Made by a program: the position numbers and the translations under genes. Under the pieces are notes generated by a model, which worked only from the letters and a program-made list of their open reading frames with translations, had not been told where the DNA came from and did no database searches. 64,000 nt of DNA from Aminobacter anthyllidis. Its GTDB lineage: Bacteria > Pseudomonadota > Alphaproteobacteria > Rhizobiales > Rhizobiaceae. The stretch covers positions 310,001 through 374,000 of the forward strand of contig NZ_JAFLWW010000002.1 in the NCBI RefSeq assembly GCF_018555685.1, written 5' to 3'. Of the stretch, positions 1 through 64,000 are shown piece after piece (the stretch's first letter is position 1; each line of letters opens with the position of its first letter).

Positions 1-234
1 CAGCGCCTTGACGATGTCGAGCTTGGACATCGAGCCGGAGAGCTCGGAGCGTAGTGCCGCGGCGCGGGCCGAACCCTTGATCGCGGCGATGTTGAACCAC
101 TTGTGGGCGGCAACGACGTCGACTTCGCAATCGCGGCCGGTCGCATACATCATGCCCAATTCGAGAAGAATGTCGGCCTGAGCGGTGGTTCCCATCGCGC
201 CGAAGCCAGCCTCAAAGATTTCGAAACGTGCCAT
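1..234 (-). CDS. Sel1-like repeat protein, C-terminus outside window
   Basis: The first 78 codons of a gene running off the left edge. The visible part contains a Sel1/TPR-like unit: LELGMMYATGRDCEVDVVAA, then AHKWFNIAAIKG, the Rhizobiales variant of the YxxGxGVxxDxxxAxxWxxxAA pattern. Such small helical-repeat proteins are usually cytoplasmic and act as scaffolds; no enzymatic role is implied. The ATG at 232-234 is the first start in the frame, about 440 bases from the divergent DUF2147 gene. The family call is fairly safe; the function is unknown. Confidence 0.75.
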   Translation of the reverse strand, partial: MARFEIFEAGFGAMGTTAQADILLELGMMYATGRDCEVDVVAAHKWFNIAAIKGSARAAALRSELSGSMSKLDIVKAL

Positions 235-672
235 TTTCTTATCCCCTGCCTGTCTCCTGAGAGCCGGCTCGCTGGTGTCCCGGAGCTGCCCTTTCGATGC
301 TTTTGAGGATGCCGTGGAGCTTTGAATCCGCCGTTAAATGGCGTGCTTAACTCGAAGAAAACAAACCTAAAACAAAGGGTAAACCTCGGAATTCATTAAG
401 GATAGGAGTCCTTGCGCCGGCTGGAATTTGAAGAAAATGCGATGAAAATTTGCCGCTGCGCGGATAAGTCTTTGATAACCACGCGAAGCATTGATCCGCC
501 GCCATCGATGAACTTTGCCGCGCCGGTGGCGCCTTTTGGGGCTCTCAAAAAGGCTTGCAACTTCCGCTGCGGCACCACTTTCGTTTTGCCGAGAGCTGCA
601 TTACGCTTACGTTTGCGTAAACGTCAGGCAGGGAGAGTGCCTGTGAGCAACATTTCAACCGGGAGGACTTCA
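235..672. other. Divergent intergenic region
   Basis: About 440 bases between the Sel1-like gene and the DUF2147 gene with no convincing coding frame; the short open frames here lack ribosome sites and family features. It contains an AT-rich stretch (about 335-400) suited to promoters and a TTACG dyad at 607-620, listed separately. No tRNA or small-RNA structure was recognised. Confidence 0.5.
607..620. promoter_or_regulatory. TTACG-N4-CGTAA operator-like dyad
   Basis: The sequence TTACGTTTGCGTAA lies 53 bases upstream of the DUF2147 start. Its half-sites TTACG/CGTAA match the perfect palindrome at 9028-9041 upstream of the ETF-QO gene. The form resembles MerR-family operators of the LiuR type that control branched-chain amino acid and fatty acid catabolism; that link is inference. 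Confidence 0.4.
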
Positions 673-1014
673 ATGCTTCGCAAGATGAGCCTGGCCATCG
701 CGGCCACCATGATGATGGCCGGTGCGGCCTATGCCGATCCGATCGAAGGCAACTGGAAGACGGAAGCCGGGTCGACCGCTGCCATCGCGCCCTGCGGCGG
801 CAGCTTCTGCATCACGCTGAAGGACGGCAAGCACGCCGGCAAGAAGATCGGCACGTTCAACGCCAATGGCGGCACCTATGCCGGCAAGATCACCGACCCG
901 GCCAACGACAAGACCTATACCGGCAAGGCTTCGGTGGCCGGTTCGACGCTCAAGATGAGCGGCTGCGTGCTCGGCGGCCTGATCTGCAAGACGCAGAACT
1001 GGAAGAAGCTGTAA
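673..1014 (+). CDS. DUF2147 family exported protein
   Basis: 113 residues. An N-terminal signal peptide (about 1-21, ending AAYA) precedes a compact domain with the GNWKT start, an Asp-rich turn and a final QNWKK, as in DUF2147 proteins, thought to be small periplasmic beta-barrel-like proteins. Two Cys (CGGSFC) and a further pair near the C-terminus could form disulphides in the periplasm. The frame is open further upstream, but the ATG at 673 has a strong GGGAGGA site and begins the signal peptide. The gene stands alone and meets the convergent glutathione transferase gene across an inverted repeat. Substrate and role are unknown. Confidence 0.85.
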   Translation: MLRKMSLAIAATMMMAGAAYADPIEGNWKTEAGSTAAIAPCGGSFCITLKDGKHAGKKIGTFNANGGTYAGKITDPANDKTYTGKASVAGSTLKMSGCVLGGLICKTQNWKKL

Positions 1015-1020
1015 AAGCGA

Positions 1021-1107
1021 GCGAATAGGGAATAGCGAAGAGTGAGTAGGGATTGGGAGAAGGCACGCTGAGCGCGGCCTCCCCCATTCGCTACTCGCTA
1101 TTCACTC
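1021..1107. repeat. Low-complexity inverted repeat between convergent genes
   Basis: Two arms built from AATAGCGAATAG-like units face each other: the left arm (about 1021-1058) reads GCGAATAGGGAATAGCGA and the right arm (about 1084-1107), reverse complemented, reads GTGAATAGCGAGTAGCGA. They can form a long imperfect hairpin and probably act as a bidirectional terminator for the DUF2147 and glutathione transferase genes. The monotonous unit suggests a dispersed intergenic repeat family. Confidence 0.5.
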
Positions 1108-1109
1108 CT

Positions 1110-1832
1110 TCACGCCCTCGCACGCTGCCCGAACAGCACCTTCTGGGCTTCCTTGTCGTCGGCGAGATTGCGGCGATGGTCTTCGCCGATCGTCAGGCCG
1201 CGAACGACAGCCGGACGGGCCAGAAGCGTATCGAACCAGCGCTTGAGATGCGGGAAGTCGTCGATTTCCTGGCCTTGGTTCTTGTAGGGCTTGACCCAGC
1301 CGAGCGAGGCGATGTCGGCGATCGAATAGTCGCCGGCCAGGAACTCACGATCGGCGAGGCGCTTGTTCATCACGCCATAGAGGCGATTGACCTCGTTGGT
1401 GTAGCGGTCGATGCCATAGGCGATCTTTTCCGGCGCGTACTGCCGGAAGTGATGGGCCTGGCCGGCCATCGGGCCGAGGCCACCAACCTGCCAGAACAGC
1501 CACTGATCGACCTCGGCGCGGCCGCGCTCGTCGGCCGGATAAAGCTTGCCGAACTTGCGGCCGAGATACTGCAGGATGGCGCCGGATTCAAAGATCGAGA
1601 TCGGCTCGCCACCCCACTTGCCGTCGGCGGTCGGCCCTTCAGGGTCGACAATGGCTGGCATGCGGTTGTTGGGCGCAATCTTGAGGAATGACGGCTCGAA
1701 CTGCTCACCCTTGCCGATGTTGATGTATTTGACCGTGTAGGGAACACCAAGTTCCTCCAGCATGATCGAGATCTTCCAGCCGTTGGGCGTGGGCCAGTAA
1801 TAGAGTTCGATCGGCAATGTCTGGCTGATCAT
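1110..1832 (-). CDS. Glutathione S-transferase family protein, Nu-class-like
   Basis: 240 residues. The N-terminal thioredoxin-like half contains LYYWPTPNGWKISIMLEELG, the signature seen in Nu-class enzymes such as YfcG and YghU, where the Thr and Asn of the TPNG turn replace the usual catalytic Tyr or Ser; those relatives are glutathione-dependent disulphide reductases. FESGAILQYL is the usual glutathione gamma-Glu binding segment. The C-terminal half is all-helical and ends in FDTLLARPAVVRG. Start chosen at 1832 because GGAGA sits just upstream; an upstream in-frame ATG at 1889 lacks this. Cytoplasmic, monocistronic. Confidence 0.88.
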   Translation of the reverse strand: MISQTLPIELYYWPTPNGWKISIMLEELGVPYTVKYINIGKGEQFEPSFLKIAPNNRMPAIVDPEGPTADGKWGGEPISIFESGAILQYLGRKFGKLYPADERGRAEVDQWLFWQVGGLGPMAGQAHHFRQYAPEKIAYGIDRYTNEVNRLYGVMNKRLADREFLAGDYSIADIASLGWVKPYKNQGQEIDDFPHLKRWFDTLLARPAVVRGLTIGEDHRRNLADDKEAQKVLFGQRARA

Positions 1833-2005
1833 TCCGCAGTCTCCGTTGGTGAACGATGCTCTGGAGATATGCGTAGCGGGGCGAAACACAACCCTGAAGA
1901 CACATTAAGGCCCGTCAATAAATTTGAACCGAAGATGAACGGAGGTCTCAGAACCCGTTCAGTCGCAGCCTGGCATAGTCCGCTCCATTGAAGGGGAAGA
2001 CACCA

Positions 2006-2176
2006 ATGCTCGCTCGCCGGTTCACCATCGTCTGTCTGCTGAGTGCCTTGTTCGGGATCATGTTCGCGACGCTGGTGGCAGAAACCAGCCGCCCGGCGCG
2101 GTCCTGGGAGATCGACAGCCTCGTGCCTTGCACCATCGAAAACGGAATGACCTGCAAACCGCCACTGACGAAGTAA
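2006..2176 (+). CDS. Small hypothetical membrane or exported protein
   Basis: 56 residues with an N-terminal hydrophobic segment (ARRFTIVCLLSALFGIMFAT) that is either an uncleaved anchor or a signal peptide, then a short tail with two Cys. The ATG at 2006 has GAAGGGGAAGA upstream, a good ribosome site. No family is recognised. It lies 33 bases before another small hydrophobic-start gene, and the two may be co-transcribed. Existence is supported by the ribosome site and the membrane segment only. Confidence 0.45.
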   Translation: MLARRFTIVCLLSALFGIMFATLVAETSRPARSWEIDSLVPCTIENGMTCKPPLTK

Positions 2177-2209
2177 CGAAACAACGCAAACCCAAGAGAA
2201 GCAACGCCA

Positions 2210-2404
2210 ATGACCCGCACCGCAACCCAGATCATCAAGACGCTCCGGCTCCTGCCGCGCGCCGCGCTGATCCTGATGGTTCTCGCCGCCCCGGTGCTGG
2301 CCGTTCCGCAGCTGCGCGCCGACAACGGCTCGACGATCGAAGCTCCTGCCGCCCGCAAGAGCGGCGTCGGCTTCGTGCTCCTGGTCAGCCTGCAGCGCAG
2401 CTGA
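2210..2404 (+). CDS. Small hypothetical membrane protein
   Basis: 64 residues with a basic N-terminus, a hydrophobic segment (RAALILMVLAAPVLAV) that may be a signal peptide, a polar stretch and a second short hydrophobic run (GVGFVLLVSL) near the C-terminus. AAGAGAAG lies upstream of the ATG. It sits between the 56-residue gene and amn, on the same strand. No homology is recognised, and it could be non-coding. Confidence 0.4.
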   Translation: MTRTATQIIKTLRLLPRAALILMVLAAPVLAVPQLRADNGSTIEAPAARKSGVGFVLLVSLQRS

Positions 2405-2468
2405 GGGATTTGCTGATCGCGCAGCGAGCCCCCCTCGCAGCCGTCATGATTGATCTCTATAATAGGTC

Positions 2469-3971
2469 ATGGAAAAGCGAATCTATCCTCAACCTATCGA
2501 ATCGATCTCTTCACCGCTGCCGTTTCCACGGCAGAGCTTTACTGATGCTGCCGAGGCGGTTGCTGCCTTGCAGGCGCTTTACGAGCGCAACACTGCCTTC
2601 CTGCGCGAGGCCTTCGCTTCGCTCGCAGCCGGGGCCGACACCAATGTGCGGTTCCGCGCCTTCTATCCCGAAATCGGGGTCACCACGACGTCCTATTCAC
2701 AGGTCGACTCCCGCCAGGCCTACGGCCATATGCCGACGCCGGGACATTTCTCGACGACGATCACCCGGCCGGACCTGTTCCAGAGCTACCTCACCGAACA
2801 ATTGCGCCTGATCATGCGCAATCACGGCGGCCCGGTGACTGTGTCGGAATCGACGACGCCGATCCCGCTGCATTTCGCCTTCCTCGAGGGCACCCATGTC
2901 GACGGTGCTGCCGCCGACCGCATTCAGCGGCCGATCCGCGACCTGTTCGACGTGCCCGATCTCGACGGCACCGACGACCATATCGCAAACGGCACGTTTG
3001 AGATCATGCCGGGCGAGTCCAGGCCGCTGGCGCCATTCACCGCCCAGCGTATCGACTATTCGCTGCACCGGCTGTCGCATTACACGGCGACGACGCCGCA
3101 ACACTTCCAGAACTTCGTGCTGTTCACCAACTACCAGTTCTACATCGACGAGTTCGTCGTGCTGGCCCGCGACCTGATGGCCAAGGGTGGCGGCGGCTAT
3201 ACGGAATTCGTCGAGCCGGGCGGCTTGGTGACCAAGGCAGGCGACACGGCACCTTCCGAAGGCACAGCCGCGGCGCGGCTGCCACAGATGCCGGCCTACC
3301 ACCTGAAGAAACCTGGCCATGCCGGCATCACCATGATCAACATAGGTGTCGGCCCTTCCAACGCCAAGACCATCACCGACCACGTCGCCGTGCTCAGGCC
3401 GCATGCCTGGCTGATGCTTGGCCACTGCGCCGGCCTACGCAACACCCAGGCGCTGGGCGACTATGTGCTGGCACATGCCTATGTCCGCGAGGACCACGTG
3501 CTCGACGACGACTTGCCGGTGTGGATCCCGATCCCGCCGCTGGCCGAGGTCCAGGTGGCACTCCAGGAGGCGGTCGCCGAGGTGACGGGGCTGTCCGGCT
3601 ACGACCTCAAGCGCATCATGCGGACAGGCACCGTTGCGACCATCGACAACCGCAACTGGGAACTGCGCGACCAGCGCGGCCCGGTGCAGCGGCTGTCGCA
3701 GTCACGCGCCATCGCACTCGACATGGAATCGGCGACGATCGCCGCCAACGGCTTCCGCTTCCGCGTGCCCTACGGCACGCTGCTGTGCGTTTCCGACAAG
3801 CCGCTACATGGCGAACTCAAGCTGCCCGGAATGGCGACCGAGTTCTACAAGCGGCAGGTGGCGCAGCATCTGACCATCGGCATCCGCGCCATGGAGAAGC
3901 TGGCCGAAATGCCCAATGAACGGCTGCATTCGCGCAAGCTGCGCAGCTTCGCCGAGACCGCGTTCCAGTAA
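2469..3971 (+). CDS. amn: AMP nucleosidase
   Basis: 500 residues, the usual length for the enzyme that cleaves AMP to adenine and ribose 5-phosphate (EC 3.2.2.4), a cytoplasmic purine-salvage and adenylate-control step. The N-terminal regulatory half includes RFRAFYPEIGVTTTSYSQVD and GHFSTTITRPDLF; the C-terminal half is the nucleoside phosphorylase-like catalytic domain with INIGVGPSNAKTITDHVAVL, MLGHCAGLR, and the ALDMESATIAANGFRFRVPY segment with CVSDKPLHGELK that binds the ribose and base. Monocistronic, convergent with the next gene. Confidence 0.95.
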   Translation: MEKRIYPQPIESISSPLPFPRQSFTDAAEAVAALQALYERNTAFLREAFASLAAGADTNVRFRAFYPEIGVTTTSYSQVDSRQAYGHMPTPGHFSTTITRPDLFQSYLTEQLRLIMRNHGGPVTVSESTTPIPLHFAFLEGTHVDGAAADRIQRPIRDLFDVPDLDGTDDHIANGTFEIMPGESRPLAPFTAQRIDYSLHRLSHYTATTPQHFQNFVLFTNYQFYIDEFVVLARDLMAKGGGGYTEFVEPGGLVTKAGDTAPSEGTAAARLPQMPAYHLKKPGHAGITMINIGVGPSNAKTITDHVAVLRPHAWLMLGHCAGLRNTQALGDYVLAHAYVREDHVLDDDLPVWIPIPPLAEVQVALQEAVAEVTGLSGYDLKRIMRTGTVATIDNRNWELRDQRGPVQRLSQSRAIALDMESATIAANGFRFRVPYGTLLCVSDKPLHGELKLPGMATEFYKRQVAQHLTIGIRAMEKLAEMPNERLHSRKLRSFAETAFQ

Positions 3972-3998
3972 GCTGCGGACGAACCGGCCGGCCTCAGG

Positions 3999-5159
3999 CT
4001 AGTGCTTGCGGCCGAAAACGACGGTGCGCCTGACAAAGCCGCCGCCAAAGCGCGGCGGCGATCCCGGCGAAGGATCGTCCGGCCCGCCCTCGCCCTTGCG
4101 GTAGAGTTGAAGGCTGTTGCCCACGGCCTTTGCCGTACGCTCCTTCTGCTCCCAATCGGCGATCAGTTCGCGCCGCTTGTCCCTGTCTGGTTCGACCGAG
4201 GCGGCGACGCTTCGCATACCGCCAGGAACAAGGGTGCGGGTCTCGTGTTCCATCGTGGTGTAGCTGTGCTGCCGGGAGAAGCGCAGGTTCAGCGCGTAGC
4301 TGGGCTCGCGCATCCCGATTGGATGCTGCTCGGCGGCCAGATGCCTGACGCGATAGGAATAGTCGCCGTTTTCGGGCCCGAACGTCTCATCGTCGGGGAC
4401 GATGTAGCCGTTGGGCACAAGCGCAACACGCATGAAAGCCAGCGCTGCCTCGTAGAGATCGACCCACGGAATGGGCGCGGGAGCGACATAGATTTCGCGG
4501 CCGATGTAGTCGGCACCGCCCAGGGTCAGCACGCCGGCCGGCGTCTCGCTGAAACCCGGCACCGGCTCGCCGGCGAAAAGCTTGGGATGAACGGTCAGCA
4601 TGCTTGGCTGCGGCTGGTTCAAGAACGCCGTGAACTGCTCGCCGGCGATGAGCATATTGCTCTGGGTCCAGTGGATGACGCTGGCGGGTTGCACCTTGAG
4701 CAGATGGCGGCAGACCTCACCTAGGATTTCGACCCGCATGTTGAATTCGCGAAGCGTCGCACCGGGGCGTTGCATGCCGATCTGGTTGAAGAACCCTGCA
4801 ATCTCGGGCTTGTCGGTTACGCCTCCCATGACCCCATGGTGAACCTCGACAAGGACATGGGCGGTGTGCCGGCGCACGCGCTCCCTGGCGTCCGGCATCA
4901 AAAGCGTCGTCACGGCGGATCCAAGGGTCGGAGCGAACACCGCCACATCGGCCGGGCGCGCAAAATAGGTAACCAGGATCCGGAATTCGCCGGGGCCCGC
5001 CATCAGGACGAAGTTGCGGTCCTCCTGGACGACGTTGAGTGGCAGCTGATTGTTGAGCATCGCCATGCGAAACGCATTGAGATGCATCGACGGATGGATC
5101 TCGTCGCCGCCCTCATAAAGGATCGCTGCCTGGATGTTGTTGGTGTACCTGCCGGTCAT
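3999..5159 (-). CDS. Conserved hypothetical protein, 386 aa
   Basis: A soluble protein of 386 residues with no signal peptide or membrane segment. Features seen: LYEGGDEIHPSMHLNAFRMA near the start, a central VLVEVHHGVMGGVTDKPEIAGFF, HWTQSNMLIAGEQFTAFL, and a His-rich RFSRQHSYTTMEHETRTLVPGG late in the protein, followed by a polar, Pro/Gly-rich tail. I do not recognise the family. The frame is open further upstream, but the ATG at 5159 has GAGGTG six bases before it. Neighbours are amn (convergent) and a DUF922 gene on the same strand 127 bases upstream; no shared function is evident. Confidence 0.7.
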   Translation of the reverse strand: MTGRYTNNIQAAILYEGGDEIHPSMHLNAFRMAMLNNQLPLNVVQEDRNFVLMAGPGEFRILVTYFARPADVAVFAPTLGSAVTTLLMPDARERVRRHTAHVLVEVHHGVMGGVTDKPEIAGFFNQIGMQRPGATLREFNMRVEILGEVCRHLLKVQPASVIHWTQSNMLIAGEQFTAFLNQPQPSMLTVHPKLFAGEPVPGFSETPAGVLTLGGADYIGREIYVAPAPIPWVDLYEAALAFMRVALVPNGYIVPDDETFGPENGDYSYRVRHLAAEQHPIGMREPSYALNLRFSRQHSYTTMEHETRTLVPGGMRSVAASVEPDRDKRRELIADWEQKERTAKAVGNSLQLYRKGEGGPDDPSPGSPPRFGGGFVRRTVVFGRKH

Positions 5160-5286
5160 GGTTGCACCTCGCGTCATGGCAACGGTGCCATTTGGCCGCA
5201 AAAGCGAGGTTAACTTCCAGCACAACCACAACCTGTGGTTAAAATCCCCTTGCGTCAGGTTGGACCCCAGCGCTTGCGGGCGCCAG

Positions 5287-5889
5287 CTATTGCCCGTTGA
5301 CGAAGGCCAGGATCAGCCGATGGACGTTGCCGCCGTCGTTGAGCTCGACGCGGTCGAAGTCGCTGCTTTGCTGACGTTGCGCCAGGGACGCTTCCGAAAG
5401 CGGCTTGATCATCTCCTGCCTGATCTTCTTGCAGTTCGGATCGCCTGCAACCGAGAGGCCGATCGTGGTTCGCTCGATGGTTGCGACCATGTCCTTGATC
5501 ATCTGGCCATGCACCAGCTCGTGGCGGCGGACGCCCTCGTAAAAGACATCCCAGCGCTGCTTGAGTCCGTCCGGCAAGCGTGCGGCCGGCTTGGGCAAGG
5601 TGTAGGTGATGATGAGCTTGGGCTTGGCCGAGACCAGTGTGCAGGCATCGCCCTGCGGCACGTAATTACGCTGCCAGGTGAGCTTGAAGTTCGTGAGCGC
5701 GATGGCGCGGCCGATCCCGGCCTTTGGACCGCGTTCGCCGATCGACGCGTAGAGCTCGGGGGCCGAGGTTCCGGAAACAGCGTAGGTCTTGACCTGCTCG
5801 ACGACCTGTCCGTCGGCGTGCGCGGCAACCGGGGTCATGGCGATCAGCGCCGCACATGCCCGCAGCCAGCGATGGGCGATTGATTTCAT
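5287..5889 (-). CDS. DUF922 domain zinc-protease-like exported protein
   Basis: 200 residues with a signal peptide (about 1-25, cut after AAHA). The core has the DUF922 signature: TNFKLTW near the start of the domain, Cys-containing strands (DACTLVSAKPKLIITYTLP), and the zinc-binding helix RRHELVHGQMI with HELVH as the HExxH motif; a second Cys lies near the C-terminus (DPNCKKI). Such proteins are predicted periplasmic metallopeptidases, but no substrate is established. CGGAGAA precedes the ATG at 5889. Monocistronic. Confidence 0.82.
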   Translation of the reverse strand: MKSIAHRWLRACAALIAMTPVAAHADGQVVEQVKTYAVSGTSAPELYASIGERGPKAGIGRAIALTNFKLTWQRNYVPQGDACTLVSAKPKLIITYTLPKPAARLPDGLKQRWDVFYEGVRRHELVHGQMIKDMVATIERTTIGLSVAGDPNCKKIRQEMIKPLSEASLAQRQQSSDFDRVELNDGGNVHRLILAFVNGQ

Positions 5890-6099
5890 TTAGTTCTCCG
5901 CGAGGCCAATGCGGCTGCGCATCACGAGCGCGCAGCATGCCGGTTCCGAGCCATCGGTCTCACGAGTCGCCCGGCATTTCAACCGCCGGTCAGGGACGAA
6001 GCCATGTTGCACGGCTGCGCCAACAGAGCTTTCCAGCAAGGCGCAAGCGGCCCATAATCGATCATCAATGGGCCGCATTTGTTGCTACATGAAGCTCGA

Positions 6100-7134
6100 A
6101 TGACGACGTTTTACAGATTTGGCAGGATCGCCTGCTTCCTGGCGATGATGCTTTTGTCGGTGCCGCTGGTTGCCGGGTTCTTCGGCGCCTGGCATCCCGC
6201 GCTCGACTCGTTAGCGCATTTCAGGGTGCATCTGGCGGTGCTGATGATGCTGGCGGCGTTGCCGCTGCTGCTGACGTCACTGCGCTGGCAGGCCGCTGCC
6301 GCGCTGGCATTTGGTGCGGCGGCTCTGTCCACCACCTCCAGTTCGCTGCCCTTGCCCGGGCTCGGCCCGGTGCATGCCGCGTTCCAGCCGCGCGCCGAAG
6401 GCCGGCCGGTCTACAAGATGCTGCAGATGAACCTGCGCTTCAAGAATACCGAGCCTGAGAAGGTGCTGTCGCTGGTCGGGCGCTGGCAGCCCGACGTCAT
6501 CACCTTCCAGGAGGTGTCGGCGATGTGGGAAGGCAAGCTCAAACCGCTGTTCGCGCGCTACCCCTACCGCATGATGTGCCCCTATCCGAACGGCATATTC
6601 GGCGTGGCGATCCTGTCGCGGCGGCCATTTGCCGAAGGCAGCGAGCCGCAATGCTTCGGCGAAGGCGCGCTTGCCGTCGCCAAGGTCGACTTCGGCGGCC
6701 GCGCAAGCGACATCGTTTCCATCCATCTGGGCTGGCCCTGGCCGTTCGAGCAATCGCGGCAGATTGGCGAGCTGAGCGGCAATCTCGCGGCCCTTGGCCA
6801 GAACGCCATTCTCGGCGGCGACTTCAACGCCACACCGTGGAGCGCGGCCGTGGCCCGCGTCGCCAGCATCGGCGGGCTGACACCGATGCCGGCCGCCGGC
6901 CGCACCTGGCTGACCTTCATGCTGCCCGACTTCATGCGCTTCGCGGGGCTCACCATCGACCACGTCATGGCCAAGGGCGACGTCCTGGTACACTCGGTGA
7001 CGATGGGCGAGGACGCCGGCTCGGACCATCGGCCGCTACTGGTCGAGTTCTCATTCCGGGATTCAGCAACGCATCCTGAAGACAGCGCGACCGAAACGGT
7101 GTCGACCGAAAGCGCCTCCGCACCGCGCAGCTAA
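6100..7134 (+). CDS. Membrane-anchored endonuclease/exonuclease/phosphatase family protein
   Basis: 344 residues. Three N-terminal hydrophobic segments (about 7-90) precede an EEP fold. EEP motifs in order: MNLRFKN (metal-binding Asn), VITFQEVS (metal-binding Glu), the SIHLGWP segment, GGDFNATPWS (catalytic Asp/Asn) and GSDHRPLLVEF (catalytic Asp-His). The family covers nucleases, phospholipases and sugar-phosphate phosphatases; the membrane anchor suggests action at or outside the inner membrane. The ATG at 6100 is preferred over one 21 bases upstream because it begins directly before the first membrane segment; ribosome sites are weak for both. A short Thr/Ser-rich tail follows the domain. 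Confidence 0.85.
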   Translation: MTTFYRFGRIACFLAMMLLSVPLVAGFFGAWHPALDSLAHFRVHLAVLMMLAALPLLLTSLRWQAAAALAFGAAALSTTSSSLPLPGLGPVHAAFQPRAEGRPVYKMLQMNLRFKNTEPEKVLSLVGRWQPDVITFQEVSAMWEGKLKPLFARYPYRMMCPYPNGIFGVAILSRRPFAEGSEPQCFGEGALAVAKVDFGGRASDIVSIHLGWPWPFEQSRQIGELSGNLAALGQNAILGGDFNATPWSAAVARVASIGGLTPMPAAGRTWLTFMLPDFMRFAGLTIDHVMAKGDVLVHSVTMGEDAGSDHRPLLVEFSFRDSATHPEDSATETVSTESASAPRS

Positions 7135-7138
7135 AGAA

Positions 7139-7169
7139 ACGGCCCGAAAATCGGGAGATTTCGGGCCGT
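7139..7169 (-). terminator. Rho-independent terminator between convergent genes
   Basis: A perfect 11-bp stem, ACGGCCCGAAA with TTTCGGGCCGT, and a 9-base loop lie between the EEP gene and the ETF-QO gene. Read on the minus strand the stem is followed by TTTCTTT, so it mainly terminates the ETF-QO transcript; it may act in both directions. Confidence 0.8.
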
Positions 7170-7202
7170 ATCGATTGTTGGCGTAGGGGCCAATCGGCCC
7201 GA

Positions 7203-8885
7203 TCACATATTGGGATAGACCGGACCTTCGCCACCCTGCGGCGGCACCCAGTTGATGTTCTGGTTGGGATCCTTGATGTCGCAGGTCTTGCAGTGGACGC
7301 AGTTCTGCGCGTTGATCACGAACTTCGCGTCGGCGTGGCCAGGATCGTTGGCGATCGAATTGCCGTCGGCGTCGACCCACTCATAGACGCCGGCCGGGCA
7401 GTAGCGGCTCGAGGGGCCGGCGAAGATTTCGTATTCCGAACGCTTCTGCAGGTCCATGTCCTTGACCTGGAGGTGGACCGGCTGGTCCTCCTCGTGGTTG
7501 GTGTTGGACAGGAACACCGACGACAGGCGATCGAAGGTCAAGACGCCGTCGGGCTTGGGATAGTCGATCCTCTTGTGCTTCGATGCAGGCTCGAGCGACT
7601 GCGCGTCGGTCTTGCCGTGCTTGAGCGTGCCGAAAGGCGAGACGCCAAACAGCGTATTGAGCCACATGTCGAGCCCGCCGAGGCCGACGCCCAGAATGGT
7701 GCCGAAGCGCGACCACAGCGGCTTGACGTTGCGGACCTTCTTGAGGTCCTTGCCGATATCAGTCGAGCGCCAGGCGGCTTCGTAGGAGGCGAGTTCGTCA
7801 TTGGCGCGGCCGGCAGCGATGGCTTCGGCCACGTGCTCGGCGGCGAGCATGCCCGACAGCACGGCGTTGTGCGAACCCTTGATGCGCGGCACGTTGACCA
7901 GGCCGGCCGAGCAGCCCATCAAAACGCCACCGGGGAAGCTGAGCTTCGGCACCGACTGGTAACCGCCCTCGGTGATCGCACGCGCGCCGTAAGACAGGCG
8001 CTTGGCACCGTCGAAGGTGTGGCGGATCGCCGGATGCGTCTTGAAGCGCTGGAACTCCTCGAACGGCGCGAGATAGGGGTTCTTGTAGTTGAGGTGGACG
8101 ACGAAGCCGACGGCCACCATGTTGTCTTCGAGGTGGTAGAGGAACGAACCGCCGCCGGTCTTGAAATCGAGCGGCCAGCCGAACGAATGCTGGACCAGGC
8201 CCGGCTTGTGATGCTCGGGGGCGACCTGCCACAGTTCCTTGAGGCCGATGCCGAATTTCTGCGGCTCCTTGCCGGCGCCGAGATCGTATTTGGCGATCAG
8301 CTGCTTGGCGAGCGAACCGCGCGCGCCCTCGCCGATCAGCACATATTTGCCCATCAGCGCCATGCCGGGCGCAAAGCCTGCGCCGTGGCTGCCGTCGCGC
8401 TCGACGCCCATGTCGCCGGTGACCACGCCGGCGACGGCACCCTGGTCATTGTAGAGCAGGCCCGAGGCGGCAAAGCCGGGATAGATCTCGACGCCGAGCG
8501 CTTCGGCCTTGCCAGCCAGCCAGCGGCAGACATTGCCGAGCGAGACGATGTAGTTGCCGTGGTTGCTCATCAGCGGCGGCATGGCGAAATTGGGCAGCTT
8601 GACGGAGCCCGCCGGGCCGAGGATCAGGAAGTGATCGTCGGTGACGGGGGTCTTGAACGGATGCTCGGCATCATCGCGCCAGTCAGGCAGCAGGCGGTCG
8701 ATGCCGATCGGATCGACGACCGCGCCCGAAAGGATGTGGGCGCCGACCTCGCCGCCCTTTTCGAGCACGACGACCGAGAGTTCAGGATTGACCTGCTTGA
8801 GCCGGATCGCCGCTGCCAGGCCCGCCGGGCCGGCGCCGACGATGACAACGTCGAATTCCATGCTCTCGCGTTCGATATCGCTCAT
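7203..8885 (-). CDS. Electron transfer flavoprotein-ubiquinone oxidoreductase
   Basis: 560 residues. Passes electrons from reduced electron transfer flavoprotein (fed by acyl-CoA and branched-chain acyl-CoA dehydrogenases) to ubiquinone at the inner membrane. The N-terminal FAD fold has VVIVGAGPAGLAAAIRL; the middle includes GEGARGSLAKQL and GCSAGLVNVPRIKGSHNA; the C-terminal 4Fe-4S domain has the cluster Cys in RYCPAGVYEW and NCVHCKTCDIKDP, ending GGEGPVYPNM. The ATG at 8885 has GGAGGGA at ideal distance; a TTG one codon earlier is not needed. A palindromic operator candidate lies about 150 bases upstream (9028-9041). Confidence 0.96.
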   Translation of the reverse strand: MSDIERESMEFDVVIVGAGPAGLAAAIRLKQVNPELSVVVLEKGGEVGAHILSGAVVDPIGIDRLLPDWRDDAEHPFKTPVTDDHFLILGPAGSVKLPNFAMPPLMSNHGNYIVSLGNVCRWLAGKAEALGVEIYPGFAASGLLYNDQGAVAGVVTGDMGVERDGSHGAGFAPGMALMGKYVLIGEGARGSLAKQLIAKYDLGAGKEPQKFGIGLKELWQVAPEHHKPGLVQHSFGWPLDFKTGGGSFLYHLEDNMVAVGFVVHLNYKNPYLAPFEEFQRFKTHPAIRHTFDGAKRLSYGARAITEGGYQSVPKLSFPGGVLMGCSAGLVNVPRIKGSHNAVLSGMLAAEHVAEAIAAGRANDELASYEAAWRSTDIGKDLKKVRNVKPLWSRFGTILGVGLGGLDMWLNTLFGVSPFGTLKHGKTDAQSLEPASKHKRIDYPKPDGVLTFDRLSSVFLSNTNHEEDQPVHLQVKDMDLQKRSEYEIFAGPSSRYCPAGVYEWVDADGNSIANDPGHADAKFVINAQNCVHCKTCDIKDPNQNINWVPPQGGEGPVYPNM

Positions 8886-9027
8886 CAATCCCTCCGCGTT
8901 GGCTGGCCCTGTCCCAAGGGCAATCTGTAGCTAGGCGCTGCATAGCGCATCGTTGGCAAACGTCAAACCGACCAATCCGCACATCGGCTGTTTGGTCTAA
9001 TGATGCTTCTCCAGACGATGAATTATC

Positions 9028-9041
9028 TTACGTTAACGTAA
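9028..9041. promoter_or_regulatory. Perfect palindromic operator TTACGTTAACGTAA
   Basis: A 14-bp perfect palindrome in the divergent region between the ETF-QO gene and the exported protein at 9135. It shares half-sites with 607-620. In other proteobacteria LiuR (MerR family) boxes of similar form control branched-chain amino acid and acyl-CoA catabolism including electron transfer flavoprotein genes, so placement upstream of ETF-QO is fitting. The regulator assignment is inference. Confidence 0.5.
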
Positions 9042-9134
9042 AGGTCAAAAGATTTCACCTTTCGGCTGTGCGTTACGGCCCGTACTGTCACAAAACAGGT
9101 GTTGTTCAACAGCCTTTTCGTCCATTGATTCTAT

Positions 9135-9788
9135 ATGCGCCAACACGTGCCCTGCAGGACCGGACTGGAGCGCTTTCACCCCAAACGCCACATCCTGGCT
9201 GGGGCTGCCCTTCTTATTGCGACATGTCTTGTCAGCGAAGGTCGCTCGCAGGAGACCGGGCCCGATCAAAAGGTCTGGAATGCCGGGGCGTACTCGTTTT
9301 CCGACGAACTCGGCGGCTTCAAGATCATAAGCGTTTCGGGAACAGGCACGAGGGAAGACCCGTTCGTGGTCAAGGAAGAGCTGGAATCGGCGACGCCGGT
9401 GACGCTGACCATTCGCACGATCCGGCCGATCCGCCCCTTCGACAGCTCGGGATTTTATGCCAACGGCGTCATGTTCATGCGCATCGAGGCGCTGAACAAC
9501 AGCGGCCAGGCCTGGGTCGAGTTCGAATTCGAACTGCAGGAGCAAGAGGGCCAGGCCAGCGTATTCGGCGATGGGCTGTCCTTCGACCAGCGCCGCACCG
9601 ACAACGTCAACATCTCCTCCGACAGCTTCGAGCAGTACAGTCGCGACTTCGAGCCCTATGACCGGCTGCGCTTCATAGATGGCAAGGTCGACCCGCTTGC
9701 CGTCGCCGGCTTCAGCTTCCTGGTCACCGACTACACGCCCCGCTGGCGCTTTTATCTGGTGCAGGACCCGCGCATTCCCTCCTCCTGA
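9135..9788 (+). CDS. Hypothetical exported protein, 217 aa
   Basis: After a basic N-terminus and a hydrophobic signal region (about 20-38, ILAGAALLIATCLVSEG) comes a probable beta-rich domain: SGTGTREDPFVVKEE, TIRTIRPIRPF, VEFEFELQEQEGQ and a final DYTPRWRFYLVQDPRIP. No known domain is recognised. The N-terminal end is uncertain because no clear ribosome site precedes the ATG at 9135, and the signal peptide starts unusually late; a GTG at 9147 is an alternative. Ends 36 bases before the uracil-DNA glycosylase gene on the same strand, so they may be co-transcribed. Confidence 0.65.
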   Translation: MRQHVPCRTGLERFHPKRHILAGAALLIATCLVSEGRSQETGPDQKVWNAGAYSFSDELGGFKIISVSGTGTREDPFVVKEELESATPVTLTIRTIRPIRPFDSSGFYANGVMFMRIEALNNSGQAWVEFEFELQEQEGQASVFGDGLSFDQRRTDNVNISSDSFEQYSRDFEPYDRLRFIDGKVDPLAVAGFSFLVTDYTPRWRFYLVQDPRIPSS

Positions 9789-9824
9789 ACTTGCAAATCG
9801 CCGGCGTAACGCCGAAACTGGGGC

Positions 9825-10682
9825 ATGGCCTCAATTTCGGGAAACGAACGTCCGGATCTGCGCGATCTGCTCGCCTTCTATGCTGCGGCGGGCGTCGACG
9901 ATGCGCTTGTCGACGATCCGATCGACCGGTTTGCCGAAAGCGCCCAACGCCAGGCAGCACCAGCGCAGCAGCCGGTACAGGCTGGAGAGCGCGAGGCACC
10001 GCGTCTCGGTGCGGACAGACCTGCTCCACCGCCTCCACGTCCCGCGGCCATTGCCGCCGTGCCCGACGAGGCGCAGGCAGCGGCAGCGCGCGAGCTTGCT
10101 TCCAAGGCCGCGTCGCTCGACGAACTCAAGCAGATCATGGCGGATTTCGACGGCTGCAACCTCAAGGCCACGGCCAAGAGCATGGTGTTTGCCGACGGTA
10201 ATCCCGAAGCCGACCTGATGCTGGTGGGCGAAGCGCCCGGCCGTGACGAGGACCTGGAGGGTCTGCCGTTTGTCGGCCGCTCGGGACAGTTGCTCGACCT
10301 CATCCTTGCGGCCATCGGGCTCGACCGGAAGTCGGCCTACATTGCCAATGTCATTCCGTGGCGCCCACCTGGCAACCGCACGCCGACACCGCATGAAACG
10401 GAAATCTGCCGGCCGTTCGTCGAGCGCCAGATCGCGCTTGCCAAGCCCAAGGTGCTGGTAACGCTCGGCGGCCCGTCGGCCAAGCTGCTCGTCGGTTCGC
10501 AGGAGGGAATTCTCAGGCTACGCGGCAGCTGGAAGAGCCATGTCACGGCGGACGGCACGGTCATCCCTGTCATGCCGACGCTGCACCCGGCTTATCTGTT
10601 GAGAAATCCCGCCCACAAGAAACTTGCGTGGCGGGATTTCCTGGAGGTCAAGGCGAAGCTGCGGGAACTGGGCAGCCACTGA
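9825..10682 (+). CDS. Uracil-DNA glycosylase, family 4-like without full Fe-S ligand set
   Basis: 285 residues. A disordered Ala/Pro-rich N-terminus (1-95) precedes the glycosylase fold: MLVGEAPGRDEDLEGLPFVG (motif A and the Tyr/Phe pocket), IANVIPWRPPGNRTP, LVTLGGPSAKLLVG, and the late motif LHPAYLLRNPAHKK with the His that contacts DNA. This would remove uracil from DNA at the start of base excision repair. Classical family 4 enzymes use four Cys for a 4Fe-4S cluster; here only Cys111 and Cys195 exist and the usual KCRPP Cys is Trp179. It may belong to a Rhizobiales subclass without the cluster. Confidence 0.88.
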   Translation: MASISGNERPDLRDLLAFYAAAGVDDALVDDPIDRFAESAQRQAAPAQQPVQAGEREAPRLGADRPAPPPPRPAAIAAVPDEAQAAAARELASKAASLDELKQIMADFDGCNLKATAKSMVFADGNPEADLMLVGEAPGRDEDLEGLPFVGRSGQLLDLILAAIGLDRKSAYIANVIPWRPPGNRTPTPHETEICRPFVERQIALAKPKVLVTLGGPSAKLLVGSQEGILRLRGSWKSHVTADGTVIPVMPTLHPAYLLRNPAHKKLAWRDFLEVKAKLRELGSH

Positions 10683-10694
10683 AGGCGGCGGTCC

Positions 10695-11093
10695 TCAGGC
10701 CGCAGCCGGCGCAGCGCGGCGGATACCGACGAACTGCAACTCCGCGAACACCGCCACCGTCAGCGCCTGAGCCGCGACGAAGGCGATGCCGAGCAGGTTC
10801 GGCTGGATGGTACCCGAAAAGAGCAAGGCGAAGCTGCCGATTACCCACAAAGCGTTGATGGCGATGATGTCGACCATCACAAGCTTCGACACGGTAGGCC
10901 GCCGGGCGATGACGACCAGCATGGCGACGAAGGGCACCAGCGCCAGACCAGCCCAGAACAGCAGTTCGGCAGGCAATTCGAGGAGCGGCGAAAGCAGAGG
11001 CGCGCCAAGCATCATCAGCAGGCCGGCAGCACCGCTGATGAGCGCATCGGCGTGAAGGACATTGCGGAGGAAGGGCGTGACGGCAATGGACAT
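10695..11093 (-). CDS. Small integral membrane protein, four helices
   Basis: 132 residues with four predicted membrane helices (about 16-36, 42-62, 72-92, 99-120) and short loops; the only conserved-looking polar feature is RRPTVSKLVMVD between helices 2 and 3. No family is recognised. AGGAG lies upstream of the ATG at 11093. It is transcribed divergently from the XRE regulator across 135 bases that contain a dyad, so the regulator may control it. This regulator and small membrane protein arrangement is common, but the function is unknown. Confidence 0.7.
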   Translation of the reverse strand: MSIAVTPFLRNVLHADALISGAAGLLMMLGAPLLSPLLELPAELLFWAGLALVPFVAMLVVIARRPTVSKLVMVDIIAINALWVIGSFALLFSGTIQPNLLGIAFVAAQALTVAVFAELQFVGIRRAAPAAA

Positions 11094-11178
11094 GACTGAA
11101 GCTCCTGGTTCGGTTGCTGGAGGCTGTCTGCGAACGCCTTCCTGAAATCGAACATCTCACCAGCCCAGGGCCAAAGCG

Positions 11179-11195
11179 ATTACGCTTGAGGTAAT
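11179..11195. promoter_or_regulatory. ATTAC-N7-GTAAT dyad in divergent promoter region
   Basis: An inverted repeat ATTAC/GTAAT with a 7-base spacer lies 34 bases before the XRE regulator and about 86 bases before the divergent membrane protein gene. It is a candidate operator for autoregulation and divergent control. It is short, so chance is possible. Confidence 0.3.
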
Positions 11196-11228
11196 AGCAA
11201 TCAGAATTTTGCCTGCTAGTCTAACGGC

Positions 11229-11957
11229 ATGACAACGACACAAAACACCGTAGGCGAACTCATCCGCGAATGGCGCACCAGGCGGCGCATGAGCCAGCTC
11301 GACCTCGCCATGGAAGCCGAAATCTCGCAGCGGCACCTGAGCTTCATGGAGAGCGGGCGCTCGGCGCCCTCGCGCGACATGGTGCTTCATCTCGCCGAAC
11401 AGCTCGAGATTCCGCTGCGCCAGCGCAACCAGCTTCTGCTGGCCGCCGGATATGCACCGAGCTTCAGCGAAAAGCCGCTCGATCACCCTTCGCTCGCACC
11501 AGCCATGGACGCCGTGCGCATGGTGCTCAAGGGGCACGAGCCCTACCCCGCGATCGCCGTCGACCGGCACTGGAACCTGATCGAGGGCAATGCGGCGCTC
11601 GGGCCCATGCTTGCCGGTGTGGATGCCTCGCTGCTGGAGCCACCGGTCAATGTGCTCAGGCTCAGCCTGCACCCGAAGGGCGTGGCGCCGCGCATCGTCA
11701 ATCTGCACGAATGGCGCTCGCATCTGATCGAGCGGCTGAAGCACCAGAACGACACCGCCGGCGACCCATTCCTCAAGACATTGGAGCAGGAGTTGCTGAG
11801 CTATCCCGACGGGCCGCGCGCCGGACGCCCGATGCAGGCCGACCCGCTGGCGATCGCGCATCCGCTGCGGCTGCGCGTCGGCGATGCGGTGCTGTCGTTC
11901 ATCAGCACGATCTCTTCCCCGCCGATGAAGAGACGGCAGCACGGCTCAGGTGCCTAG
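11229..11957 (+). CDS. XRE-family regulator with MmyB-like ligand domain, C-terminus altered
   Basis: 242 residues. The N-terminal helix-turn-helix is classical: ELIREWRTRRRMSQLDLAME, AEISQRHLSFMESGRSAPSR. The rest is the MmyB-like PAS-type domain (YAPSFSEKPLD, AMDAVRMVLKGHEPYPAIAVD, HWNLIEGNAAL, LRVGDAVLSFIST). Relatives continue from LSFIST through a VFGTPVDVTL-type strand to FFPADxxT. Here codons after LSFIST read ISSPPMKRR, while the expected LFPADEETAARLR is found in the next frame. A deletion of roughly 60 bases, not a multiple of three, near 11908-11913 best explains this. DNA binding is probably intact; ligand sensing may be changed. Its stop shares bases with the convergent gene's stop. 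Confidence 0.85.
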   Translation: MTTTQNTVGELIREWRTRRRMSQLDLAMEAEISQRHLSFMESGRSAPSRDMVLHLAEQLEIPLRQRNQLLLAAGYAPSFSEKPLDHPSLAPAMDAVRMVLKGHEPYPAIAVDRHWNLIEGNAALGPMLAGVDASLLEPPVNVLRLSLHPKGVAPRIVNLHEWRSHLIERLKHQNDTAGDPFLKTLEQELLSYPDGPRAGRPMQADPLAIAHPLRLRVGDAVLSFISTISSPPMKRRQHGSGA

Positions 11958-12958
11958 CCGTTCAATAGACCCGGAGGCCGCGGGATGCTGCGACGATCCT
12001 TTTCGAAAGGCGACGGGTCTGGAAAGATCGCCGCAAGGGCCGCCTGCATCTCCAAGGCCCTGACCGCGGCGCGCGCCTCATCGTCGATCTCGTCGTTGAG
12101 GCAGAAGAAAGCAGGCGGCTGCCCGACCAGGCTTGCCAGCGACCGGCTGAATGCGTCGTCGTCCCTGACGGCGATGACATGCTCGCCGGCCAGTTTCACC
12201 TGAAGAGCGCCTTCAGGTAGGCCGCGGTCGCGCTCGGGAACGGCATTGAGGTAAAGCACCCGTGCCAGCGCATCCGTTCGCTGGCGAAAACGATGCCGCG
12301 AGGTGCGGCGCAGCCAGAAACCGAACCGGGCGTTCAGCCAGGCCAGCTTGTCCAGCTCCAGCAACAGCGGGATATGCGGCGGGTAGGACCATCGCCTACG
12401 GCGGAACGCCAGGCAAAGCAGCAGATTGTTGAAGGCCAGCGTATGCCTGTAGCGGTCGGCTTGCAGCCGAAACCGGGGCAGCCTTGCCGACATGACGTGA
12501 AGCCGGGGCCTGCCATCGGGCGATATGAATTCTTCGCGCGGTATCAGCTGGCCGACGAAGAAATCGTCGTTGAAAAGCAGGAAGCGGTCGGCAACACCTG
12601 CCATGCCTATGCGGTGGAGGTTGGCTTCGATGGCGCTGGAACTGAAAACCGGCAGGCTGGACGGATCGGCGAAGAAATCCGCGTGTGTGACGAGACGGAT
12701 CCCCGGGTGGTCGAGATCGAGCCATGACGGCACCTGGCCGTTGGTGACGAGATGGATGGTCCTGACCCATGGCAGGTGGAGGTGGATCGACCGCAGCGCA
12801 TAACGCAGCTCGCCGTTCTCGCGAAAGCGGTAAGGCGCGGGCCTGTTCCAGGGCAGCTTCGGCCAGTGGCGCAGCAGACTGGCGCGATGGGCAGGGTCGT
12901 TGCCGTCAACCCACGGCATCACGACATCGATCGGGTCGGAAAATTCATTGTCAGCCAT
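11954..12958 (-). CDS. Stealth-family sugar-phosphate transferase
   Basis: 334 residues with the conserved regions of Stealth proteins in order: CR1 DVVMPWVDGNDPAH (about 11-24), CR2 RFRENGELRYALRSIHLHLP with WVRTIHLVTNGQVPSWL and the RFLLFNDDFFVG segment (about 44-160), CR3 around YRHTLAFNNLL, and a CR4-like AFFCLNDE near 290. Stealth enzymes transfer hexose-1-phosphate units in capsule or exopolysaccharide assembly and resemble the human GlcNAc-1-phosphotransferase. No polysaccharide cluster surrounds the gene, so the acceptor is unknown. No signal peptide; cytoplasmic. Its TAG overlaps the regulator's TAG in a CTAG. Confidence 0.85.
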   Translation of the reverse strand: MADNEFSDPIDVVMPWVDGNDPAHRASLLRHWPKLPWNRPAPYRFRENGELRYALRSIHLHLPWVRTIHLVTNGQVPSWLDLDHPGIRLVTHADFFADPSSLPVFSSSAIEANLHRIGMAGVADRFLLFNDDFFVGQLIPREEFISPDGRPRLHVMSARLPRFRLQADRYRHTLAFNNLLLCLAFRRRRWSYPPHIPLLLELDKLAWLNARFGFWLRRTSRHRFRQRTDALARVLYLNAVPERDRGLPEGALQVKLAGEHVIAVRDDDAFSRSLASLVGQPPAFFCLNDEIDDEARAAVRALEMQAALAAIFPDPSPFEKDRRSIPRPPGLLNG

Positions 12959-13038
12959 GCGTCGCCCTTCGACCGAAAACCGGTCGCCTCAGATCATTCC
13001 GAGGAGCGGGCAGGCTCCAGATTTACAGACATCACCGC

Positions 13039-13986
13039 CTATTGCGGCGACGAGGCCTTCTTGGCGGCCTGGATTTCCAGGCCAAGGCGCTGTTCGCGCC
13101 AGATGATGAAGATGCCGGCGCCGATGACAATGGCGCCACCAACGAGCGTATGGATCGTCGGCAGATCACCGAAGACGAGATAGCCGACGGCGATGCCGAG
13201 AAGCAAGGAGGTATATTCGAAGGGCGCGACGGTCGAGGCCTCGGCGTGGCGATAGGCCTCGGTCATGAACAGCTGGGCAATGCCGCCGCAGAAGCCGCCG
13301 GTGACGAGCAGCGCCGTTTGCTCCCAGGTCAGCGACTGCCAGCCGAACGGGATGCTCAGCAAGGACATGACGCTGGCGGTCAGCGAGAACCACAGCACGA
13401 TCGTCGCGGTGCGTTCCGTATGGACGAGTTTGCGCACCAGGAGCATGGCGACGGCCGAAAGTGCGGCACCGGCAAGGGCCGCCACCACGCCCATCGCCGC
13501 CTTGTCGCTCATGCCCGCGCCCGAAGTGAACAAAGTGAGGTTTGGCCACGAAACGATGAGCACGCCCAGGAGACCTACGGCAACCGCCGTCCACCTGTAG
13601 GAGCGGACATTCTCGCCGAGGAAGATGGCGCTGAAGACTACGACAAGCAGCGGCTGGGCATAGTTCAGCGTGATCGCCTCCGGCAGCGGCAGCTGCGTCA
13701 GCGCGAAGAAGCCGAAGCCCATGGCCGTCACCCCGGCAAGCCCGCGCATGATGTGCCCGAACGGTCGCGTGGTAACGACCGCCGTGCGCAACTCGCCGCG
13801 GAAAGCAAGGAAGACGAGGATCGGAAAGATGGCAAAGAAGGACCGGTAGAACACGATCTGGCCGGCTGGCACCTGGCCGGCCAGCTTGATACTGGTCGAC
13901 ATGCCGACGAAGATCGCAACTGATATGACCTTGAGCGCGATACCTGTAAGCGGCGACGAAGCCGCCTGAACCACGTTTTGCTTCAC
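13039..13986 (-). CDS. DMT-superfamily (EamA) transporter
   Basis: 315 residues with ten predicted membrane helices in two EamA repeats; typical features are YRSFFAIFPILVFLA, LPLPEAITLNYAQPLLVVVFS and AYRHAEASTVAPFEYTSLL. It is an inner-membrane exporter or importer of small metabolites; the substrate cannot be read from sequence. The start is GTG at 13986, overlapping the TGA of the upstream molybdenum hydroxylase gene (GTGA), so translation is coupled and the two form an operon. The polar C-terminal tail ends in Lys/Ser residues. Confidence 0.9.
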   Translation of the reverse strand: MKQNVVQAASSPLTGIALKVISVAIFVGMSTSIKLAGQVPAGQIVFYRSFFAIFPILVFLAFRGELRTAVVTTRPFGHIMRGLAGVTAMGFGFFALTQLPLPEAITLNYAQPLLVVVFSAIFLGENVRSYRWTAVAVGLLGVLIVSWPNLTLFTSGAGMSDKAAMGVVAALAGAALSAVAMLLVRKLVHTERTATIVLWFSLTASVMSLLSIPFGWQSLTWEQTALLVTGGFCGGIAQLFMTEAYRHAEASTVAPFEYTSLLLGIAVGYLVFGDLPTIHTLVGGAIVIGAGIFIIWREQRLGLEIQAAKKASSPQ

Positions 13987-16292
13987 TGCTGCCGTGCCGC
14001 CTCTATCGCTGCCCAGATGCGCAACGGCGTCGCGGGCATTTCAATGTGGGTGATGCCGTAGGCGCGATAAAGCGCATCGGTCACCGCGTTGAGTGCCGCC
14101 GGCGTGGCGCCGATGGTGCCGGCCTCGCCCGCGCCCTTCATGCCCATGGCATTGGTGGTCGAAGGCACGTTGCGCGTCTCGAAATGAAAGGACGGTACGC
14201 TGTCGGCGCGCGGCATGGCGTAGTCCATGAAGCTGGCCGTCAGGAGTTGGCCGTCCTCGCTGTAGACCGCCGCCTCCTGTAATGCCTGGCCGATGCCCTG
14301 GACGACGCCGCCATGAACCTGGCCGGCGAGCAGGATTGGATTCACCGTGACGCCGAAATCGTCGACGATGGTGTAGGCGATCACCTCTGTCGTGCCGGTC
14401 TCAGGATCGATCTCGACTTCGCAGATATGGGTGCCGTTGGGATAGGTCGCTTCGTCCTGAACAAATTCACCCATCGCCTTGAGATCATCGGGATTTTTCG
14501 CCGCTGCATGGAGATCGGCGAAAGCCATGGCGCGGTCGGTGCCGACGATGCGCGCCTCGCCATTGCCGAGTTCGATATCGGCGGCAGCGGCCTCCAGTTC
14601 GTCGGCCGCGATCTTCTTCAGCTTGTCGGCGAGTGCCGCGCCGGCGCGGGAGGCAGAGACGCCTCCGAGCGGAATGGAGCGCGAACCGCCGGTGCCGCCG
14701 CCCTTGGCAAGCTGGTCGGTATCGCCCTGGTGAACGCTGATCTTTTCGACGTCGAGATTGAGTTTTTCCGAGACGAACTGGGCGTAAGCAGTGGCATGGC
14801 CCTGGCCGTTGGACTGGGTGCCGATGAACACCGAAACGGTGCCGTCGGCATTGAGCTCGACCCGCGCCGGCTCGGAGCCGGCAAAGGCGCAGGCCTCGAT
14901 GTAGGTTGCCATGCCGATGCCGCGAATCTTGCCCTGTTCCTTCGCATCCGCAAGCCGATTAGCGAAGCTGGCCCAGCCGGCACGCGCCATCGACAGATCC
15001 ATGTGCGCCTGGAACTCGCCGACGTCGTAGAGCCTGCCGGTCTGCGTGCGGTACGGGAACTGCTCGGGCCGGATGAAGTTGCGGCGGCGGATTTCGTCGA
15101 CCGACAGGCCCAGATCGCGGGCGCAGGCATCGGCGAGCTTCTCGACCAGGAGGGCTGCTTCCGGACGCCCTGCCCCACGGTAGGCATCGACAGGACAGGT
15201 GTTGGTGTAGACACCCAGGATCGTCACGTCGAGCGCCTGGATATCGTAGACGCCGGTCGACATGCTGGCGCCGATATGGGCGATAACAGGACCATATTGC
15301 GAGATATAGGCGCCGAGATTGGAGAGCAGTTCGACGCGCAGGCCGAGGAAGCGGCCGTCCTTGTCCATGGCCATCTCGGCCTTGACGACATTGTCGCGTC
15401 CTTGCGCATCGGTAAGGAAATGCTCGGTGCGGTCGCTGGCCCATTTGACCGGCCGGCCAAGCCGCTTGGCGGCTTCCAGCACCAGCGCATGCTCGCGATA
15501 GACAAAGGCCTTGGTGCCGAACCCGCCACCGACATCCGGGGTGACGACACGCAGCTTGTCGGCGCCGATGCCGAAGACCTGGCCGGTCAGCACGGTGCGC
15601 ATCGAATGAACGCCTTGCGAGCCGGTGGTGAGTACGAAGCGGTCTTCGTCGTCACGCCATTCGCCGATCGCCGAGCGCGGCTCCATGTAGTTGCAGATCA
15701 GGCGGTTGTTGATGAACTCGACGCTGGTGACGTGATCGGCCCTGGCAAAGGCGCTGTCGGTCCTGGCCTTGTCGCCGAGATGGTAGGTGAAGGCGCGATT
15801 GGTGCCGAGTTCGGGCCAGACCAGCGGCGCCTCGTCGTCAAGCGCGGTCGCGGTGTTGGCGGCGGCGTCCTCGCCGTCATAGTCGACCTCGATCAGTTCG
15901 GCGGCGTCCTGGGCGAGCGCGCGGCTGTCGGCGACAACGAATGCAACCGCATCGCCGACATAATGGACCCGGTCCCGGCATAGGATCGGGATATCGCGGG
16001 TCGGCGCACGGGTGCCGTCGGGCTGCTTTTGCATGACTGTCGATTTGAGTGCGCCGAGATGGGCAACATCAGCGCCGGTCAGCACCAGCCGCACGCCAGG
16101 TGCCGCGCGGGCGTCATCAAGGGAGCCGACGGTGAAGCTGGCCTTGGCGACAGGCGAGCGCAAGACATAGCCGTGGAGCTGGGACGCCGGTGCGATGTCA
16201 TCGGTATAGCGGCCCATGCCGGTGATGAAAGCACCGTCCTCGACGCGCAACACGGACGCGCCCATTCCGAATTTCGGCGTGACGATTGTCAT
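13983..16292 (-). CDS. Orphan molybdenum hydroxylase large subunit (xanthine dehydrogenase/CoxL-like, form II)
   Basis: 769 residues, full length for the molybdopterin-cytosine-dinucleotide subunit. Starts with GASVLRVEDGAFITGMGRYTDDI; has TPDVGGGFGTKAFVYREHAL, the active-site loop AYRGAGRPEAALLVEKL (form II, not the CO-dehydrogenase Cys loop), GTQSNGQGHATAYAQFVSEKL, the GGTGGSRSIPLGG segment and MGMKGAGEAGTIGATPA with the catalytic Glu. Partners carrying 2Fe-2S (CoxS) and FAD (CoxM) are absent from this window, unlike normal CoxMSL operons. Coupled to a DMT transporter. Oxidises an unknown heterocycle or aldehyde, probably with subunits made elsewhere. Confidence 0.92.
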   Translation of the reverse strand: MTIVTPKFGMGASVLRVEDGAFITGMGRYTDDIAPASQLHGYVLRSPVAKASFTVGSLDDARAAPGVRLVLTGADVAHLGALKSTVMQKQPDGTRAPTRDIPILCRDRVHYVGDAVAFVVADSRALAQDAAELIEVDYDGEDAAANTATALDDEAPLVWPELGTNRAFTYHLGDKARTDSAFARADHVTSVEFINNRLICNYMEPRSAIGEWRDDEDRFVLTTGSQGVHSMRTVLTGQVFGIGADKLRVVTPDVGGGFGTKAFVYREHALVLEAAKRLGRPVKWASDRTEHFLTDAQGRDNVVKAEMAMDKDGRFLGLRVELLSNLGAYISQYGPVIAHIGASMSTGVYDIQALDVTILGVYTNTCPVDAYRGAGRPEAALLVEKLADACARDLGLSVDEIRRRNFIRPEQFPYRTQTGRLYDVGEFQAHMDLSMARAGWASFANRLADAKEQGKIRGIGMATYIEACAFAGSEPARVELNADGTVSVFIGTQSNGQGHATAYAQFVSEKLNLDVEKISVHQGDTDQLAKGGGTGGSRSIPLGGVSASRAGAALADKLKKIAADELEAAAADIELGNGEARIVGTDRAMAFADLHAAAKNPDDLKAMGEFVQDEATYPNGTHICEVEIDPETGTTEVIAYTIVDDFGVTVNPILLAGQVHGGVVQGIGQALQEAAVYSEDGQLLTASFMDYAMPRADSVPSFHFETRNVPSTTNAMGMKGAGEAGTIGATPAALNAVTDALYRAYGITHIEMPATPLRIWAAIEAARQQ

Positions 16293-16440
16293 ATCTGCCT
16301 CGTGAGGATTGGTGGGGAGCGCAGCGAATGTGCGGTCGCGAACAGTTTTGCCGAGGGGGCGTTTCGTGTAAAGAGCAGCGGCCGCATATTTATTCTACCA
16401 GCGCGCACCAAGCGTTTGCAGTCGACAGGAAGGCCACCAC

Positions 16441-19086
16441 ATGCGCACTGACACTGGACAGGTGTTTCGTCTCGAAGACTACCGGCCCAGCGACTACCTG
16501 ATCCCTGAGACCGAACTCGATTTCCGGCTTGGCGATGAGAGCACATTGGTGGTGGCGCGGCTGACGATCGAGCGGCGCCCCGGCGTCGAAAAACCGGTGC
16601 AGCTCGAACTCGACGGCGACGGCTTGACACTGCGCCGCATCGAGATCGATGGCGAAGCGCTCGACGCGGCCGACTTCGACGCAACGCCCGACCGGCTGGT
16701 CATCTACAATCCACCCGCGTCCGGCCGCTTCAAGCTTCTGATCGAAACCGAGCTCGCGCCATCGGCAAACGCTGCGCTGATGGGACTTTATCGCTCGAGC
16801 AAGGTCTATTGCACGCAATGCGAGGCGGAGGGCTTCCGCCGCATCACCTATTTCCTCGACCGGCCCGACATCCTGTCGGTTTACACGGTCCGCATCGAGG
16901 CACTGCGTTCGGAAGCGCCTTTGCTTCTCTCGAACGGCAATCCAGTCGAGGCCGGCGACCTCGAAGAGGGCTGGCATTTCGCCGTTTGGCACGACCCCTT
17001 CCCCAAGCCGTCCTATCTGTTTGCGCTCGTCGCCGGCGACCTCGGCTGCATCAAGGACCGTTTCGTCACCGCCTCGGGCAAATCGGTCGAGCTCGGCATC
17101 TATGTCGAGCACGGCAAGGAGAACCAGGCCGGCTACGCCATGGATTCGCTGCGCCGCTCGATGAAATGGGACGAAGAGGTGTTCGGCTGCGAATACGACC
17201 TCGACGTCTTCAACATCGTCGCCGTTTCCGATTTCAACATGGGCGCGATGGAGAACAAGGGCCTCAACATCTTCAACGACAAGTACGTGCTTGCCGACGA
17301 GGAGACCGCGACCGATGCCGATTTCGCCAATATCGAGGCGATCATCGCGCATGAGTACTTCCACAATTGGACTGGCAACAGAATCACTTGCCGCGACTGG
17401 TTCCAGCTCTGCCTGAAGGAAGGGCTGACGGTTTTCCGCGATCACGAATTCTCCGCCGACCAGCGTTCGCGGCCGGTCAAGCGCATCGCCGAGGTGCGCA
17501 CGTTGCGCGCGCACCAGTTCCCCGAGGACCAGGGGCCGCTGGCTCATCCCGTCCGCCCCCGGCGCTACCGCGAGATCAACAATTTCTACACGCCGACGGT
17601 CTACGAGAAGGGCTCGGAAGTGGTGCGGATGATCCGCACCATACTGGGCGCCGAGACATTCCGCCGGGGCATGGATCTCTATTTCGAGCGCCATGACGGC
17701 GATGCGGCCACGATCGAGGATTTCCTCAAGGTGTTCGAGGAGGTTTCGGACCGCGACCTGTCGCAGTTCGCGCTCTGGTATCATCAGGCCGGCACGCCCA
17801 ATCTGAGCGTGACGACCACGCACAACACCGCGACGGCCAAATTCACCATCGAGCTTGAGCAATCGGTACCGCCGACACCGTCGGAAAGCCGCAAGCGCCT
17901 GATGCACATTCCGCTCGCCTTCGGCCTTGTCGGCGCCGACGGCAAGGACATGGCGTTCTCAAGCGTCGAAGGCGCGACCGTCGAGGATGGCGTCATCCAC
18001 GTCCGCAAGCGCAAGCATGTCGTGACCTTCGAGGGTGTGACCGAGCGGCCAGTCTTGTCGCTCAACCGTGGTTTCTCGGCGCCGATCACGCTCAGCATCG
18101 AGCAGCGGCCGGAAGACCAGATTTTCCTCGCCTCGCATGAGGGCGACGCATTCTCGCGCTGGCAGGCGTTCAATACGCTCCTGACCGATGCGACCATCGC
18201 GGCGTTCAAGAGCATCCTCGGCGGCAAGCAGCCGGCATTCAGCGCCGACCTGACCGGACTTGCCGGGCGCATTGCCGGCGACGGTTCGCTTGAGCATGCG
18301 TTCCGGGCGCTGGCGCTCGCCCTGCCCGGCGAAGCCGACATTGCCCGCGAGATCGGCAAGAACATCGACCCGGACGCGGTCTTTGCCGGGCGCGAGGCGC
18401 TGGCGCGGGAAATCGCCAATGGCAATAGCGGAGTCTTTTCGCAGCTTTACGAGGATTTGCGCATGTCGGGCTCCTTCTCGCCCGATGCCGCCAGTGCGGG
18501 TCGCCGCGCCTTGCGCAACACGCTGCTGGACTATCTGGCAATCCTTCCGGACGGTAACAAGCGCGCGGCCGCCCATTTCGGCTCCGCGACCAACATGACC
18601 GACCGTGCAGCAGCCCTTGCCGTGCTTGCGCATCGCCATGCCGGCACAGCGGAAGCCAAGGACGCGCTGGCCGAATTCGACAAGCGCTACCGCGGCGACC
18701 CGCTGGTCATGGACAAGTGGTTCATGATCCAGGCGACAGCCCCAGGCGCGGCGACTGTCGATGCGGTGCGCGCGCTGACCGAGCATCCAGCCTTCTCGAT
18801 CGCCAATCCCAACAGGGTGCGTTCGCTGATCGGCGGCTTCGCGAGCGCCAACCAGACCGGCTTCCACCGCGCCGACGGTGCCGGTTATGCCTTGTTCACC
18901 GAGATGGTGCTGACGGTGGAAAAGCGGAACCCGCAGGTTGCCGCGCGCCTGGCCACCGCGCTCAGGTCATGGCGGTCCCTCGAACCAAAGCGCCAGGCCA
19001 AGGCACGCGATGCATTGCTGTCGATGCAAGCCAAGGAGGGCCTTTCGGCCGACCTGCGCGACATCATCGAGCGCACGCTGGCCTGA
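16441..19086 (+). CDS. pepN: Aminopeptidase N
   Basis: 881 residues, matching E. coli-type PepN, a cytoplasmic M1 zinc aminopeptidase that finishes protein turnover. Visible: YCTQCEAEGFRRITYFLDRPD in the substrate-entry domain, GAMEN (268-272) that recognises the free N-terminus, HEYFHNWTGNRI (zinc ligands His304, His308) followed by LKEGLTVFRDHEFS with the third ligand, and YTPTVYEKGSEVVRM with the transition-state Tyr. The C-terminal helical half is complete. AGGAAGG lies upstream of the ATG. Monocistronic with a hairpin after the stop. Confidence 0.97.
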   Translation: MRTDTGQVFRLEDYRPSDYLIPETELDFRLGDESTLVVARLTIERRPGVEKPVQLELDGDGLTLRRIEIDGEALDAADFDATPDRLVIYNPPASGRFKLLIETELAPSANAALMGLYRSSKVYCTQCEAEGFRRITYFLDRPDILSVYTVRIEALRSEAPLLLSNGNPVEAGDLEEGWHFAVWHDPFPKPSYLFALVAGDLGCIKDRFVTASGKSVELGIYVEHGKENQAGYAMDSLRRSMKWDEEVFGCEYDLDVFNIVAVSDFNMGAMENKGLNIFNDKYVLADEETATDADFANIEAIIAHEYFHNWTGNRITCRDWFQLCLKEGLTVFRDHEFSADQRSRPVKRIAEVRTLRAHQFPEDQGPLAHPVRPRRYREINNFYTPTVYEKGSEVVRMIRTILGAETFRRGMDLYFERHDGDAATIEDFLKVFEEVSDRDLSQFALWYHQAGTPNLSVTTTHNTATAKFTIELEQSVPPTPSESRKRLMHIPLAFGLVGADGKDMAFSSVEGATVEDGVIHVRKRKHVVTFEGVTERPVLSLNRGFSAPITLSIEQRPEDQIFLASHEGDAFSRWQAFNTLLTDATIAAFKSILGGKQPAFSADLTGLAGRIAGDGSLEHAFRALALALPGEADIAREIGKNIDPDAVFAGREALAREIANGNSGVFSQLYEDLRMSGSFSPDAASAGRRALRNTLLDYLAILPDGNKRAAAHFGSATNMTDRAAALAVLAHRHAGTAEAKDALAEFDKRYRGDPLVMDKWFMIQATAPGAATVDAVRALTEHPAFSIANPNRVRSLIGGFASANQTGFHRADGAGYALFTEMVLTVEKRNPQVAARLATALRSWRSLEPKRQAKARDALLSMQAKEGLSADLRDIIERTLA

Positions 19087-19098
19087 TCCGGAGCGCGG

Positions 19099-19133
19099 GG
19101 AATTTCAGTCAGGCCGGCCCGAGCTGAGATTCC
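19099..19133 (+). terminator. Hairpin downstream of pepN
   Basis: GGAATTTCAG pairs with CTGAGATTCC (9 of 10 bases) around a GC-rich loop, 13 bases after the pepN stop, followed by CTTTCCC rather than a clean T-tract. A plausible terminator. Confidence 0.45.
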
Positions 19134-19205
19134 GCTTTCCCGGGATAGTGCGGCGGCTTTCAAAATCTGGAGGCCGCTGTCTGGCCCGCGCAAAACGCCA
19201 CACCC

Positions 19206-19293
19206 GATTCAGCTGCTTTTTAGCCGAACTTTAATCTTTTTCGCCCGCCCCACTGGACAAGGCGAATCAGCTTTGATTCTTTAGTGACGATTC
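19206..19293. promoter_or_regulatory. Cluster of four GANTC (CcrM) sites upstream of pleC-like gene
   Basis: GATTC/GAATC occurs at 19206-19210, 19264-19268, 19275-19279 and 19289-19293, four sites in 88 bases, in the 264-base region before the kinase gene. CcrM methylates GANTC in Rhizobiales and Caulobacter, and promoters dense in these sites are often cell-cycle timed. The surrounding sequence is AT-rich and promoter-like. Confidence 0.5.
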
Positions 19294-19350
19294 GGATGTT
19301 CGGCGTATGCCGGATCGACCTACCAGGAAACGGGATTTGGGGAGCCATTT

Positions 19351-21681
19351 ATGGCCAAGGCGGACGCGTGGGGCGCGCCCGATGAGATTGCATTTGGCCG
19401 TCGCAGGCAGGCGCGGAGCGCTGGCCTTTCAGGCAATGCACGTCTCATCGCCGAACCCGCATATCGTCGGCTGCTGGCGGCTGAACCCCTGCTCCGCCGT
19501 TCGATCCCCACGCTGATCGTCGTCTTCCTGATCATCGTGGCCGGCACGCGCGTGCTGAACTTGCTGGCAATGCGCGACGACGTCGAGCGCAACGCCAAGG
19601 CGATCCTGGCGCTCTCCGCCAGCGAACTGGTCAACTCGCTGATGGTAGGCGCGACCACCGAGAGGCCGCTGGCCGCCGCGAGCCAGGACCTGCTCGAACG
19701 CACCAGCCAGCAAGGCACGCTCAGCCGCAGCCACGTCATCGCGCTGACCGACCAGAATTTCCGCATCGTCGCAGTCAGCCCGCAATCGACAGGCTGGCAG
19801 GGCCAGTCGCTCGACGCCCTGGTCTCGGGCGGGCAGCCGCTGTTCATGTTCGGCGACCGTGCCGGTGTGATGGACGTTCGCATCGGCGGTCAGGACTGGC
19901 TGGCAGCCGTCAGCATCGCCGACGACAAGCGCGCCGCGGCCGCGGCCATGGTGCCACAGGACGCCGTGTTCGCCGAATGGCGCAAGACCGTATCGCTCAA
20001 CGTCGCGCTGTTCGTCCTGACCGCCGGCATGCTGATCATCATCCTCTACGCCTATTTCAGCCAGGCGGCGCGCGCCCAGGCCGCCGACAGCATTTACTTG
20101 CAGGCGCATGAACGCATCGACCTGGCGCTCGTGCGCGGCAAATGCGGGCTCTGGGACTGGGACATGGTGCGCGGCAAGATGTACTGGTCGCGCTCGATGT
20201 ACGAGTTGCTCGGCTACGAGGCCTGCGAGGCGATGCTGTCGTTTGGCGAGGTCGCGCGCATCATCCACCCCGAAGACGGCGACCTGTTCGACCTGGCCAA
20301 CCAGGTGATCATGCGCGAGGTCGATCATATCGACCGCGTGTTCCGCATGCGCCATGCCGACGGCCGCTGGGTCTGGATGCGGGCCCGCGCCCAGGTTGTC
20401 GATCGGGAGGCTCCCGAAATCCAGATGACCGGCATTGCCGTCGACATCACCGAGCAGCGCCACCTCGCCTTACGCTCGGAGGCGGCCGACCAGCGGCTCA
20501 GGGCGGCGATCGAAAACATCACCGAATCCTTCGTGCTGTGGGATGCCAACGGGCGCCTGGTGATGTGCAATTCGAAGTACCAGCACGACAACGGGCTGAA
20601 CGACCGCGACGTGCTGCCGGGGACCGCACGCGAGGACATCGAGGAGCGCATGGTCGCCTTCGCTTCCGAGCGTCGGCTTGCCAGCGCAAACGGCCCGCGT
20701 GCCGGCGCAACCTACGAACGCCAGCTCGCCGACGGACGCTGGCTGCAGGTCAACGAACTCACCACGCGCGATGGCGGCATGGTGTCGGTCGGTTCCGATA
20801 TCACCCAGATCAAGCAGCACCAGGACAAGCTGATGGAGAGCGAGCGCCGGCTGATGGCGACGATCCACGACCTCAGCCTGGCCCGCCGCTCGGAAGAGGA
20901 ACGCTCGGACGAGCTTGTCGAACTCAACCGTAAATACATGCGGGAAACCGAGCGCGCAGAGGCCGCCAACCGCGCCAAGTCGGAATTCCTCGCCAACATG
21001 TCGCACGAGCTCCGCACTCCGCTCAACGCGGTCATCGGCTTTTCGGAGCTGATGGAAGGGCGCCTGTTCGGCCCGATGGGCTCGCCGCGCTACGAGGAAT
21101 ATGCCCGCGACATCAACTCCAGCGGCAAGTACCTGCTGGGTGTCATCAACGACATCCTCGACATGTCGAAGATCGAGGCCGGCCAGTTCTCCATGGACCG
21201 CGAGGAGATCGACCTCTGCCCACTGATCCGCGAAACCGTCAGGGTGGTTTCGCTGCAGGCAGCGCAGAAGTCGATCACCGTCGAGACGCAGATCGCCGAT
21301 TCCATGACGCTGTTCGCCGACCGGCGCGCGGTCAAGCAGATCGTCATCAACCTTCTGTCCAACGCGGTGAAATTCACCGGCGAAGGCGGGCGCATTTCGG
21401 TGCGGGCGCGCAATGCCTCGGGCGCGCTCACGCTCAGCATCGAAGACAATGGCTGCGGCATTCCCAAACATGCGCTGGGCAAGCTCGGCCGGCCGTTCGA
21501 GCAGGTGCAGAACCAGTTCTCCAAGAACCACGCGGGCTCGGGCCTCGGCCTCGCCATCTCGCGCTCGCTGGCCGAACTGCACGGCGGCGCGCTGAAGATC
21601 AGGTCGACCGAAGGCGTCGGCACGATCGTGTCGGTGCGCATCCCGGTGAAGAAGGTCGAGCGGCTGGCCAAGGCCGCCTGA
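19351..21681 (+). CDS. pleC: PAS sensor histidine kinase, PleC-like cell-cycle kinase/phosphatase
   Basis: 776 residues. One membrane helix at about 52-73, an extracytoplasmic domain to about 213, a second helix (about 214-234), then two PAS domains (about 255-370 and 380-487), a coiled linker, the HisKA domain with NMSHELRTPLNAVIGFSELM (His552) and an ATPase domain with NLLSNAVKFT, EDNGCGIP and GSGLGLAISRSLAELHGG. The segment RLFGPMGSPRYEEYARDI then INDILDMSKIEAGQ is typical of the PleC/DivJ/PdhS kinases that act on DivK and PleD. Position between pepN and glnE fits the Sinorhizobium pleC locus as I recall it. The gene name is inference. Confidence 0.7.
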   Translation: MAKADAWGAPDEIAFGRRRQARSAGLSGNARLIAEPAYRRLLAAEPLLRRSIPTLIVVFLIIVAGTRVLNLLAMRDDVERNAKAILALSASELVNSLMVGATTERPLAAASQDLLERTSQQGTLSRSHVIALTDQNFRIVAVSPQSTGWQGQSLDALVSGGQPLFMFGDRAGVMDVRIGGQDWLAAVSIADDKRAAAAAMVPQDAVFAEWRKTVSLNVALFVLTAGMLIIILYAYFSQAARAQAADSIYLQAHERIDLALVRGKCGLWDWDMVRGKMYWSRSMYELLGYEACEAMLSFGEVARIIHPEDGDLFDLANQVIMREVDHIDRVFRMRHADGRWVWMRARAQVVDREAPEIQMTGIAVDITEQRHLALRSEAADQRLRAAIENITESFVLWDANGRLVMCNSKYQHDNGLNDRDVLPGTAREDIEERMVAFASERRLASANGPRAGATYERQLADGRWLQVNELTTRDGGMVSVGSDITQIKQHQDKLMESERRLMATIHDLSLARRSEEERSDELVELNRKYMRETERAEAANRAKSEFLANMSHELRTPLNAVIGFSELMEGRLFGPMGSPRYEEYARDINSSGKYLLGVINDILDMSKIEAGQFSMDREEIDLCPLIRETVRVVSLQAAQKSITVETQIADSMTLFADRRAVKQIVINLLSNAVKFTGEGGRISVRARNASGALTLSIEDNGCGIPKHALGKLGRPFEQVQNQFSKNHAGSGLGLAISRSLAELHGGALKIRSTEGVGTIVSVRIPVKKVERLAKAA

Positions 21682-21684
21682 GCA

Positions 21685-23073
21685 TCAAGGCGCTTCCGGC
21701 AGCCGGGCCTCGATGAACTCCAGCGGCCGCGTGCTCGCCGGCGGATCGAGGTTGGAAAGCGAAACCAGCACGTAGCCCAGCCTGGGGAAGATATGCAGGT
21801 CGCCGCTCATGCCGGGCGCGCCGCCATTGTGGCCAAAGCCTTTCCAGTTGCCCTCGCCGACAACGGCAAAACCAAAGCCGAACATCGGGAACTGCGTGCT
21901 GGTCGCCAGATCGAGCATCGCCTTGGAAACGAGCTTGCCGGCTTGGAGCGCCTCAGCGAAACGCCAGAGATCACCAACAGTCGAGTAGCCACCGCCGGCG
22001 GAGGTGCCACGCCACGGCAGGGTGTCGGTGTTGGGCACAAGCTTGCCGCCCTGGTTGAGGTAGCCGATGGAACGCCCCGGTACCGGCTCGGTTTCAGGCA
22101 GCGAGCCTGTCGACATCATGCCGGCCGGCGCGAACACGTTCTTCCTGACATAATCCTCGTAGCTCATCCCGCTGGCCTTCTCGATCAGCGCACCGAGTAG
22201 GATGAAGCCGTAGTTCGAGTAACGCTGCCCGGCGCCCGGCGCGAACAGCGGCGCGCGCTTGCCATAGAGCGCGATGTAGTCGTCGATCGTGCGCAGGTTG
22301 AGCCGGTTCTTGTCGAACTCGGAACCGAAGATGTCGCCGGTGCCGCCGGTGTGGGTGAGCAAGTTGCGCACTGTCACCTTTTTGGCGATGTCCTTGCTGG
22401 GGTAGCTGGACAGATATGTACCGATGGGCTCATCCAGCCCAAGCTTTCCGGCTTCGACAAGCTGCAGCACCGCCACCGCCGTGAACATCTTGTTCATCGA
22501 GCCTATGCGGAATTTGGTGTCGACAGTCACGGGCAGCTTGCGCTCCCGGTCGGCTAGTCCCCATGCCTTCTCCAGTACGACCTTGCCGTCCTTGGCGATC
22601 AGCAACGCACCGGAGAAGCTGTCGGCTGCCGCTGCCTCATCCTGATGCTTCACCAAGGCTGCGACCGCATCAGCCAGGGGCAGCCGCTTGGCGCCAAGGC
22701 CGGCGGGGGGCATGACCGGATCGAGCTTGAAGCGGCTAAGCTTAGGTTCGGCATCGGCACTCAAGCCGAGCTCCAGCCGCGCGAAACGATCGCCGGCTTT
22801 TTCCCTGAGGATGGCGACAAGGGTGGTGGCATCGCTCTGCTCCACCTTGACCAGCTCAAAGCCGCCGGTCTGCTCGCGCAGGGGCCCCATTCCGGCGATC
22901 GGATCCCTGGGCCGGTAAGTGCGGTCGAATGCCTCGGCCTTGGCCGGGTCGCCCGTGTTGAGCGCTTCCAGCAATTCGGCGAGCACCCTGCCCGGCGGCG
23001 TGGGCGGCAACGCCGCTTGGGCCAAAGCGGCAGTGGAAATGAACAGCGAGAGAATGGCAACGATCCAACCCAT
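21685..23073 (-). CDS. Exported serine hydrolase, beta-lactamase/class C PBP family
   Basis: 462 residues with a signal peptide (1-20, ending AALA). The N-terminal 120 residues form an extra NTF2-like region (LLEALNTGDPAKAEAFDRTY), followed by the class C fold: FRIGSMNKMFTAVAVLQL carries the SxxK nucleophile, RYSNYGFILLGALIEK the YxN motif, and GHNGGAPGMSGDLHIF the HxG region replacing KTG. This type usually hydrolyses esters or D-amino peptides rather than beta-lactams. The ATG at 23073 has AAAGGAG upstream and opens the signal peptide, so longer versions of the frame are rejected. Convergent with the pleC-like gene, three bases apart. Confidence 0.88.
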   Translation of the reverse strand: MGWIVAILSLFISTAALAQAALPPTPPGRVLAELLEALNTGDPAKAEAFDRTYRPRDPIAGMGPLREQTGGFELVKVEQSDATTLVAILREKAGDRFARLELGLSADAEPKLSRFKLDPVMPPAGLGAKRLPLADAVAALVKHQDEAAAADSFSGALLIAKDGKVVLEKAWGLADRERKLPVTVDTKFRIGSMNKMFTAVAVLQLVEAGKLGLDEPIGTYLSSYPSKDIAKKVTVRNLLTHTGGTGDIFGSEFDKNRLNLRTIDDYIALYGKRAPLFAPGAGQRYSNYGFILLGALIEKASGMSYEDYVRKNVFAPAGMMSTGSLPETEPVPGRSIGYLNQGGKLVPNTDTLPWRGTSAGGGYSTVGDLWRFAEALQAGKLVSKAMLDLATSTQFPMFGFGFAVVGEGNWKGFGHNGGAPGMSGDLHIFPRLGYVLVSLSNLDPPASTRPLEFIEARLPEAP

Positions 23074-23153
23074 GGCAGCACTCCTTTGTCGGAGGCGAGC
23101 AAAGGCCGGCTTGATTGCGGCAAGGTTGCGCGAAGCAGTGTCCGGACAAAACA

Positions 23154-23186
23154 AAACCTCCCGGAGAGGCAATCTCCGGGAGGTTT
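23154..23186 (-). terminator. Strong terminator after EF-hand gene
   Basis: A perfect 14-bp stem (AAACCTCCCGGAGA with TCTCCGGGAGGTTT) and a 5-base loop. On the minus strand it follows the EF-hand stop by 18 bases and runs into TTTTGTTTTG. It separates this gene from the serine hydrolase gene downstream. Confidence 0.9.
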
Positions 23187-23204
23187 GTAGGCGTCGTGTC
23201 GGCG

Positions 23205-23657
23205 CTAGCGCTTGCCGTTGCCGCCGCGCCAGTGGCGAGCAGGCATCTCGTCCTGGACGATCTTGCCGTCGTCGTTGCGGTCGAGCAGCGCGAAGAGCTT
23301 CTTCTGCCGCGACTCGATCTCGGCCTTGGTCAGTTCACCATCGCCATTGGTGTCGAAACGCTTGATCAGACGTTCGGCCATGCGCTCGGCACGCATGCGC
23401 TGGATCTGGTCCGCCACCTCGGCGACGGTGATCTTGCCGTCGGAGTTTTCGTCGGCATCGACCAGCCGCGTGTTCATGGCGGCGGCGAACTCCTCGAAAG
23501 TGACGTCACCGCTCTTGTCGGCGTCGGCCCGCTCGAAGCGCATCTGCGGCTTCATGTTCTGGCCGCGCGGTCCCTGCTGGTTCGCCGCGAAGGCGGAGGT
23601 GCCGGCCGTGCCGGCGAGGGCGAGAAAGGCGATGGCGATCCTGGTTGACTTGCTCAT
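23205..23657 (-). CDS. Periplasmic EF-hand calcium-binding protein
   Basis: 150 residues with a signal peptide (about 1-24, SAFA). Four EF-hand loops are visible: DADKSGDVTFEE (about 45), DENSDGKITVAE (about 68), DTNGDGELTKAE (about 101) and DRNDDGKIVQDE (about 125), each with Asp/Asn at positions 1, 3, 5 and Glu at 12, so all look able to bind calcium. Likely a periplasmic calcium sensor or buffer. Lies 66 bases downstream of glnE and ends in a strong terminator, so it may form the end of that operon or have its own promoter. Confidence 0.88.
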   Translation of the reverse strand: MSKSTRIAIAFLALAGTAGTSAFAANQQGPRGQNMKPQMRFERADADKSGDVTFEEFAAAMNTRLVDADENSDGKITVAEVADQIQRMRAERMAERLIKRFDTNGDGELTKAEIESRQKKLFALLDRNDDGKIVQDEMPARHWRGGNGKR

Positions 23658-23723
23658 GGGGTTTCTCCTGTTGCATCGACACCCCCGATGCTGATCGAAG
23701 CTCAGATGCGGCGTCCCACCGCC

Positions 23724-26687
23724 TCACTTGCGCTTCGCACGAAGCAAATGGTCAAAGTGGACCCTGACCTTTTGCGACGTCTCCTTGAGATGGGCCTCAA
23801 GAACGGCGAAATCGGGAAGATCGGTTGCCGCGAGCAGCAAATCCGACAGACCCGGCGGAACATCGTTCCGCTCGAACGCACCGGTGAGACACAGCCTCGT
23901 CATTTGTGTGATGGCCGAATAGAGCATGTAGGCGTCGACCAGATCCTGGCGCACCTGCGCATCGGCGAGTTCAGGCGCCAGACGGTGCAGCGTGTCGGCG
24001 GTGCCTGTCGCATGCCCCTGCCCTTCGATCCTGCCGGTCAGCACCGCCACCTGGGCGATGAACTCAAGGTCGATGAGCCCGCCTGGAACCAGCTTGATGT
24101 CCCACAGATCGTGCGGCGGCTTTTCGTCCTCGATCATCTGGCGCATGTCGCGCGCCTCTGTGGCAACCTTGGCGGCCTCACGCGGCAAGTTAATGATCGC
24201 TGCGACCTCGGCCTCGACCTCGGTGCAGAGCGAGGCATCGCCAGCGATCGGGCGGGCACGGGTCAGCGCCATGTGCTCCCATGTCCACGCTTCTCCGCGC
24301 TGATACTTGCGGAACGAATCGATATGGGTCGCAACCGGCCCCTTGTTGCCCGACGGGCGCAGCCTGAGATCGAGTTCGTAAAGCACGCCTTCGGCTGTGG
24401 GTGCCGAGACCGCGGCGATCAGGCGCTGGGTCATGCGCGAGAAATAATGCGACGGCGCCATCGGCTTGTCGCCGTCGGACTCCTCGGCGTTTTCATCGTG
24501 GTCGTAGAGTAGGATCAGGTCGACATCGGAGCCGGCGGTCAGTTCGCGGCTGCCGAGCTTGCCCATGCCGAGGATCGCGACGCGACCGCCGGCGATCCTG
24601 CCATGACGCCGCGCGAATTCAGTTTCGACGGCTTCGAGTGCCGCGGCCACCGTCAGGTCGGCCAGGTCGGAAAAGGCCTTGCCGGCGCGCGCCGGATCGA
24701 TCGCGCCAGCCAGCAGGCGTACGCCGATGAGGAATTTCTGTTCGGCGGCGAAGATGCGCAGCCGGTCGAGCACCTCCTCGTAGAGCCGGGTGCTTTCAAG
24801 GAAGGCCGCAAGACGGGCGGCAAGGTAGGCGCGGTCCGGCAGTTCGGACAGCAAGGCGGGGTCGAGCAGCCCGTCGAAGACATGTGGCCTGCGGGTGATG
24901 ATGCCGGCAAGGCGTGGCGCCGCCCCCATGATCGTCGCCAAAAGCTTGAGCAGCGCCGGATTGGACTGGAGCAGCGAAAACAGCTGTATCCCCGCAGGCA
25001 AGCCGGCGAGGAACTCGTCGAAGCGCATAAGCGCCTCGTCGGCACGGCGAGTCTTGCCGAACGCCTCAAGCAGCGCCGGCGTCAATTCGGTCAGGCGTTC
25101 GCGTGCCTCGGCCGACTGTGTGGCGCGGTAGCGGCCGAAGTGCCAGCTGCGGATGACCCGGCATATGTCGGAGGGGCGCTGGAAACCGAGCTGGCGCAGC
25201 GTGTGCAGTGTGTCGGGATCATCGACGTCGCCGGTGAAGACCAGGTTTCCGACGCCGGAGGACAGCTCGGGCGCGGCCTCGAAGAGCGCCGCATAGTGGC
25301 GCTCGACCTCCTGCAACGAGGCGCGGAATACCTTGGCGAACGCGTCCGCGTCGGCAAAGCCGAGCATGTGGGCGATGCGCGCGACACCCTCGTCGTCCTC
25401 CGGCAAGGTATGGGTCTGCTCGTCGGCAACCATCTGGATGGCATGCTCGACGCTGCGCAGGAACCAGTATTGCCGCTCAAGTGCGTCGCGTGCCTCGCCG
25501 GTGATCCAGCCACGCAGGGCGAGCTGGGTCAGCATCGGCACGGTTGCCCGGCCACGCAATTCGGGAAACCTGCCGCCGGCGATCAGCTGCTGGGTCTGGA
25601 CGAAGAACTCGATCTCGCGGATGCCGCCGCGGCCGAGCTTGACGTTGTGGCCCTTAACCGCGACTTCGCCGTGGCCCTTGTGGGCGTGGATCTGGCGCTT
25701 GATCGAGTGGACGTCGGCGATCGCCGCGTAGTCCATGTACTTGCGCCAGACATAGGGCTGGAGCTCTTTCAGGAAGGCCTCGCCGGCGGCGATGTCGCCC
25801 GCCACCGGGCGCGCCTTGATCATCGCCGCGCGTTCCCAGTTCTGGCCGCGGCTTTCATAGTAGTGGAGCGCTGCAAGGATCGGAATGGCCAGCGGCGTCG
25901 AGCCGGGATCGGGACGCAGGCGCAGGTCAGTGCGGAAGACATATCCGTGTTCGGTGCGGTCCTGCATGATGCGGACAAGGCGCCGGGTGAGCCGAGCGAA
26001 CAGTTCGGTGGATTCCAACGGATCGATGATTGCCGGCGCTTCCGGATCGAAGAACACCACGAGGTCGATGTCGGAAGAAAAATTCAGCTCATGCGCGCCG
26101 AGCTTGCCCATGCCGAGCAAAATCCAGCCGGAACCGACTGTCGGGTTTTCGGGATCGGGCAGCTTGAGCTTGCCCTGGTCGTGTGCGTCCCTGAGCAGGA
26201 AATTCACCGCAGCACTGGTGCACAAGTCGGCCAGGTCGCTCAGCCGGCGCACGCTGTCAGATGCGCTGGCCTCGCCGGAGAGATCGGCAAGCGCGATGAG
26301 AAAGTGTGCCTCGGCCTTCAGCCGTCGCAACCGCATCATCAGGGTGTTTTCGACGACGCCATCCTCGCGCGGGGCGCCGGCAATGGCTTCGCCAATCGCC
26401 TGAAGCCGCTCCTCGATGGTCTGGTCGAACAGCTTGTCGAGCATTTCCGGCTGGCGCCGGGCGCTGTGGCGCATGAATTCCGAGAGATCGAAAACCGCGG
26501 CAAGGAAATCCTGCGCCGGCCCCTTGGCCTTGAGGAATGCGGCGAGGCGATCGAGCCCCTCCTCCCTGGCAACGACGGCAAGCTCGTCAAGTTCGCGCCG
26601 CGCACGCTCCGGATCGAGCGGCGAGACATTGGCCGTAGGCTCCAGCTGCCACTCGGTCGCGTTCTTCCTGGCAGCCACAGTTTTCAT
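23724..26687 (-). CDS. glnE: Bifunctional glutamine synthetase adenylyltransferase/deadenylylase
   Basis: 987 residues with two nucleotidyltransferase halves. The N-terminal one has LLGMGKLGAHELNFSSDIDL and the C-terminal one ILGMGKLGSRELTAGSDVDL with YDH, both with the GxS-D-x-D metal motif; helical PII-UTase associated domains follow each. It attaches AMP to or removes it from glutamine synthetase according to the PII/glutamine signal. The start ATG follows the TAG of the upstream kinase gene with no spacing, so it is translationally coupled to a two-component operon. This linkage is a stable Rhizobiales arrangement. Confidence 0.97.
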   Translation of the reverse strand: MKTVAARKNATEWQLEPTANVSPLDPERARRELDELAVVAREEGLDRLAAFLKAKGPAQDFLAAVFDLSEFMRHSARRQPEMLDKLFDQTIEERLQAIGEAIAGAPREDGVVENTLMMRLRRLKAEAHFLIALADLSGEASASDSVRRLSDLADLCTSAAVNFLLRDAHDQGKLKLPDPENPTVGSGWILLGMGKLGAHELNFSSDIDLVVFFDPEAPAIIDPLESTELFARLTRRLVRIMQDRTEHGYVFRTDLRLRPDPGSTPLAIPILAALHYYESRGQNWERAAMIKARPVAGDIAAGEAFLKELQPYVWRKYMDYAAIADVHSIKRQIHAHKGHGEVAVKGHNVKLGRGGIREIEFFVQTQQLIAGGRFPELRGRATVPMLTQLALRGWITGEARDALERQYWFLRSVEHAIQMVADEQTHTLPEDDEGVARIAHMLGFADADAFAKVFRASLQEVERHYAALFEAAPELSSGVGNLVFTGDVDDPDTLHTLRQLGFQRPSDICRVIRSWHFGRYRATQSAEARERLTELTPALLEAFGKTRRADEALMRFDEFLAGLPAGIQLFSLLQSNPALLKLLATIMGAAPRLAGIITRRPHVFDGLLDPALLSELPDRAYLAARLAAFLESTRLYEEVLDRLRIFAAEQKFLIGVRLLAGAIDPARAGKAFSDLADLTVAAALEAVETEFARRHGRIAGGRVAILGMGKLGSRELTAGSDVDLILLYDHDENAEESDGDKPMAPSHYFSRMTQRLIAAVSAPTAEGVLYELDLRLRPSGNKGPVATHIDSFRKYQRGEAWTWEHMALTRARPIAGDASLCTEVEAEVAAIINLPREAAKVATEARDMRQMIEDEKPPHDLWDIKLVPGGLIDLEFIAQVAVLTGRIEGQGHATGTADTLHRLAPELADAQVRQDLVDAYMLYSAITQMTRLCLTGAFERNDVPPGLSDLLLAATDLPDFAVLEAHLKETSQKVRVHFDHLLRAKRK

Positions 26688-28142
26688 CTAATCGTCCTTC
26701 GATCCGGGGAACCCCATCAGGACCGATAATCCGGGATTGCCAGGCAAAAGATCAAGTCGGCCATTGTGATACGTCATCACGGCCTTGGCGAGGCTGAGGC
26801 CGAGGCCGGAACCCGGCTGCGAACGGCTCTTTTCGAGCCGGACAAAACGCTCGGTGGCGCGCGCCCGATCGCCCTCGTCGGGAATGCCGAGGCCATTGTC
26901 GGCGACCTGCAGCCGAATCTCGTCGCCGTCGCGGTTCAAGGTGACGCCGACATGAGGCTTTTCGACCGAACCGGCGGAATATTTGATGGCGTTGTCGATG
27001 ACGTTCGAAAGCGCCTGGGCAATCAGTTCGCGATTGCCGTTGACGACGACCGGACCGGCGACGGTCGCCTCGAAGCCTACGCCAAGCTCCTCGGCAACGG
27101 GTTCGTAAAGCTCGACGACGTCGTGAACGACGGCAGCGAGATCGACCTTGTCGAGCGACTCGGCGGAATAACCCGCCTCGAGCCGCGAGATCATCAGGAT
27201 CGCATTGAAGGTGCGGATGAGCTGATCGGACTCGGCAATGGTGCCTTCCAGCGCCTCGCGGTAGTCGGCGCCGGTCTTCTTGCCGGAGAGCGCGGCCTCG
27301 GCCCTGTTGCGCAGACGCGTCAGCGGCGTCTTGAGATCATGGGCGATGTTGTCGGACACCTGCTTCAGCCCATCATTGAGATGAGCGATGCGGGCGAGCA
27401 TGGTGTTGAGGTTTTCCGAAAGCCTGTCGAACTCGTCGCCCGCGCCAGTTACCGGCAGGCGGCCGCTCAAGTCGCCGGCCATGATGCGCCGGCTGGCAAC
27501 CGAAACGCTGTCGATGTGCTTCAAGGCGCGGCGGCCGACGAAGTACCAGATCAGCAGGCCGCCAAAGCCCATCATGCCAAGCGCCAGCATCAACGACCGC
27601 TGGATGACACTGCGGAACCGCTCCGGCTCGCCAAGGTCGCGGCCGACCATGAGGATCATCTGGTTGGGCAGGCGCAGGACAACAGCTATTGCGTTGTGCC
27701 CAACCTCGGTAAGCGTTTCGGTTTCGGGTGCCGCAGCGGCGGCCGACGGTTGACGCCTGCCCGCGGCTTCACCGTAACGCTCGTAGGAAAACGGCAGCTC
27801 CGTCCAGCCTTCGCGCTGCAGCACGCCGGGCTGGATGCTTTCGACGTTGCCAGACAGGATCTGGCCATTGGGATCGGCGAGCAGATAGAGATTGGCGCCG
27901 GGCTGGCGCGAGCGTTGTTCGACAACGCGCACCAGAACGGGTATGCCGCCGCGCTGATAGGCGCGGGCAAGGCCCTGTACTTCCTCGTTGATGGTTTCCT
28001 GTGTCTGCGCCAGCAGCATGCGCGCCGACAGCGACGTCATGTAAAAGACAAGCAGGACGGCACAGAGCGCAAAAAGCAGCAAATAGAGCGCCGACAGGCG
28101 CGCCGCGGTGGTCTTCATGATGGCCGGCAGCCTGAATGCCAT
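26688..28142 (-). CDS. Two-component sensor histidine kinase
   Basis: 484 residues. Helix 1 (about 15-37), periplasmic domain (38-182) with a low-complexity Ala stretch, helix 2 (183-203), HAMP (204-256), HisKA with DNIAHDLKTPLTRLRNR (His268), and an ATPase domain with NVIDNAIKYSAG, VADNGLGIPDEGD and GSGLGLSLAKAVM. The ATG overlaps the response regulator stop by one base (TGATG), and the gene abuts glnE. Together with degP upstream this suggests envelope-stress sensing, which is inference from context. The Sinorhizobium counterpart near degP1 has no settled name that I know of. Confidence 0.9.
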   Translation of the reverse strand: MAFRLPAIMKTTAARLSALYLLLFALCAVLLVFYMTSLSARMLLAQTQETINEEVQGLARAYQRGGIPVLVRVVEQRSRQPGANLYLLADPNGQILSGNVESIQPGVLQREGWTELPFSYERYGEAAGRRQPSAAAAAPETETLTEVGHNAIAVVLRLPNQMILMVGRDLGEPERFRSVIQRSLMLALGMMGFGGLLIWYFVGRRALKHIDSVSVASRRIMAGDLSGRLPVTGAGDEFDRLSENLNTMLARIAHLNDGLKQVSDNIAHDLKTPLTRLRNRAEAALSGKKTGADYREALEGTIAESDQLIRTFNAILMISRLEAGYSAESLDKVDLAAVVHDVVELYEPVAEELGVGFEATVAGPVVVNGNRELIAQALSNVIDNAIKYSAGSVEKPHVGVTLNRDGDEIRLQVADNGLGIPDEGDRARATERFVRLEKSRSQPGSGLGLSLAKAVMTYHNGRLDLLPGNPGLSVLMGFPGSKDD

Positions 28143-28858
28143 CAGCCCGCCTTGAGCATGTAGCCGGCGCCACGAATGGTGTGCAGGATCGGCTTTTCGA
28201 AGCCCTTCTCGATCTTGCCGCGCAAACGCGAGATATGGACGTCGATGACATTGGTCTGGGGATCGAAATGATAATCCCAGACATTCTCGAGCAGCATGGT
28301 ACGCGTCACCACCTGGCCGGCGTGGCGCATCAGATATTCGAGCAGGCGATATTCACGCGGCTGCAGGATGATCTCCTGGGAGGCGCGGCGCACCGTGTGC
28401 GACAGCCGGTCGATCTCGAGATCGCCAACCCGGTAAAGCGTCTCGGATTCGCGGGCCGGTGCGCGCCGGTTGAGAACTTCGACACGCGCGAGCAATTCGG
28501 AGAAAGCATAAGGCTTGGTGAGATAGTCGTCGCCGCCGGCGCGCAGGCCGGTCACACGGTCATCGACCTCGCCGAGTGCCGACAAGATCAGGACGGGTGT
28601 TGTATTGCCACGCGAACGCAGGCCGGCGATCACCGAGAGACCATCGCGCCTCGGCAGCATGCGATCGACGACGAGGACATCGTATTCGGCAGCATCGGCA
28701 AGCGCGAAACCTGAATCGCCGTCACCCGCGACATGGGCGGTATGACCGGCTTCCGCGAATGCCTTCTGCATGTAGTCGGCGGCCTCGCGGTCATCTTCGA
28801 TGACAAGAATCTTCATGCCGTCGTTATACGCGATTTTGTGGGATGTCAGAGGCGACAT
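28142..28858 (-). CDS. OmpR-family response regulator paired with the glnE-linked kinase
   Basis: 238 residues. Receiver domain beginning MKILVIEDDREAADYM with phosphoacceptor Asp in VLVVDRMLP and Lys in LTKPYAF; winged-helix domain with QPREYRLLEYLMRHAGQVVTRTMLLENVW and DVHISRLRGKIEKG. The ATG at 28858 is chosen because GGGAGGA lies 7 bases before it; this adds 14 residues (MSPLTSHKIAYNDG) before the conventional MKILV start at 28816, which has no good ribosome site. One-base stop/start overlap with the kinase gene. Confidence 0.88.
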   Translation of the reverse strand: MSPLTSHKIAYNDGMKILVIEDDREAADYMQKAFAEAGHTAHVAGDGDSGFALADAAEYDVLVVDRMLPRRDGLSVIAGLRSRGNTTPVLILSALGEVDDRVTGLRAGGDDYLTKPYAFSELLARVEVLNRRAPARESETLYRVGDLEIDRLSHTVRRASQEIILQPREYRLLEYLMRHAGQVVTRTMLLENVWDYHFDPQTNVIDVHISRLRGKIEKGFEKPILHTIRGAGYMLKAG

Positions 28859-28880
28859 GTCGTTTCCTCCCAACGTGGAA

Positions 28881-28911
28881 GTGGCAGCGGGCGATGGGAG
28901 CCCGCTGCCAC
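28881..28911. promoter_or_regulatory. Hairpin between degP and the response regulator gene
   Basis: GTGGCAGCGGG pairs perfectly with CCCGCTGCCAC around a 9-base loop, 23 bases upstream of the response regulator ATG. No T-tract follows on either strand, so it is more likely an mRNA processing, stability or attenuation element than a simple terminator. Confidence 0.4.
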
Positions 28912-29004
28912 CGGTGCCGGAATCGAATACTGACAAACTATCCGGCGCCGTAAGCTCCCACCGTGCGGCTGGGGGTGATGAAGCCGCCCGGCGGGAGTAA
29001 ACGG

Positions 29005-30537
29005 TCAGCCCTGATTGAGCGGCAGGGCGACGAACCGGTTGGCGTCATCGCGGCTGATCTGGAAGAGAACAGCCTTGCGGCCTGCCTTCTCCGCCTGGTC
29101 GAGCGCCTTGGTGACGTCGGCCGCGGACTTGACCTCGACCGCGTTCACCGTGGTGATGACGTCGCCTGCCTGGACGCCACGATCGGCGGCGTCGCTAGAA
29201 GGATCGACGTCGGTGACGACGAGACCCTTGCCGTCCTCGGACTGGGTGACCGTAAGGCCAAGGTCAGCCAGCGAACTCGGCTCGCTGGGCGATGCGGGTT
29301 GAGCTGCCGAAGCCTGCTTGTCCGCACCGGGGATTTCGCCGAGGCCAACCTTGATGGTTTCGGCCTTGCCATTGCGCCAGACGGTGATGTCGACCGACTT
29401 TCCGGGAGTGATACCGGCGATGAGGCGCGAAAGCTCCTTCGGCGAGGCGACGTCCTGGCCGTTGACCTGGGTGATGATGTCGCCGGCAGCGATGCCCGCC
29501 TTCTTGGCCGGGCCGGTGTCCTGGGCGCTCGCAACGAGAGCTCCCTTCTCGCTCTTCAGGCCGAGAGACTCAGCTATGTCCGTGGTGACCGGCTGGATTT
29601 CCACACCGAGCCAACCACGTTGGACACTGCCGCTCTTCATCAGATCCTGAACCACCTGCTTGGCGGTCGAGGCGGGGATGGCAAAGGCGATGCCGACATT
29701 GCCGCCAGACGGCGAGAAGATAGCGGTGTTGATGCCGACCACTTCGCCGTTGAGGTTGAAGGCAGGACCGCCCGAATTGCCGCGGTTCACCGCCGCGTCG
29801 ATCTGCAGGAAGTCGTCGTAAGGGCCAGCGCCGATGTCGCGGCCGCGCGCCGAGACGATGCCTGCGGTAACGGTGCCGCCGAGGCCGAACGGGTTGCCGA
29901 CGGCAACGACCCAGTCGCCGACACGAACCTTGGCGTCGTCGGCAAAGCCGACATAGGTGAACTTGGTGTCGGTATCGACCTTCAGCACGGCGAGATCGGT
30001 GCGCGGGTCGGTACCGATCAGCTTAGCGTCATATTCCTTGCCATCGCCGGTGACGACCGTATAGGCACTGCCGTCGGCAACGACATGGTTGTTGGTGACG
30101 AGATAGCCGTCTTCAGAGATGAAGAAGCCCGAGCCCTGGGCAACCGGACGCGGCTTCTGGTTGCCGTCGCGACGGTTGTAGCGCGGACCACGATTCTGGT
30201 CGCGGTTGCCGTCTTCGCCAAACTGACGGAAGAAACGCTTCAGCGGATGATTGTCGGGGAGATTGTCGAAACCCTGCTGGTCCGAGAACGGCGAGTCGCC
30301 ACGGTCGGAGGCCGGCGCGATGGAGGCCTTGACCTGCACGCTGACGACCGCCGGCGAGACCTGGGCGACGACATCGGCAAAACCGGTGGCCTGAGGCGCC
30401 TCAACGCGCACAGCCTCGGCATAGACGGGGGCGGTTCCGCTGGTGATGGCACCGAGACCGATTGCACCCGCAAGGGCGACAGATGCGGCGGCAGTCAGGA
30501 GACGCTTGCGCGAACGCGAAAGGGGGTTGGTGCTCAT
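29005..30537 (-). CDS. degP: Periplasmic serine endopeptidase DegP/HtrA (Do family)
   Basis: 510 residues. Signal peptide (1-40, ending VYA), trypsin-like domain with His151 (TNNHVV), Asp181 (TDLAVLKV) and Ser255 (RGNSGGPAF), a Gly/Arg/Asn-rich insertion (105-132) in the LA-loop region, and two PDZ domains (about 280-370 and 405-500). It degrades or refolds damaged envelope proteins. The stop lies 146 bases upstream of the two-component operon. The cycHJKL-degP-regulator-kinase-glnE order matches other Rhizobiales. Confidence 0.95.
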   Translation of the reverse strand: MSTNPLSRSRKRLLTAAASVALAGAIGLGAITSGTAPVYAEAVRVEAPQATGFADVVAQVSPAVVSVQVKASIAPASDRGDSPFSDQQGFDNLPDNHPLKRFFRQFGEDGNRDQNRGPRYNRRDGNQKPRPVAQGSGFFISEDGYLVTNNHVVADGSAYTVVTGDGKEYDAKLIGTDPRTDLAVLKVDTDTKFTYVGFADDAKVRVGDWVVAVGNPFGLGGTVTAGIVSARGRDIGAGPYDDFLQIDAAVNRGNSGGPAFNLNGEVVGINTAIFSPSGGNVGIAFAIPASTAKQVVQDLMKSGSVQRGWLGVEIQPVTTDIAESLGLKSEKGALVASAQDTGPAKKAGIAAGDIITQVNGQDVASPKELSRLIAGITPGKSVDITVWRNGKAETIKVGLGEIPGADKQASAAQPASPSEPSSLADLGLTVTQSEDGKGLVVTDVDPSSDAADRGVQAGDVITTVNAVEVKSAADVTKALDQAEKAGRKAVLFQISRDDANRFVALPLNQG

Positions 30538-30655
30538 TGTCTCTGATCCTCTTGAACAGGATGCCTTGGATTCGCATCCGTTGGATCAAGAGATAGAGAG
30601 GCTCACATTACGCCACCATTTCCGGTGCATGAAACTTTCGTAATGTTGGTACTGT

Positions 30656-31123
30656 TCAGGCGTCCTTTCGCAGGATCGCCTCAAGCGCCTCCTGCTCGTC
30701 CTTGCTCAAGGCGGCAGGCTCCTGCCTGCGGCGCGAGCGGGCCGACAGGAAAACGAAGGCACCACCACCGAGCAGCAGCAACACCGGCGTGCCCCACAAA
30801 AGGGCGTTGCGCAGGTTGAACTGCGGCTTGAGCAGCACGAACTCGCCGTAGCGCGAAACGATGTAATCCATCACCTGCTCGTCGCTATCGCCAGCGACCA
30901 GCCGTTCGCGCAACAGCACGCGCAGATCGCCAGCCAGTTCGGCATCGGACTCATCGATGGACTGGTTCTGGCAGACCATGCAGCGCAGCTCTTCCGATAG
31001 AAGGCGCGCACGGGCTTCAAGTTTCGGATCCGCGAGCATTTCACTCGGCTTCACCGCCAGGGCGGCTCCCGCGAATAGAGACGCAGCGACAAAGCCCGCA
31101 ATTGCCAACAGTTTCGTGTTCAT
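30656..31123 (-). CDS. cycL: Cytochrome c maturation protein CcmH (CycL)
   Basis: 155 residues. Signal peptide (1-23), then the thiol-redox motif LRCMVCQNQSIDES that reduces apocytochrome haem-binding Cys, a helical bundle (LVAGDSDEQVMDYIVSRYGEFVLLKP), and one C-terminal membrane helix (about 110-130). Acts in the periplasm with CcmF and CcmI in System I haem ligation. The start overlaps the cycK stop by four bases (ATGA). Last gene of the operon; degP follows after 118 bases. Confidence 0.95.
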   Translation of the reverse strand: MNTKLLAIAGFVAASLFAGAALAVKPSEMLADPKLEARARLLSEELRCMVCQNQSIDESDAELAGDLRVLLRERLVAGDSDEQVMDYIVSRYGEFVLLKPQFNLRNALLWGTPVLLLLGGGAFVFLSARSRRRQEPAALSKDEQEALEAILRKDA

Positions 31124-33108
31124 GACGCGACCGGACTTGTCTTTGCTTGCGCCGATTTGCGCCGCGCCGGCGCGCCAACCCGCAGGCGGCGGTCCATCAG
31201 CGAGACGAAGCCGCCGACCATCATCACCAACGCGCCGCCCCAGATCAGGGTGACCAGCGGCTTCCACCAGACACGCACGACCACCGAGCCATCACCGGTT
31301 TCATCGCCGAGCGAGATATAGAGCTGGCTCAACCACATCGTCTTGATGCCGGCTTCCGTCGTCGGCATCTGGCGCACCGGATAGAAACGCTTGGACGACA
31401 TGATCACGTCGCTCGGTTGCCCGTTGGCGCCCAGCAAAGAGAAGTGTCCCCGGTCCTCGGTGAAATTCGGCCCGCGCACGGGCGTGAGCCCGTCGAAGCG
31501 AAGGCTGTGGCCGGAGATTTCCAGCACTTGCCCTGGCTTCATGACCAGGATCGCTTCCTTTTCGAATGACAAGGTCCCGACGATGCCGAGTAAGGTCAGT
31601 CCCAGCCCCAAATGGGCGATTGCCGTGCCAAACACCGAGCGCGGCAAGCCAAGGAAGCGGCGCAGCGCCATGTCAAGCGCGACGTTGCCAATGCCGGCCT
31701 TCAACGCGAGGTCGGTGAGCGCGCCAAGCACGAGCCAGGCCGAGAGGCCTGCCCCGAGGGCCGCGAACACCGAGGCGCCATCGATGAACAGGAAGGTCAC
31801 CAGAACGGCCAGAAGGGCTGCGCCAAAGGCGAACATCAGCCGCTGGGCAACTGCAAACACGTCGCCCCGCTTCCAGGCTAGCAGCGGCCCGAACGGCACG
31901 ACCACGAGCAGCGGTATCATCAACGGGCCGAAGGTCAGGTTGAAGAAGGGCTCGCCGACGGAAATCTTGTCACCGAACATGGCTTCGACCACCAGCGGAT
32001 AGAGCGTGCCGATGAGCACTGTCGCCGTCGCGGTGGTCAGAAACAGGTTGTTGAGCACCAGCGCGCCTTCGCGCGAAATCGGGTGGAAGATACCGCCTGC
32101 GGTCAGCGACGATGCCCGCAGCGCAAACAGCGCCAGCGAACCGCCGATGAAAAGCGTCAGGATGCACAGGATGAACACGCCGCGACTCGGGTCGCTGGCG
32201 AAGGAGTGGACCGAAGTCAGCACGCCCGAACGCACAAGGAATGTGCCGAGCAAGGACAATGAGAACGTCAGGATGGCGAGCAGCAGCGTCCAGATCTTCA
32301 GCGCCGAACGCTTTTCCATGACGATCGCCGAATGGAGCAGCGCGGTGCCTGAAAGCCAGGGCATGAACGAAGCGTTTTCGACGGGGTCCCAGAACCAGAA
32401 CCCGCCCCAGCCAAGCTCGTAGTAGGCCCAATAGGAGCCCATGGCGATGCCACCGGTGAGGAACACCCAGGCGGCCAGCGTCCATGGCCGCACCCAGCGC
32501 GCCCAGGCCGCATCGATGCGCCCCTCGATCAGGGCCGCCACCGCAAAGGAGAAGCAGACCGAAAAGCCGACATAGCCGAGATAGAGCAGCGGCGGATGAA
32601 CGGCGAGGCCGATGTCCTGGAGGATCGGATTAAGATCCTTGCCTTCGATCGGTGCCGGCACCAGGCGGGCAAACGGGTTCGAGGTAATCAGGATGAAAAG
32701 CAGAAAGGCCGTGCCGATCCAGCCCTGGACGGCAAGCACATTGGCACGCAGCGTGGCAGGCAGATTGCCGCCGAAGGCCGCGACCAGGGCGCCGAAGAAG
32801 CTGAGGATCAATACCCACAAGAGCATCGAGCCCTCGTGGTTTCCCCATGTCCCGGTGAATTTGTAGATCAGCGGCTGCAGCGAGTGGGAATTTTCCCAGA
32901 CATTGGTGACCGAGAAGTCCGACTGGACATAGGCAACGGTCAGCGCGGCGAAGGACAGCGCGATCATGGCAAAGCCGGTCACGGTCACCGGCCCGCCAAC
33001 TGCCATCAGCCTGGCGTCGCCCTTGTGCGCACCGTAGAGCGGCACGAGCGACTGGACCAGCGACAGGACTAGCGCCAGGACGAGCGCGAAGTGACCGGTC
33101 TCAACCAT
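31120..33108 (-). CDS. cycK: Haem lyase CcmF (CycK)
   Basis: 662 residues with about 15 membrane helices. The haem-handling WWD-type segment is seen as WGGFWFWDPVENASFMPWLSGTALLHS, preceded by the conserved HPPLLYLGYVGFSV, and the N-terminal GTWGNHEGSMLLWV. It attaches haem delivered by CcmE to apocytochromes with CcmH and CcmI. The start at 33108 is 16 bases after the cycJ stop. Confidence 0.96.
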   Translation of the reverse strand: MVETGHFALVLALVLSLVQSLVPLYGAHKGDARLMAVGGPVTVTGFAMIALSFAALTVAYVQSDFSVTNVWENSHSLQPLIYKFTGTWGNHEGSMLLWVLILSFFGALVAAFGGNLPATLRANVLAVQGWIGTAFLLFILITSNPFARLVPAPIEGKDLNPILQDIGLAVHPPLLYLGYVGFSVCFSFAVAALIEGRIDAAWARWVRPWTLAAWVFLTGGIAMGSYWAYYELGWGGFWFWDPVENASFMPWLSGTALLHSAIVMEKRSALKIWTLLLAILTFSLSLLGTFLVRSGVLTSVHSFASDPSRGVFILCILTLFIGGSLALFALRASSLTAGGIFHPISREGALVLNNLFLTTATATVLIGTLYPLVVEAMFGDKISVGEPFFNLTFGPLMIPLLVVVPFGPLLAWKRGDVFAVAQRLMFAFGAALLAVLVTFLFIDGASVFAALGAGLSAWLVLGALTDLALKAGIGNVALDMALRRFLGLPRSVFGTAIAHLGLGLTLLGIVGTLSFEKEAILVMKPGQVLEISGHSLRFDGLTPVRGPNFTEDRGHFSLLGANGQPSDVIMSSKRFYPVRQMPTTEAGIKTMWLSQLYISLGDETGDGSVVVRVWWKPLVTLIWGGALVMMVGGFVSLMDRRLRVGAPARRKSAQAKTSPVAS

Positions 33109-33124
33109 CAGCGCTGCCCGCCAT

Positions 33125-33565
33125 TCATTGGGTGGTTTCCTGCCATACGCCCTTTGCCTTCAGGCTGTCGGCGACTTCCTTGGGCATGTAGTTCTCGTCG
33201 TGCTTTGCCAGCACGCTGTCAGCGACGAACTCACCGTCCGTGCCGAAGCTGCCCTCTGTTATCACGCCTTGGCCTTCGCGAAACAGGTCGGGCAGGATGC
33301 CGGTGTAGCGCACTTTCACCGTCTTCTCGGAATCGGTCACGCCGAACTCGACCTGGGTGCCCTGCCCGCGCACGATGCTGCCATTCTCGACAAGGCCACC
33401 GAGGCGGATGCGCTGGCCCGGCTGCAAGGTTGCCGCCTGCAGGTCGCCAGGCATGTAGAAATATGACGCCTTCTGGCCGAGCGCATAGAAGGTCAGCGCT
33501 GTTGCGGCACCGAGGAACACCAGCGCGCCAGCTATTACCGAAAGCCGTTTTTGCTTGCGCGTCAT
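33125..33565 (-). CDS. cycJ: Haem chaperone CcmE (CycJ)
   Basis: 146 residues. One N-terminal membrane anchor (about 8-30), then an OB-fold periplasmic domain with [13 protein letters not shown] and [13 protein letters not shown], and the covalent haem-binding His in [14 protein letters not shown]. Carries haem from the CcmABCD complex (genes not in this window) to CcmF. Three bases separate it from the cycH stop. Confidence 0.96.
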
Positions 33566-33568
33566 CGT

Positions 33569-34705
33569 CTACTCCGTGACCTTCAGGCCAAGCGTGCTGG
33601 CCAGTTCCGTCAGCTTGCGCCCGTCCTCGCTGTCGCGGCCCAATGCGGCATAGGCACGGCCAAGCGCGTCCTGCGCCAGATCGGTCTTGCCGAGCACCTG
33701 ATACGAACGCACCAGCCGCAGCCAGCCTTCCGGATCGCGCGGGTTCTGCCGCAACTTCTCGTCGAGCGTCGCCACCATGCCCTCGATCATCGCCGTGCGG
33801 TCGCCTGAAGACATGGAAGCGGCGGCATCGATATCGGCCTGCTCCGGTCCAGCCACGCCGGCGGCCTCATTGGCCGGGGCGGTTCGAACCTCGGCCTGGG
33901 CTATTGCCTGGTCCGTTGCCGCACGCCACGGCGAGTCGGCCGGCAGGCTCTCGGACAGCTGGCGCCAGGCAGTGGCTGCATCGGCAACCTTGCCTTCTTG
34001 AGCGAGCGCCAGCGCCAGGAAGTAGCGGGCCTTGGGATCAGCGGGCTCAAGCTTCAGCGCGGCCTCGAAGGCCAAGCGCGCATCCGATGTAACAATGCCG
34101 CCCGACGAACCGGCGATGGCCTCGCCGAGACCGGCCTGACGCGTGGCGGTCGAGCCCAGGATGCGAACTGCATTGCGATAGGCCGTGACCGCGTCGTCGG
34201 AGCGGCCCATCCTGAGATAGACGGGCGCGAGCACGTCCCAGCCGCGACCATCCGAAGGGTTGGCGACGAGATGCGCCTCGGCACGGGCAATCAGTTCGTC
34301 GACAGAGCTATCCGCCGGCTTTTGCGACAGCCGCGCACTCAACGGTTGTGAAGGAACCTCGGGCGAGCCAATCGCGGTGTAGATGCTCCAGCTCAGCAGC
34401 GGAACCGCAAGCACGGCAATGACGCCGACTTGGCGCGGCGCAAGCTGGGATGTGCTCTTGGGCGCCCGCGCACTCTCGGCATCTAGCTTGATAATGCGGC
34501 GCGCGATCTCGGCGCGCGCCTGTTCGGCGTCGGATGGCGCAATCAGTCCGCGTGCCGCGTCCCTGTCGACTTCGCCAAGCTGATCGCGATAGACTTCGAG
34601 GTCGTGACTGGCGTCAGCTTCGCCCTCGGCTCGTCGCGTGAGCGGCAACAGGACCGCAAGGCTCGCACCAAGCGTCAGAACGGCGGCTATGACCCAGAAC
34701 AGCAT
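33569..34705 (-). CDS. cycH: Cytochrome c maturation factor CcmI (CycH)
   Basis: 378 residues. Two membrane helices (about 2-22 and 95-115) flank a cytoplasmic loop with DLEVYRDQLGEVDRDAARGLI, followed by TPR repeats in the periplasm (DELIARAEAHLVANPSDGRGWDVLAPVY, LGRSDDAVTAYRNA). It presents apocytochrome to the haem lyase. The ATG at 34705 has AGGTGA upstream. First gene of cycHJKL. Apocytochromes that could be clients lie at 61867-63268. Confidence 0.95.
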   Translation of the reverse strand: MLFWVIAAVLTLGASLAVLLPLTRRAEGEADASHDLEVYRDQLGEVDRDAARGLIAPSDAEQARAEIARRIIKLDAESARAPKSTSQLAPRQVGVIAVLAVPLLSWSIYTAIGSPEVPSQPLSARLSQKPADSSVDELIARAEAHLVANPSDGRGWDVLAPVYLRMGRSDDAVTAYRNAVRILGSTATRQAGLGEAIAGSSGGIVTSDARLAFEAALKLEPADPKARYFLALALAQEGKVADAATAWRQLSESLPADSPWRAATDQAIAQAEVRTAPANEAAGVAGPEQADIDAAASMSSGDRTAMIEGMVATLDEKLRQNPRDPEGWLRLVRSYQVLGKTDLAQDALGRAYAALGRDSEDGRKLTELASTLGLKVTE

Positions 34706-34804
34706 GTCACCTAAATAGCCAGCAGCCACCTAGCTGCCAACATCTCCGTGCTGCGGCTTATTGACGGTTCAGGCGTCTTTGCCAAAGCAACAACGCGTGA
34801 GTAT

Positions 34805-35251
34805 CTACGTCAGCGGCGTCCAGCTTCCATCTGCATTGCGGCAGGCCGTGCCGCGCGCGACCAGCGGTGTTCCCGTGGTGAAGACGGTCTGCGAATACTG
34901 GCGGCAGTCCTGCGAACCGACCCGATACGGCTGCGCCGCAACGACTTCGCCGGAACGGCTTTCGCCCTTCCACGCGACGGCCTGTCCGCCTTGACCGTAT
35001 TCGAGCGCATGATATTCGGCTTCCAGCGCCTTGCGCCGGTCGCCATCGTTCAAGCCGCCCCCGATCGAACCGCCGATCAGACCGCCATCCATTGCATTGA
35101 TGATGCGCGTCGCAACCTTGCCGCTCGAGGCGCCGTCGCCGCCGCCACCAAGCGATGGCACAACGCCGCCGCCGCTGCCCAGACCGGTGGTCGTGCAGCC
35201 TGAGCCGGCTAGCAGTCCCGCAACCAGTGCCACCTGAAGTCTCTTGCTCAT
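34805..35251 (-). CDS. Outer membrane lipoprotein, 17 kDa surface antigen/RT0821-like
   Basis: 148 residues. Lipoprotein signal ending LLAGSGC, a Gly-rich linker, a Gly-zipper segment (GGLIGGSIGGGL) and a C-terminal domain with AVAWKGESRSGEVVAAQPYR, DCRQYSQTV and GTACRNADGSW, the pattern of rickettsial 17 kDa antigen-like proteins. Probably anchored in the outer membrane. ATG at 35251; a GTG one codon upstream is not required. Sits between cycH and feuQ with its own promoter space. Confidence 0.85.
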   Translation of the reverse strand: MSKRLQVALVAGLLAGSGCTTTGLGSGGGVVPSLGGGGDGASSGKVATRIINAMDGGLIGGSIGGGLNDGDRRKALEAEYHALEYGQGGQAVAWKGESRSGEVVAAQPYRVGSQDCRQYSQTVFTTGTPLVARGTACRNADGSWTPLT

Positions 35252-35355
35252 CACCGGTCCCGAATTTGCGTCCGCTTACAAGGGCTTGGCGCCGCGTTAG
35301 ATTGCATCTTTGGCCGAAATGGGGCCGATTCGGCCAGCCATTTCTCCAGCCGTTG

Positions 35356-36768
35356 CTATTGCACGCCCCGCAACTCGACGACGGCCTTCAATCCACCCAT
35401 CGTCGAGCGTTCCAGTCGAAGCGTGCCGCCATACTCCTTTACCAGATCGGCGACGATAGCTAGTCCCAGGCCAGTACCCGGCTTGGTTTCGTCGAGGCGC
35501 TTGCCGCGCTGCAGTGCCTCGCGTGCCTTGTCCTCCGGAATTCCCGGCCCGTCATCTTCGATCAGGATCGAAAACCGTGGTGGCTCCTCGGCCACTGGCG
35601 GCGCCGTTTCGACAGAAACCTTCACGGCACTGTGCGCCCATTTCATCGCGTTTTCGAGCAAGTTGCCGACAACCTCTTCGAGATCTTCGCGCTCGCCGGC
35701 AAATACCACCTCGTTTGCCGGCAGGCTTAGCGAGAACGTTGCGCCGCGAGACAGCTTTTCCATCACCCGCACCATGCGCTGCAGAAGCGGCGCGACCGGC
35801 GTGCGATAGACGACGCTCTCGCGTTGGGCCGCCACACGCGCGCGCTGCAGATAATGGTCTATCTGCTTCTGCATCGCCGCCGCATGATCGGCAATGAGCT
35901 GCCCCTTGGGCCCACCCAGCGCTCTTCCTTCGTTCAACATCACCGCCAATGGCGTTTTCAGCGAATGCGCCAGATTGCCGACCTGGGTTCGCGACCGCTC
36001 GACGATACGGCGGTTGTTTTCGATCAGCGCATTGGTTTCGTTGGCGAGCGGCTGGATCTCGGCAGGGAAGCGCCCGGTCAGGCGTTGCGCTGTGCCTTCG
36101 CGCACCATGGCCAGCGCGTTGCGCACCCGCGCCAGCGGCTGCAGGCCGAGCAGGATCGCTATCGCGTTGATCGCGATCATGCCCAGGCCAAACAGTGAGA
36201 GGTAGGTAAACAGGCGCCATTCGAAGCCGCGGATCTCGTCTTCGAGTTCCGTGCGGTTACCCATGACCCGGAAACGCGCAATGCGGTTTTGCGAATCGAG
36301 CACGAACTCGGTTTCGAACACTTCGAGTTCCTCGCCAACGATGCCACCAATCCGGTAGTGGCGCTGGAACTCGTCGTTGAACGGCACATCGGTGACATCA
36401 GGCGATGCGACCGGCTCGGTCATCGACGACGATCTGAGTTGCCCGACAAGACCCTTCGAAACCGGTTCGACAGACCAATACCAGCCGGATTCAGGCTCGG
36501 AGAAGCGCAGGTCGCCAAGATCAGGGCCACCGGTCAGTGTACCGCCATCCGAGACACCGACAGAGCCAATCAGGTTGAACAGATGCGCCGACAACAGGCT
36601 GTCGAAGCCGCGCTCGCTGGTCTGGCGGTAGAGCGAGCTGATGACGGTGAAGATCAAGGCAAAGGCAAGGATCGCCCACAGGGTCGAAAACGTGATGACG
36701 CGAAACGCGAGCGAACGCGGCCCGAGCCCAAGGGCGTAACGCTTCCAGCGCCCCAGTCGTTTGTCCAG
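35356..36768 (-). CDS. feuQ: Sensor histidine kinase FeuQ, CTG start
   Basis: 470 residues if translation begins at CTG 36768. Helix 1 (about 22-46), periplasmic domain (47-186), helix 2 (187-209), HAMP, HisKA with VGNLAHSLKTPLAVMLNEG (His268), ATPase domain with LLENAMKWAHS, IEDDGPGIPED and GTGLGLAIVADLVKEYGG. No ATG, GTG or TTG exists in frame before helix 1; the first one (TTG 36657) would cut helix 1 in half. TAAGGCGG sits 5 bases before the CTG, so a CTG start is the best reading. With FeuP and FeuN it controls cyclic glucan export and osmoadaptation in Sinorhizobium. Confidence 0.85.
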   Translation of the reverse strand: MDKRLGRWKRYALGLGPRSLAFRVITFSTLWAILAFALIFTVISSLYRQTSERGFDSLLSAHLFNLIGSVGVSDGGTLTGGPDLGDLRFSEPESGWYWSVEPVSKGLVGQLRSSSMTEPVASPDVTDVPFNDEFQRHYRIGGIVGEELEVFETEFVLDSQNRIARFRVMGNRTELEDEIRGFEWRLFTYLSLFGLGMIAINAIAILLGLQPLARVRNALAMVREGTAQRLTGRFPAEIQPLANETNALIENNRRIVERSRTQVGNLAHSLKTPLAVMLNEGRALGGPKGQLIADHAAAMQKQIDHYLQRARVAAQRESVVYRTPVAPLLQRMVRVMEKLSRGATFSLSLPANEVVFAGEREDLEEVVGNLLENAMKWAHSAVKVSVETAPPVAEEPPRFSILIEDDGPGIPEDKAREALQRGKRLDETKPGTGLGLAIVADLVKEYGGTLRLERSTMGGLKAVVELRGVQ

Positions 36769-36778
36769 CTTTTCCGCC

Positions 36779-37444
36779 TTACGCCTCCGGCTCGCGCATG
36801 CGGTAACCCATACCGCGGACGGTTTCGATCATGTCGATTCCCATCTTCTTGCGAAGACGACCGACAAACACCTCAATAGTGTTGGAATCCCTGTCGAAAT
36901 CCTGGTCGTAAAGATGCTCGACCAGCTCGGTGCGGGAGACTACCTCGCCCATGTGATGCATGAGATAGGCCAGCAGGCGGAATTCATGCGAGGTGAGTTT
37001 CAGCGGAACGCCGTTGACGTCTGCCTTGGAGGCCTTGGTGTCGAGCCTGAGTGGGCCGCAAGACAGTTCAGACGATGCGTGACCGGCAGCGCGGCGGATC
37101 AGCGCTCTCACACGCGCCAGCACTTCCTCGATATGGAACGGCTTGGTCACGTAATCGTCGGCGCCGGCATCAATGCCGGCAACCTTGTCGCTCCAGCGGT
37201 CGCGCGCCGTCAACATGAGAACCGGCATCTTGCGGCCTTCGCGACGCCAGCGCTCGACGACGCTGATGCCGTCCATCTGCGGCAGGCCGATGTCGAGCAC
37301 TATGGCGTCATAAGGCTCTGTATCGCCGAGAAAATGGCCTTCCTCGCCATCAAAAGCCTTGTCGACGACATAGCCGGCGTCGGTCAACGCCTCGGAAATC
37401 TGGCGGTTCAGATCCTTGTCATCTTCGACGACGAGTATGCGCAT
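36779..37444 (-). CDS. feuP: OmpR-family response regulator FeuP
   Basis: 221 residues. Receiver MRILVVEDDKDLNRQISEAL with Asp in IVLDIGLPQMDGI, Lys in VTKPFHIEEV; winged-helix domain with LKLTSHEFRLLAYLMHHMGE, VSRTELVEHLYDQDFDRDSN and VFVGRLRKKMGIDMIETVRG. These segments agree with my memory of Sinorhizobium FeuP, whose regulon includes ndvA for cyclic beta-glucan export. Its stop is 10 bases before the feuQ CTG and its TAA is part of the feuQ ribosome site. Confidence 0.85.
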   Translation of the reverse strand: MRILVVEDDKDLNRQISEALTDAGYVVDKAFDGEEGHFLGDTEPYDAIVLDIGLPQMDGISVVERWRREGRKMPVLMLTARDRWSDKVAGIDAGADDYVTKPFHIEEVLARVRALIRRAAGHASSELSCGPLRLDTKASKADVNGVPLKLTSHEFRLLAYLMHHMGEVVSRTELVEHLYDQDFDRDSNTIEVFVGRLRKKMGIDMIETVRGMGYRMREPEA

Positions 37445-37509
37445 GCGGTTTGCGACCAATGGAAAGATGACGGAGATATAGGTGATTTCGGCTCTGCGGG
37501 AAATCCAGG

Positions 37510-37806
37510 TTAGTTGGCCGGCACGACAACCTCGACGCGACGCGGACGCTCGCCATCCTTTGCAGGCACCAGCACCACGATCACGCAGACCGACTGTCCA
37601 CCCTGATTGGATTCGGACGCCCGCGCCAATGTGCCGCCGTGCTGATCGGCCACCTGTTGGCCAATCGAGTAGCAATCCGCAGCAGCCACGAGGATCTCGC
37701 CACCTTCCGCAGAGCGCGTGGGCGCCGCTGCCGCCGAAGTGGCAAACAGGCCAGCCGCGCAAAGCGCGGTCACGGCAGGCCGGAATATGGAGCGAAGCGT
37801 TTTCAT
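37510..37806 (-). CDS. feuN: Small periplasmic protein, probable FeuN modulator of FeuQ
   Basis: 98 residues. Signal peptide (1-28, ending SAAAA), then a short domain with two Cys (Cys45 in ADCYSIGQQVA, Cys74 in QSVCVIVVLVPA) and a basic ERPRRVEVVV end. In Sinorhizobium a small periplasmic protein, FeuN, is encoded just upstream of feuPQ and restrains FeuQ; position, size and export match here. Direct sequence identity cannot be checked. It lies 65 bases upstream of feuP on the same strand with CAGGG before its ATG. Confidence 0.65.
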   Translation of the reverse strand: MKTLRSIFRPAVTALCAAGLFATSAAAAPTRSAEGGEILVAAADCYSIGQQVADQHGGTLARASESNQGGQSVCVIVVLVPAKDGERPRRVEVVVPAN

Positions 37807-37881
37807 ACCCTGATTTCTAATACAGCAGTGCTGAACGTGGAATGAACGATGAATTCATGCAAACGCCCTTGATGCCAAGCG

Positions 37882-38094
37882 CTAATTCTTGCCGATCCGC
37901 TGCCTGGCCGATACCCGACCGAAGATCGCAATCAGCCCTGAAAGCGCAGTGATCGCCTGCAGGAAGGTATCGGTCAACGCCGAATTGTCGACGCCGTCCA
38001 CAGGCAAGCCGGCAAGTCCGGCCACCCCCAGCAGCGTGGTCACCACGGAAGCCCAGATCGTGCGCGAGAGATACCAGGGTTTCAGGTTCAACAT
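37882..38094 (-). CDS. Holin-like small membrane protein at end of GTA remnant
   Basis: 70 residues with two hydrophobic segments (about 8-33 and 44-60) and a basic tail (RVSARQRIGKN), a holin-like layout. KPWYLSRTIWASVVTTLLG near the start resembles small proteins encoded beside GTA and phage tail genes. AAGGAT precedes the ATG at 38094. It follows the fusion gene by 36 bases on the same strand, so it is probably part of the same transcript. No direct evidence for lysis function. Confidence 0.65.
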   Translation of the reverse strand: MLNLKPWYLSRTIWASVVTTLLGVAGLAGLPVDGVDNSALTDTFLQAITALSGLIAIFGRVSARQRIGKN

Positions 38095-38130
38095 GTTCAG
38101 ATCCTTTTTGCGCGAAAGAGTTGCCTGCCC

Positions 38131-40551
38131 TCAAATCAGTGCGAGACGCTGCGCCGCCGGCAGCCCCCAGCCCGAGGCAACACTGAGCTGGCGAACGGTG
38201 ATCCCGACTTCCGCCGGCGGGGTGCCGAAGTCGGCTGCGATGTCGGAAGCCGCATAGGTCCAGGCCGGCATCGAAACCGTTGTCGACCGTACGACGGCGC
38301 CGCCGACGACTGCCACGTCTACGCGATATTCTTCGCGCTCCTCGCCAAGCGGGATGTCGCTCGATTGCCAACTGTCGGCGTCGACGCGCCCACGCCGGAT
38401 CCATGACAGCGAAAGATCGCCACCTGCGGTGCGCTTGCCCCTGAGATGCACGGGAGCGAGCGGCGTCAATGCTCGTTTGCCGCCAGTCTCCTGATGCGCC
38501 GAAAAGCTCGCACTTGAGAAATCGCCGCCCAGCGGGCCGACACGCCAGTTAAGCACAAGCCCCGCTTCGCCAGCCAACAATCCGGCGGGAACGACCGCTG
38601 AGTCGAGCACGACCACATCAGCACCAATGGCGGCGCCCGCAGCAGTCGCGTCTCCGGTTCCAAATTGGCCGCGCAGCAAATTGCGCAGACGCCAAACGCC
38701 AGGTGCCGTTTCCTCCGCCACCTCGAACTGCAGTACCTCCCACGCGCCGGCTGCAGAACGAACAGCGACATAATTGGCGCCATTGAGAAGCTGCAAGCGG
38801 CTGACGTTTGCCAGATCACCCTCATAGAGCTCGGCAATCAAGGCAGTTGTCTGGTCGAGCCTGCCTTGTACGCCGGGTAGGAGCGCAGCGGTCAGCCTGC
38901 CCATGTCCGCGCGGCGGCCGACAGACCCTCGCAGCATGAATCCGGTATCCTCAGGTGAAGCAAACAGCGCCTGGCTTCGCCAGGGCACATGTCTGACCGC
39001 AATGCGGAACTGGTCCTGAGATGAACCTGCTCCCATCATCGGCAGATCGAGGAACACCGCATGTGGCTGGCCAACGACAATCGATGTCGACGGCTCTACA
39101 CCGGGATTTGAAGAACGCCAGGGCGCTGGCGCGGCCCGCGCGATCTGCCTCGCGGTGACTTTGCGCACCAGGCCTTGTTCAATTCCGGTGACCAGGAATT
39201 CGGCACTGCTGCCCGAGGCCGGTACCTTGACCAAACTGCCCGGCACGATGTCAGCCCGCGGCTCGGCGAGGGCAAAGCTCAGTTGCTCCCGCTCCTGCCA
39301 GGTTCGCCTGATCCAGTCTTCGGCGAGCGCGCTTGCCTGCCCCGGCTCCAGCATGCCCGGAAACGAAATCGTATGCTGTCGGCTGTTGCTGGCAGCAACT
39401 CGCGTGCTCCTGGCCGACGCTGACTGATAGTCATTGGCAGGATCGCCAAAGCTGACCAGCGCCTCTGCCGGCAAGTCATGATCGGGCGTGCGAACGGTTT
39501 CGACGACGGCGCTTTCGCCGTCGAATGCCAGCTCGATCAGTTCGACAGCCGCCTCTTGCGATGCCGCCGCCTGCTGGAAAACGAGCCCACCCGGCACCTG
39601 GCATGCAGAGAGGCCAAACAGGTCGATCAGCGGTTCGAGTGCGGCCCGCGCCGAGCTGGGGTCGGCGATTACGTAGCCGCTCACGGTGTCTTCGACGCCT
39701 GCCACATCCGCTGCCGGCAAACCGTGATCCGCAAGTATCTCATTGATGAGATCAGACAGGGACGGTGCATTGAGACGACCGTTCAGCCAATGGCCTCTAT
39801 GCCAGCCTGCGCTATCCGACCAGACTTTCGACTGCAGCGGAAAGGCAGGATAAGGCCGTGCGTCCCATGCCCAGACATAGCTGCGCGCGACGTCCACCAT
39901 ACGCCCGCCATAGATCGGCGAGATCGGATTGCCCGTCTCCTGGAAGCCGGCGGCGGCAGGATCCCAGTGCAAGGCATGCGCCTCCAGCAGACGCCGCGGG
40001 GCAATGTCCGACCGCCCCCCGTTCGAGAAACAAGGTGTCGCATCCTCGGTCGATTTGGCATCCGGAAACATGTTGGGCTGGTTCGGCCCCTTGTCGACGG
40101 CCGGGCAGCCAAGCTCATCGCACCAAGCCGGCTGAAACTGCGGCCCGCGCAGGCTGTCTGGATCTTCGGAGGAAAAAATCTGCGCCACGGCGCCGCTGTC
40201 CCAGACCAGCCTCTTGCGACTGGGTTCGAAACGTGGCCGGTCGTGGCGCGAAATCGTAGCGATTCCGGACGGTCCCTCGATCATCACCTCGCGGACATCG
40301 GCCAAAGTCTCGCCGACCAGGGCTATGGGTGAATGTCGCCTGGTCGCGAAGGGAGAAAACCCGCGCACCATGCTGTTGACCCATTCAGCCCCGAGCCTGG
40401 TCTTGCCAGCGCCACGTCCGCCGACCACGAGCCACGTCGCTGGCTTCTGTCCAAGCGGGTATTGCGCGATGCGCGCGAATTGAAACCACTCCAGCGCGAC
40501 AAGGCGCCGTTCACGCTCTGTCAGCTTCTCCTGCGCCCAGCACCCGAGCAT
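38131..40551 (-). CDS. Chimeric GTA protein: large terminase (g2) ATPase half fused to host-specificity protein (g15) C-terminal half
   Basis: 806 residues. Residues 1 to about 148 are a TerL N-terminus: TWLVVGGRGAGKTRLGAEWV (Walker A), IALVGETLADVREVMIEGPS, SSEDPDSLRGPQF and Walker B WCDE. From about residue 149 the sequence is g15: CPAVDKGPNQPNMF, PIYGGRMVDVARSYVWAWDA, RPYPAFPLQSKVWSD, GHWLNGRL, then tail domains to the end. The terminase nuclease domain and most of the g15 TIM barrel are missing. The start at 40551 begins MLGCWAQEKLTERER; a longer start at 40614 is possible. The frame is fully open with normal codon use. Cannot act as a packaging terminase; any role is unknown. Confidence 0.85.
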   Translation of the reverse strand: MLGCWAQEKLTERERRLVALEWFQFARIAQYPLGQKPATWLVVGGRGAGKTRLGAEWVNSMVRGFSPFATRRHSPIALVGETLADVREVMIEGPSGIATISRHDRPRFEPSRKRLVWDSGAVAQIFSSEDPDSLRGPQFQPAWCDELGCPAVDKGPNQPNMFPDAKSTEDATPCFSNGGRSDIAPRRLLEAHALHWDPAAAGFQETGNPISPIYGGRMVDVARSYVWAWDARPYPAFPLQSKVWSDSAGWHRGHWLNGRLNAPSLSDLINEILADHGLPAADVAGVEDTVSGYVIADPSSARAALEPLIDLFGLSACQVPGGLVFQQAAASQEAAVELIELAFDGESAVVETVRTPDHDLPAEALVSFGDPANDYQSASARSTRVAASNSRQHTISFPGMLEPGQASALAEDWIRRTWQEREQLSFALAEPRADIVPGSLVKVPASGSSAEFLVTGIEQGLVRKVTARQIARAAPAPWRSSNPGVEPSTSIVVGQPHAVFLDLPMMGAGSSQDQFRIAVRHVPWRSQALFASPEDTGFMLRGSVGRRADMGRLTAALLPGVQGRLDQTTALIAELYEGDLANVSRLQLLNGANYVAVRSAAGAWEVLQFEVAEETAPGVWRLRNLLRGQFGTGDATAAGAAIGADVVVLDSAVVPAGLLAGEAGLVLNWRVGPLGGDFSSASFSAHQETGGKRALTPLAPVHLRGKRTAGGDLSLSWIRRGRVDADSWQSSDIPLGEEREEYRVDVAVVGGAVVRSTTVSMPAWTYAASDIAADFGTPPAEVGITVRQLSVASGWGLPAAQRLALI

Positions 40552-40978
40552 AGTCTTGAGCAAGCTCGATGATGCGTCGGTCGATCCTTGCAAGCACGTC
40601 TGCCATTTCTGCATCTCGGTTCGTCTGGCTCACTTTCGCGCGGTCGCCCCCTCGCATCAGTTCGCTGATCTTTTCGACCGTCCTGACGATCGAGCCGACC
40701 ATGTCGACCTGGCCCTTGTCGAAACCGCCTTCGTTTTCGAGGCGCAGCGTTTCGACCTGCCCGACCAGGGAATCTGCCAGCCGTGCCAACCGGTCGTCGA
40801 TGTCCTCGCCTACCGAAGAAACCCACCCTTCCCGCAGGATGCGTCTTTCAATCGAAGCCACGGCATAGCCGCTCGCCACCGACAAAAGCCCGACATCGAC
40901 AGCGCCGCCTTCAAAAAGCGCGCGCACTGCCTGCCTTCGCTCGTTCGCTTTCGCGACCAACGAAACCTCCATATTCAT
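40511..40978 (-). CDS. GTA g1-like protein, putative small terminase
   Basis: 155 residues, helical. Begins with a basic N-terminus and a short helix-turn-helix-like region (VDVGLLSVASGYAVASIERR), then EDIDDRLARLADSLVGQVETL, IVRTVEKISELMRGGDR and DRRIIELAQDYARVLG. Size, position directly before the terminase and overlap with its start (40511-40551) match g1 of RcGTA-like clusters. It looks intact. Without a complete large terminase its packaging role is lost. Confidence 0.75.
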   Translation of the reverse strand: MNMEVSLVAKANERRQAVRALFEGGAVDVGLLSVASGYAVASIERRILREGWVSSVGEDIDDRLARLADSLVGQVETLRLENEGGFDKGQVDMVGSIVRTVEKISELMRGGDRAKVSQTNRDAEMADVLARIDRRIIELAQDYARVLGAGEADRA

Positions 40979-41242
40979 GATTTCAGGGATTTGCCTGTCA
41001 GTGCCGCGCCGTTGGCTACACTTCTTCGACGATAGCCAGATACTATCAAAGCACCGTCACGCCGTCAAGAATATATTCCTATGTCAGCGTCTTTTTTCTA
41101 ATCCAACGGTGTGTCCAACTTGCTCTTGTCGCGGCAACAAAAATCGGTGACAAGTCGGACATGGGCCGAGGGACGCGTGCCCTGAATTCGCCTGCAAAAG
41201 TGTTTTGGTATAAGCTGCAGTCACGCGCCGGGCTCGTCTCGA

Positions 41243-43396
41243 ATGGAAAATCCCATCGCACCACGCAAGAAGAGAGGCCGCATCGCGGCCGGCCTGCTGG
41301 CGCTTGATGCCTGGCTCGACTCCTCTTTGTATGAACTCCGCTTCAGGGCGCAGCAGTTCTGGGAAAGCGCGACAATCTTCTTCCGCCGCTTCCGCGTCAA
41401 AGGCTGGCGTCGCGGCGTCATCGAGGTCCTGAGCGAATCCTTCACCATGGCTGCCGGCGGCTCGGTGGTGATGCTGGCGCTCGCCATGCCGGCATTCCAG
41501 GAAACCACCGGCAACTGGCGCAACCAGGACGACTTCGCCGTCACCTTCCTTGACCGCTACGGCAACGAGATCGGCCAGCGCGGCATCATCCAGCGCGACT
41601 CGGTTCCGGTGGACGAGATGCCGGACCACGTCATCAAGGCCGTGCTGGCGACCGAAGACCGGCGCTTCTTCGAACACTACGGCATCGATTTTCTTGGCCT
41701 GATACGCGCCATGTCGGAAAACGTCCGCGCCAACTCCGTTGTCCAGGGCGGTTCGAGCCTCACCCAGCAGCTGGCCAAGAACCTGTTTCTCACCAACGAA
41801 CGCACGGTCGAGCGCAAGGTCAAGGAAGCGTTCCTGTCCATCTGGCTCGAATCGAACCTGTCGAAGAAAGAGATCCTGCAGCTCTACCTCGACCGCGCCT
41901 ACATGGGCGGTGGCACGTTCGGCATCGCCGCGGCAGCCGACTTCTACTTCGGCAAGCAGGTCAAGGACCTCAACCTAGCCGAAGCGGCGATGCTCGCCGG
42001 CCTGTTCAAGGCTCCGACCAAATATGCGCCCCACATCAACCTTCCCGCCGCGCGCGCCCGCGCCAACATCGTGCTCAGCAATCTTGTGCAGGCGGGTTTC
42101 ATGACCGAAGGTCAGGTGCTGTCGGCGCGGCTGCATCCCGCCGACATCGTTGACCGCGGCGACCGCAAGAGCCCCGACTACTTCCTCGACTGGGCCTTTG
42201 ACGAGGTCAAGAAGATCGCGGCGAAGTCCGGCATCCACTCGCTTGTCGCCCGCACCACAATCGACATGAACATCCAGAAGGCCGCTGAAGAGTCGGTCGA
42301 ATTCCACCTGCGCCAGTTCGGAAAGGAATATCACGTCACCGAAGGCGCGGTGGTCGTCATCGAGACGAATGGAGCGGTTCGCGCCATTGTCGGCGGCCGC
42401 GACTATGGTGCCAGCCAATTCAACCGCGCCACGAGAGCCCAGCGCCAGACCGGCTCGTCGTTCAAGCCGTATGTCTATGCAACGGCTATGGAAAACGGCT
42501 TCAAGCCTGAATCGGTCATCTCGGATGGGCCGATCAGTTGGGGTGCCTGGTCGCCAAAGAACTATACCCGCGGCTATTCGGGCCGAATGACGCTTTCGAC
42601 GGCGCTGATCAAGTCGATCAACACCGTACCCGTGCGCCTTGCCAAGGACCACCTGTCGATCCCGCCGATCAAGGCGATGGCCGAAGCGATGGGCGTCGAA
42701 TCTCCCGTCAGCTCGCACAAGACGATGGTGCTCGGCACTTCAGGCCTGACGGTCATGGATCAGGCGACCGGCTACAGCGTGCTGGCGCAGGACGGCATCG
42801 TTGGCACCCGCCACGGCATCACCCAGCTCGTCACCCATTCCGGCCAGCTCATCTACGACTACAGCAAGGATGCACCGCCGCCGCACCGCGTGCTGTCCGA
42901 GCAGGCTGTCGCTTCGATGAACTCGATCATGGTGCAGATCCCCGAGGTCGGAACGGCGCGCAAGGCCGCTCTTCCCAGCATCCGCTCTGCTGGCAAGACA
43001 GGAACCACGCAGTCCTACCGCGACGCGTGGTACATCGGTTATACGGGCAACTACACTGCCGCTGTATGGCTCGGTAACGACGACTTCTCGACTACCAACA
43101 ACATGACTGGCGGCTCGCTTCCGGCCATGGTGTGGCAACGCTTCATGGCCTACGCGCACCAAAACATCGACCTGAAGCCGATCCCCGGCATCAGGGATCC
43201 CTACGTCGATCCGGCCGCCATCGCCAAGGCCGAGGAAGCAGCCAAGAACGGGCCGCAGCAGGCGGTGGACACATCCGATCGTCCGCCGGTCCTTTCCAGC
43301 ACGACCACGCGTGCACTGCGCGAAATCGCCGACGTCTTCCACAAGGCGCCTGCGATCGCAGCACCGCCGGAACCCGAGACGCTGTCTGCGCTGTGA
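41243..43396 (+). CDS. Class A penicillin-binding protein (PBP1A family)
   Basis: 717 residues. Basic cytoplasmic start, one membrane helix (about 65-83), glycosyltransferase family 51 domain with catalytic Glu138 in LATEDRRFFEHYGID and GGSSLTQQLAKNLFL, then the transpeptidase domain with Ser405 (TGSSFKPY), SIN (458-460) and KTGTT (585-589). Polymerises and crosslinks peptidoglycan at the inner membrane. The C-terminal tail is Pro/Ala-rich. A TATAAG box lies about 30 bases upstream. Confidence 0.94.
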   Translation: MENPIAPRKKRGRIAAGLLALDAWLDSSLYELRFRAQQFWESATIFFRRFRVKGWRRGVIEVLSESFTMAAGGSVVMLALAMPAFQETTGNWRNQDDFAVTFLDRYGNEIGQRGIIQRDSVPVDEMPDHVIKAVLATEDRRFFEHYGIDFLGLIRAMSENVRANSVVQGGSSLTQQLAKNLFLTNERTVERKVKEAFLSIWLESNLSKKEILQLYLDRAYMGGGTFGIAAAADFYFGKQVKDLNLAEAAMLAGLFKAPTKYAPHINLPAARARANIVLSNLVQAGFMTEGQVLSARLHPADIVDRGDRKSPDYFLDWAFDEVKKIAAKSGIHSLVARTTIDMNIQKAAEESVEFHLRQFGKEYHVTEGAVVVIETNGAVRAIVGGRDYGASQFNRATRAQRQTGSSFKPYVYATAMENGFKPESVISDGPISWGAWSPKNYTRGYSGRMTLSTALIKSINTVPVRLAKDHLSIPPIKAMAEAMGVESPVSSHKTMVLGTSGLTVMDQATGYSVLAQDGIVGTRHGITQLVTHSGQLIYDYSKDAPPPHRVLSEQAVASMNSIMVQIPEVGTARKAALPSIRSAGKTGTTQSYRDAWYIGYTGNYTAAVWLGNDDFSTTNNMTGGSLPAMVWQRFMAYAHQNIDLKPIPGIRDPYVDPAAIAKAEEAAKNGPQQAVDTSDRPPVLSSTTTRALREIADVFHKAPAIAAPPEPETLSAL

Positions 43397-43508
43397 TATC
43401 GCAAAAATCAGGCCAGCACGTATTCACCCACCGGTTGCAGCCTCTGCCGGCTTGCCTTCCTGTCAAAGGGCAGGATATTCCTCCGCCAACTCCATTCTAC
43501 GGCGGCTC

Positions 43509-44093
43509 ATGCTGAAACAATCGATCCTGATCGTTCTCGCCCTCGCTGTCGCTGTCGGCGGCGGTGCTGCCAGCGTCGGCATGGTGCTGAATTCGCAGGA
43601 GGGCATTGGTGCCGTGTCAGTCGGCCCATGGACCGCCTTTCCCGATATCGGCACCCCGGAAGCCGATCCCTACTCGAAGGCGCGTGTCGCGCGCGACGGC
43701 GTCCTGGCGCTCGGCCGCGCCGAGGGCCTCAGCTTTGTCGCCGATCGCGACTCCACTGGCGTCACCTTGAAAAGCGAGTGCAGCTACCGCATCGAGGGTT
43801 CGCTGCCGGTTGCCAGGTTCTGGACGCTTTATGCGACCGACAGGGGACACATAGCGCTCAAGTCTGGCATCCGCCGCGATGCGACGCTGCATTCGCTTGA
43901 GGTGCTGCGCCAGCCCGACAACTCGATCAGCGTGTCGGTGGGCACACGGCCAGAACCCGGCAACTGGCTCGCCGTCGGCGGCGTTGGCGCGATGAACCTG
44001 GTGTTGACCTTCTACGACACGCCCATTGCCAGCAGCACCGGCCTGTCCGGCATCGAAATGCCGCGCATCGTCAGGGTCCAGTGCAATGCGTAG
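43509..44093 (+). CDS. DUF1214 domain membrane-anchored protein
   Basis: 194 residues. N-terminal membrane segment (about 4-26), then WTAFPDIGTPEADPYSKARVARDG and the DUF1214 features LPVARFWTLYATD and GNWLAVGG, ending IEMPRIVRVQCNA. DUF1214 and DUF1254 are often halves of one longer protein; here they are two adjacent genes with overlapping ends. Located on the outer face of the inner membrane by topology. Function unknown. Confidence 0.82.
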   Translation: MLKQSILIVLALAVAVGGGAASVGMVLNSQEGIGAVSVGPWTAFPDIGTPEADPYSKARVARDGVLALGRAEGLSFVADRDSTGVTLKSECSYRIEGSLPVARFWTLYATDRGHIALKSGIRRDATLHSLEVLRQPDNSISVSVGTRPEPGNWLAVGGVGAMNLVLTFYDTPIASSTGLSGIEMPRIVRVQCNA

Positions 44094-44628
44094 GCTTTTT
44101 CATGCCCTGGCGATCGGCCTGATCGGCGCAGGCATCGCCCACATCGTCATCCTGCTTCTGGTACCCAGTTTCTCCGAGCGCGATGCCTGGTCGCGTCTGG
44201 CCATGGTCGCCGGTCCCAACAAGGTTGTCCGCCTCGACCAGGAGATCGGCGGCGCTCCGGTGGTGAAGGCACTCGATCCTTCCTTCTATGAAGCCGCCTG
44301 CCGCTTCGATCTCAACGAGGGCGTCGTGCGCATCGACAATGCCGGCAAGGTTCCCTACTGGTCGGCCTCGGTCTATGACCGTAGCGGGCAGAACATCTAC
44401 AGCTTCAACGACCGCACCGCGACCGACGGCAACCTTGATTTCGTCGTGCTCACGCCGGCGCAGATGATCGACCTGCGCAAGGAACTGCCGGCCGAATTCG
44501 AGAAATCGATTTTCGTTGAAACGCCCATCGATGAAGGCATCGTCGTCGTTCGCGTCTTCGTTCCCGACGACAGCTGGAAGCCGACCGTCGCCCGCTTCCT
44601 CGGCGGCATCAACTGCGACATCCAGTAA
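44086..44628 (+). CDS. DUF1254 domain membrane-anchored protein
   Basis: 180 residues with an N-terminal hydrophobic segment (about 5-26) then the DUF1254 core: RDAWSRLAMVAGPNKVVRLD, ACRFDLNEGVVRIDN, PYWSASVYDRSGQNIYSFND and a final GGINCDIQ. The ATG at 44086 overlaps the end of the DUF1214 gene by 8 bases, showing coupling. The pair probably forms one functional unit. Confidence 0.82.
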   Translation: MRRLFHALAIGLIGAGIAHIVILLLVPSFSERDAWSRLAMVAGPNKVVRLDQEIGGAPVVKALDPSFYEAACRFDLNEGVVRIDNAGKVPYWSASVYDRSGQNIYSFNDRTATDGNLDFVVLTPAQMIDLRKELPAEFEKSIFVETPIDEGIVVVRVFVPDDSWKPTVARFLGGINCDIQ

Positions 44629-45240
44629 AGCTCACATCAAATCAGGCGTGCAACGCCCAGATTGGCAATCAACCCGGTCTGTCGCCGTTAGTGACGCGGC
44701 AGCGGATCGTTGCGGCGGGGCGCATCGTTTCGCAATTCGCCAGCACTCGACGCCGAGCCTTTGGTTCGCTCGTAGCGCACGCCCGGGAAGATGATGATGG
44801 ATGCCGAAGTTTCCGCTGTCCGGGGAGACCGGCGGATGGCCGCACGACGCGGCATGAAAGACACAACGCTGCCCATGGTTCGCGATTTCCCTCTCGGTTC
44901 GACCGGAGTAAGCACGCAACGCCTCCGCCTCGATAAGGCCAGCAGAGAGGTTAACAGTCCGTTACTGCCAAAGATTTGATTCAACTCTTGGCTTCCCAAC
45001 TGCGTCTTTGGCACCCTCTTGATATCCGACCGCCGTTAGAGGCACGTGAAAGCAGCAGCATTGCCAATGCCTGCGACCACGACGAGCCCGATCTGCTGAG
45101 GTTTGATAAAAAATCCTCGTAACTGATTGGTAACAAATGGATTCCTTAACGCGAGAGTTAACAGTGCGCTAACAAATCCTCGCTAAGTTTATATTCACCT
45201 TAGGAAGTCACGACGCGTCGGCGTCGGACGATCCAGGGCA
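44629..45240. other. 612-base intergenic region, AT-rich in its second half
   Basis: No convincing gene. The first 300 bases are GC-rich with short shadow frames; the second half is AT-rich with TTAAC repeats and two copies of AAATCCTCG (about 45112-45120 and 45174-45182). It probably holds the promoter and regulatory sites of the DUF2336 gene. Confidence 0.5.
44951..45172. promoter_or_regulatory. CtrA-like TTAA-N7-TTAA boxes upstream of DUF2336 gene
   Basis: TTAA-CAGTCCG-TTAC at 44951-44965 and TTAA-CAGTGCG-CTAA at 45158-45172 each match the CtrA consensus TTAA-N7-TTAA at 7 of 8 positions and share most of their spacer. A further TTAA at 45146 precedes the second box. Binding by CtrA is inference. 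Confidence 0.4.
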
Positions 45241-46278
45241 GTGTCGAGTTTTTGTCAGGCGTACCCGTTCGTGTCAGCATCGGACTTCAGGCAAATTGCC
45301 ATCGGACGCGAAACCGGAAAGCCAGAACGGCTGTTCCGGGCAGCGGTCTCAGCCTTCTGCGCCCTGCCCCGGCCTTCGCGCCGCGAAATCGCCCAGCTCG
45401 AAGACCTCACCCTGCCGCTGTTCGACAAAGTGTCGGTCGAAGCCCGCAGGTTCGTCGCCGCGGCACTTTCCGAAAGCGAATACGCTCCGTTCGGTCTGGT
45501 TCGCAAACTCTGCGACGAACCCGTCGACATTGCAGCGCCACTGCTTGTCCGTTCGCCGATCCTGTCCGACGTCACGCTCATCGCGTTGATCGGCCGCCAC
45601 GGCCTGCCGCATGCCCGTGCCATCGCCCGCCGCCCAAACCTCCACCAGACTATTGCAGACCTGATCCGGGTGCTTGAGCGCCCGCGCCTGGTTTATCCCG
45701 AAGGCGCCAAGCAGGACGAGCCAGTGGCAGGTGCATTGCGAGCGACCGGAGCGGTCGCGGCATCCGAAGTGTCCAATGATCCCGTTCCCGGCCAGCTCGC
45801 CGAAAATGTCCGCCGCAAGCTGCGCTCGATGATGACGCCGGGCGCACCCCGCGAGGCCGTGCCGGACGAGGCCCGCGCGCCAGCCTATGACAGGCTCAAG
45901 GCGACAGCGCTGACGGGCAATGACACATTCTTCCAGACCGCACTTGCCGACGCGCTGGAAATCGATCTTCTTGCCGCTCGTTCGATCACCGAAAAGTCAG
46001 GTTATTCCTCGCTTATCGATGCGCTCAAGGCTCTCGACCTCGCCGAAGAGCAGGCGTTCCTGCTCGCCGCCACCATCCTGCCTGGTCAATTCGCCCATGC
46101 GGAATCCGTCAGGCTTTTCCTGGAGCGCTACCGCGCTCTGCATCGCGACGTGGCACTTGATCGCGTTCGCGACTGGAAGGCCGCGTCGGTAGGCGCGCGT
46201 ATCCGCAGCAATGCCGAGCGACTGCAGCCGAGAGTCAGGTCTTCCGCGCCGAAAGGCGACCAGCTCAAGGCGTCGTAA
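45241..46278 (+). CDS. DUF2336 domain protein
   Basis: 345 residues, soluble and helical. DUF2336 features: an N-terminal SDFRQIAIGRETGKPERLFRA, EIAQLEDLTLPLFDKVSVEARRFVAAALSES, ALIGRHGLPHARAIARRPNL and a C-terminal helical half ending near VRDWKAAS. Alphaproteobacterial family of unknown function. The first usable start is GTG 45241, with a poorly spaced AGGG before it; a GTG at 45271 is an alternative, so the N-terminus is uncertain. CtrA-like boxes lie upstream. Its end overlaps the convergent DUF1491 gene by 14 bases. Confidence 0.82.
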   Translation: MSSFCQAYPFVSASDFRQIAIGRETGKPERLFRAAVSAFCALPRPSRREIAQLEDLTLPLFDKVSVEARRFVAAALSESEYAPFGLVRKLCDEPVDIAAPLLVRSPILSDVTLIALIGRHGLPHARAIARRPNLHQTIADLIRVLERPRLVYPEGAKQDEPVAGALRATGAVAASEVSNDPVPGQLAENVRRKLRSMMTPGAPREAVPDEARAPAYDRLKATALTGNDTFFQTALADALEIDLLAARSITEKSGYSSLIDALKALDLAEEQAFLLAATILPGQFAHAESVRLFLERYRALHRDVALDRVRDWKAASVGARIRSNAERLQPRVRSSAPKGDQLKAS

Positions 46279-46612
46279 GCGAAACCAGATCCTTGATCTC
46301 GGTCTTGCCGGGCTCGATCTCGACCACCCAGATATCAGGATCAAAACGCCGTTCCCGTTCGAGCCGCTTGTCGATGGCGGTGCCGTCATCGTCGCTTTCA
46401 AGCAGGCTGAACTGGCGTTCTCCCGGTCGAGCCATGTCATAGCTGGTCTGCGGTGCTGGCCCGTAGAGGTTCGAGCGGCCGAAACGATCGCGGGTGAGGA
46501 TGAAAACCGCGCCGGCCTCCAGGGCCCCACGGTTGAGGATCGCTCCAAAGCCGCCCTCGCCAAAGACGCGACGCAGCAGGGCCGACACCCAAAAATCAGT
46601 GGTTAGACGCAT
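46265..46612 (-). CDS. DUF1491 family protein
   Basis: 115 residues, soluble. Matches DUF1491: WVSALLRRVFGEGGFGAILNRG, AGAVFILTRDRFGRSNLYGPAPQ and ERRFDPDIWVVEIEP. Widespread in alphaproteobacteria; no known function. It is divided from the peptidoglycan-binding gene upstream by 89 bases and may be the tail of the divJ-like operon. Confidence 0.85.
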   Translation of the reverse strand: MRLTTDFWVSALLRRVFGEGGFGAILNRGALEAGAVFILTRDRFGRSNLYGPAPQTSYDMARPGERQFSLLESDDDGTAIDKRLERERRFDPDIWVVEIEPGKTEIKDLVSLTTP

Positions 46613-46701
46613 AAGACCGGGCCCGATCGCAGTTTCGACGAGGCTTCTATAGCGGCTTGGCGTGTATGCGCACAGGCCAATCCGGCCCGAGGCTGCCCTT
46701 A

Positions 46702-47502
46702 TCAGTTGGTCAGGCCTATCTCACGCATCTTGACGTAGACACCCGGATCCGGCTCGCCTGTTTCCGGCAGGCCGAACAGGGCCTGGAACTCGCGAATTGC
46801 CGCCCTGGTCCTTGCGCCGGGAACGCCGTCGATGTCGATGCCATCATTACCGAAGGCTTTCAGCCCGGCCTGGATCTTCATGATCCGCGCGCTGATGTTC
46901 GCGTCGGATGCAGGTTCGGCACGTGCCGGCGTTGGAGCCGGTGTCGCCTTCGGCGCCGCCGCAGGTATCGCCTGTTCGCGTGGCGTCGGTCGTGGCGCTA
47001 TTCCGGCAGTGGTGTCGGCCGCGCCCAGCTGCTCAAGCAGCTGCGTGTCAACTTCGCCAGTCGCAGCCATGCCGACTTTCTTCTGGTAGGCCTGGATGGC
47101 ACCACGCGTTGCCGGCCCGTTCAGTCCGTCAACCGTGCCGTCGTAAAAGGCAAGGTCCTTCAGTATGCCTTGCACCCGTTCGATCCGGGGATCGCCTTGC
47201 GGCCTGATGACCTCTGCGGCCTCCTGCGGACGGACGATCTTGATCGTCGTCTCGGGCGCATTTTGGTTCATGTCGGGAAACTCGACCGCCTCGCGGGTCG
47301 AGAAGAATGCGCCTTTGTGCGCGTAGGGCTGATACCACAGCGCATTCGCCGAGACATAAAACAGCGCCACCATGAACGCCGTAGACCCGCCAACCAGCAC
47401 CGGATTGCGTGCAATCAGCCCACCCAGAGCCAGGACACCGTCCTGTAGCGGGCTACGCTCCTCAATGACCTGCCGTTTAGCTTGCTTTGCGGAGCGGGCC
47501 AC
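46702..47502 (-). CDS. Membrane-anchored protein with two peptidoglycan-binding domains
   Basis: 266 residues. Cytoplasmic basic start, one membrane helix (about 33-52), then two PG_binding_1 domains: VQGILKDLAFYDGTVDGLNGPATRGAIQAYQK (shown in parts: LAFYDGTVDGLNGPATRG) at about 108-145 and DGIDIDGVPGARTRAAIREF at about 222-250, joined by an Ala/Pro linker. Likely binds the cell wall from the inner membrane. Start is GTG with AAGGAG 8 bases before it; it overlaps the end of the divJ-like kinase gene by 26 bases, suggesting coupling. Confidence 0.88.
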   Translation of the reverse strand: MARSAKQAKRQVIEERSPLQDGVLALGGLIARNPVLVGGSTAFMVALFYVSANALWYQPYAHKGAFFSTREAVEFPDMNQNAPETTIKIVRPQEAAEVIRPQGDPRIERVQGILKDLAFYDGTVDGLNGPATRGAIQAYQKKVGMAATGEVDTQLLEQLGAADTTAGIAPRPTPREQAIPAAAPKATPAPTPARAEPASDANISARIMKIQAGLKAFGNDGIDIDGVPGARTRAAIREFQALFGLPETGEPDPGVYVKMREIGLTN

Positions 47503-49324
47503 TGCGCATCTCCTTGTTCCTGCCGGCCGGAAGCCTCATCAGCTCGCCCTTCGCAGGCTCGGGCCGGAAGGCCGGTCCCTCGATAGGCAGGCTGATGGTG
47601 ACAGTCGTTCCTTCGCCCGGAGCGCTCTCGATCGACATCGCGCCGTCGTGCAAGGCAACCAGTCCCTTGACCAGCGAAAGCCCGAGGCCCGTGCCTTCGA
47701 AGCGGCGGGTATAGTCGTTCTGGATCTGCGTGAACGGCGTGCCCAGCCGCGAGAGATCATCCTGGGCAATGCCGATTCCCGTGTCGGATACCCAGAAGTG
47801 CAGGCGCGACCCCAGACGCTTGGCGCCAATCTCGACCCTGCCGCCATCGGGTGTGAACTTCACCGCATTGGAGACGAGGTTGATCAATATCTGCTGCACG
47901 GCGCGCCTGTCGGCCTTGACCTCACCCGTGCCGGCCGCCACTTCGACCACGAGGTCAAGAGCCTTTGCCTGCACCTGCAGCGCCAGCATCGAGGCGCACA
48001 TGTCGACCGCATCGCGGAACTTGAACGGCTCCGGGGTGATCGCATAGCAGCCGGACTCGATCTTGGTCACGTCGAGGATCGAGTTCACCACATCGAGCAG
48101 GTGCTGGCCGGAATCGCGGACAATGCCGACATATTCCTTCTGGCGCGGCTCCTTGAAGCCCCCGAACATCTCGTGCATCAGCATGTCGGAGAAGCCGATG
48201 ATCGCATTCAACGGCGTCCGCAGCTCGTGGCTGACGGCGGCCAGGAAATTGCTCTTGGCAAGCTCGGCACTTTTGACCGCGTCGGCTGCCGTGGCCAATT
48301 GGTCACGCAGATCGGCGACCGTATCGTTGGCGCGGACGACCGCAACGAGCGCCTGACCTTCCGCCTTCATCAGCTCGAGTACAAATGGTCGGAAGTTGTC
48401 GCCGGCATCGCTTTCATTCTGCTTGGGCAGGCGCAAGCGCAGTTCAACCTCGCGCAGTTGAGCACCGTCGCGCATATCTGCGAGTGCGCAGAGATAACCA
48501 ACACGATCCGCAACGTGGATGCGGTCGAAAAGAGCTGTCCCCAGCAGGAGTTCCGGCTGCAGCCGCAGCATGGTGCGGGCCTGATCGGACACGTCGGTCA
48601 CGTCGCCATTGTGAGCAACGCGCAGCACAACCGCCTTGAGGACCTTTTCCAGCATGTCGGCCGGCGCCTCTTGCCGTTCGACACGGCGATCAAGGAATGC
48701 GATGGCACGTGCAGCGAAAGTGGCAAGCCAGGCAACCGGCAGAAGCCAATGCCATGCCGATACCGCTGCACCTTCGACAAAAGGCATAGATCCGAGAAGA
48801 CCTTGCGACAGCAAAGCGACGACGGCCGCGATTGCTCCAAGCTTAACCGCCTTGCGTGTCCGCCAGACCCACAGCGCCTCCAGTGGAAGTGCCGCGACCA
48901 GCAATGTCGCCGGCGACGTCAGTCCGCCCGCGGCGGCAACGATCGCAGCGATCGCCGCCGTTGTCACGACAAGTGACGTCGCGCCGATCTGTCCGGTCTT
49001 ACCGGTGGCAGCAATCAGCAAAGCGGCGAGCCAGCTCAGACTGAAGGCAGCGAAAATGACGGCAAAGGTCGAGGCCGCGCCGAGATTGGCCGACACCAGG
49101 AACACACCCGCGCCAGCAACCAGAAAGGGCGCCGCCAGTAGCAAGCCGACCAGGCGCCTCTGGCGCGCGCGCTCGGTGCCATCGGCCGACGGATGGACCA
49201 GCCGGTCGCAGCCGCCGGCCATCGCGCCGGAAAACTCACCGTATCTGGTCATGACAAAACTCAATGCTACGCACTCTTCCGTGGCCCGCTTTGCGGCTCT
49301 TCTGTAGTTGTCCCAAACTCGCAT
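47477..49324 (-). CDS. divJ: Sensor histidine kinase, DivJ-like
   Basis: 615 residues. Five to six membrane helices between about 57 and 212, a PAS-like domain (about 225-335), HisKA with FLAAVSHELRTPLNAIIGFS (His366), MFGGFKEPRQKEYVGIV, LDVVNSILDVTKIESG, and an ATPase domain with NLVSNAVKFTPDGG, VSDTGIGIAQDDL and GTGLGLSLVKGL. The multi-helix sensor region with a PleC/DivJ-type dimerisation domain fits DivJ, the DivK kinase. Name is inference. ATG 49324 has AAAGG upstream; ATG 49252 is an alternative. Confidence 0.65.
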   Translation of the reverse strand: MRVWDNYRRAAKRATEECVALSFVMTRYGEFSGAMAGGCDRLVHPSADGTERARQRRLVGLLLAAPFLVAGAGVFLVSANLGAASTFAVIFAAFSLSWLAALLIAATGKTGQIGATSLVVTTAAIAAIVAAAGGLTSPATLLVAALPLEALWVWRTRKAVKLGAIAAVVALLSQGLLGSMPFVEGAAVSAWHWLLPVAWLATFAARAIAFLDRRVERQEAPADMLEKVLKAVVLRVAHNGDVTDVSDQARTMLRLQPELLLGTALFDRIHVADRVGYLCALADMRDGAQLREVELRLRLPKQNESDAGDNFRPFVLELMKAEGQALVAVVRANDTVADLRDQLATAADAVKSAELAKSNFLAAVSHELRTPLNAIIGFSDMLMHEMFGGFKEPRQKEYVGIVRDSGQHLLDVVNSILDVTKIESGCYAITPEPFKFRDAVDMCASMLALQVQAKALDLVVEVAAGTGEVKADRRAVQQILINLVSNAVKFTPDGGRVEIGAKRLGSRLHFWVSDTGIGIAQDDLSRLGTPFTQIQNDYTRRFEGTGLGLSLVKGLVALHDGAMSIESAPGEGTTVTISLPIEGPAFRPEPAKGELMRLPAGRNKEMRSGPLRKAS

Positions 49325-49697
49325 CGAGCCTTTAATGAAGGGATAAAGCTGGTCGACCCAAACCCGTCTACACGGCGAATATCGGGATCACGGCGCCGAC
49401 AATCGAGAACAGTTATCGCCATGGTAAACAGGGGGTTATTTGCGGACTTGGCGCTTCCGAATCTGCCTGAAGCCCGTTTCCTGCAGTTTTGCAATTTAAA
49501 TCAATTGCTTACGAGTCTCATGAGACATTGCTTATACGAACAAGCCTACAGGCCGGGCCAGTCCGTTAAACTTTGGTGAAAAGCCTTCGCAAAATGCCAC
49601 CATTTGCAGCAATCGCTCCTTTGTTCCTTCATGTCATTGTCGGCTCAACACGAGGTGAGGCCGCAAAGACGGCCCGCCAGACCACAAGAGGCACACC
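49325..49697. other. Divergent intergenic region, 373 bases
   Basis: No gene seen. The stretch 49480-49600 is AT-rich and contains GANTC sites at 49458-49462 and near 49513, consistent with promoters for the divJ-like gene on the minus strand and the DUF5330 gene on the plus strand. Confidence 0.4.
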
Positions 49698-50096
49698 ATG
49701 GGCTTTCTCGTCAGGATCGCATTCTGGTTCTCGCTCGTCCTTCTCCTTCTGCCGCTCGGCACCGGCCCCAATGGCGAGAACAGCGTGAGCCCGTTGCAGG
49801 CCATTTTTGCCGCACGCGAAGCCGTTGGCGACCTCGCAGGCATCTGCGAGCGCAAGCCGGACGTTTGCGAAACAGGCAAGGCCGCGATGCAGACCATCGG
49901 TGTCAGGGCTCGCGAAAGCGCCCGCATCGCCTATCAGGCGCTAGACCAGCAGTTCGGCGAGCCCGATACGGCGACGCAGACCGGCAGCGTGCCGGAGGCT
50001 GCCGTCGTGCCGACCGTACCCGAAGCTGCAGCCGTGCCGACCGTGCCCTCAACTGCGGCAGTGCCGACCCCAAGGCCCGTGGCTCCGGCCAGCTGA
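49698..50096 (+). CDS. DUF5330 family protein with Val-Pro-Thr repeats
   Basis: 132 residues. N-terminal membrane segment (about 5-22, ending in PLG), a conserved core SPLQAIFAAREAVGDLAGIC with CERKPDVCETG (two Cys), and a low-complexity tail with three PEAA(V/A)VPT-type units. DUF5330 is a Rhizobiales family of unknown function, probably anchored facing the periplasm. AAGAGG precedes the ATG. Followed by a clear terminator. Confidence 0.8.
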   Translation: MGFLVRIAFWFSLVLLLLPLGTGPNGENSVSPLQAIFAAREAVGDLAGICERKPDVCETGKAAMQTIGVRARESARIAYQALDQQFGEPDTATQTGSVPEAAVVPTVPEAAAVPTVPSTAAVPTPRPVAPAS

Positions 50097-50209
50097 TTCC
50101 CGATACCGGGCAATCCTGAAGTCCGCGCCTAGGCGCGACAGGTCGCCCCCCCTTTTGGTTCAGCGCATCGGGTCAGCCACGACGGCTCCAAGCCCAATGC
50201 GCCAGGCCC

Positions 50210-50256
50210 CACCGCAGGTCGCCCGCCTCTGGCGCCTGCGGTGCCTTTCTTTTTTC
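50210..50256 (+). terminator. Rho-independent terminator after DUF5330 gene
   Basis: CACCGCAGG pairs with CCTGCGGTG, followed by CCTTTCTTTTTT, about 115 bases after the DUF5330 stop and 40 bases before sufE. Confidence 0.8.
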
Positions 50257-50294
50257 GTGACGGGCAGCAGCGCTGCGACTATATCGAAGGCATC

Positions 50295-50723
50295 ATGACG
50301 GCCTCGATAGACACAATCCGCGACGACTTCTCATTCCTCGAAGAATGGGAGGACCGCTATCGCTATGTCATCGAGCTCGGTGAAGCGCTTCCAACCTTTC
50401 CTGAAAGTGCCCAGAGTGACACCAACAAGGTGCAAGGCTGCGTCAGCCAGGTCTGGCTGGTGACCCATCTTGGCGAAGGCGCCGACCCGGCCATCCGATT
50501 CGAGGGCTATTCCGACGCCCATATCGTGCGCGGGCTCGTTGCCATCATGCTTGCGCTGTTCTCAGGCCATCGTGCCAGCGAGATCATGGCGATCGACGCC
50601 GAAGCTACCCTGAAGGAGCTTGGCCTCAACGAGCATCTGTCGCCGCAACGCGCAAACGGCCTGCGTTCGATGGTCAAGCGCATCAAGCGCGACGCCGAGG
50701 CGGCGCTCCACCAGATCGCCTAA
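50295..50723 (+). CDS. sufE: SufE family sulphur acceptor
   Basis: 142 residues, the normal SufE length. DDFSFLEEWEDRYRYVIELG at the start, then KVQGCVSQVWLV with the sulphur-accepting Cys, and AIMLALFSGHRASEI. SufE takes persulphide from the cysteine desulphurase SufS for iron-sulphur cluster assembly; sufS is not in this window. The frame is open further upstream, but the ATG at 50295 starts the conserved domain. Convergent with the DUF6456 gene. Confidence 0.92.
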   Translation: MTASIDTIRDDFSFLEEWEDRYRYVIELGEALPTFPESAQSDTNKVQGCVSQVWLVTHLGEGADPAIRFEGYSDAHIVRGLVAIMLALFSGHRASEIMAIDAEATLKELGLNEHLSPQRANGLRSMVKRIKRDAEAALHQIA

Positions 50724-50730
50724 CTTCAGG

Positions 50731-51537
50731 TCAGCCCAATCTGGGACGATAGTCCTCAGCCCCCCAATGCAGCACCTTGCGGTCACGGCGAACGCCAACG
50801 CCAGGATTGTAGTGGCGTGCCAGCACGCCAAGTGCCGACTTGAGCATGACCTTCGCCGACCGGACCGGCCAGCCGCGCTCGGCCTCGACCAGTTCCAGCC
50901 CCTTGAGGAAACAGCAGACGTCGATCAGCACGCCCGACAGCTCCGGCCCGACCGCATCGATCGCCATGTCCACGCGTTGCCGTGCGGCGATCGCAGCATC
51001 GGTCAGGTCGACCAGCCCGCCGCCGGCGCCACGCTTTCCCGACGACACGCTCGCCACCCAGTTTGCGCCCATGCGTGGCATGATCTGGCCACGCGTGTAG
51101 TCGGAGCGTAGCCGTTCACCGGCGACGAACTCATCATGGCTCAGAAACGGGTCACCTGCCTTGGTCTTGCGTCGCACGAGTTGGCTGAGCGGCGATTCCG
51201 CCAGATTGATCAGCGCGGCATGCTGCCCTGACGCAGTGTCGATGATGACAGTGTCCAGTTCGCGGTGCTGCCGCTGGAATGCTTCGGTCGTGCTCGCCTC
51301 ACGCCGCGCGGCCGCCTGCCCTTCCGGTGACAGCCGCACAGTCCGCAAATCGCGGCTGACCAGACCTTCGCGGGCAAGAGCCGCTAGAGAAGCCGCATCG
51401 ACGCCAATCCGCTCGCCCTTGTCGTTTTCGAGCAAGATCTTGCCACCGTCGGCAGCCGGTTCGCATTGGGCGGGCCCCTTTGCCAACAGCCTGAACACGC
51501 GCTTGCGTAGCTTTTCGTCGACCACATCGTTGCTCAT
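50731..51537 (-). CDS. DUF6456 domain protein, possible DNA-binding
   Basis: 268 residues. An N-terminal winged-helix-like region (KRVFRLLAKGPAQCE, SLAALAREGLVSRDLRTVRLS) precedes the DUF6456 domain: FLSHDEFVAGERLRSDYTRG, LVDLTDAAIAARQRVDMAID, ELSGVLIDVCCFLKGLELVE and ALGVLARHYNPG. Rhizobiales-specific, unknown role. ATG 51537 follows the upstream gene's TGA by one base, so it is coupled to the DnaA-domain-like gene. Confidence 0.85.
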   Translation of the reverse strand: MSNDVVDEKLRKRVFRLLAKGPAQCEPAADGGKILLENDKGERIGVDAASLAALAREGLVSRDLRTVRLSPEGQAAARREASTTEAFQRQHRELDTVIIDTASGQHAALINLAESPLSQLVRRKTKAGDPFLSHDEFVAGERLRSDYTRGQIMPRMGANWVASVSSGKRGAGGGLVDLTDAAIAARQRVDMAIDAVGPELSGVLIDVCCFLKGLELVEAERGWPVRSAKVMLKSALGVLARHYNPGVGVRRDRKVLHWGAEDYRPRLG

Positions 51538-51538
51538 C

Positions 51539-51964
51539 TCAACGCTCCAGCCTGTCGCGAAACGCCGCAATCGCCACGCGCTCGGCAAGGGCGACGATCC
51601 GGTCGAAGTCGGCGTCATCGCGCAGGTCCTCCACCGTATGGCAGGCATAAAGCACCGTCGTGCGGTCGCGCCCGAAACCGCGGCCGACGTCGCTCATGGA
51701 AAAGCGAAGAACGACATGGGCAACATACATGGCAATCTGCCTGAGGCGGCTGATGTCGTTGCTGGTTCGGCCAAGCCGGCGAAGCTCCTTGCTTGGCACG
51801 CCAAACAGTGCCGCCATCAAATCGATCATCGCGTCGCAGCGCTCCACAACCTCGTCGCGCCGCATTTCGGCAAGCAGCTCAAATGACGAACGTTCATCCT
51901 TGGCAGCAGCTTCGCGCGCCTCGTTTTGCCGTTTCACCAGTATTGCCGACGTGGATCCCACCAA
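51539..51964 (-). CDS. Stand-alone DnaA domain IV-like helix-turn-helix protein
   Basis: 141 residues. ELRRLGRTSNDISRLRQIAMYVAHVVLR with MSDVGRGFGRDRTTVLYACHTVEDL resembles the DNA-binding domain IV of DnaA (the GRDRTTVLYA segment corresponds to the DnaA-box recognition signature). There is no AAA+ domain. Such short paralogues are common in Rhizobiales and may compete for DnaA boxes or act as regulators. Start is probably TTG 51964, with AAAGGA 6 bases upstream; GTG 51961 is an alternative. Coupled to DUF6456. Confidence 0.82.
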   Translation of the reverse strand: MVGSTSAILVKRQNEAREAAAKDERSSFELLAEMRRDEVVERCDAMIDLMAALFGVPSKELRRLGRTSNDISRLRQIAMYVAHVVLRFSMSDVGRGFGRDRTTVLYACHTVEDLRDDADFDRIVALAERVAIAAFRDRLER

Positions 51965-52054
51965 ACTCGTTCCTTTTCAAAAATAGGAATAAGTTCTTAT
52001 ACCCATGGCGCCGCTGGGTGTGAACAAAAAATGAACGCTCCGGCAACGACAGTA

Positions 52055-52066
52055 ATTTCAACACAC
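52055..52066. repeat. ATTTCAACACAC, first copy of a 12-base repeat
   Basis: Identical to 53147-53158. This copy lies in the AT-rich divergent region (51965-52178) between the DnaA-domain-like gene and a hypothetical gene, and is followed by TGAAAT, giving an ATTTCA/TGAAAT dyad. A candidate regulator site. Confidence 0.4.
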
Positions 52067-52178
52067 TGAAATCATTTGATCTTTTATTTTTCCGCACGGA
52101 AATCTCGGTGCGGTTTTTCCCCACCCTGAAAACCGCCCGCATCATTGCCCGATCAGAGACACAGCAGGCAGGATCGCG

Positions 52179-52535
52179 ATGCGGGATTTTTCAGGGGAAA
52201 TTGCAGCGTTCAGAAGAGAAAAGCTGACCGAGTTCACCGATGCCAGGCAAAGAGCAGCGTTGCAGCTCTGCTGCGGGATCGAGCTTTCGAGTGCATTGTC
52301 GGGAGGGCCGGCACCGACATTGGCCCTGCTGAAGCGCCTCGAGCGGGCAATTGAACGAGAGCGGCTCAGAGGCGTCAATCGCCACTGGAGCTACGACCTC
52401 AATCGCCACATCGCGCTCAAGCAGGTGCGCGACCGGCTGAAGGGCGTGTTTCCCGGCCAGCCGGGAAGGCTGTCGCTGCGGCCGCGCCGTATCAGGCCAA
52501 AACGCAATGCGGCGCCCGAAGGCGCCGCTCGCTGA
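52179..52535 (+). CDS. Hypothetical basic protein, 118 aa
   Basis: Soluble and Arg-rich (pI clearly basic), mostly helical: FSGEIAAFRREKLTEFTDAR, QLCCGIELSSALS, KRLERAIERERLRGVNRHWS, IALKQVRDRLKG and a disordered basic tail. Basic and helical enough to bind nucleic acid, but no family is recognised. AGGA precedes the ATG at 52179. A GC-rich hairpin overlaps its last codons. Confidence 0.6.
   Translation: MRDFSGEIAAFRREKLTEFTDARQRAALQLCCGIELSSALSGGPAPTLALLKRLERAIERERLRGVNRHWSYDLNRHIALKQVRDRLKGVFPGQPGRLSLRPRRIRPKRNAAPEGAAR
52509..52528. terminator. GC hairpin between convergent genes
   Basis: GCGGCGCC-CGAA-GGCGCCGC, a perfect 8-bp stem with a stable CGAA loop, inside the last codons of the 118-aa gene and 24 bases past the mucR stop. 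On the minus strand ATTGCGTTTT follows. Likely terminates mucR. Confidence 0.55.
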
Positions 52536-52552
52536 ATATCTATCGACGGGCG

Positions 52553-52978
52553 TTACTTGGCCTTGCGCTTGCGGCCCAGGCCCATCTTCTTGGCGAGCTG
52601 CGAGCGCGCAGCCGCGTAGTTGGGCGCCACCATCGGATAGCTGGCGTCCAGGCCCCACTTCTCGCGATACTGGTCCGGCGTCATGTTGTAGTGCGTCATC
52701 AAGTGACGCTTCAGAGATTTGAACTTCTTACCATCTTCAAGGCAGATGATGTAGTCGTCATGCACCGAGCGCTTGGGATTGACTGCCGGCTTCTGCTTGT
52801 CGGCAGGCGGCGTCTCGGCAACGTTGCCAACGCGGCCTAGGGCTGCGTGGACATCTGCGATCAGGCCCGGAAGTTCTCCCACCGGAACTGGATTGTTGCT
52901 GACATAGGCGGCCACCACATCGGCGGTCAACTCGATCAGCGTGTCGTTGTTGGTTGCAGGCGTTTCGGAAGTATCCAT
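52553..52978 (-). CDS. mucR: Ros/MucR family transcriptional regulator
   Basis: 141 residues. N-terminal [34 protein letters not shown] (in parts: [18 protein letters not shown]) for oligomerisation, then the prokaryotic zinc finger: Cys in [20 protein letters not shown] with His residues of RHLMTH, and [19 protein letters not shown]. MucR binds AT-rich DNA and controls exopolysaccharide, motility and virulence or symbiosis genes. Start at 52978 begins the conserved MDTSE; the frame is open further up. The upstream 266 bases are AT-rich, fitting autoregulation. Confidence 0.93.
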
Positions 52979-53146
52979 ATGCTTAGGCCCCAATGTGACT
53001 GGATGTTTTTTTGCCCGATGTTGCGACCGGGATGCGGTGCGTTCTTGTATCGCAAATTGCCTTTGCGACTCGCACTCCATCACTTTAATGAGCCTGTCGA
53101 CAGAACAAGTCAATTCACTATTCTTTGTGAACTACAATAACAATGA

Positions 53147-53158
53147 TTTCAACACACC
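53147..53158. repeat. ATTTCAACACAC, second copy
   Basis: Exact copy of 52055-52066, located in the AT-rich region about 170 bases upstream of mucR. Repetition of a 12-mer in the two intergenic regions that flank mucR and its neighbour suggests a shared regulator. Confidence 0.4.
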
Positions 53159-53244
53159 TCTAACAAATGAACCTTTTTGATACGCTATCGTTATCGAGTG
53201 AGATCAAGTTGGACAACGCTGAAAGTTGTCCCATGGGGTCATTG

Positions 53245-53619
53245 TCAACGATCAGCAGCAAACGGGCCGTTCTTCTTTGATGCTGTCGCCGTTTCAGCCA
53301 AATCGTCGCTCACAGAGCCTTGCCACATGCGATAACCCGCCGAATAAGCCGCTTTGGCAAGCAAATGAGCAGAGATTGGCGCGGTCAACAGAAAGAAGAC
53401 GACTCCCGCCAGCGCGCGTAATGTTGTGGCGAATTCGCCGATATGCACAGCAAGCGCAATCAACATCAGACAAGATCCCAAAGTGCCAGCCTTCGAGGCA
53501 GCGTGCATGCGCGTATAGACGTCAGGAAGGCGCAACAACCCAATAGACGCGGTCAGTGCAAACAACGCGCCGATCACAATGAGAACTCCGGCCAGATAGT
53601 CGCCGATACCGTCGATCAT
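53245..53619 (-). CDS. mnhG: Mrp cation/proton antiporter subunit G
   Basis: 124 residues, three membrane helices; [20 protein letters not shown] with [18 protein letters not shown] is the MnhG/PhaG signature. C-terminal tail is polar. Last gene of the seven-gene operon; its ATG overlaps the mnhF stop by four bases. Confidence 0.95.
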
Positions 53620-53933
53620 GGCCTCTCCTTCTCGGCCTCTTCTTTGTTGCCATCGACACCGCCGCTCATCACAAAACGTGCAAATGCAACGGTAGCCAGG
53701 AAGCCAACAAGACCGAGCGCAATGGCGACATCGACATATAATGTGAAGCCGGAACGCACCCCGAGCACGGCAATAAAGCCGATAGCAACGGCAACAAGCA
53801 TGTCGAGCGCCAGTATCCGGTCCGGCAATGACGGCCCCTTCAGTACGCGCACCACCACCAGCAGAAACGAGATGGTGAGCACACCGAGCGCGAAGATCGT
53901 GCAGATGTTGAGGAAAGCAGTTCCAGACATCAT
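53616..53933 (-). CDS. mnhF: Mrp cation/proton antiporter subunit F
   Basis: 105 residues, three membrane helices; [20 protein letters not shown] is the conserved MnhF core. C-terminus is charged ([10 protein letters not shown]). ATGA overlaps with both neighbours show tight translational coupling in the operon. Confidence 0.95.
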
Positions 53934-54403
53934 CTGAATGCCTCCAGTATTCTGCGCTCGAACCCTTGGCTGATGTCGCGGCGCGCCTGTTCAATATCTG
54001 AGCAATCCATTCCGTGGACGAACAGGGTGCGACGGTCATCGGAGACGTCGACCGACAATGTACCAGGCGTCAGAGTGATCAGATTGGCGAGCAATGTGAT
54101 CTCGAAATCCCGATCAACCTTCAAAGGATAGGCAAAGATACCCGGCTTGATGTCCATGCGTGGCGATAGCACCAGCTTCGCGACCTTGAAGGCTGAGAGA
54201 ACAAGTTCCTTGATGAACAATGCTATGAGCAAAAGCAACGCTACGGGGCGAATGACAGCCTTGGTGGCTTGAAGCTGCTCGCGCACCAGGAACAAGACGA
54301 CCCAGCCGATCGCAAATCCAAAGGCCAGATTGGGGACCGAGTAGCTTCCCGAGATGGCGACCCAGACCAGGGCCAGTATCAGTTCGTTGCGAAACGGGAT
54401 CAT
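53930..54403 (-). CDS. mnhE: Mrp cation/proton antiporter subunit E
   Basis: 157 residues. N-terminal membrane helices (about 5-45 and 52-72), then the soluble MnhE domain: [20 protein letters not shown] and LFVHGMD. Begins [14 protein letters not shown] at an ATG overlapping the mnhD stop by four bases. Confidence 0.95.
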
Positions 54404-55962
54404 GATCCAATTCCCGCCGGAAAGACTGCATGTACATAGGCCGATGCGTCGAGCAACCCGCTGGCGGCGGTCGTCGCGATTCGAATGAATGGCTCTGGTG
54501 CAATCCCCATCGCAAGCATCGCCAAGACAAGAACCACAAGGGCTGTACAACCCAGCGCCGACAGCGCGCCTGCGGTCGTCGTCTGGTCACCTGATACCTC
54601 GACGCGCCAGAAAGCCAGGATGAACACACGGCCGAGCGCGATGGTCGCCAGGAAGCCACTCAGCAGGATGGCTGCCGCGATCTGCCATGCGCCGACATCG
54701 AGCGCAGCCCGCACCAGCATCACCTTGGGCCAAAGCCCCGAGCCGGGCGGCAGGCCGGCCACTGCCAGCGAGACGATGAAGGCCAGGCCGGCAAGAATTG
54801 GGCTTGCGCCATAAAGCCCAGACAGCCTGTGCAGTGAAAAGCTTCCGCCACGCTGGCGCATCAGACCGCCGAGCAAGTAGAGCGCGGACAATGCAAGCAT
54901 CGAATGCAGCGCGTAGAATATTGCCCCTGACAGCCCACCGCTGCTGCCGAGCGCGATGCCGGCAAGCATGATGCCGACGCCCGAAATGACGAGGAACCCG
55001 GCGATCCTGCGGATGTCGGATTGTGCCAAGGCGCCAAGCGCGCCGATCAGCATCGTTGCAACCGCCACCCAGCCAATGACGCCAGCCAGTACCAGCCGCT
55101 CGGCGGCGAAGATCATCACCAGCGTACGCAGCAGCGCGTAGATGCCAACCTTGGTCAAAAGGCCGCCAAACAGCGCGCCGGTGATGACAGGCGGCGTGTG
55201 GTACGAGGCCGGTAGCCAAAAATTGAGCGGAAAGGCCGCCGCCTTCATGCTGAAGGCGAGCAGATAGAGCGTGGCCAGCGTCATCAGCGGGGCGGCCTCG
55301 CCGATCTGCCCTGCCTTGGTGGCAAGGTCCGCCATGTTCAGCGTGCCGAAGGTTCCGTAGAGATAGCCGGTGGCGATCAGGAACAGCGTCGTGCCGACCA
55401 GGTTGAGGATTGCATACTTGGTGGCGCCGTCAATCTGCGCCTTTTCCGATCCCAGGATGAGCAAGCCGAAGGACGAGATCAGGAACACTTCGAACCAGAC
55501 ATAGAGGTTGAACATGTCGCCGGTCAGGAAGGCGCCGCTGACGCCTGCCATCATCAACATCAGGAATGGATAAAAGCCGTAGCGTCGGCCGGTCGCATCG
55601 ACGTCGCGCACCGAATAGGCGCAGCAGACGAGCGCCACTATGGATGCCGTCAGCGAGAAAGCGGCGCCCAGCGCATCGACGGTGAAGGAGATGCCGAACG
55701 GCGGCAGCCAACTGCCCATGGTCATCGAGACCGGGCCCTTGTCCAGCACCATCCGCAGCAACAGGCCATTCGTGCCAGCCATGGCCGCCAGTACAACAAG
55801 CGCCAGCAACGCATGCCAGCGAACGTTGTGCCGGATCATCAGCAGCACAGCACCCGCAACGATCGGCAGCAACACCGGGGCTATGACAAGCCAGTCGGCC
55901 GCCGCAATCGGCCCGGCAATCATCGCTGCGGTCCTGTCGACGACCTCGCCTTGCACAGCCAT
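54400..55962 (-). CDS. mnhD: Mrp cation/proton antiporter subunit D
   Basis: 520 residues, about 14 membrane helices, homologous to complex I NuoM/N. FYPFLMLMMAGVSGAFLTGD, FNLYVWFEVFLISSFGL (conserved Glu of the proton path), MKAAAFPLNFWLPASYHTPP (Lys in helix 7) are visible. The ATG at 55962 lies 5 bases after the mnhC stop; a later ATG at 55923 (MIAGPIAAADW) has an AGGA site and may be used instead. Confidence 0.94.
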   Translation of the reverse strand: MAVQGEVVDRTAAMIAGPIAAADWLVIAPVLLPIVAGAVLLMIRHNVRWHALLALVVLAAMAGTNGLLLRMVLDKGPVSMTMGSWLPPFGISFTVDALGAAFSLTASIVALVCCAYSVRDVDATGRRYGFYPFLMLMMAGVSGAFLTGDMFNLYVWFEVFLISSFGLLILGSEKAQIDGATKYAILNLVGTTLFLIATGYLYGTFGTLNMADLATKAGQIGEAAPLMTLATLYLLAFSMKAAAFPLNFWLPASYHTPPVITGALFGGLLTKVGIYALLRTLVMIFAAERLVLAGVIGWVAVATMLIGALGALAQSDIRRIAGFLVISGVGIMLAGIALGSSGGLSGAIFYALHSMLALSALYLLGGLMRQRGGSFSLHRLSGLYGASPILAGLAFIVSLAVAGLPPGSGLWPKVMLVRAALDVGAWQIAAAILLSGFLATIALGRVFILAFWRVEVSGDQTTTAGALSALGCTALVVLVLAMLAMGIAPEPFIRIATTAASGLLDASAYVHAVFPAGIGS

Positions 55963-55966
55963 TCGC

Positions 55967-56344
55967 TCAGTACCCCATCGGCGGCAGGCCGTCGTCGGCC
56001 GGTTCGGCAACTCGCATGCCGTCGGTGTCGTCGGTGCCGATCTCCTGGTAGGCGCGATAGGCAAGCACCAGCAGGAAAGCGAAGAACGAAAACGAGATGA
56101 CGATGGCTGTCAGGATCAGCGCCTGTGGCAATGGGTTGGCCACGGCACCTGCCGGCACGTCGAGACCTTCGGCGATGATCGGCGGCACCTCGCGCATGAT
56201 CCGGCCATTGGTGAAGATCAGCAGATTGACGGCGTTGCCGAACAAAACGACGCCGAGCAGGATGCGGATGATGTGCCGCGACAGCATCAGGTAAATGCTG
56301 GCAGCGAAGAACAGGCCGACAAGGATTGCGAAGACGGCTTCCAT
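55967..56344 (-). CDS. mnhC: Mrp cation/proton antiporter subunit C
   Basis: 125 residues, NuoK-like with three membrane helices: [26 protein letters not shown]-type helix with IRILLGVVLFGNAVNLLIF, and ANPLPQALILTAIVISFSFF, which holds the conserved PQALxLTAIVI motif. Start overlaps the mnhB stop by one base (TGATG). Confidence 0.95.
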   Translation of the reverse strand: MEAVFAILVGLFFAASIYLMLSRHIIRILLGVVLFGNAVNLLIFTNGRIMREVPPIIAEGLDVPAGAVANPLPQALILTAIVISFSFFAFLLVLAYRAYQEIGTDDTDGMRVAEPADDGLPPMGY

Positions 56345-56763
56345 CAATCGTGCTCCCGGTCTTCTAGGGCGAGCGCGATCGAGGTGAACGACCCGACCAC
56401 AACGAGATAGACGCCAATGTCGAAGACCATGACCGTTGACAGGTCGACGCTCATGCCAAAGAGGCTTGGCGCGCTCCACAAACCGGTCAGGAATGGCATT
56501 CCAAACAGCAGTGACGGTAACCCGGCAACAGCGGATGCAAACAGTCCAAACCCGGCAATCGCCATGGGATGGAAATAGAGCGCGCGCCTGACGGCCGGCA
56601 CGCCAAACGCAATGCCATGGATTGCGAAGGCCGAAGCCGCGATCAACCCGCCGGTGAACCCACCGCCTGGCTCGTTGTGGCCGCGCAACAGCACGAAGAC
56701 CGAAAACATCAGCATCAGGCAGGTAAGAAAGGGGGTCGCGGTCCTGAAGATCAGCGTCTGCAT
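56344..56763 (-). CDS. mnhB: Mrp cation/proton antiporter subunit B
   Basis: 139 residues, four membrane helices; [20 protein letters not shown] is the MnhB signature, and [11 protein letters not shown] the last helix. One base separates its ATG from the mnhA stop (TAG-C-ATG). Confidence 0.95.
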
Positions 56764-56764
56764 G

Positions 56765-59077
56765 CTACGCCTCCTCTGCCACTGTCGCGCGCACTTCCAC
56801 CTTCTTCGATCGGATGCGTACCAATGCCAGTATCGCCAGCCCCGTGACCATCACCACGGCGATCTCGCCTAGCGTGTCGAGGCCGCGAAAGTCGACGATA
56901 ATGACGTTCACGACGTTACGGCCATGGGCGATCGTCTTGGAGTAGGTGTTGAAGAACTGCGACAGCCGGTCGTCGAACGGCAGTTGCGTCACTTTCAGCA
57001 GCAGCAAGGCAAAGCCAGCGCCGCATGCTCCGGCAATCGCCATGTCCACCAGCTTCTGCCCGAACGGCCGGTGATCGGTCGGCGCAAGTCTGAGCCGCGT
57101 CATCACCAAAGCCAGGATCACCACCGACAGCGTCTCGACCATGAACTGGGTGAACGACAGGTCAGGCGCGCCAAACAGCATGTAGAGCAAGGCGACCGCA
57201 AAGCCCTGGATGCCGAGCGAAACGATAGCCGTGAGACGGCTGCGCGCGTGGACCACCGCCGCGACACCGATCACCGCTATGGCCAACACACCCCATTCAT
57301 AGAAGCGGAACTCCGGGATGCTTGGAATGGAAGGCAGTTCGTCAAACAGCATCATCGGCAACAACAGGGCCGCCGCCACCGCGATGAAGGTGACGGTCAT
57401 ATAGATGTCGAGACGGCCATTGTGGATGACACGGGTCAAGCCAGTCGCAAGGCGCAACAGTCCGCGCAGCGCCTGGTCAAAGCCCTGGTCCGGCCCCCAG
57501 CCTATCGTCTTAAGGACACCCACCATCGCCCCGCGCAGCCTGTCCAGCCCGAGATAGGCGGCGACACCCAGCGCAACCGTAAGGCCGGAAAGCAGCAGCG
57601 GCACGCCTAGGTGGGGAATTGTCGAGATGGTGACATCGACCGGGCTTCCAGCGACGGCACTGGCCGTAGGCGACGAGAAGAAACGGTGAATGATAGGCGA
57701 GACGAGTGCAGCGGCAAGCCCCGAGGCCCCGAGCACGACCGGCCCCAGCCACAGCGACATCGGCCCTTCATGTGCCGCCTTTGGCGCCTTTGCGGCAGCG
57801 CCCACGAAAGGTCGAAGCGCAACGGCAAAGCCGATGGCAAACATCAGCGCATTGCCACAGATGGCAACGACCAGCAACGCGGCCTGCCAGCCTTCGGGCG
57901 CACCAAGCGCGGCGTAAATCTCTTCCTTGGCAAGGAAGCCGAAGAACAACGGCAACCCGCCCATAGAAAGTGCCGCAAGCATTGCTGCGACGAAGGTGAC
58001 CGGCATGGCTTTGCGCAGGCCGCGCAACCCGGTGATGTCGCGCGTGCCCGTCTCATGGTCAATCAGGCCGGCGACCATGAACAGCGCGCCCTTGAACATC
58101 GAGTGCGCAATCAGATAGAGCGCCGCCGCTTCGATCGCCTTGTCGGAACCGAAGCCGGTCAGCATCACCAGGAGCCCAAGCGAGGCGACGGTGGTGTAGG
58201 CAAGCATCAGCTTGAGATCGGTCTGCCTGACAGCCAGCAGCGTGCCGACGGCCAGCGTGACGCCGCCGAACATCGGCAGGATCGTTTCCCAGGCTGCTGT
58301 GTCCCCCATGGCAGGATTGAGCCGCATCACCAGATAGACGCCTGCCTTCACCATGGTCGCCGAGTGCAGGTAGGCCGAAACCGGTGTCGGCGCCTCCATG
58401 GCGTTAGGCAGCCAGAAATGGAAGGGAAACTGCGCCGATTTGGTGAAAGCGCCACCCAGGACCAGTATGAGGGCAACGAGATAAAGCGGGCTGTTACGCA
58501 AGGCATCGCCGGCGGCGAGCAGGGATGAAAGCTCGTTCACACCGGTTGCCTGCGATATCACCAGCAGGCCGCCGAGCAGCGAAAGCCCCCCCAGGCCGGT
58601 CACCAGCAGCGCCTGCAACGCCGCACGCCGCGAGGCCTCCCGGCCATGATCGAAACCGATCAGCAGGAACGACGTTATCGACGTCAGTTCCCAATAGACG
58701 AACAGCATCAGGAAGGAATCCGAGACCACCAGCCCCAGCATCGCGCCCATGAACAGCAGGATGAACGAGAAAAACCGTCCCTGATGCGGGTGCCCTTTGA
58801 GATAGCCGCCGGAATAGATGACGATCAGAATACCGATACCCGAGATCAGCAGCGCAAAGGTCAGGGACAGGCCGTCGAGATACCAGGAAAAGCGCAGACC
58901 AAGGCTTGGCGCCCAGTCAAAGCCAGCTGAAACAGTAGCACCGGAGCCCACAATCCCGAGCATTCCGGCGAAATGCACGAACACAAGCAATGGAACCGCA
59001 GCAAGCACCCAGCCGGCATTGTGTTTCATCACGCGGGTCAGGAGCGGAGCGAAAAGCGCGCCGACAAATGGCAGCAT
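56765..59077 (-). CDS. mnhA: Mrp cation/proton antiporter subunit A
   Basis: 770 residues, about 20 membrane helices. The first 500 residues are NuoL-like: [56 protein letters not shown]; the rest is the DUF4040/MnhB-like part ending [20 protein letters not shown]. Exports Na+ or K+ in exchange for protons, important in pH and salt tolerance (PhaA in rhizobia). The only standard start is ATG 59077, but the frame is open 36 bases further with LTFLIL in front, so an upstream CTG at 59095 (AAGAGG before it) could be the true start. Confidence 0.95.
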
Positions 59078-59237
59078 GAGGATAAGGAAGGTCAGCGTGC
59101 AGGCCCTCTTAACGTCTCACGTTATTACAGCTAGGGCATAGACTCCCTGCCACGTGGGGGCAACCCTGAACGGACCTTGTCAACGACAAGTGTCGGACTG
59201 GGTCGTCCTCGGGGAGCTGAGTGTGGTCAATATGCTG

Positions 59238-59600
59238 TCAATACGGCGTGATGTACTTGCCGTAGACCCAGCCGGTCACAAAATGTCCGTTCTGGGCAGG
59301 GTCATGCCAGACTTGGCACCAGCGATAGCGAACCTGCTGCTCCTGCTTCCAATCGGGCAGATGCGAAATGTTCAGCAGATCGATACCGCCGGTGCACTTG
59401 CCGGTCATCTGCAGCACCATGCCATTGGGATAGGCAGCCTGTTTCTGCGAACCGTTGGAAGGATATTTGCGGATGTTCAGCGTATCGCCAAACGGAACAT
59501 CGTTCACCTGCCAGGCGGCGAACGCCGCCGCATGGGATTGGCCGGCCAGCAGCCCAACAGTCGAGGCGACGACAAGTGCCGCGGTTACTTTCGTTAGCAT
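59238..59600 (-). CDS. Exported SH3-like domain protein
   Basis: 120 residues. Signal peptide (about 1-24, SHA), then a bacterial SH3-like domain: VNDVPFGDTLNIRKYPSNGS, LQMTGKCTGG, WCQVWHDPAQNGHFVTGWVYGKYI, with two Cys likely bonded. Periplasmic; such domains bind cell wall or sense envelope state. ATG 59600 is preferred to ATG 59606 because AAGGAG is 6 bases from the former and touches the latter. Confidence 0.82.
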   Translation of the reverse strand: MLTKVTAALVVASTVGLLAGQSHAAAFAAWQVNDVPFGDTLNIRKYPSNGSQKQAAYPNGMVLQMTGKCTGGIDLLNISHLPDWKQEQQVRYRWCQVWHDPAQNGHFVTGWVYGKYITPY

Positions 59601-59711
59601 GTTCATCTCCTTCCGGCAGGACCGGTCAATTGGAACGTTGACGAAACAATGCAACTCACCCCTTGAACCCGCCCTGATCGGCGTGTTCATTCGCCATTCA
59701 AGATTCATCCC

Positions 59712-61823
59712 ATGCGAGACCTGATGACCAGACCTGCCATTTTCGCCGATGTCGCCGCGCCCTCGACCGAGCGCCGCCCCGTCTCCGACACACGCCACGG
59801 CATTACTCGTGTCGACGAATACGCATGGCTGCGCGCCGACAACTGGCAGGAGGTGTTCCGCGACCCAAGCGTGCTTGATCCTGCGATCCGCAGCCATCTC
59901 GAGGCGGAAAACGCCTACCAGGCCGAACTGATGGCCGACACCGCCGATCTCAGGAAGGCGTTGTTTGCTGAAATGAAGGGCCGCATCAAGGAGGACGATT
60001 CCTCGGTGCCGATGAAGGATGGTCCCTTCGCCTATGGCTCGTCGTTCAAGAAGGGTGGCGAGCAGCCGCGTTACTTCCGTATCCCCAGCGAAGGCGGCGC
60101 GGAGGAGATCATCCTTGACGGCGACAAGGAAGCCGAAGGCCATGCCTATTTCAGGCTTGGCGGGCTCGACCACTCTTCCGACCATAGCAGCCTGATCTGG
60201 GGCTTCGACGACAAGGGTTCGGAGTTCTATACGCTGCGCGTCCGCCAGTTGTCTGATGGCACCGACCTGACCGACGTCGTCGGCGACACTGGCGGTTCGG
60301 GCACATGGGACGCGGCCAATGCCGGCTTCTTCTACACCCGCCTTGACCCCAATCACCGGCCGTCAAAGGTCCTCTACCATGCGCTCGGCAGCGACGCCGC
60401 GTCCGACCGGCTGATCTACGAGGAAACCGACCCCGGCTTCTTCATGAATGTCGGTGGCACGCGCTCCAACGAATGGATCATGATCTCGATCAGCGATCAT
60501 GAGACCTCCGAGTACCGCCTGTTCCCCGCCACCGATCCACTGGCAGCCCCCAAGCTGGTGGCGGCACGCGAGATCGGCCTGCAATACGATCTCGAAGAAG
60601 GCGGCGACATCTTCTTCGTGCTGACCAACGTCGACGGCGCCAAGGATTTCAAGATCATGACGGCACCCGTCAGCGATCCGGTGCGCGCGAACTGGAAGGA
60701 GCTCGTCGCTCATGAACCGGGCCGCCTCATCCTGTCGGTAGTCGGCTTCAAGGACTTCATGGTCCGCCTCGAACGCAAGGAAGGCCTGCCCCGGATCGTC
60801 GTCCATGAGCGCGCGACGGGCGCCGAGCACCTCATCTCGTTCCCCGAGGAGGCGTTCTCGCTTGGGCTGTCGGGTTCTTACGAATACGACACCGACACCA
60901 TGCGCTTTTCCTATTCGTCGATGACCACCCCGTCGCAGCTGTTCGACTACAACATGCGGACACGCGAGCGGACCTTGCTCAAGACTCAGGAAGTGCCCTC
61001 CGGCCACAACATCGAGGACTATGTGACCCGCCGGCTGATGGCTCCGGCGCCGGACGGCGAACTGGTGCCGATCTCGCTCATCCATCATCGCGACACCCCA
61101 CTAGATGGTACGGCACCTTGCCTGCTCTATGGCTACGGTTCCTATGGCATGACCATTCCCGCCTCGTTCAACACCAACTGCCTGTCGCTCGTCGATCGCG
61201 GCTTCGTTTATGCCGTTGCCCACATCCGTGGCGGCAAGGACAAGGGCTACGCCTGGTACGACGACGGCAAGCGCGCGACCAAGGTCAACACCTTCACCGA
61301 CTTCATCGCCTGCGCGCACCATCTCGTTGCCGAGCGCTATACGTCGCACGAGCGCATCGTCGCGCAAGGCGGTTCGGCCGGCGGCATGCTGATGGGGGCA
61401 GTGGCTAACATGGCGCCCGAGGCCTTCGCCGGCATCATCGCCGAGGTGCCCTTCGTTGACGTGCTGACCACCATGCTCGACGACACCTTGCCGCTGACGC
61501 CGCCGGAATGGCCTGAATGGGGCAATCCGATCGACTCGGAAGCGGACTACAAGACCATCGCCGCCTACTCACCCTACGACAATGTCGCCGCTGTCGACTA
61601 TCCGCCGATCCTGGCGGTCGCCGGCCTCACCGATCCGCGCGTCACCTATTGGGAGCCGGCCAAATGGGCGGCGCGGCTGCGCGAGCGCAAGTCGGGCAAC
61701 AGTCCTGTGCTGTTCAAGATCAACATGGATTCGGGCCATGCCGGCGCCTCCGGCCGTTTCTCGCGACTCGAGGAAGTTGCCTTCAACTATGCTTTCGCAT
61801 TGAAGGTCGCCGGGCGTGCCTAG
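59712..61823 (+). CDS. ptrB: Oligopeptidase B-like S9A serine peptidase
   Basis: 703 residues. N-terminal beta-propeller (GITRVDEYAWLRADNWQEV through about 430), then the alpha/beta-hydrolase domain: LLYGYGSYGMTIPASFN, AHIRGGKDKGYAWYDDGK, catalytic Ser in AQGGSAGGMLMGAVANM, Asp in AGLTDPRVTYWEPAKW and His in DSGHAGASGRFSR. Cleaves oligopeptides after basic residues, in the cytoplasm. Start 59712 or 59724; neither has a strong ribosome site. Confidence 0.93.
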   Translation: MRDLMTRPAIFADVAAPSTERRPVSDTRHGITRVDEYAWLRADNWQEVFRDPSVLDPAIRSHLEAENAYQAELMADTADLRKALFAEMKGRIKEDDSSVPMKDGPFAYGSSFKKGGEQPRYFRIPSEGGAEEIILDGDKEAEGHAYFRLGGLDHSSDHSSLIWGFDDKGSEFYTLRVRQLSDGTDLTDVVGDTGGSGTWDAANAGFFYTRLDPNHRPSKVLYHALGSDAASDRLIYEETDPGFFMNVGGTRSNEWIMISISDHETSEYRLFPATDPLAAPKLVAAREIGLQYDLEEGGDIFFVLTNVDGAKDFKIMTAPVSDPVRANWKELVAHEPGRLILSVVGFKDFMVRLERKEGLPRIVVHERATGAEHLISFPEEAFSLGLSGSYEYDTDTMRFSYSSMTTPSQLFDYNMRTRERTLLKTQEVPSGHNIEDYVTRRLMAPAPDGELVPISLIHHRDTPLDGTAPCLLYGYGSYGMTIPASFNTNCLSLVDRGFVYAVAHIRGGKDKGYAWYDDGKRATKVNTFTDFIACAHHLVAERYTSHERIVAQGGSAGGMLMGAVANMAPEAFAGIIAEVPFVDVLTTMLDDTLPLTPPEWPEWGNPIDSEADYKTIAAYSPYDNVAAVDYPPILAVAGLTDPRVTYWEPAKWAARLRERKSGNSPVLFKINMDSGHAGASGRFSRLEEVAFNYAFALKVAGRA

Positions 61824-61838
61824 TCATTGAGATGGGAG

Positions 61839-61862
61839 ACCGGCGGGCCTGTGGCCGCCGGT
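61839..61862. terminator. Hairpin between convergent oligopeptidase B and cytochrome c genes
   Basis: ACCGGCGG pairs with CCGCCGGT over an 8-base loop, between stops at 61823 and 61867. No T-tract on either side, so it may act as a bidirectional stop or 3-prime end protector. Confidence 0.5.
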
Positions 61863-61866
61863 ACGC

Positions 61867-62820
61867 TTAACCAGCCGGCTTCGGCTGTTGCGCCGGGTAG
61901 CCGTTGGGATGCGGCGGGATCGCCTTAAGATAAGCGGCGATCGCCTCCCGGTCCGCTGCGGTCAGCCTGGCCATGTTCTTCTGAACCTCGACCATTGTCC
62001 CGCCCACCGAATCGAATTCCGGCGTAAAGCCGGTTTCGAGATAGCCGGCGATGTCGCCTTCGGACCAGCCGCTGATGTCTTTGCCTTCTGGCGTGATGTT
62101 TGGCACGACGCCATCGCCTTCCGCAGCCTTGGCGCCGGCCAGCCACTGGCCCTTCTCGGTGCCGCCGGCAAGGCTCCGCGGCGTATGGCATTCGCCGCAA
62201 TGGCCCGCACCTTCAACAAGATCGCGGCCGTGGAGCACGGTCTCTGGCGTGCCCTCGGCAAACGCCACCACGGGCTCATTGCCGAGATATAGCTGCTTCC
62301 ACAGCCCCAGCCCGCGCCGGATGTTGAAGGGGAACGCAAGGTCGTGGTTGGGCGCCCTGCCCTGCACGGCTGGAAGCGTTTTCATGAATGCGTAGAGGTC
62401 GGCAACATCAGCAGGCTTCATGCGGGCGTAGGAGGCATAGGGAAATGCCGGGTACAGGTGCTGCCCGTCGCGCGAAACGCCTTTCAGCATTGCATTGGCG
62501 AAGTCTTCGAGCGACCAGTCGCCGATGCCGTCATCGGGGTCGGAAGAAATGTTCGGTGCCACAAAGGTGCCAAATGGCGTCTTGAGCTCGACGCCGCCCA
62601 CCAACTGCAAGCGCACGTCGCCTTCGGATTTCGGTTTGGCATGGCACGAGGCGCAGCCGCCGGCATCGAAGATGCGCTGCCCGCGGGTTGCGTCACCGGT
62701 TCCCAATGCCGCGAGCGCCTCTGGCCCCAGCTTTTCTGGTACCGTCAGCCACCAGAGAATTGCGGCCCCGGCGCCGCCAAGCGCCAGAGCCGCAACTGCG
62801 ATTTTGCTGAAAACAGCCAT
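61867..62820 (-). CDS. Membrane-anchored dihaem cytochrome c
   Basis: 317 residues. N-terminal hydrophobic anchor (about 5-25), then two class I haem domains: CASCHAKPKSEGD (first CxxCH at about 56) and CGECHTPRSLAGG (second at about 209), with Met/His ligands in the regions KGVSRDGQHLYPAFPYASY and ETGFTPEFDSVGGTM. The arrangement resembles gluconate/alcohol dehydrogenase cytochrome subunits and thiosulphate-type dihaem cytochromes. Periplasmic; matured by the CcmEFHI proteins encoded at 30656-34705. Lies 10 bases after the cytochrome c prime gene stop, so the two form an operon. Confidence 0.9.
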   Translation of the reverse strand: MAVFSKIAVAALALGGAGAAILWWLTVPEKLGPEALAALGTGDATRGQRIFDAGGCASCHAKPKSEGDVRLQLVGGVELKTPFGTFVAPNISSDPDDGIGDWSLEDFANAMLKGVSRDGQHLYPAFPYASYARMKPADVADLYAFMKTLPAVQGRAPNHDLAFPFNIRRGLGLWKQLYLGNEPVVAFAEGTPETVLHGRDLVEGAGHCGECHTPRSLAGGTEKGQWLAGAKAAEGDGVVPNITPEGKDISGWSEGDIAGYLETGFTPEFDSVGGTMVEVQKNMARLTAADREAIAAYLKAIPPHPNGYPAQQPKPAG

Positions 62821-62830
62821 CCGCTAGCGG

Positions 62831-63268
62831 TCAGCCCTTCTTCACGCGGAAAGCCTCGTGGCAGGTGCCGCAGGTCTGGCCGATCGTGCCCACCTGCGCC
62901 TTCAGTGCATCGACGTCCGCGGCGGGACTTGCGACCGCGGCTGCCGTGACGGCCTTGAACTTGTCGACTTCAGCCTGGAACCCGGCCAGGTCTTCCCAGA
63001 TCTTGGGCGAAGCGGTGGTGTCGCCCTGGTCGCTCCCGGCGGGGAACGAGGCTGCCACATCGATCTTCTGGACGTTGTCATTGAGAGCAGTCAGGGCCGC
63101 GACCACAGCCGCCGCATCAAACGGAGCTTCGCCCTTCACCATCTTCACAAGTGTGCCGACTTGCTTTGCATTCTCCTTCATCACCGCCTGTCGGTCAGCG
63201 ATCACATCGGCGAATGCCGCGGTGGTAGCGAGCGCTAGCGCTGCAATGGCAAACACAATTTTCTTCAT
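62831..63268 (-). CDS. Class II cytochrome c (cytochrome c prime family)
   Basis: 145 residues. Signal peptide (1-20, AFA), four-helix bundle starting DVIADRQAVMKENAKQVG, and the single haem site near the C-terminus, GQTCGTCHEAFRVKKG, as in cytochrome c prime and c556. Periplasmic electron carrier or NO-binding protein. ATG 63268 has AGAGGA upstream. First gene of the two-gene cytochrome operon. Confidence 0.93.
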   Translation of the reverse strand: MKKIVFAIAALALATTAAFADVIADRQAVMKENAKQVGTLVKMVKGEAPFDAAAVVAALTALNDNVQKIDVAASFPAGSDQGDTTASPKIWEDLAGFQAEVDKFKAVTAAAVASPAADVDALKAQVGTIGQTCGTCHEAFRVKKG

Positions 63269-63392
63269 CAGGTCCTCTCTGGGTTGCAAATGCTGCCTAG
63301 GGCCAACGGCGAAACTGGCCGAATTCGTCCGGAAATTCTCTTCACGCTTGCGTGACTGTTAGTCTTTTTCAAACATTGCCACCCAAATGCAA

Positions 63393-63417
63393 AAAACCCC
63401 GGCAGAGCCGGGGTTTT
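63393..63417 (-). terminator. Terminator of superoxide dismutase gene
   Basis: AAAACCCCGG pairs with CCGGGGTTTT over a 5-base loop, 30 bases after the sod stop on the minus strand, followed by a T-rich run. Confidence 0.85.
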
Positions 63418-63446
63418 CGTTCGCAACATATGGACCGAGATTAGGT

Positions 63447-64000
63447 TCAGGCCTTTTCGTAAAGCTCGAGCACGTAGTCCCAGTTGATCAGGCTGTCGAC
63501 GAACGCCTCGAGGTATTTCGGGCGGGCGTTGCGATAGTCGATGTAATAGGAATGCTCCCAGACGTCGACGCCGAGGATCGGGGTCGCGCCGTGAACAAGC
63601 GGGTTCTCGCCGTTCGGGGTCTTGGAGATGGCGAGCTTGCCGTCCTTGACCGACAGCCAGGCCCAGCCCGAACCGAACTGGGTCGTGCCGGCAGCAATCA
63701 GGTCCGCCTTGAACTTGTCGTAGCCGCCGAGATCGGCATCGATCGCCTTCTGCAGTGCGCCAGGCAGCTTGTTGCCGCCGCCGCCCTTCTTCATCCATTT
63801 CCAGAAGTGGACGTGGTTGTAGTGCTGCGCGGCATTGTTGAACAGGCCGGCATTCTTGCCGAACGACTGCTTCACCACCTCTTCAAGCGACAGCTTGTCC
63901 ATGCCTGCTTCCGCAGCCAGCTTGTTGCCGTTGTCGACATAGGCCTTGTGATGCTTGTCGTGGTGATACTCGAGCGTTTCCTTCGACATGAAGGGCTGCA
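63447..64000 (-). CDS. sodB: Fe/Mn superoxide dismutase, N-terminal end outside window
   Basis: 184 codons visible; about 18 residues are missing at the N-terminus. Metal ligands are visible in LEYHHDKHHKAYVDN (first His), FNNAAQHYNHVHFWKWM (second His), GVDVWEHSYYIDYRNARPKY (Asp and third His). FNNAAQHYNH and the residues around GSGWAWL are nearer the iron-type (SodB) than the manganese type; metal choice is inference. Converts superoxide to peroxide in the cytoplasm. The ATG at 63989 is internal to the conserved start PFMSKETLEYHH, so the true start lies beyond the window. Confidence 0.92.
   Translation of the reverse strand, partial: QPFMSKETLEYHHDKHHKAYVDNGNKLAAEAGMDKLSLEEVVKQSFGKNAGLFNNAAQHYNHVHFWKWMKKGGGGNKLPGALQKAIDADLGGYDKFKADLIAAGTTQFGSGWAWLSVKDGKLAISKTPNGENPLVHGATPILGVDVWEHSYYIDYRNARPKYLEAFVDSLINWDYVLELYEKA

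Follow-up and report, generated by a model that had tools for sequence, protein, structure and literature searches.

The 64,000-nucleotide stretch of Aminobacter anthyllidis DNA analyzed here (the window) carries a gene that is an in-frame chimera of two genes of an RcGTA-like gene transfer agent (GTA), the beginning of the large terminase gene g2 and the end of the tail gene g15. The genes between them, g3-g14, have been lost, and the same joint, which we call J1, has formed repeatedly at the same codon in several genera. The in-frame joint occurs in at least eight other genera, where it was apparently made separately, and the leftover hybrid gene may therefore be worth something to the cell. 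The explanation that we favor, with about even confidence, is that the locus is a GTA-null allele that has formed time and again and in which selection still acts on the g15 hub half.

The fused gene is a single continuous open reading frame. A first-pass annotation, made from the letters of the window and their translations, had described it as an uninterrupted gene of 806 codons at 38131-40551. The gene is indeed uninterrupted, but it is read from the minus strand, starting at 40614 and ending at 38131, and encodes 827 residues; the 806-residue product arises only from an internal ATG at 40551, and frame 1 of the plus strand is interrupted by stops over the same coordinates. The central claim of that annotation, an in-frame g2::g15 chimera, holds, since Pfam and NCBIfam place an N-terminal part of g2 and a C-terminal part of g15 in the one protein. 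The Pfam matches are Terminase_6N (fused residues 64-168), GTA_TIM (158-259, covering only positions 204-299 of the 299 in the profile), Phage-tail_3 (318-479) and Rcc01698_C (569-668), and the PHROGs family tail protein 4271 covers residues 150-824. The NCBIfam profile GTA_megatron (NF048004) is matched over positions 639-1298 of 1299; the score of 647.6 bits does not reach the curated cut-off, which is 800 bits.

On the terminase side, the Walker A (GGRGAGKT) and Walker B (WCDE) motifs are present at aligned positions and the nuclease is gone, as had been read from the sequence. The complete g2 ATPase and its C-terminal nuclease are absent: the Terminase_6N match ends at position 105 of the 215 in the profile, and similarity to g2, whose intact open frame is 452 aa, stops at the joint. 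The second half begins at the "E-LGCPAVDKGPNQPN" motif of the g15/megatron TIM barrel and runs to the C-terminus, and it contains the hub domains (Phage-tail_3 and Rcc01698_C) without a complete TIM barrel. Both parents have an E-L-G-like sequence on their side of the join, in agreement with the first description. The open frame overlapping the start of the fused gene has no Pfam match and is named g1, the small terminase, by its position. Downstream of the fused gene lies a 70-aa frame that we take, by eye, to be holin-like.

Table 1 Features of the fused locus, in coordinates of the window.
Feature	Coordinates	Strand	Basis
Flanking response-regulator gene, PhoP/ChvI-like by eye	36779..37495	-	Matched beside the fused gene in 9/9 fused loci and in 4 cluster-less loci
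70-aa ORF, also next after g15 in intact relative L020	37882..38094	-	Comparison of loci
Fused g2::g15 ORF	38131..40614	-	827 aa (806 aa from ATG at 40551); ORF list, Pfam, PHROGs, NCBIfam
g15 half: last third of GTA_TIM barrel and hub/tail-tip domains to the natural C-terminus	38131..40113	-	Pfam, PHROGs, NCBIfam; AlphaFold2; Foldseek
Joint J1: Walker B Asp-Glu codons GAT GAG, then CTT GGC TGC of the g15 motif	40112..40119	-	blastn, codon comparison
g2 half: GTA large terminase residues 1-167, start of ATPase domain up to WCDE	40114..40614	-	Pfam Terminase_6N 64-168; matches intact g2 in five congeneric genomes
Walker A GGRGAGKT, residues 65-72	40399..40422	-	GGRG[AS]GKT in 17/17 aligned fused genes
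g1 (small-terminase position), open, overlapping the fused gene start	40511..40978	-	ORF at the matching place upstream of g2 in relatives
Upstream flank of the GTA site: gene that by eye resembles a penicillin-binding transglycosylase	41243..43396	+	Opposite-strand frames matched at the equivalent place in 7/9 fused loci and in L041-L044

The comparison with relatives that the first-pass annotation had called for was run on 10 genomes of the genus, that of the window included. Five of the others have g2 (an open frame of 452 aa) and g15 (1303-1323 aa) as separate genes; the remaining four gave no match to the fused gene. In these four (G002, G003, G004 and G006; loci L041-L044, whose site corresponds to 37500-41200 of the window) the cluster is missing between the same flanks, and a remnant of the small downstream ORF is found in three of them. 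Aligned by blastn to the five intact congeneric clusters, the fused gene switches from g2 to g15 at about 40112-40116, close to the position near 40110 first proposed. The two joint sites lie 11,344-11,459 bases apart in those five genomes, in line with the predicted loss of about 11-12 kb. The locus of the window shows no match to the portal, protease, capsid and tail genes g3-g14 that a functional RcGTA-like cluster has. In the window's genome as a whole, Phage_capsid has no match above the family cut-off and one below it, and a search with the 11.4 kb that lie between the two sites in the intact relative G008 gave nothing beyond one 58-base match.

These results confirm that the in-frame chimera is genuine and that g3-g14, about 11.4 kb, were lost. 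We conclude that the chimera is not a product of chance, because it forms one continuous frame, is present in one copy in the 6.71-Mb genome and has an identical joint in other species. The genome of the window is a 30-contig draft, and such an assembly might in principle have dropped g3-g14 between the two halves. We regard this collapse as extremely improbable: an artefact is ruled out by the absence of the lost segment from elsewhere in the genome and by four single-contig genomes that carry J1 (G042, G806, G748 and G989). Also, the run of bases shared at the J1 site is far shorter than the k-mers usually used in assembly.

The fusion is not a single oddity: J1 is present in at least 15 further genomes. 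When the fused protein was searched against 394 genomes of the family, at least eight further genomes gave one open match across both parts (G017, G172, G094, G042, G380, G013, G149 and G248). Seven of them share J1, and G248 is cut nearby (WCD|VFFDPKS), so that at least 8 of the 394 genomes carry J1 with that of the window (G000) included. G109 appears in this search as g15 only and has a later part of g2 joined in frame to g15. A junction profile (A1) run against 397 genomes of the order gave, among the matches listed, G610, G645 and G748, all of genus g114 in another family. The full list of 75 genomes of that genus contains J1 in seven (G610, G645, G806, G773, G748, G814 and G813), the copy in G813 sitting at a contig end. 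The class search (385 genomes) gave one more open spanning match in G989, from another order, which has J1 followed by a later frameshift. In total, J1 is found in at least 16 genomes; the nine genera to which they belong are g114, g389 and seven of the first family. The family and order counts are lower bounds from the genomes drawn.

Nine of the fused loci come from the first family (eight with J1, and G248): the response-regulator gene adjoins in all nine, the upstream flank gene is common to seven, and g3-g14 have no match at any. A second joint, J2, in which the same g2 codon is joined to an earlier g15 site, was found in G828 and G783 (L115 and L116); the resulting frames of 1306 and 1325 aa enter g15 near its N-terminus. 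When viral contigs were scanned with the junction (best 80 of 135 relatives) and with A1 (best 80 of 360), three of the rows listed ran well past the joint from the g2 side (L205, L206 and L287), and the two that were read, L205 and L287, are ordinary clusters with a g2 of 403 aa and a g15 of 1307 aa. We note that IMG/VR files GTA clusters as viral contigs. One example is 2919806135_000002 (L140, L288), which matches the window's g15 half at 87% on the amino acid level, compared with up to 76% for congeneric genomes. Near position 1672768 of contig C1 of G890, an open frame of 32,612 aa was reported around a g15 match, perhaps reflecting a masked or odd stretch.

To place the fused genes among intact ones, trees were built from 26 rows for the g2 half and from 36 rows for the g15 half, leaving out G109 and G989. 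On both trees the fused genes fall beside intact genes of their own genus where such rows were included; there were no intact congeneric rows for G017, G013 and G149. In the first family, the fused label (J1 and G248) requires nine changes on the g15 tree, all nine forced by well-supported branches, and eight on the g2 tree, of which five are forced. In genus g114 (J1 and J2) it requires seven changes on the g2 tree and eight on the g15 tree, with five forced in each; a label change could in principle also be a regain of the cluster, which needs the import of 11 kb. A single J1 clade was rejected by the AU test in both sets (p 1.6e-77 and 1.5e-5), the groups having been named after the trees were seen, and a single J2 clade of G828 and G783 was rejected as well. 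A clade of G172 and G094 was rejected at p 0.012 on the g15 tree, yet the two pair on the g2 tree, and a clade of G773, G748 and G813 was not rejected (p 0.078). As the trees of both halves reject one clade, J1 apparently arose separately in about nine genera. A single ancestral fusion is rejected by the tree changes together with the AU test.

The codons at the joint differ among lineages, and in G610 and G645 both sides show the lineage's own codons. Between G172 and G094 the joint hardly differs. The joint codons within genus g86, and those of G773, G748 and G814, resemble one another more than draws of intact genes do, which suggests that some of the 16 J1 genomes may share one event.

One ancient fusion allele might instead have been spread by recombination, with the flanks later made local; a route would be GTA particles, which could take up an allele of 2.5 kb and would be too small for the 14-kb cluster. 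This would explain the identical joints, and J2, too, is found twice. In 16 of 25 comparisons over the ten codons next to the joint, the nearest of the other fused genes is closer than the sister gene, and third positions on the g2 side are slightly more alike among fused rows (0.65 vs 0.57). Moreover, no intact draw is as close in eight of the 25 comparisons (G172, G094 and G773 on both sides, G748 and G814 on the g15 side). In the other 17, however, intact rows of other species are equally close in 35-100% of draws, and the excess likeness is in keeping with sharing within one genus. Fused rows from different genera show no increase in mean similarity near the joint, the g15 side having been computed without G813. 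The lineage-specific codons of G610 and G645 and the rejection of one clade by the trees also speak against a traveling allele, as does the finding that none of the 156 matching phage records and none of the 14 plasmid records covers 80% of the junction query. We therefore consider this explanation improbable. Spread between genera is not supported, intact rows being as close in 17 of 25 comparisons; within a genus one allele may have spread.

Why the deletion should fall at the same place was approached through the bases shared by the two sites. The first-pass annotation had suggested that short homology guided the deletion, which is possible, but the shared runs of 2-10 nt found at the J1 sites of 29 intact loci cannot alone explain the site. 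These 29 were taken from 36 loci after dropping seven in which the motif was not found, and an earlier count on 13 loci agrees. The run is 2-6 nt in 28 of the 29. Since these 28 loci each have at least 1,813 g2 x g15 position pairs with runs as long or longer, homology cannot alone pick J1. In the remaining locus, G186, the run is 10 nt and only 18 pairs are as good. The Glu codon at the joint is GAA in 11 of 14 fused genes and in 11 of 38 intact g2 genes (p 0.003), an enrichment expected if longer shared runs favor the deletion, so that homology seems to help. Microhomology alone was thus rejected as an explanation of J1.

Few other g2/g15 joints were found in these genomes: J2 in two of them, and those of G248 and G109. 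The deletions ending in g15 in G248, G109 and G794 are in frame and open, that of G794 (L320, 7638-9464) being a capsid::g15 joint in one open frame that occurs once. In G829 and G400, protease and g15 have a common frame, but one and three stops, respectively, precede the joint, and in G800, G545 and G290 the deletion puts g15 in another frame. The other GTA deletions of genus g114 have joints of their own. Because the frames of these deletions are mixed, in-frame joining is no general rule of GTA decay, and a fixed in-frame rule for all GTA deletions was looked for and not found. J1 is special in this respect: neither its in-frame state nor its fixed joint is a general rule of GTA decay. As a separate observation, tblastn finds no more of g15 than roughly its last 120 residues in G545 (L314), G400 (L317) and G800 (L319), next to portal or protease sequence and with the ends close together. 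This is perhaps another favored end, or merely where similarity begins.

To assess selection, we compared triples of a fused gene, a sister intact gene and an outgroup, and counted the codons at which one member differs from two that are alike. For the g15 half (14 triples), fused genes had 720 synonymous and 317 nonsynonymous changes and intact genes 699 and 355 (p 0.13); the p-values are rough because intact rows were reused between triples, and the counts are indications, part of each branch predating the fusion. For the g2 half, counted in 11 of the 14 triples (three lacked a row), fused genes had 126 synonymous and 68 nonsynonymous changes against 152 and 40 in intact genes (p 0.002), and for g1, counted in nine of ten triples, 53 and 66 against 62 and 34 (p 0.004). 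Over the nine lineages common to all three, the odds of nonsynonymous change in fused relative to intact genes were 2.27 for g1, 1.93 for the g2 half and 0.87 for the g15 half, the contrast with the g15 half having p 0.0016 for g1 and p 0.0043 for the g2 half. This contrast holds when G806 is left out, alone or with G748 or G814 (p 0.0007-0.028). Without G806, the excess of the g2 half alone is not significant (OR 1.54, z 1.51) and the g15 half is tighter in fused lineages (OR 0.64, z -3.39), so that the contrast then rests on the latter. Both halves are relaxed in G806 and G017. These counts indicate that the g15 half is under selection in the fused lineages. The open frame had first been explained as recent or kept by selection, and the halves turn out to differ: the g15 half looks kept and the g2 half does not. 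Most of the fusions may be too young for visible decay.

The main rival to selection is a mutational hot spot followed by neutral survival, in which some physical property makes these two sites recombine with unusual frequency and the chimera is a young relic that does no harm. Its occurrence in at least 16 genomes with the same joint and the enrichment of GAA in fused genes are consistent with such a hot spot, as is the 10-nt run with 18 equally good pairs in G186, one of the 29 intact loci. The frameshifted J1 gene of G989 is already broken, which counts against our preferred explanation, and the relaxation of both halves in G806 and G017 likewise fits a neutral remnant. A hot spot would not readily account for the other 28 intact loci with their 2-6 nt runs and at least 1,813 pairs as long or longer, for the scarcity of other g2/g15 joints, or for relaxation that affects g1 and the g2 half and spares the g15 half. 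We consider it a real possibility, though probably not the right one.

The fold of the fused protein was predicted by AlphaFold2 from an alignment of 45 rows, none of them another fused protein, so that a chimeric fold could be missed. The model has a mean pLDDT of 69.6 and a pTM of 0.44. Values below 50 are found in most of residues 1-60, at 67-72 within Walker A, at 160-213 and 242-282, and in short later dips such as 495-512, and from residue 285 onward most ten-residue blocks have values of 67-94. The model thus predicts a disordered joint and mostly folded g15 hub domains. Foldseek matched the model to the baseplate of phage R4C (8gtc_M, E 1.3e-36) and to RcGTA (6tba_8A, 1.7e-12).

These results bear on the earlier statement that the product keeps an ATPase site. 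The Walker motifs are there, but the ATPase fold is cut off after its first half, and the joint is without order in the AlphaFold2 model. A new ATP-using tail protein with both halves working together would be in keeping with the conservation of Walker A and the Walker-B Asp in 17 of 17 fused genes and of the Walker-B Glu in 16 of 17. With the ATPase fold only half present, pLDDT below 50 at 160-213, at 242-282 and at 67-72 in Walker A, and the g2 half relaxed over nine lineages, we find such a protein very unlikely.

Taken together, the locus is what remains of a decayed gene transfer agent of the RcGTA type. A single deletion removed about 11.4 kb with g3-g14, its ends lying inside g2 (past the Walker-B Asp-Glu) and inside g15 (at the TIM-barrel Glu), and left g1 and one in-frame chimeric gene. 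We infer that such deletions form at a short shared W-x-x-E-[L/I]-G patch, with microhomology of a few nt up to about 10, and that they are favored as GTA-null 'non-producer' alleles. The chimera would then survive through a useful C-terminal half of g15 (about residues 285-827) translated from the g2 start, and the g2 half would be mainly a 5' leader with a non-working ATPase fragment. As a guess, the hub half might bind the cell-surface polysaccharide that GTA tails recognize. A stronger version is parallel gene birth by deletion from decaying domesticated phages, in which the same terminase-tail chimera formed at one codon, separately in about nine genera of three families, as a new host gene and was kept for the benefit of the hub half to GTA non-producers; we put this forward tentatively, with less than even confidence.

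The persistence of GTAs is a puzzle, since non-producers should win. A recurrent non-producer allele that is marked by its joint provides natural replicates, from which the rate of producer loss, its duration and the later usefulness of parts of the machine could be read. If selection lies behind the recurring joint, one and the same chimeric gene has evolved many times, which is rare; if mutation does, a hitherto unrecognized deletion hot spot is indicated. The words 'fusion' and 'fused' do not occur in the text of PMC7947584, PMC9836097 or PMC10883770, and a g2::g15 fusion is not named in the titles or abstract openings among the best matches of the open-license literature.

Three known systems can be compared with the fused locus. 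The RcGTA-like head-tail cluster of Alphaproteobacteria (g1-g15) has the same end genes and, in the intact clusters of relatives, the same flanks, whereas g3-g14 are gone from the fused locus, and therefore no particle should be made. Pseudogenized and lost GTA clusters, discussed as possible 'cheater' lineages in PMC10883770, resemble the fused locus in that production is lost in scattered lineages; the discussion there concerns pseudogenization and complete loss, and the fused locus is an in-frame chimera instead. The GTA megatron or baseplate hub (NF048004; 8gtc_M; RcGTA 6tba) is like the C-terminal half of the fused protein in both sequence and predicted fold, and the fused gene differs from it in having a terminase fragment in place of about the first 634 residues, which comprise most of the TIM barrel.
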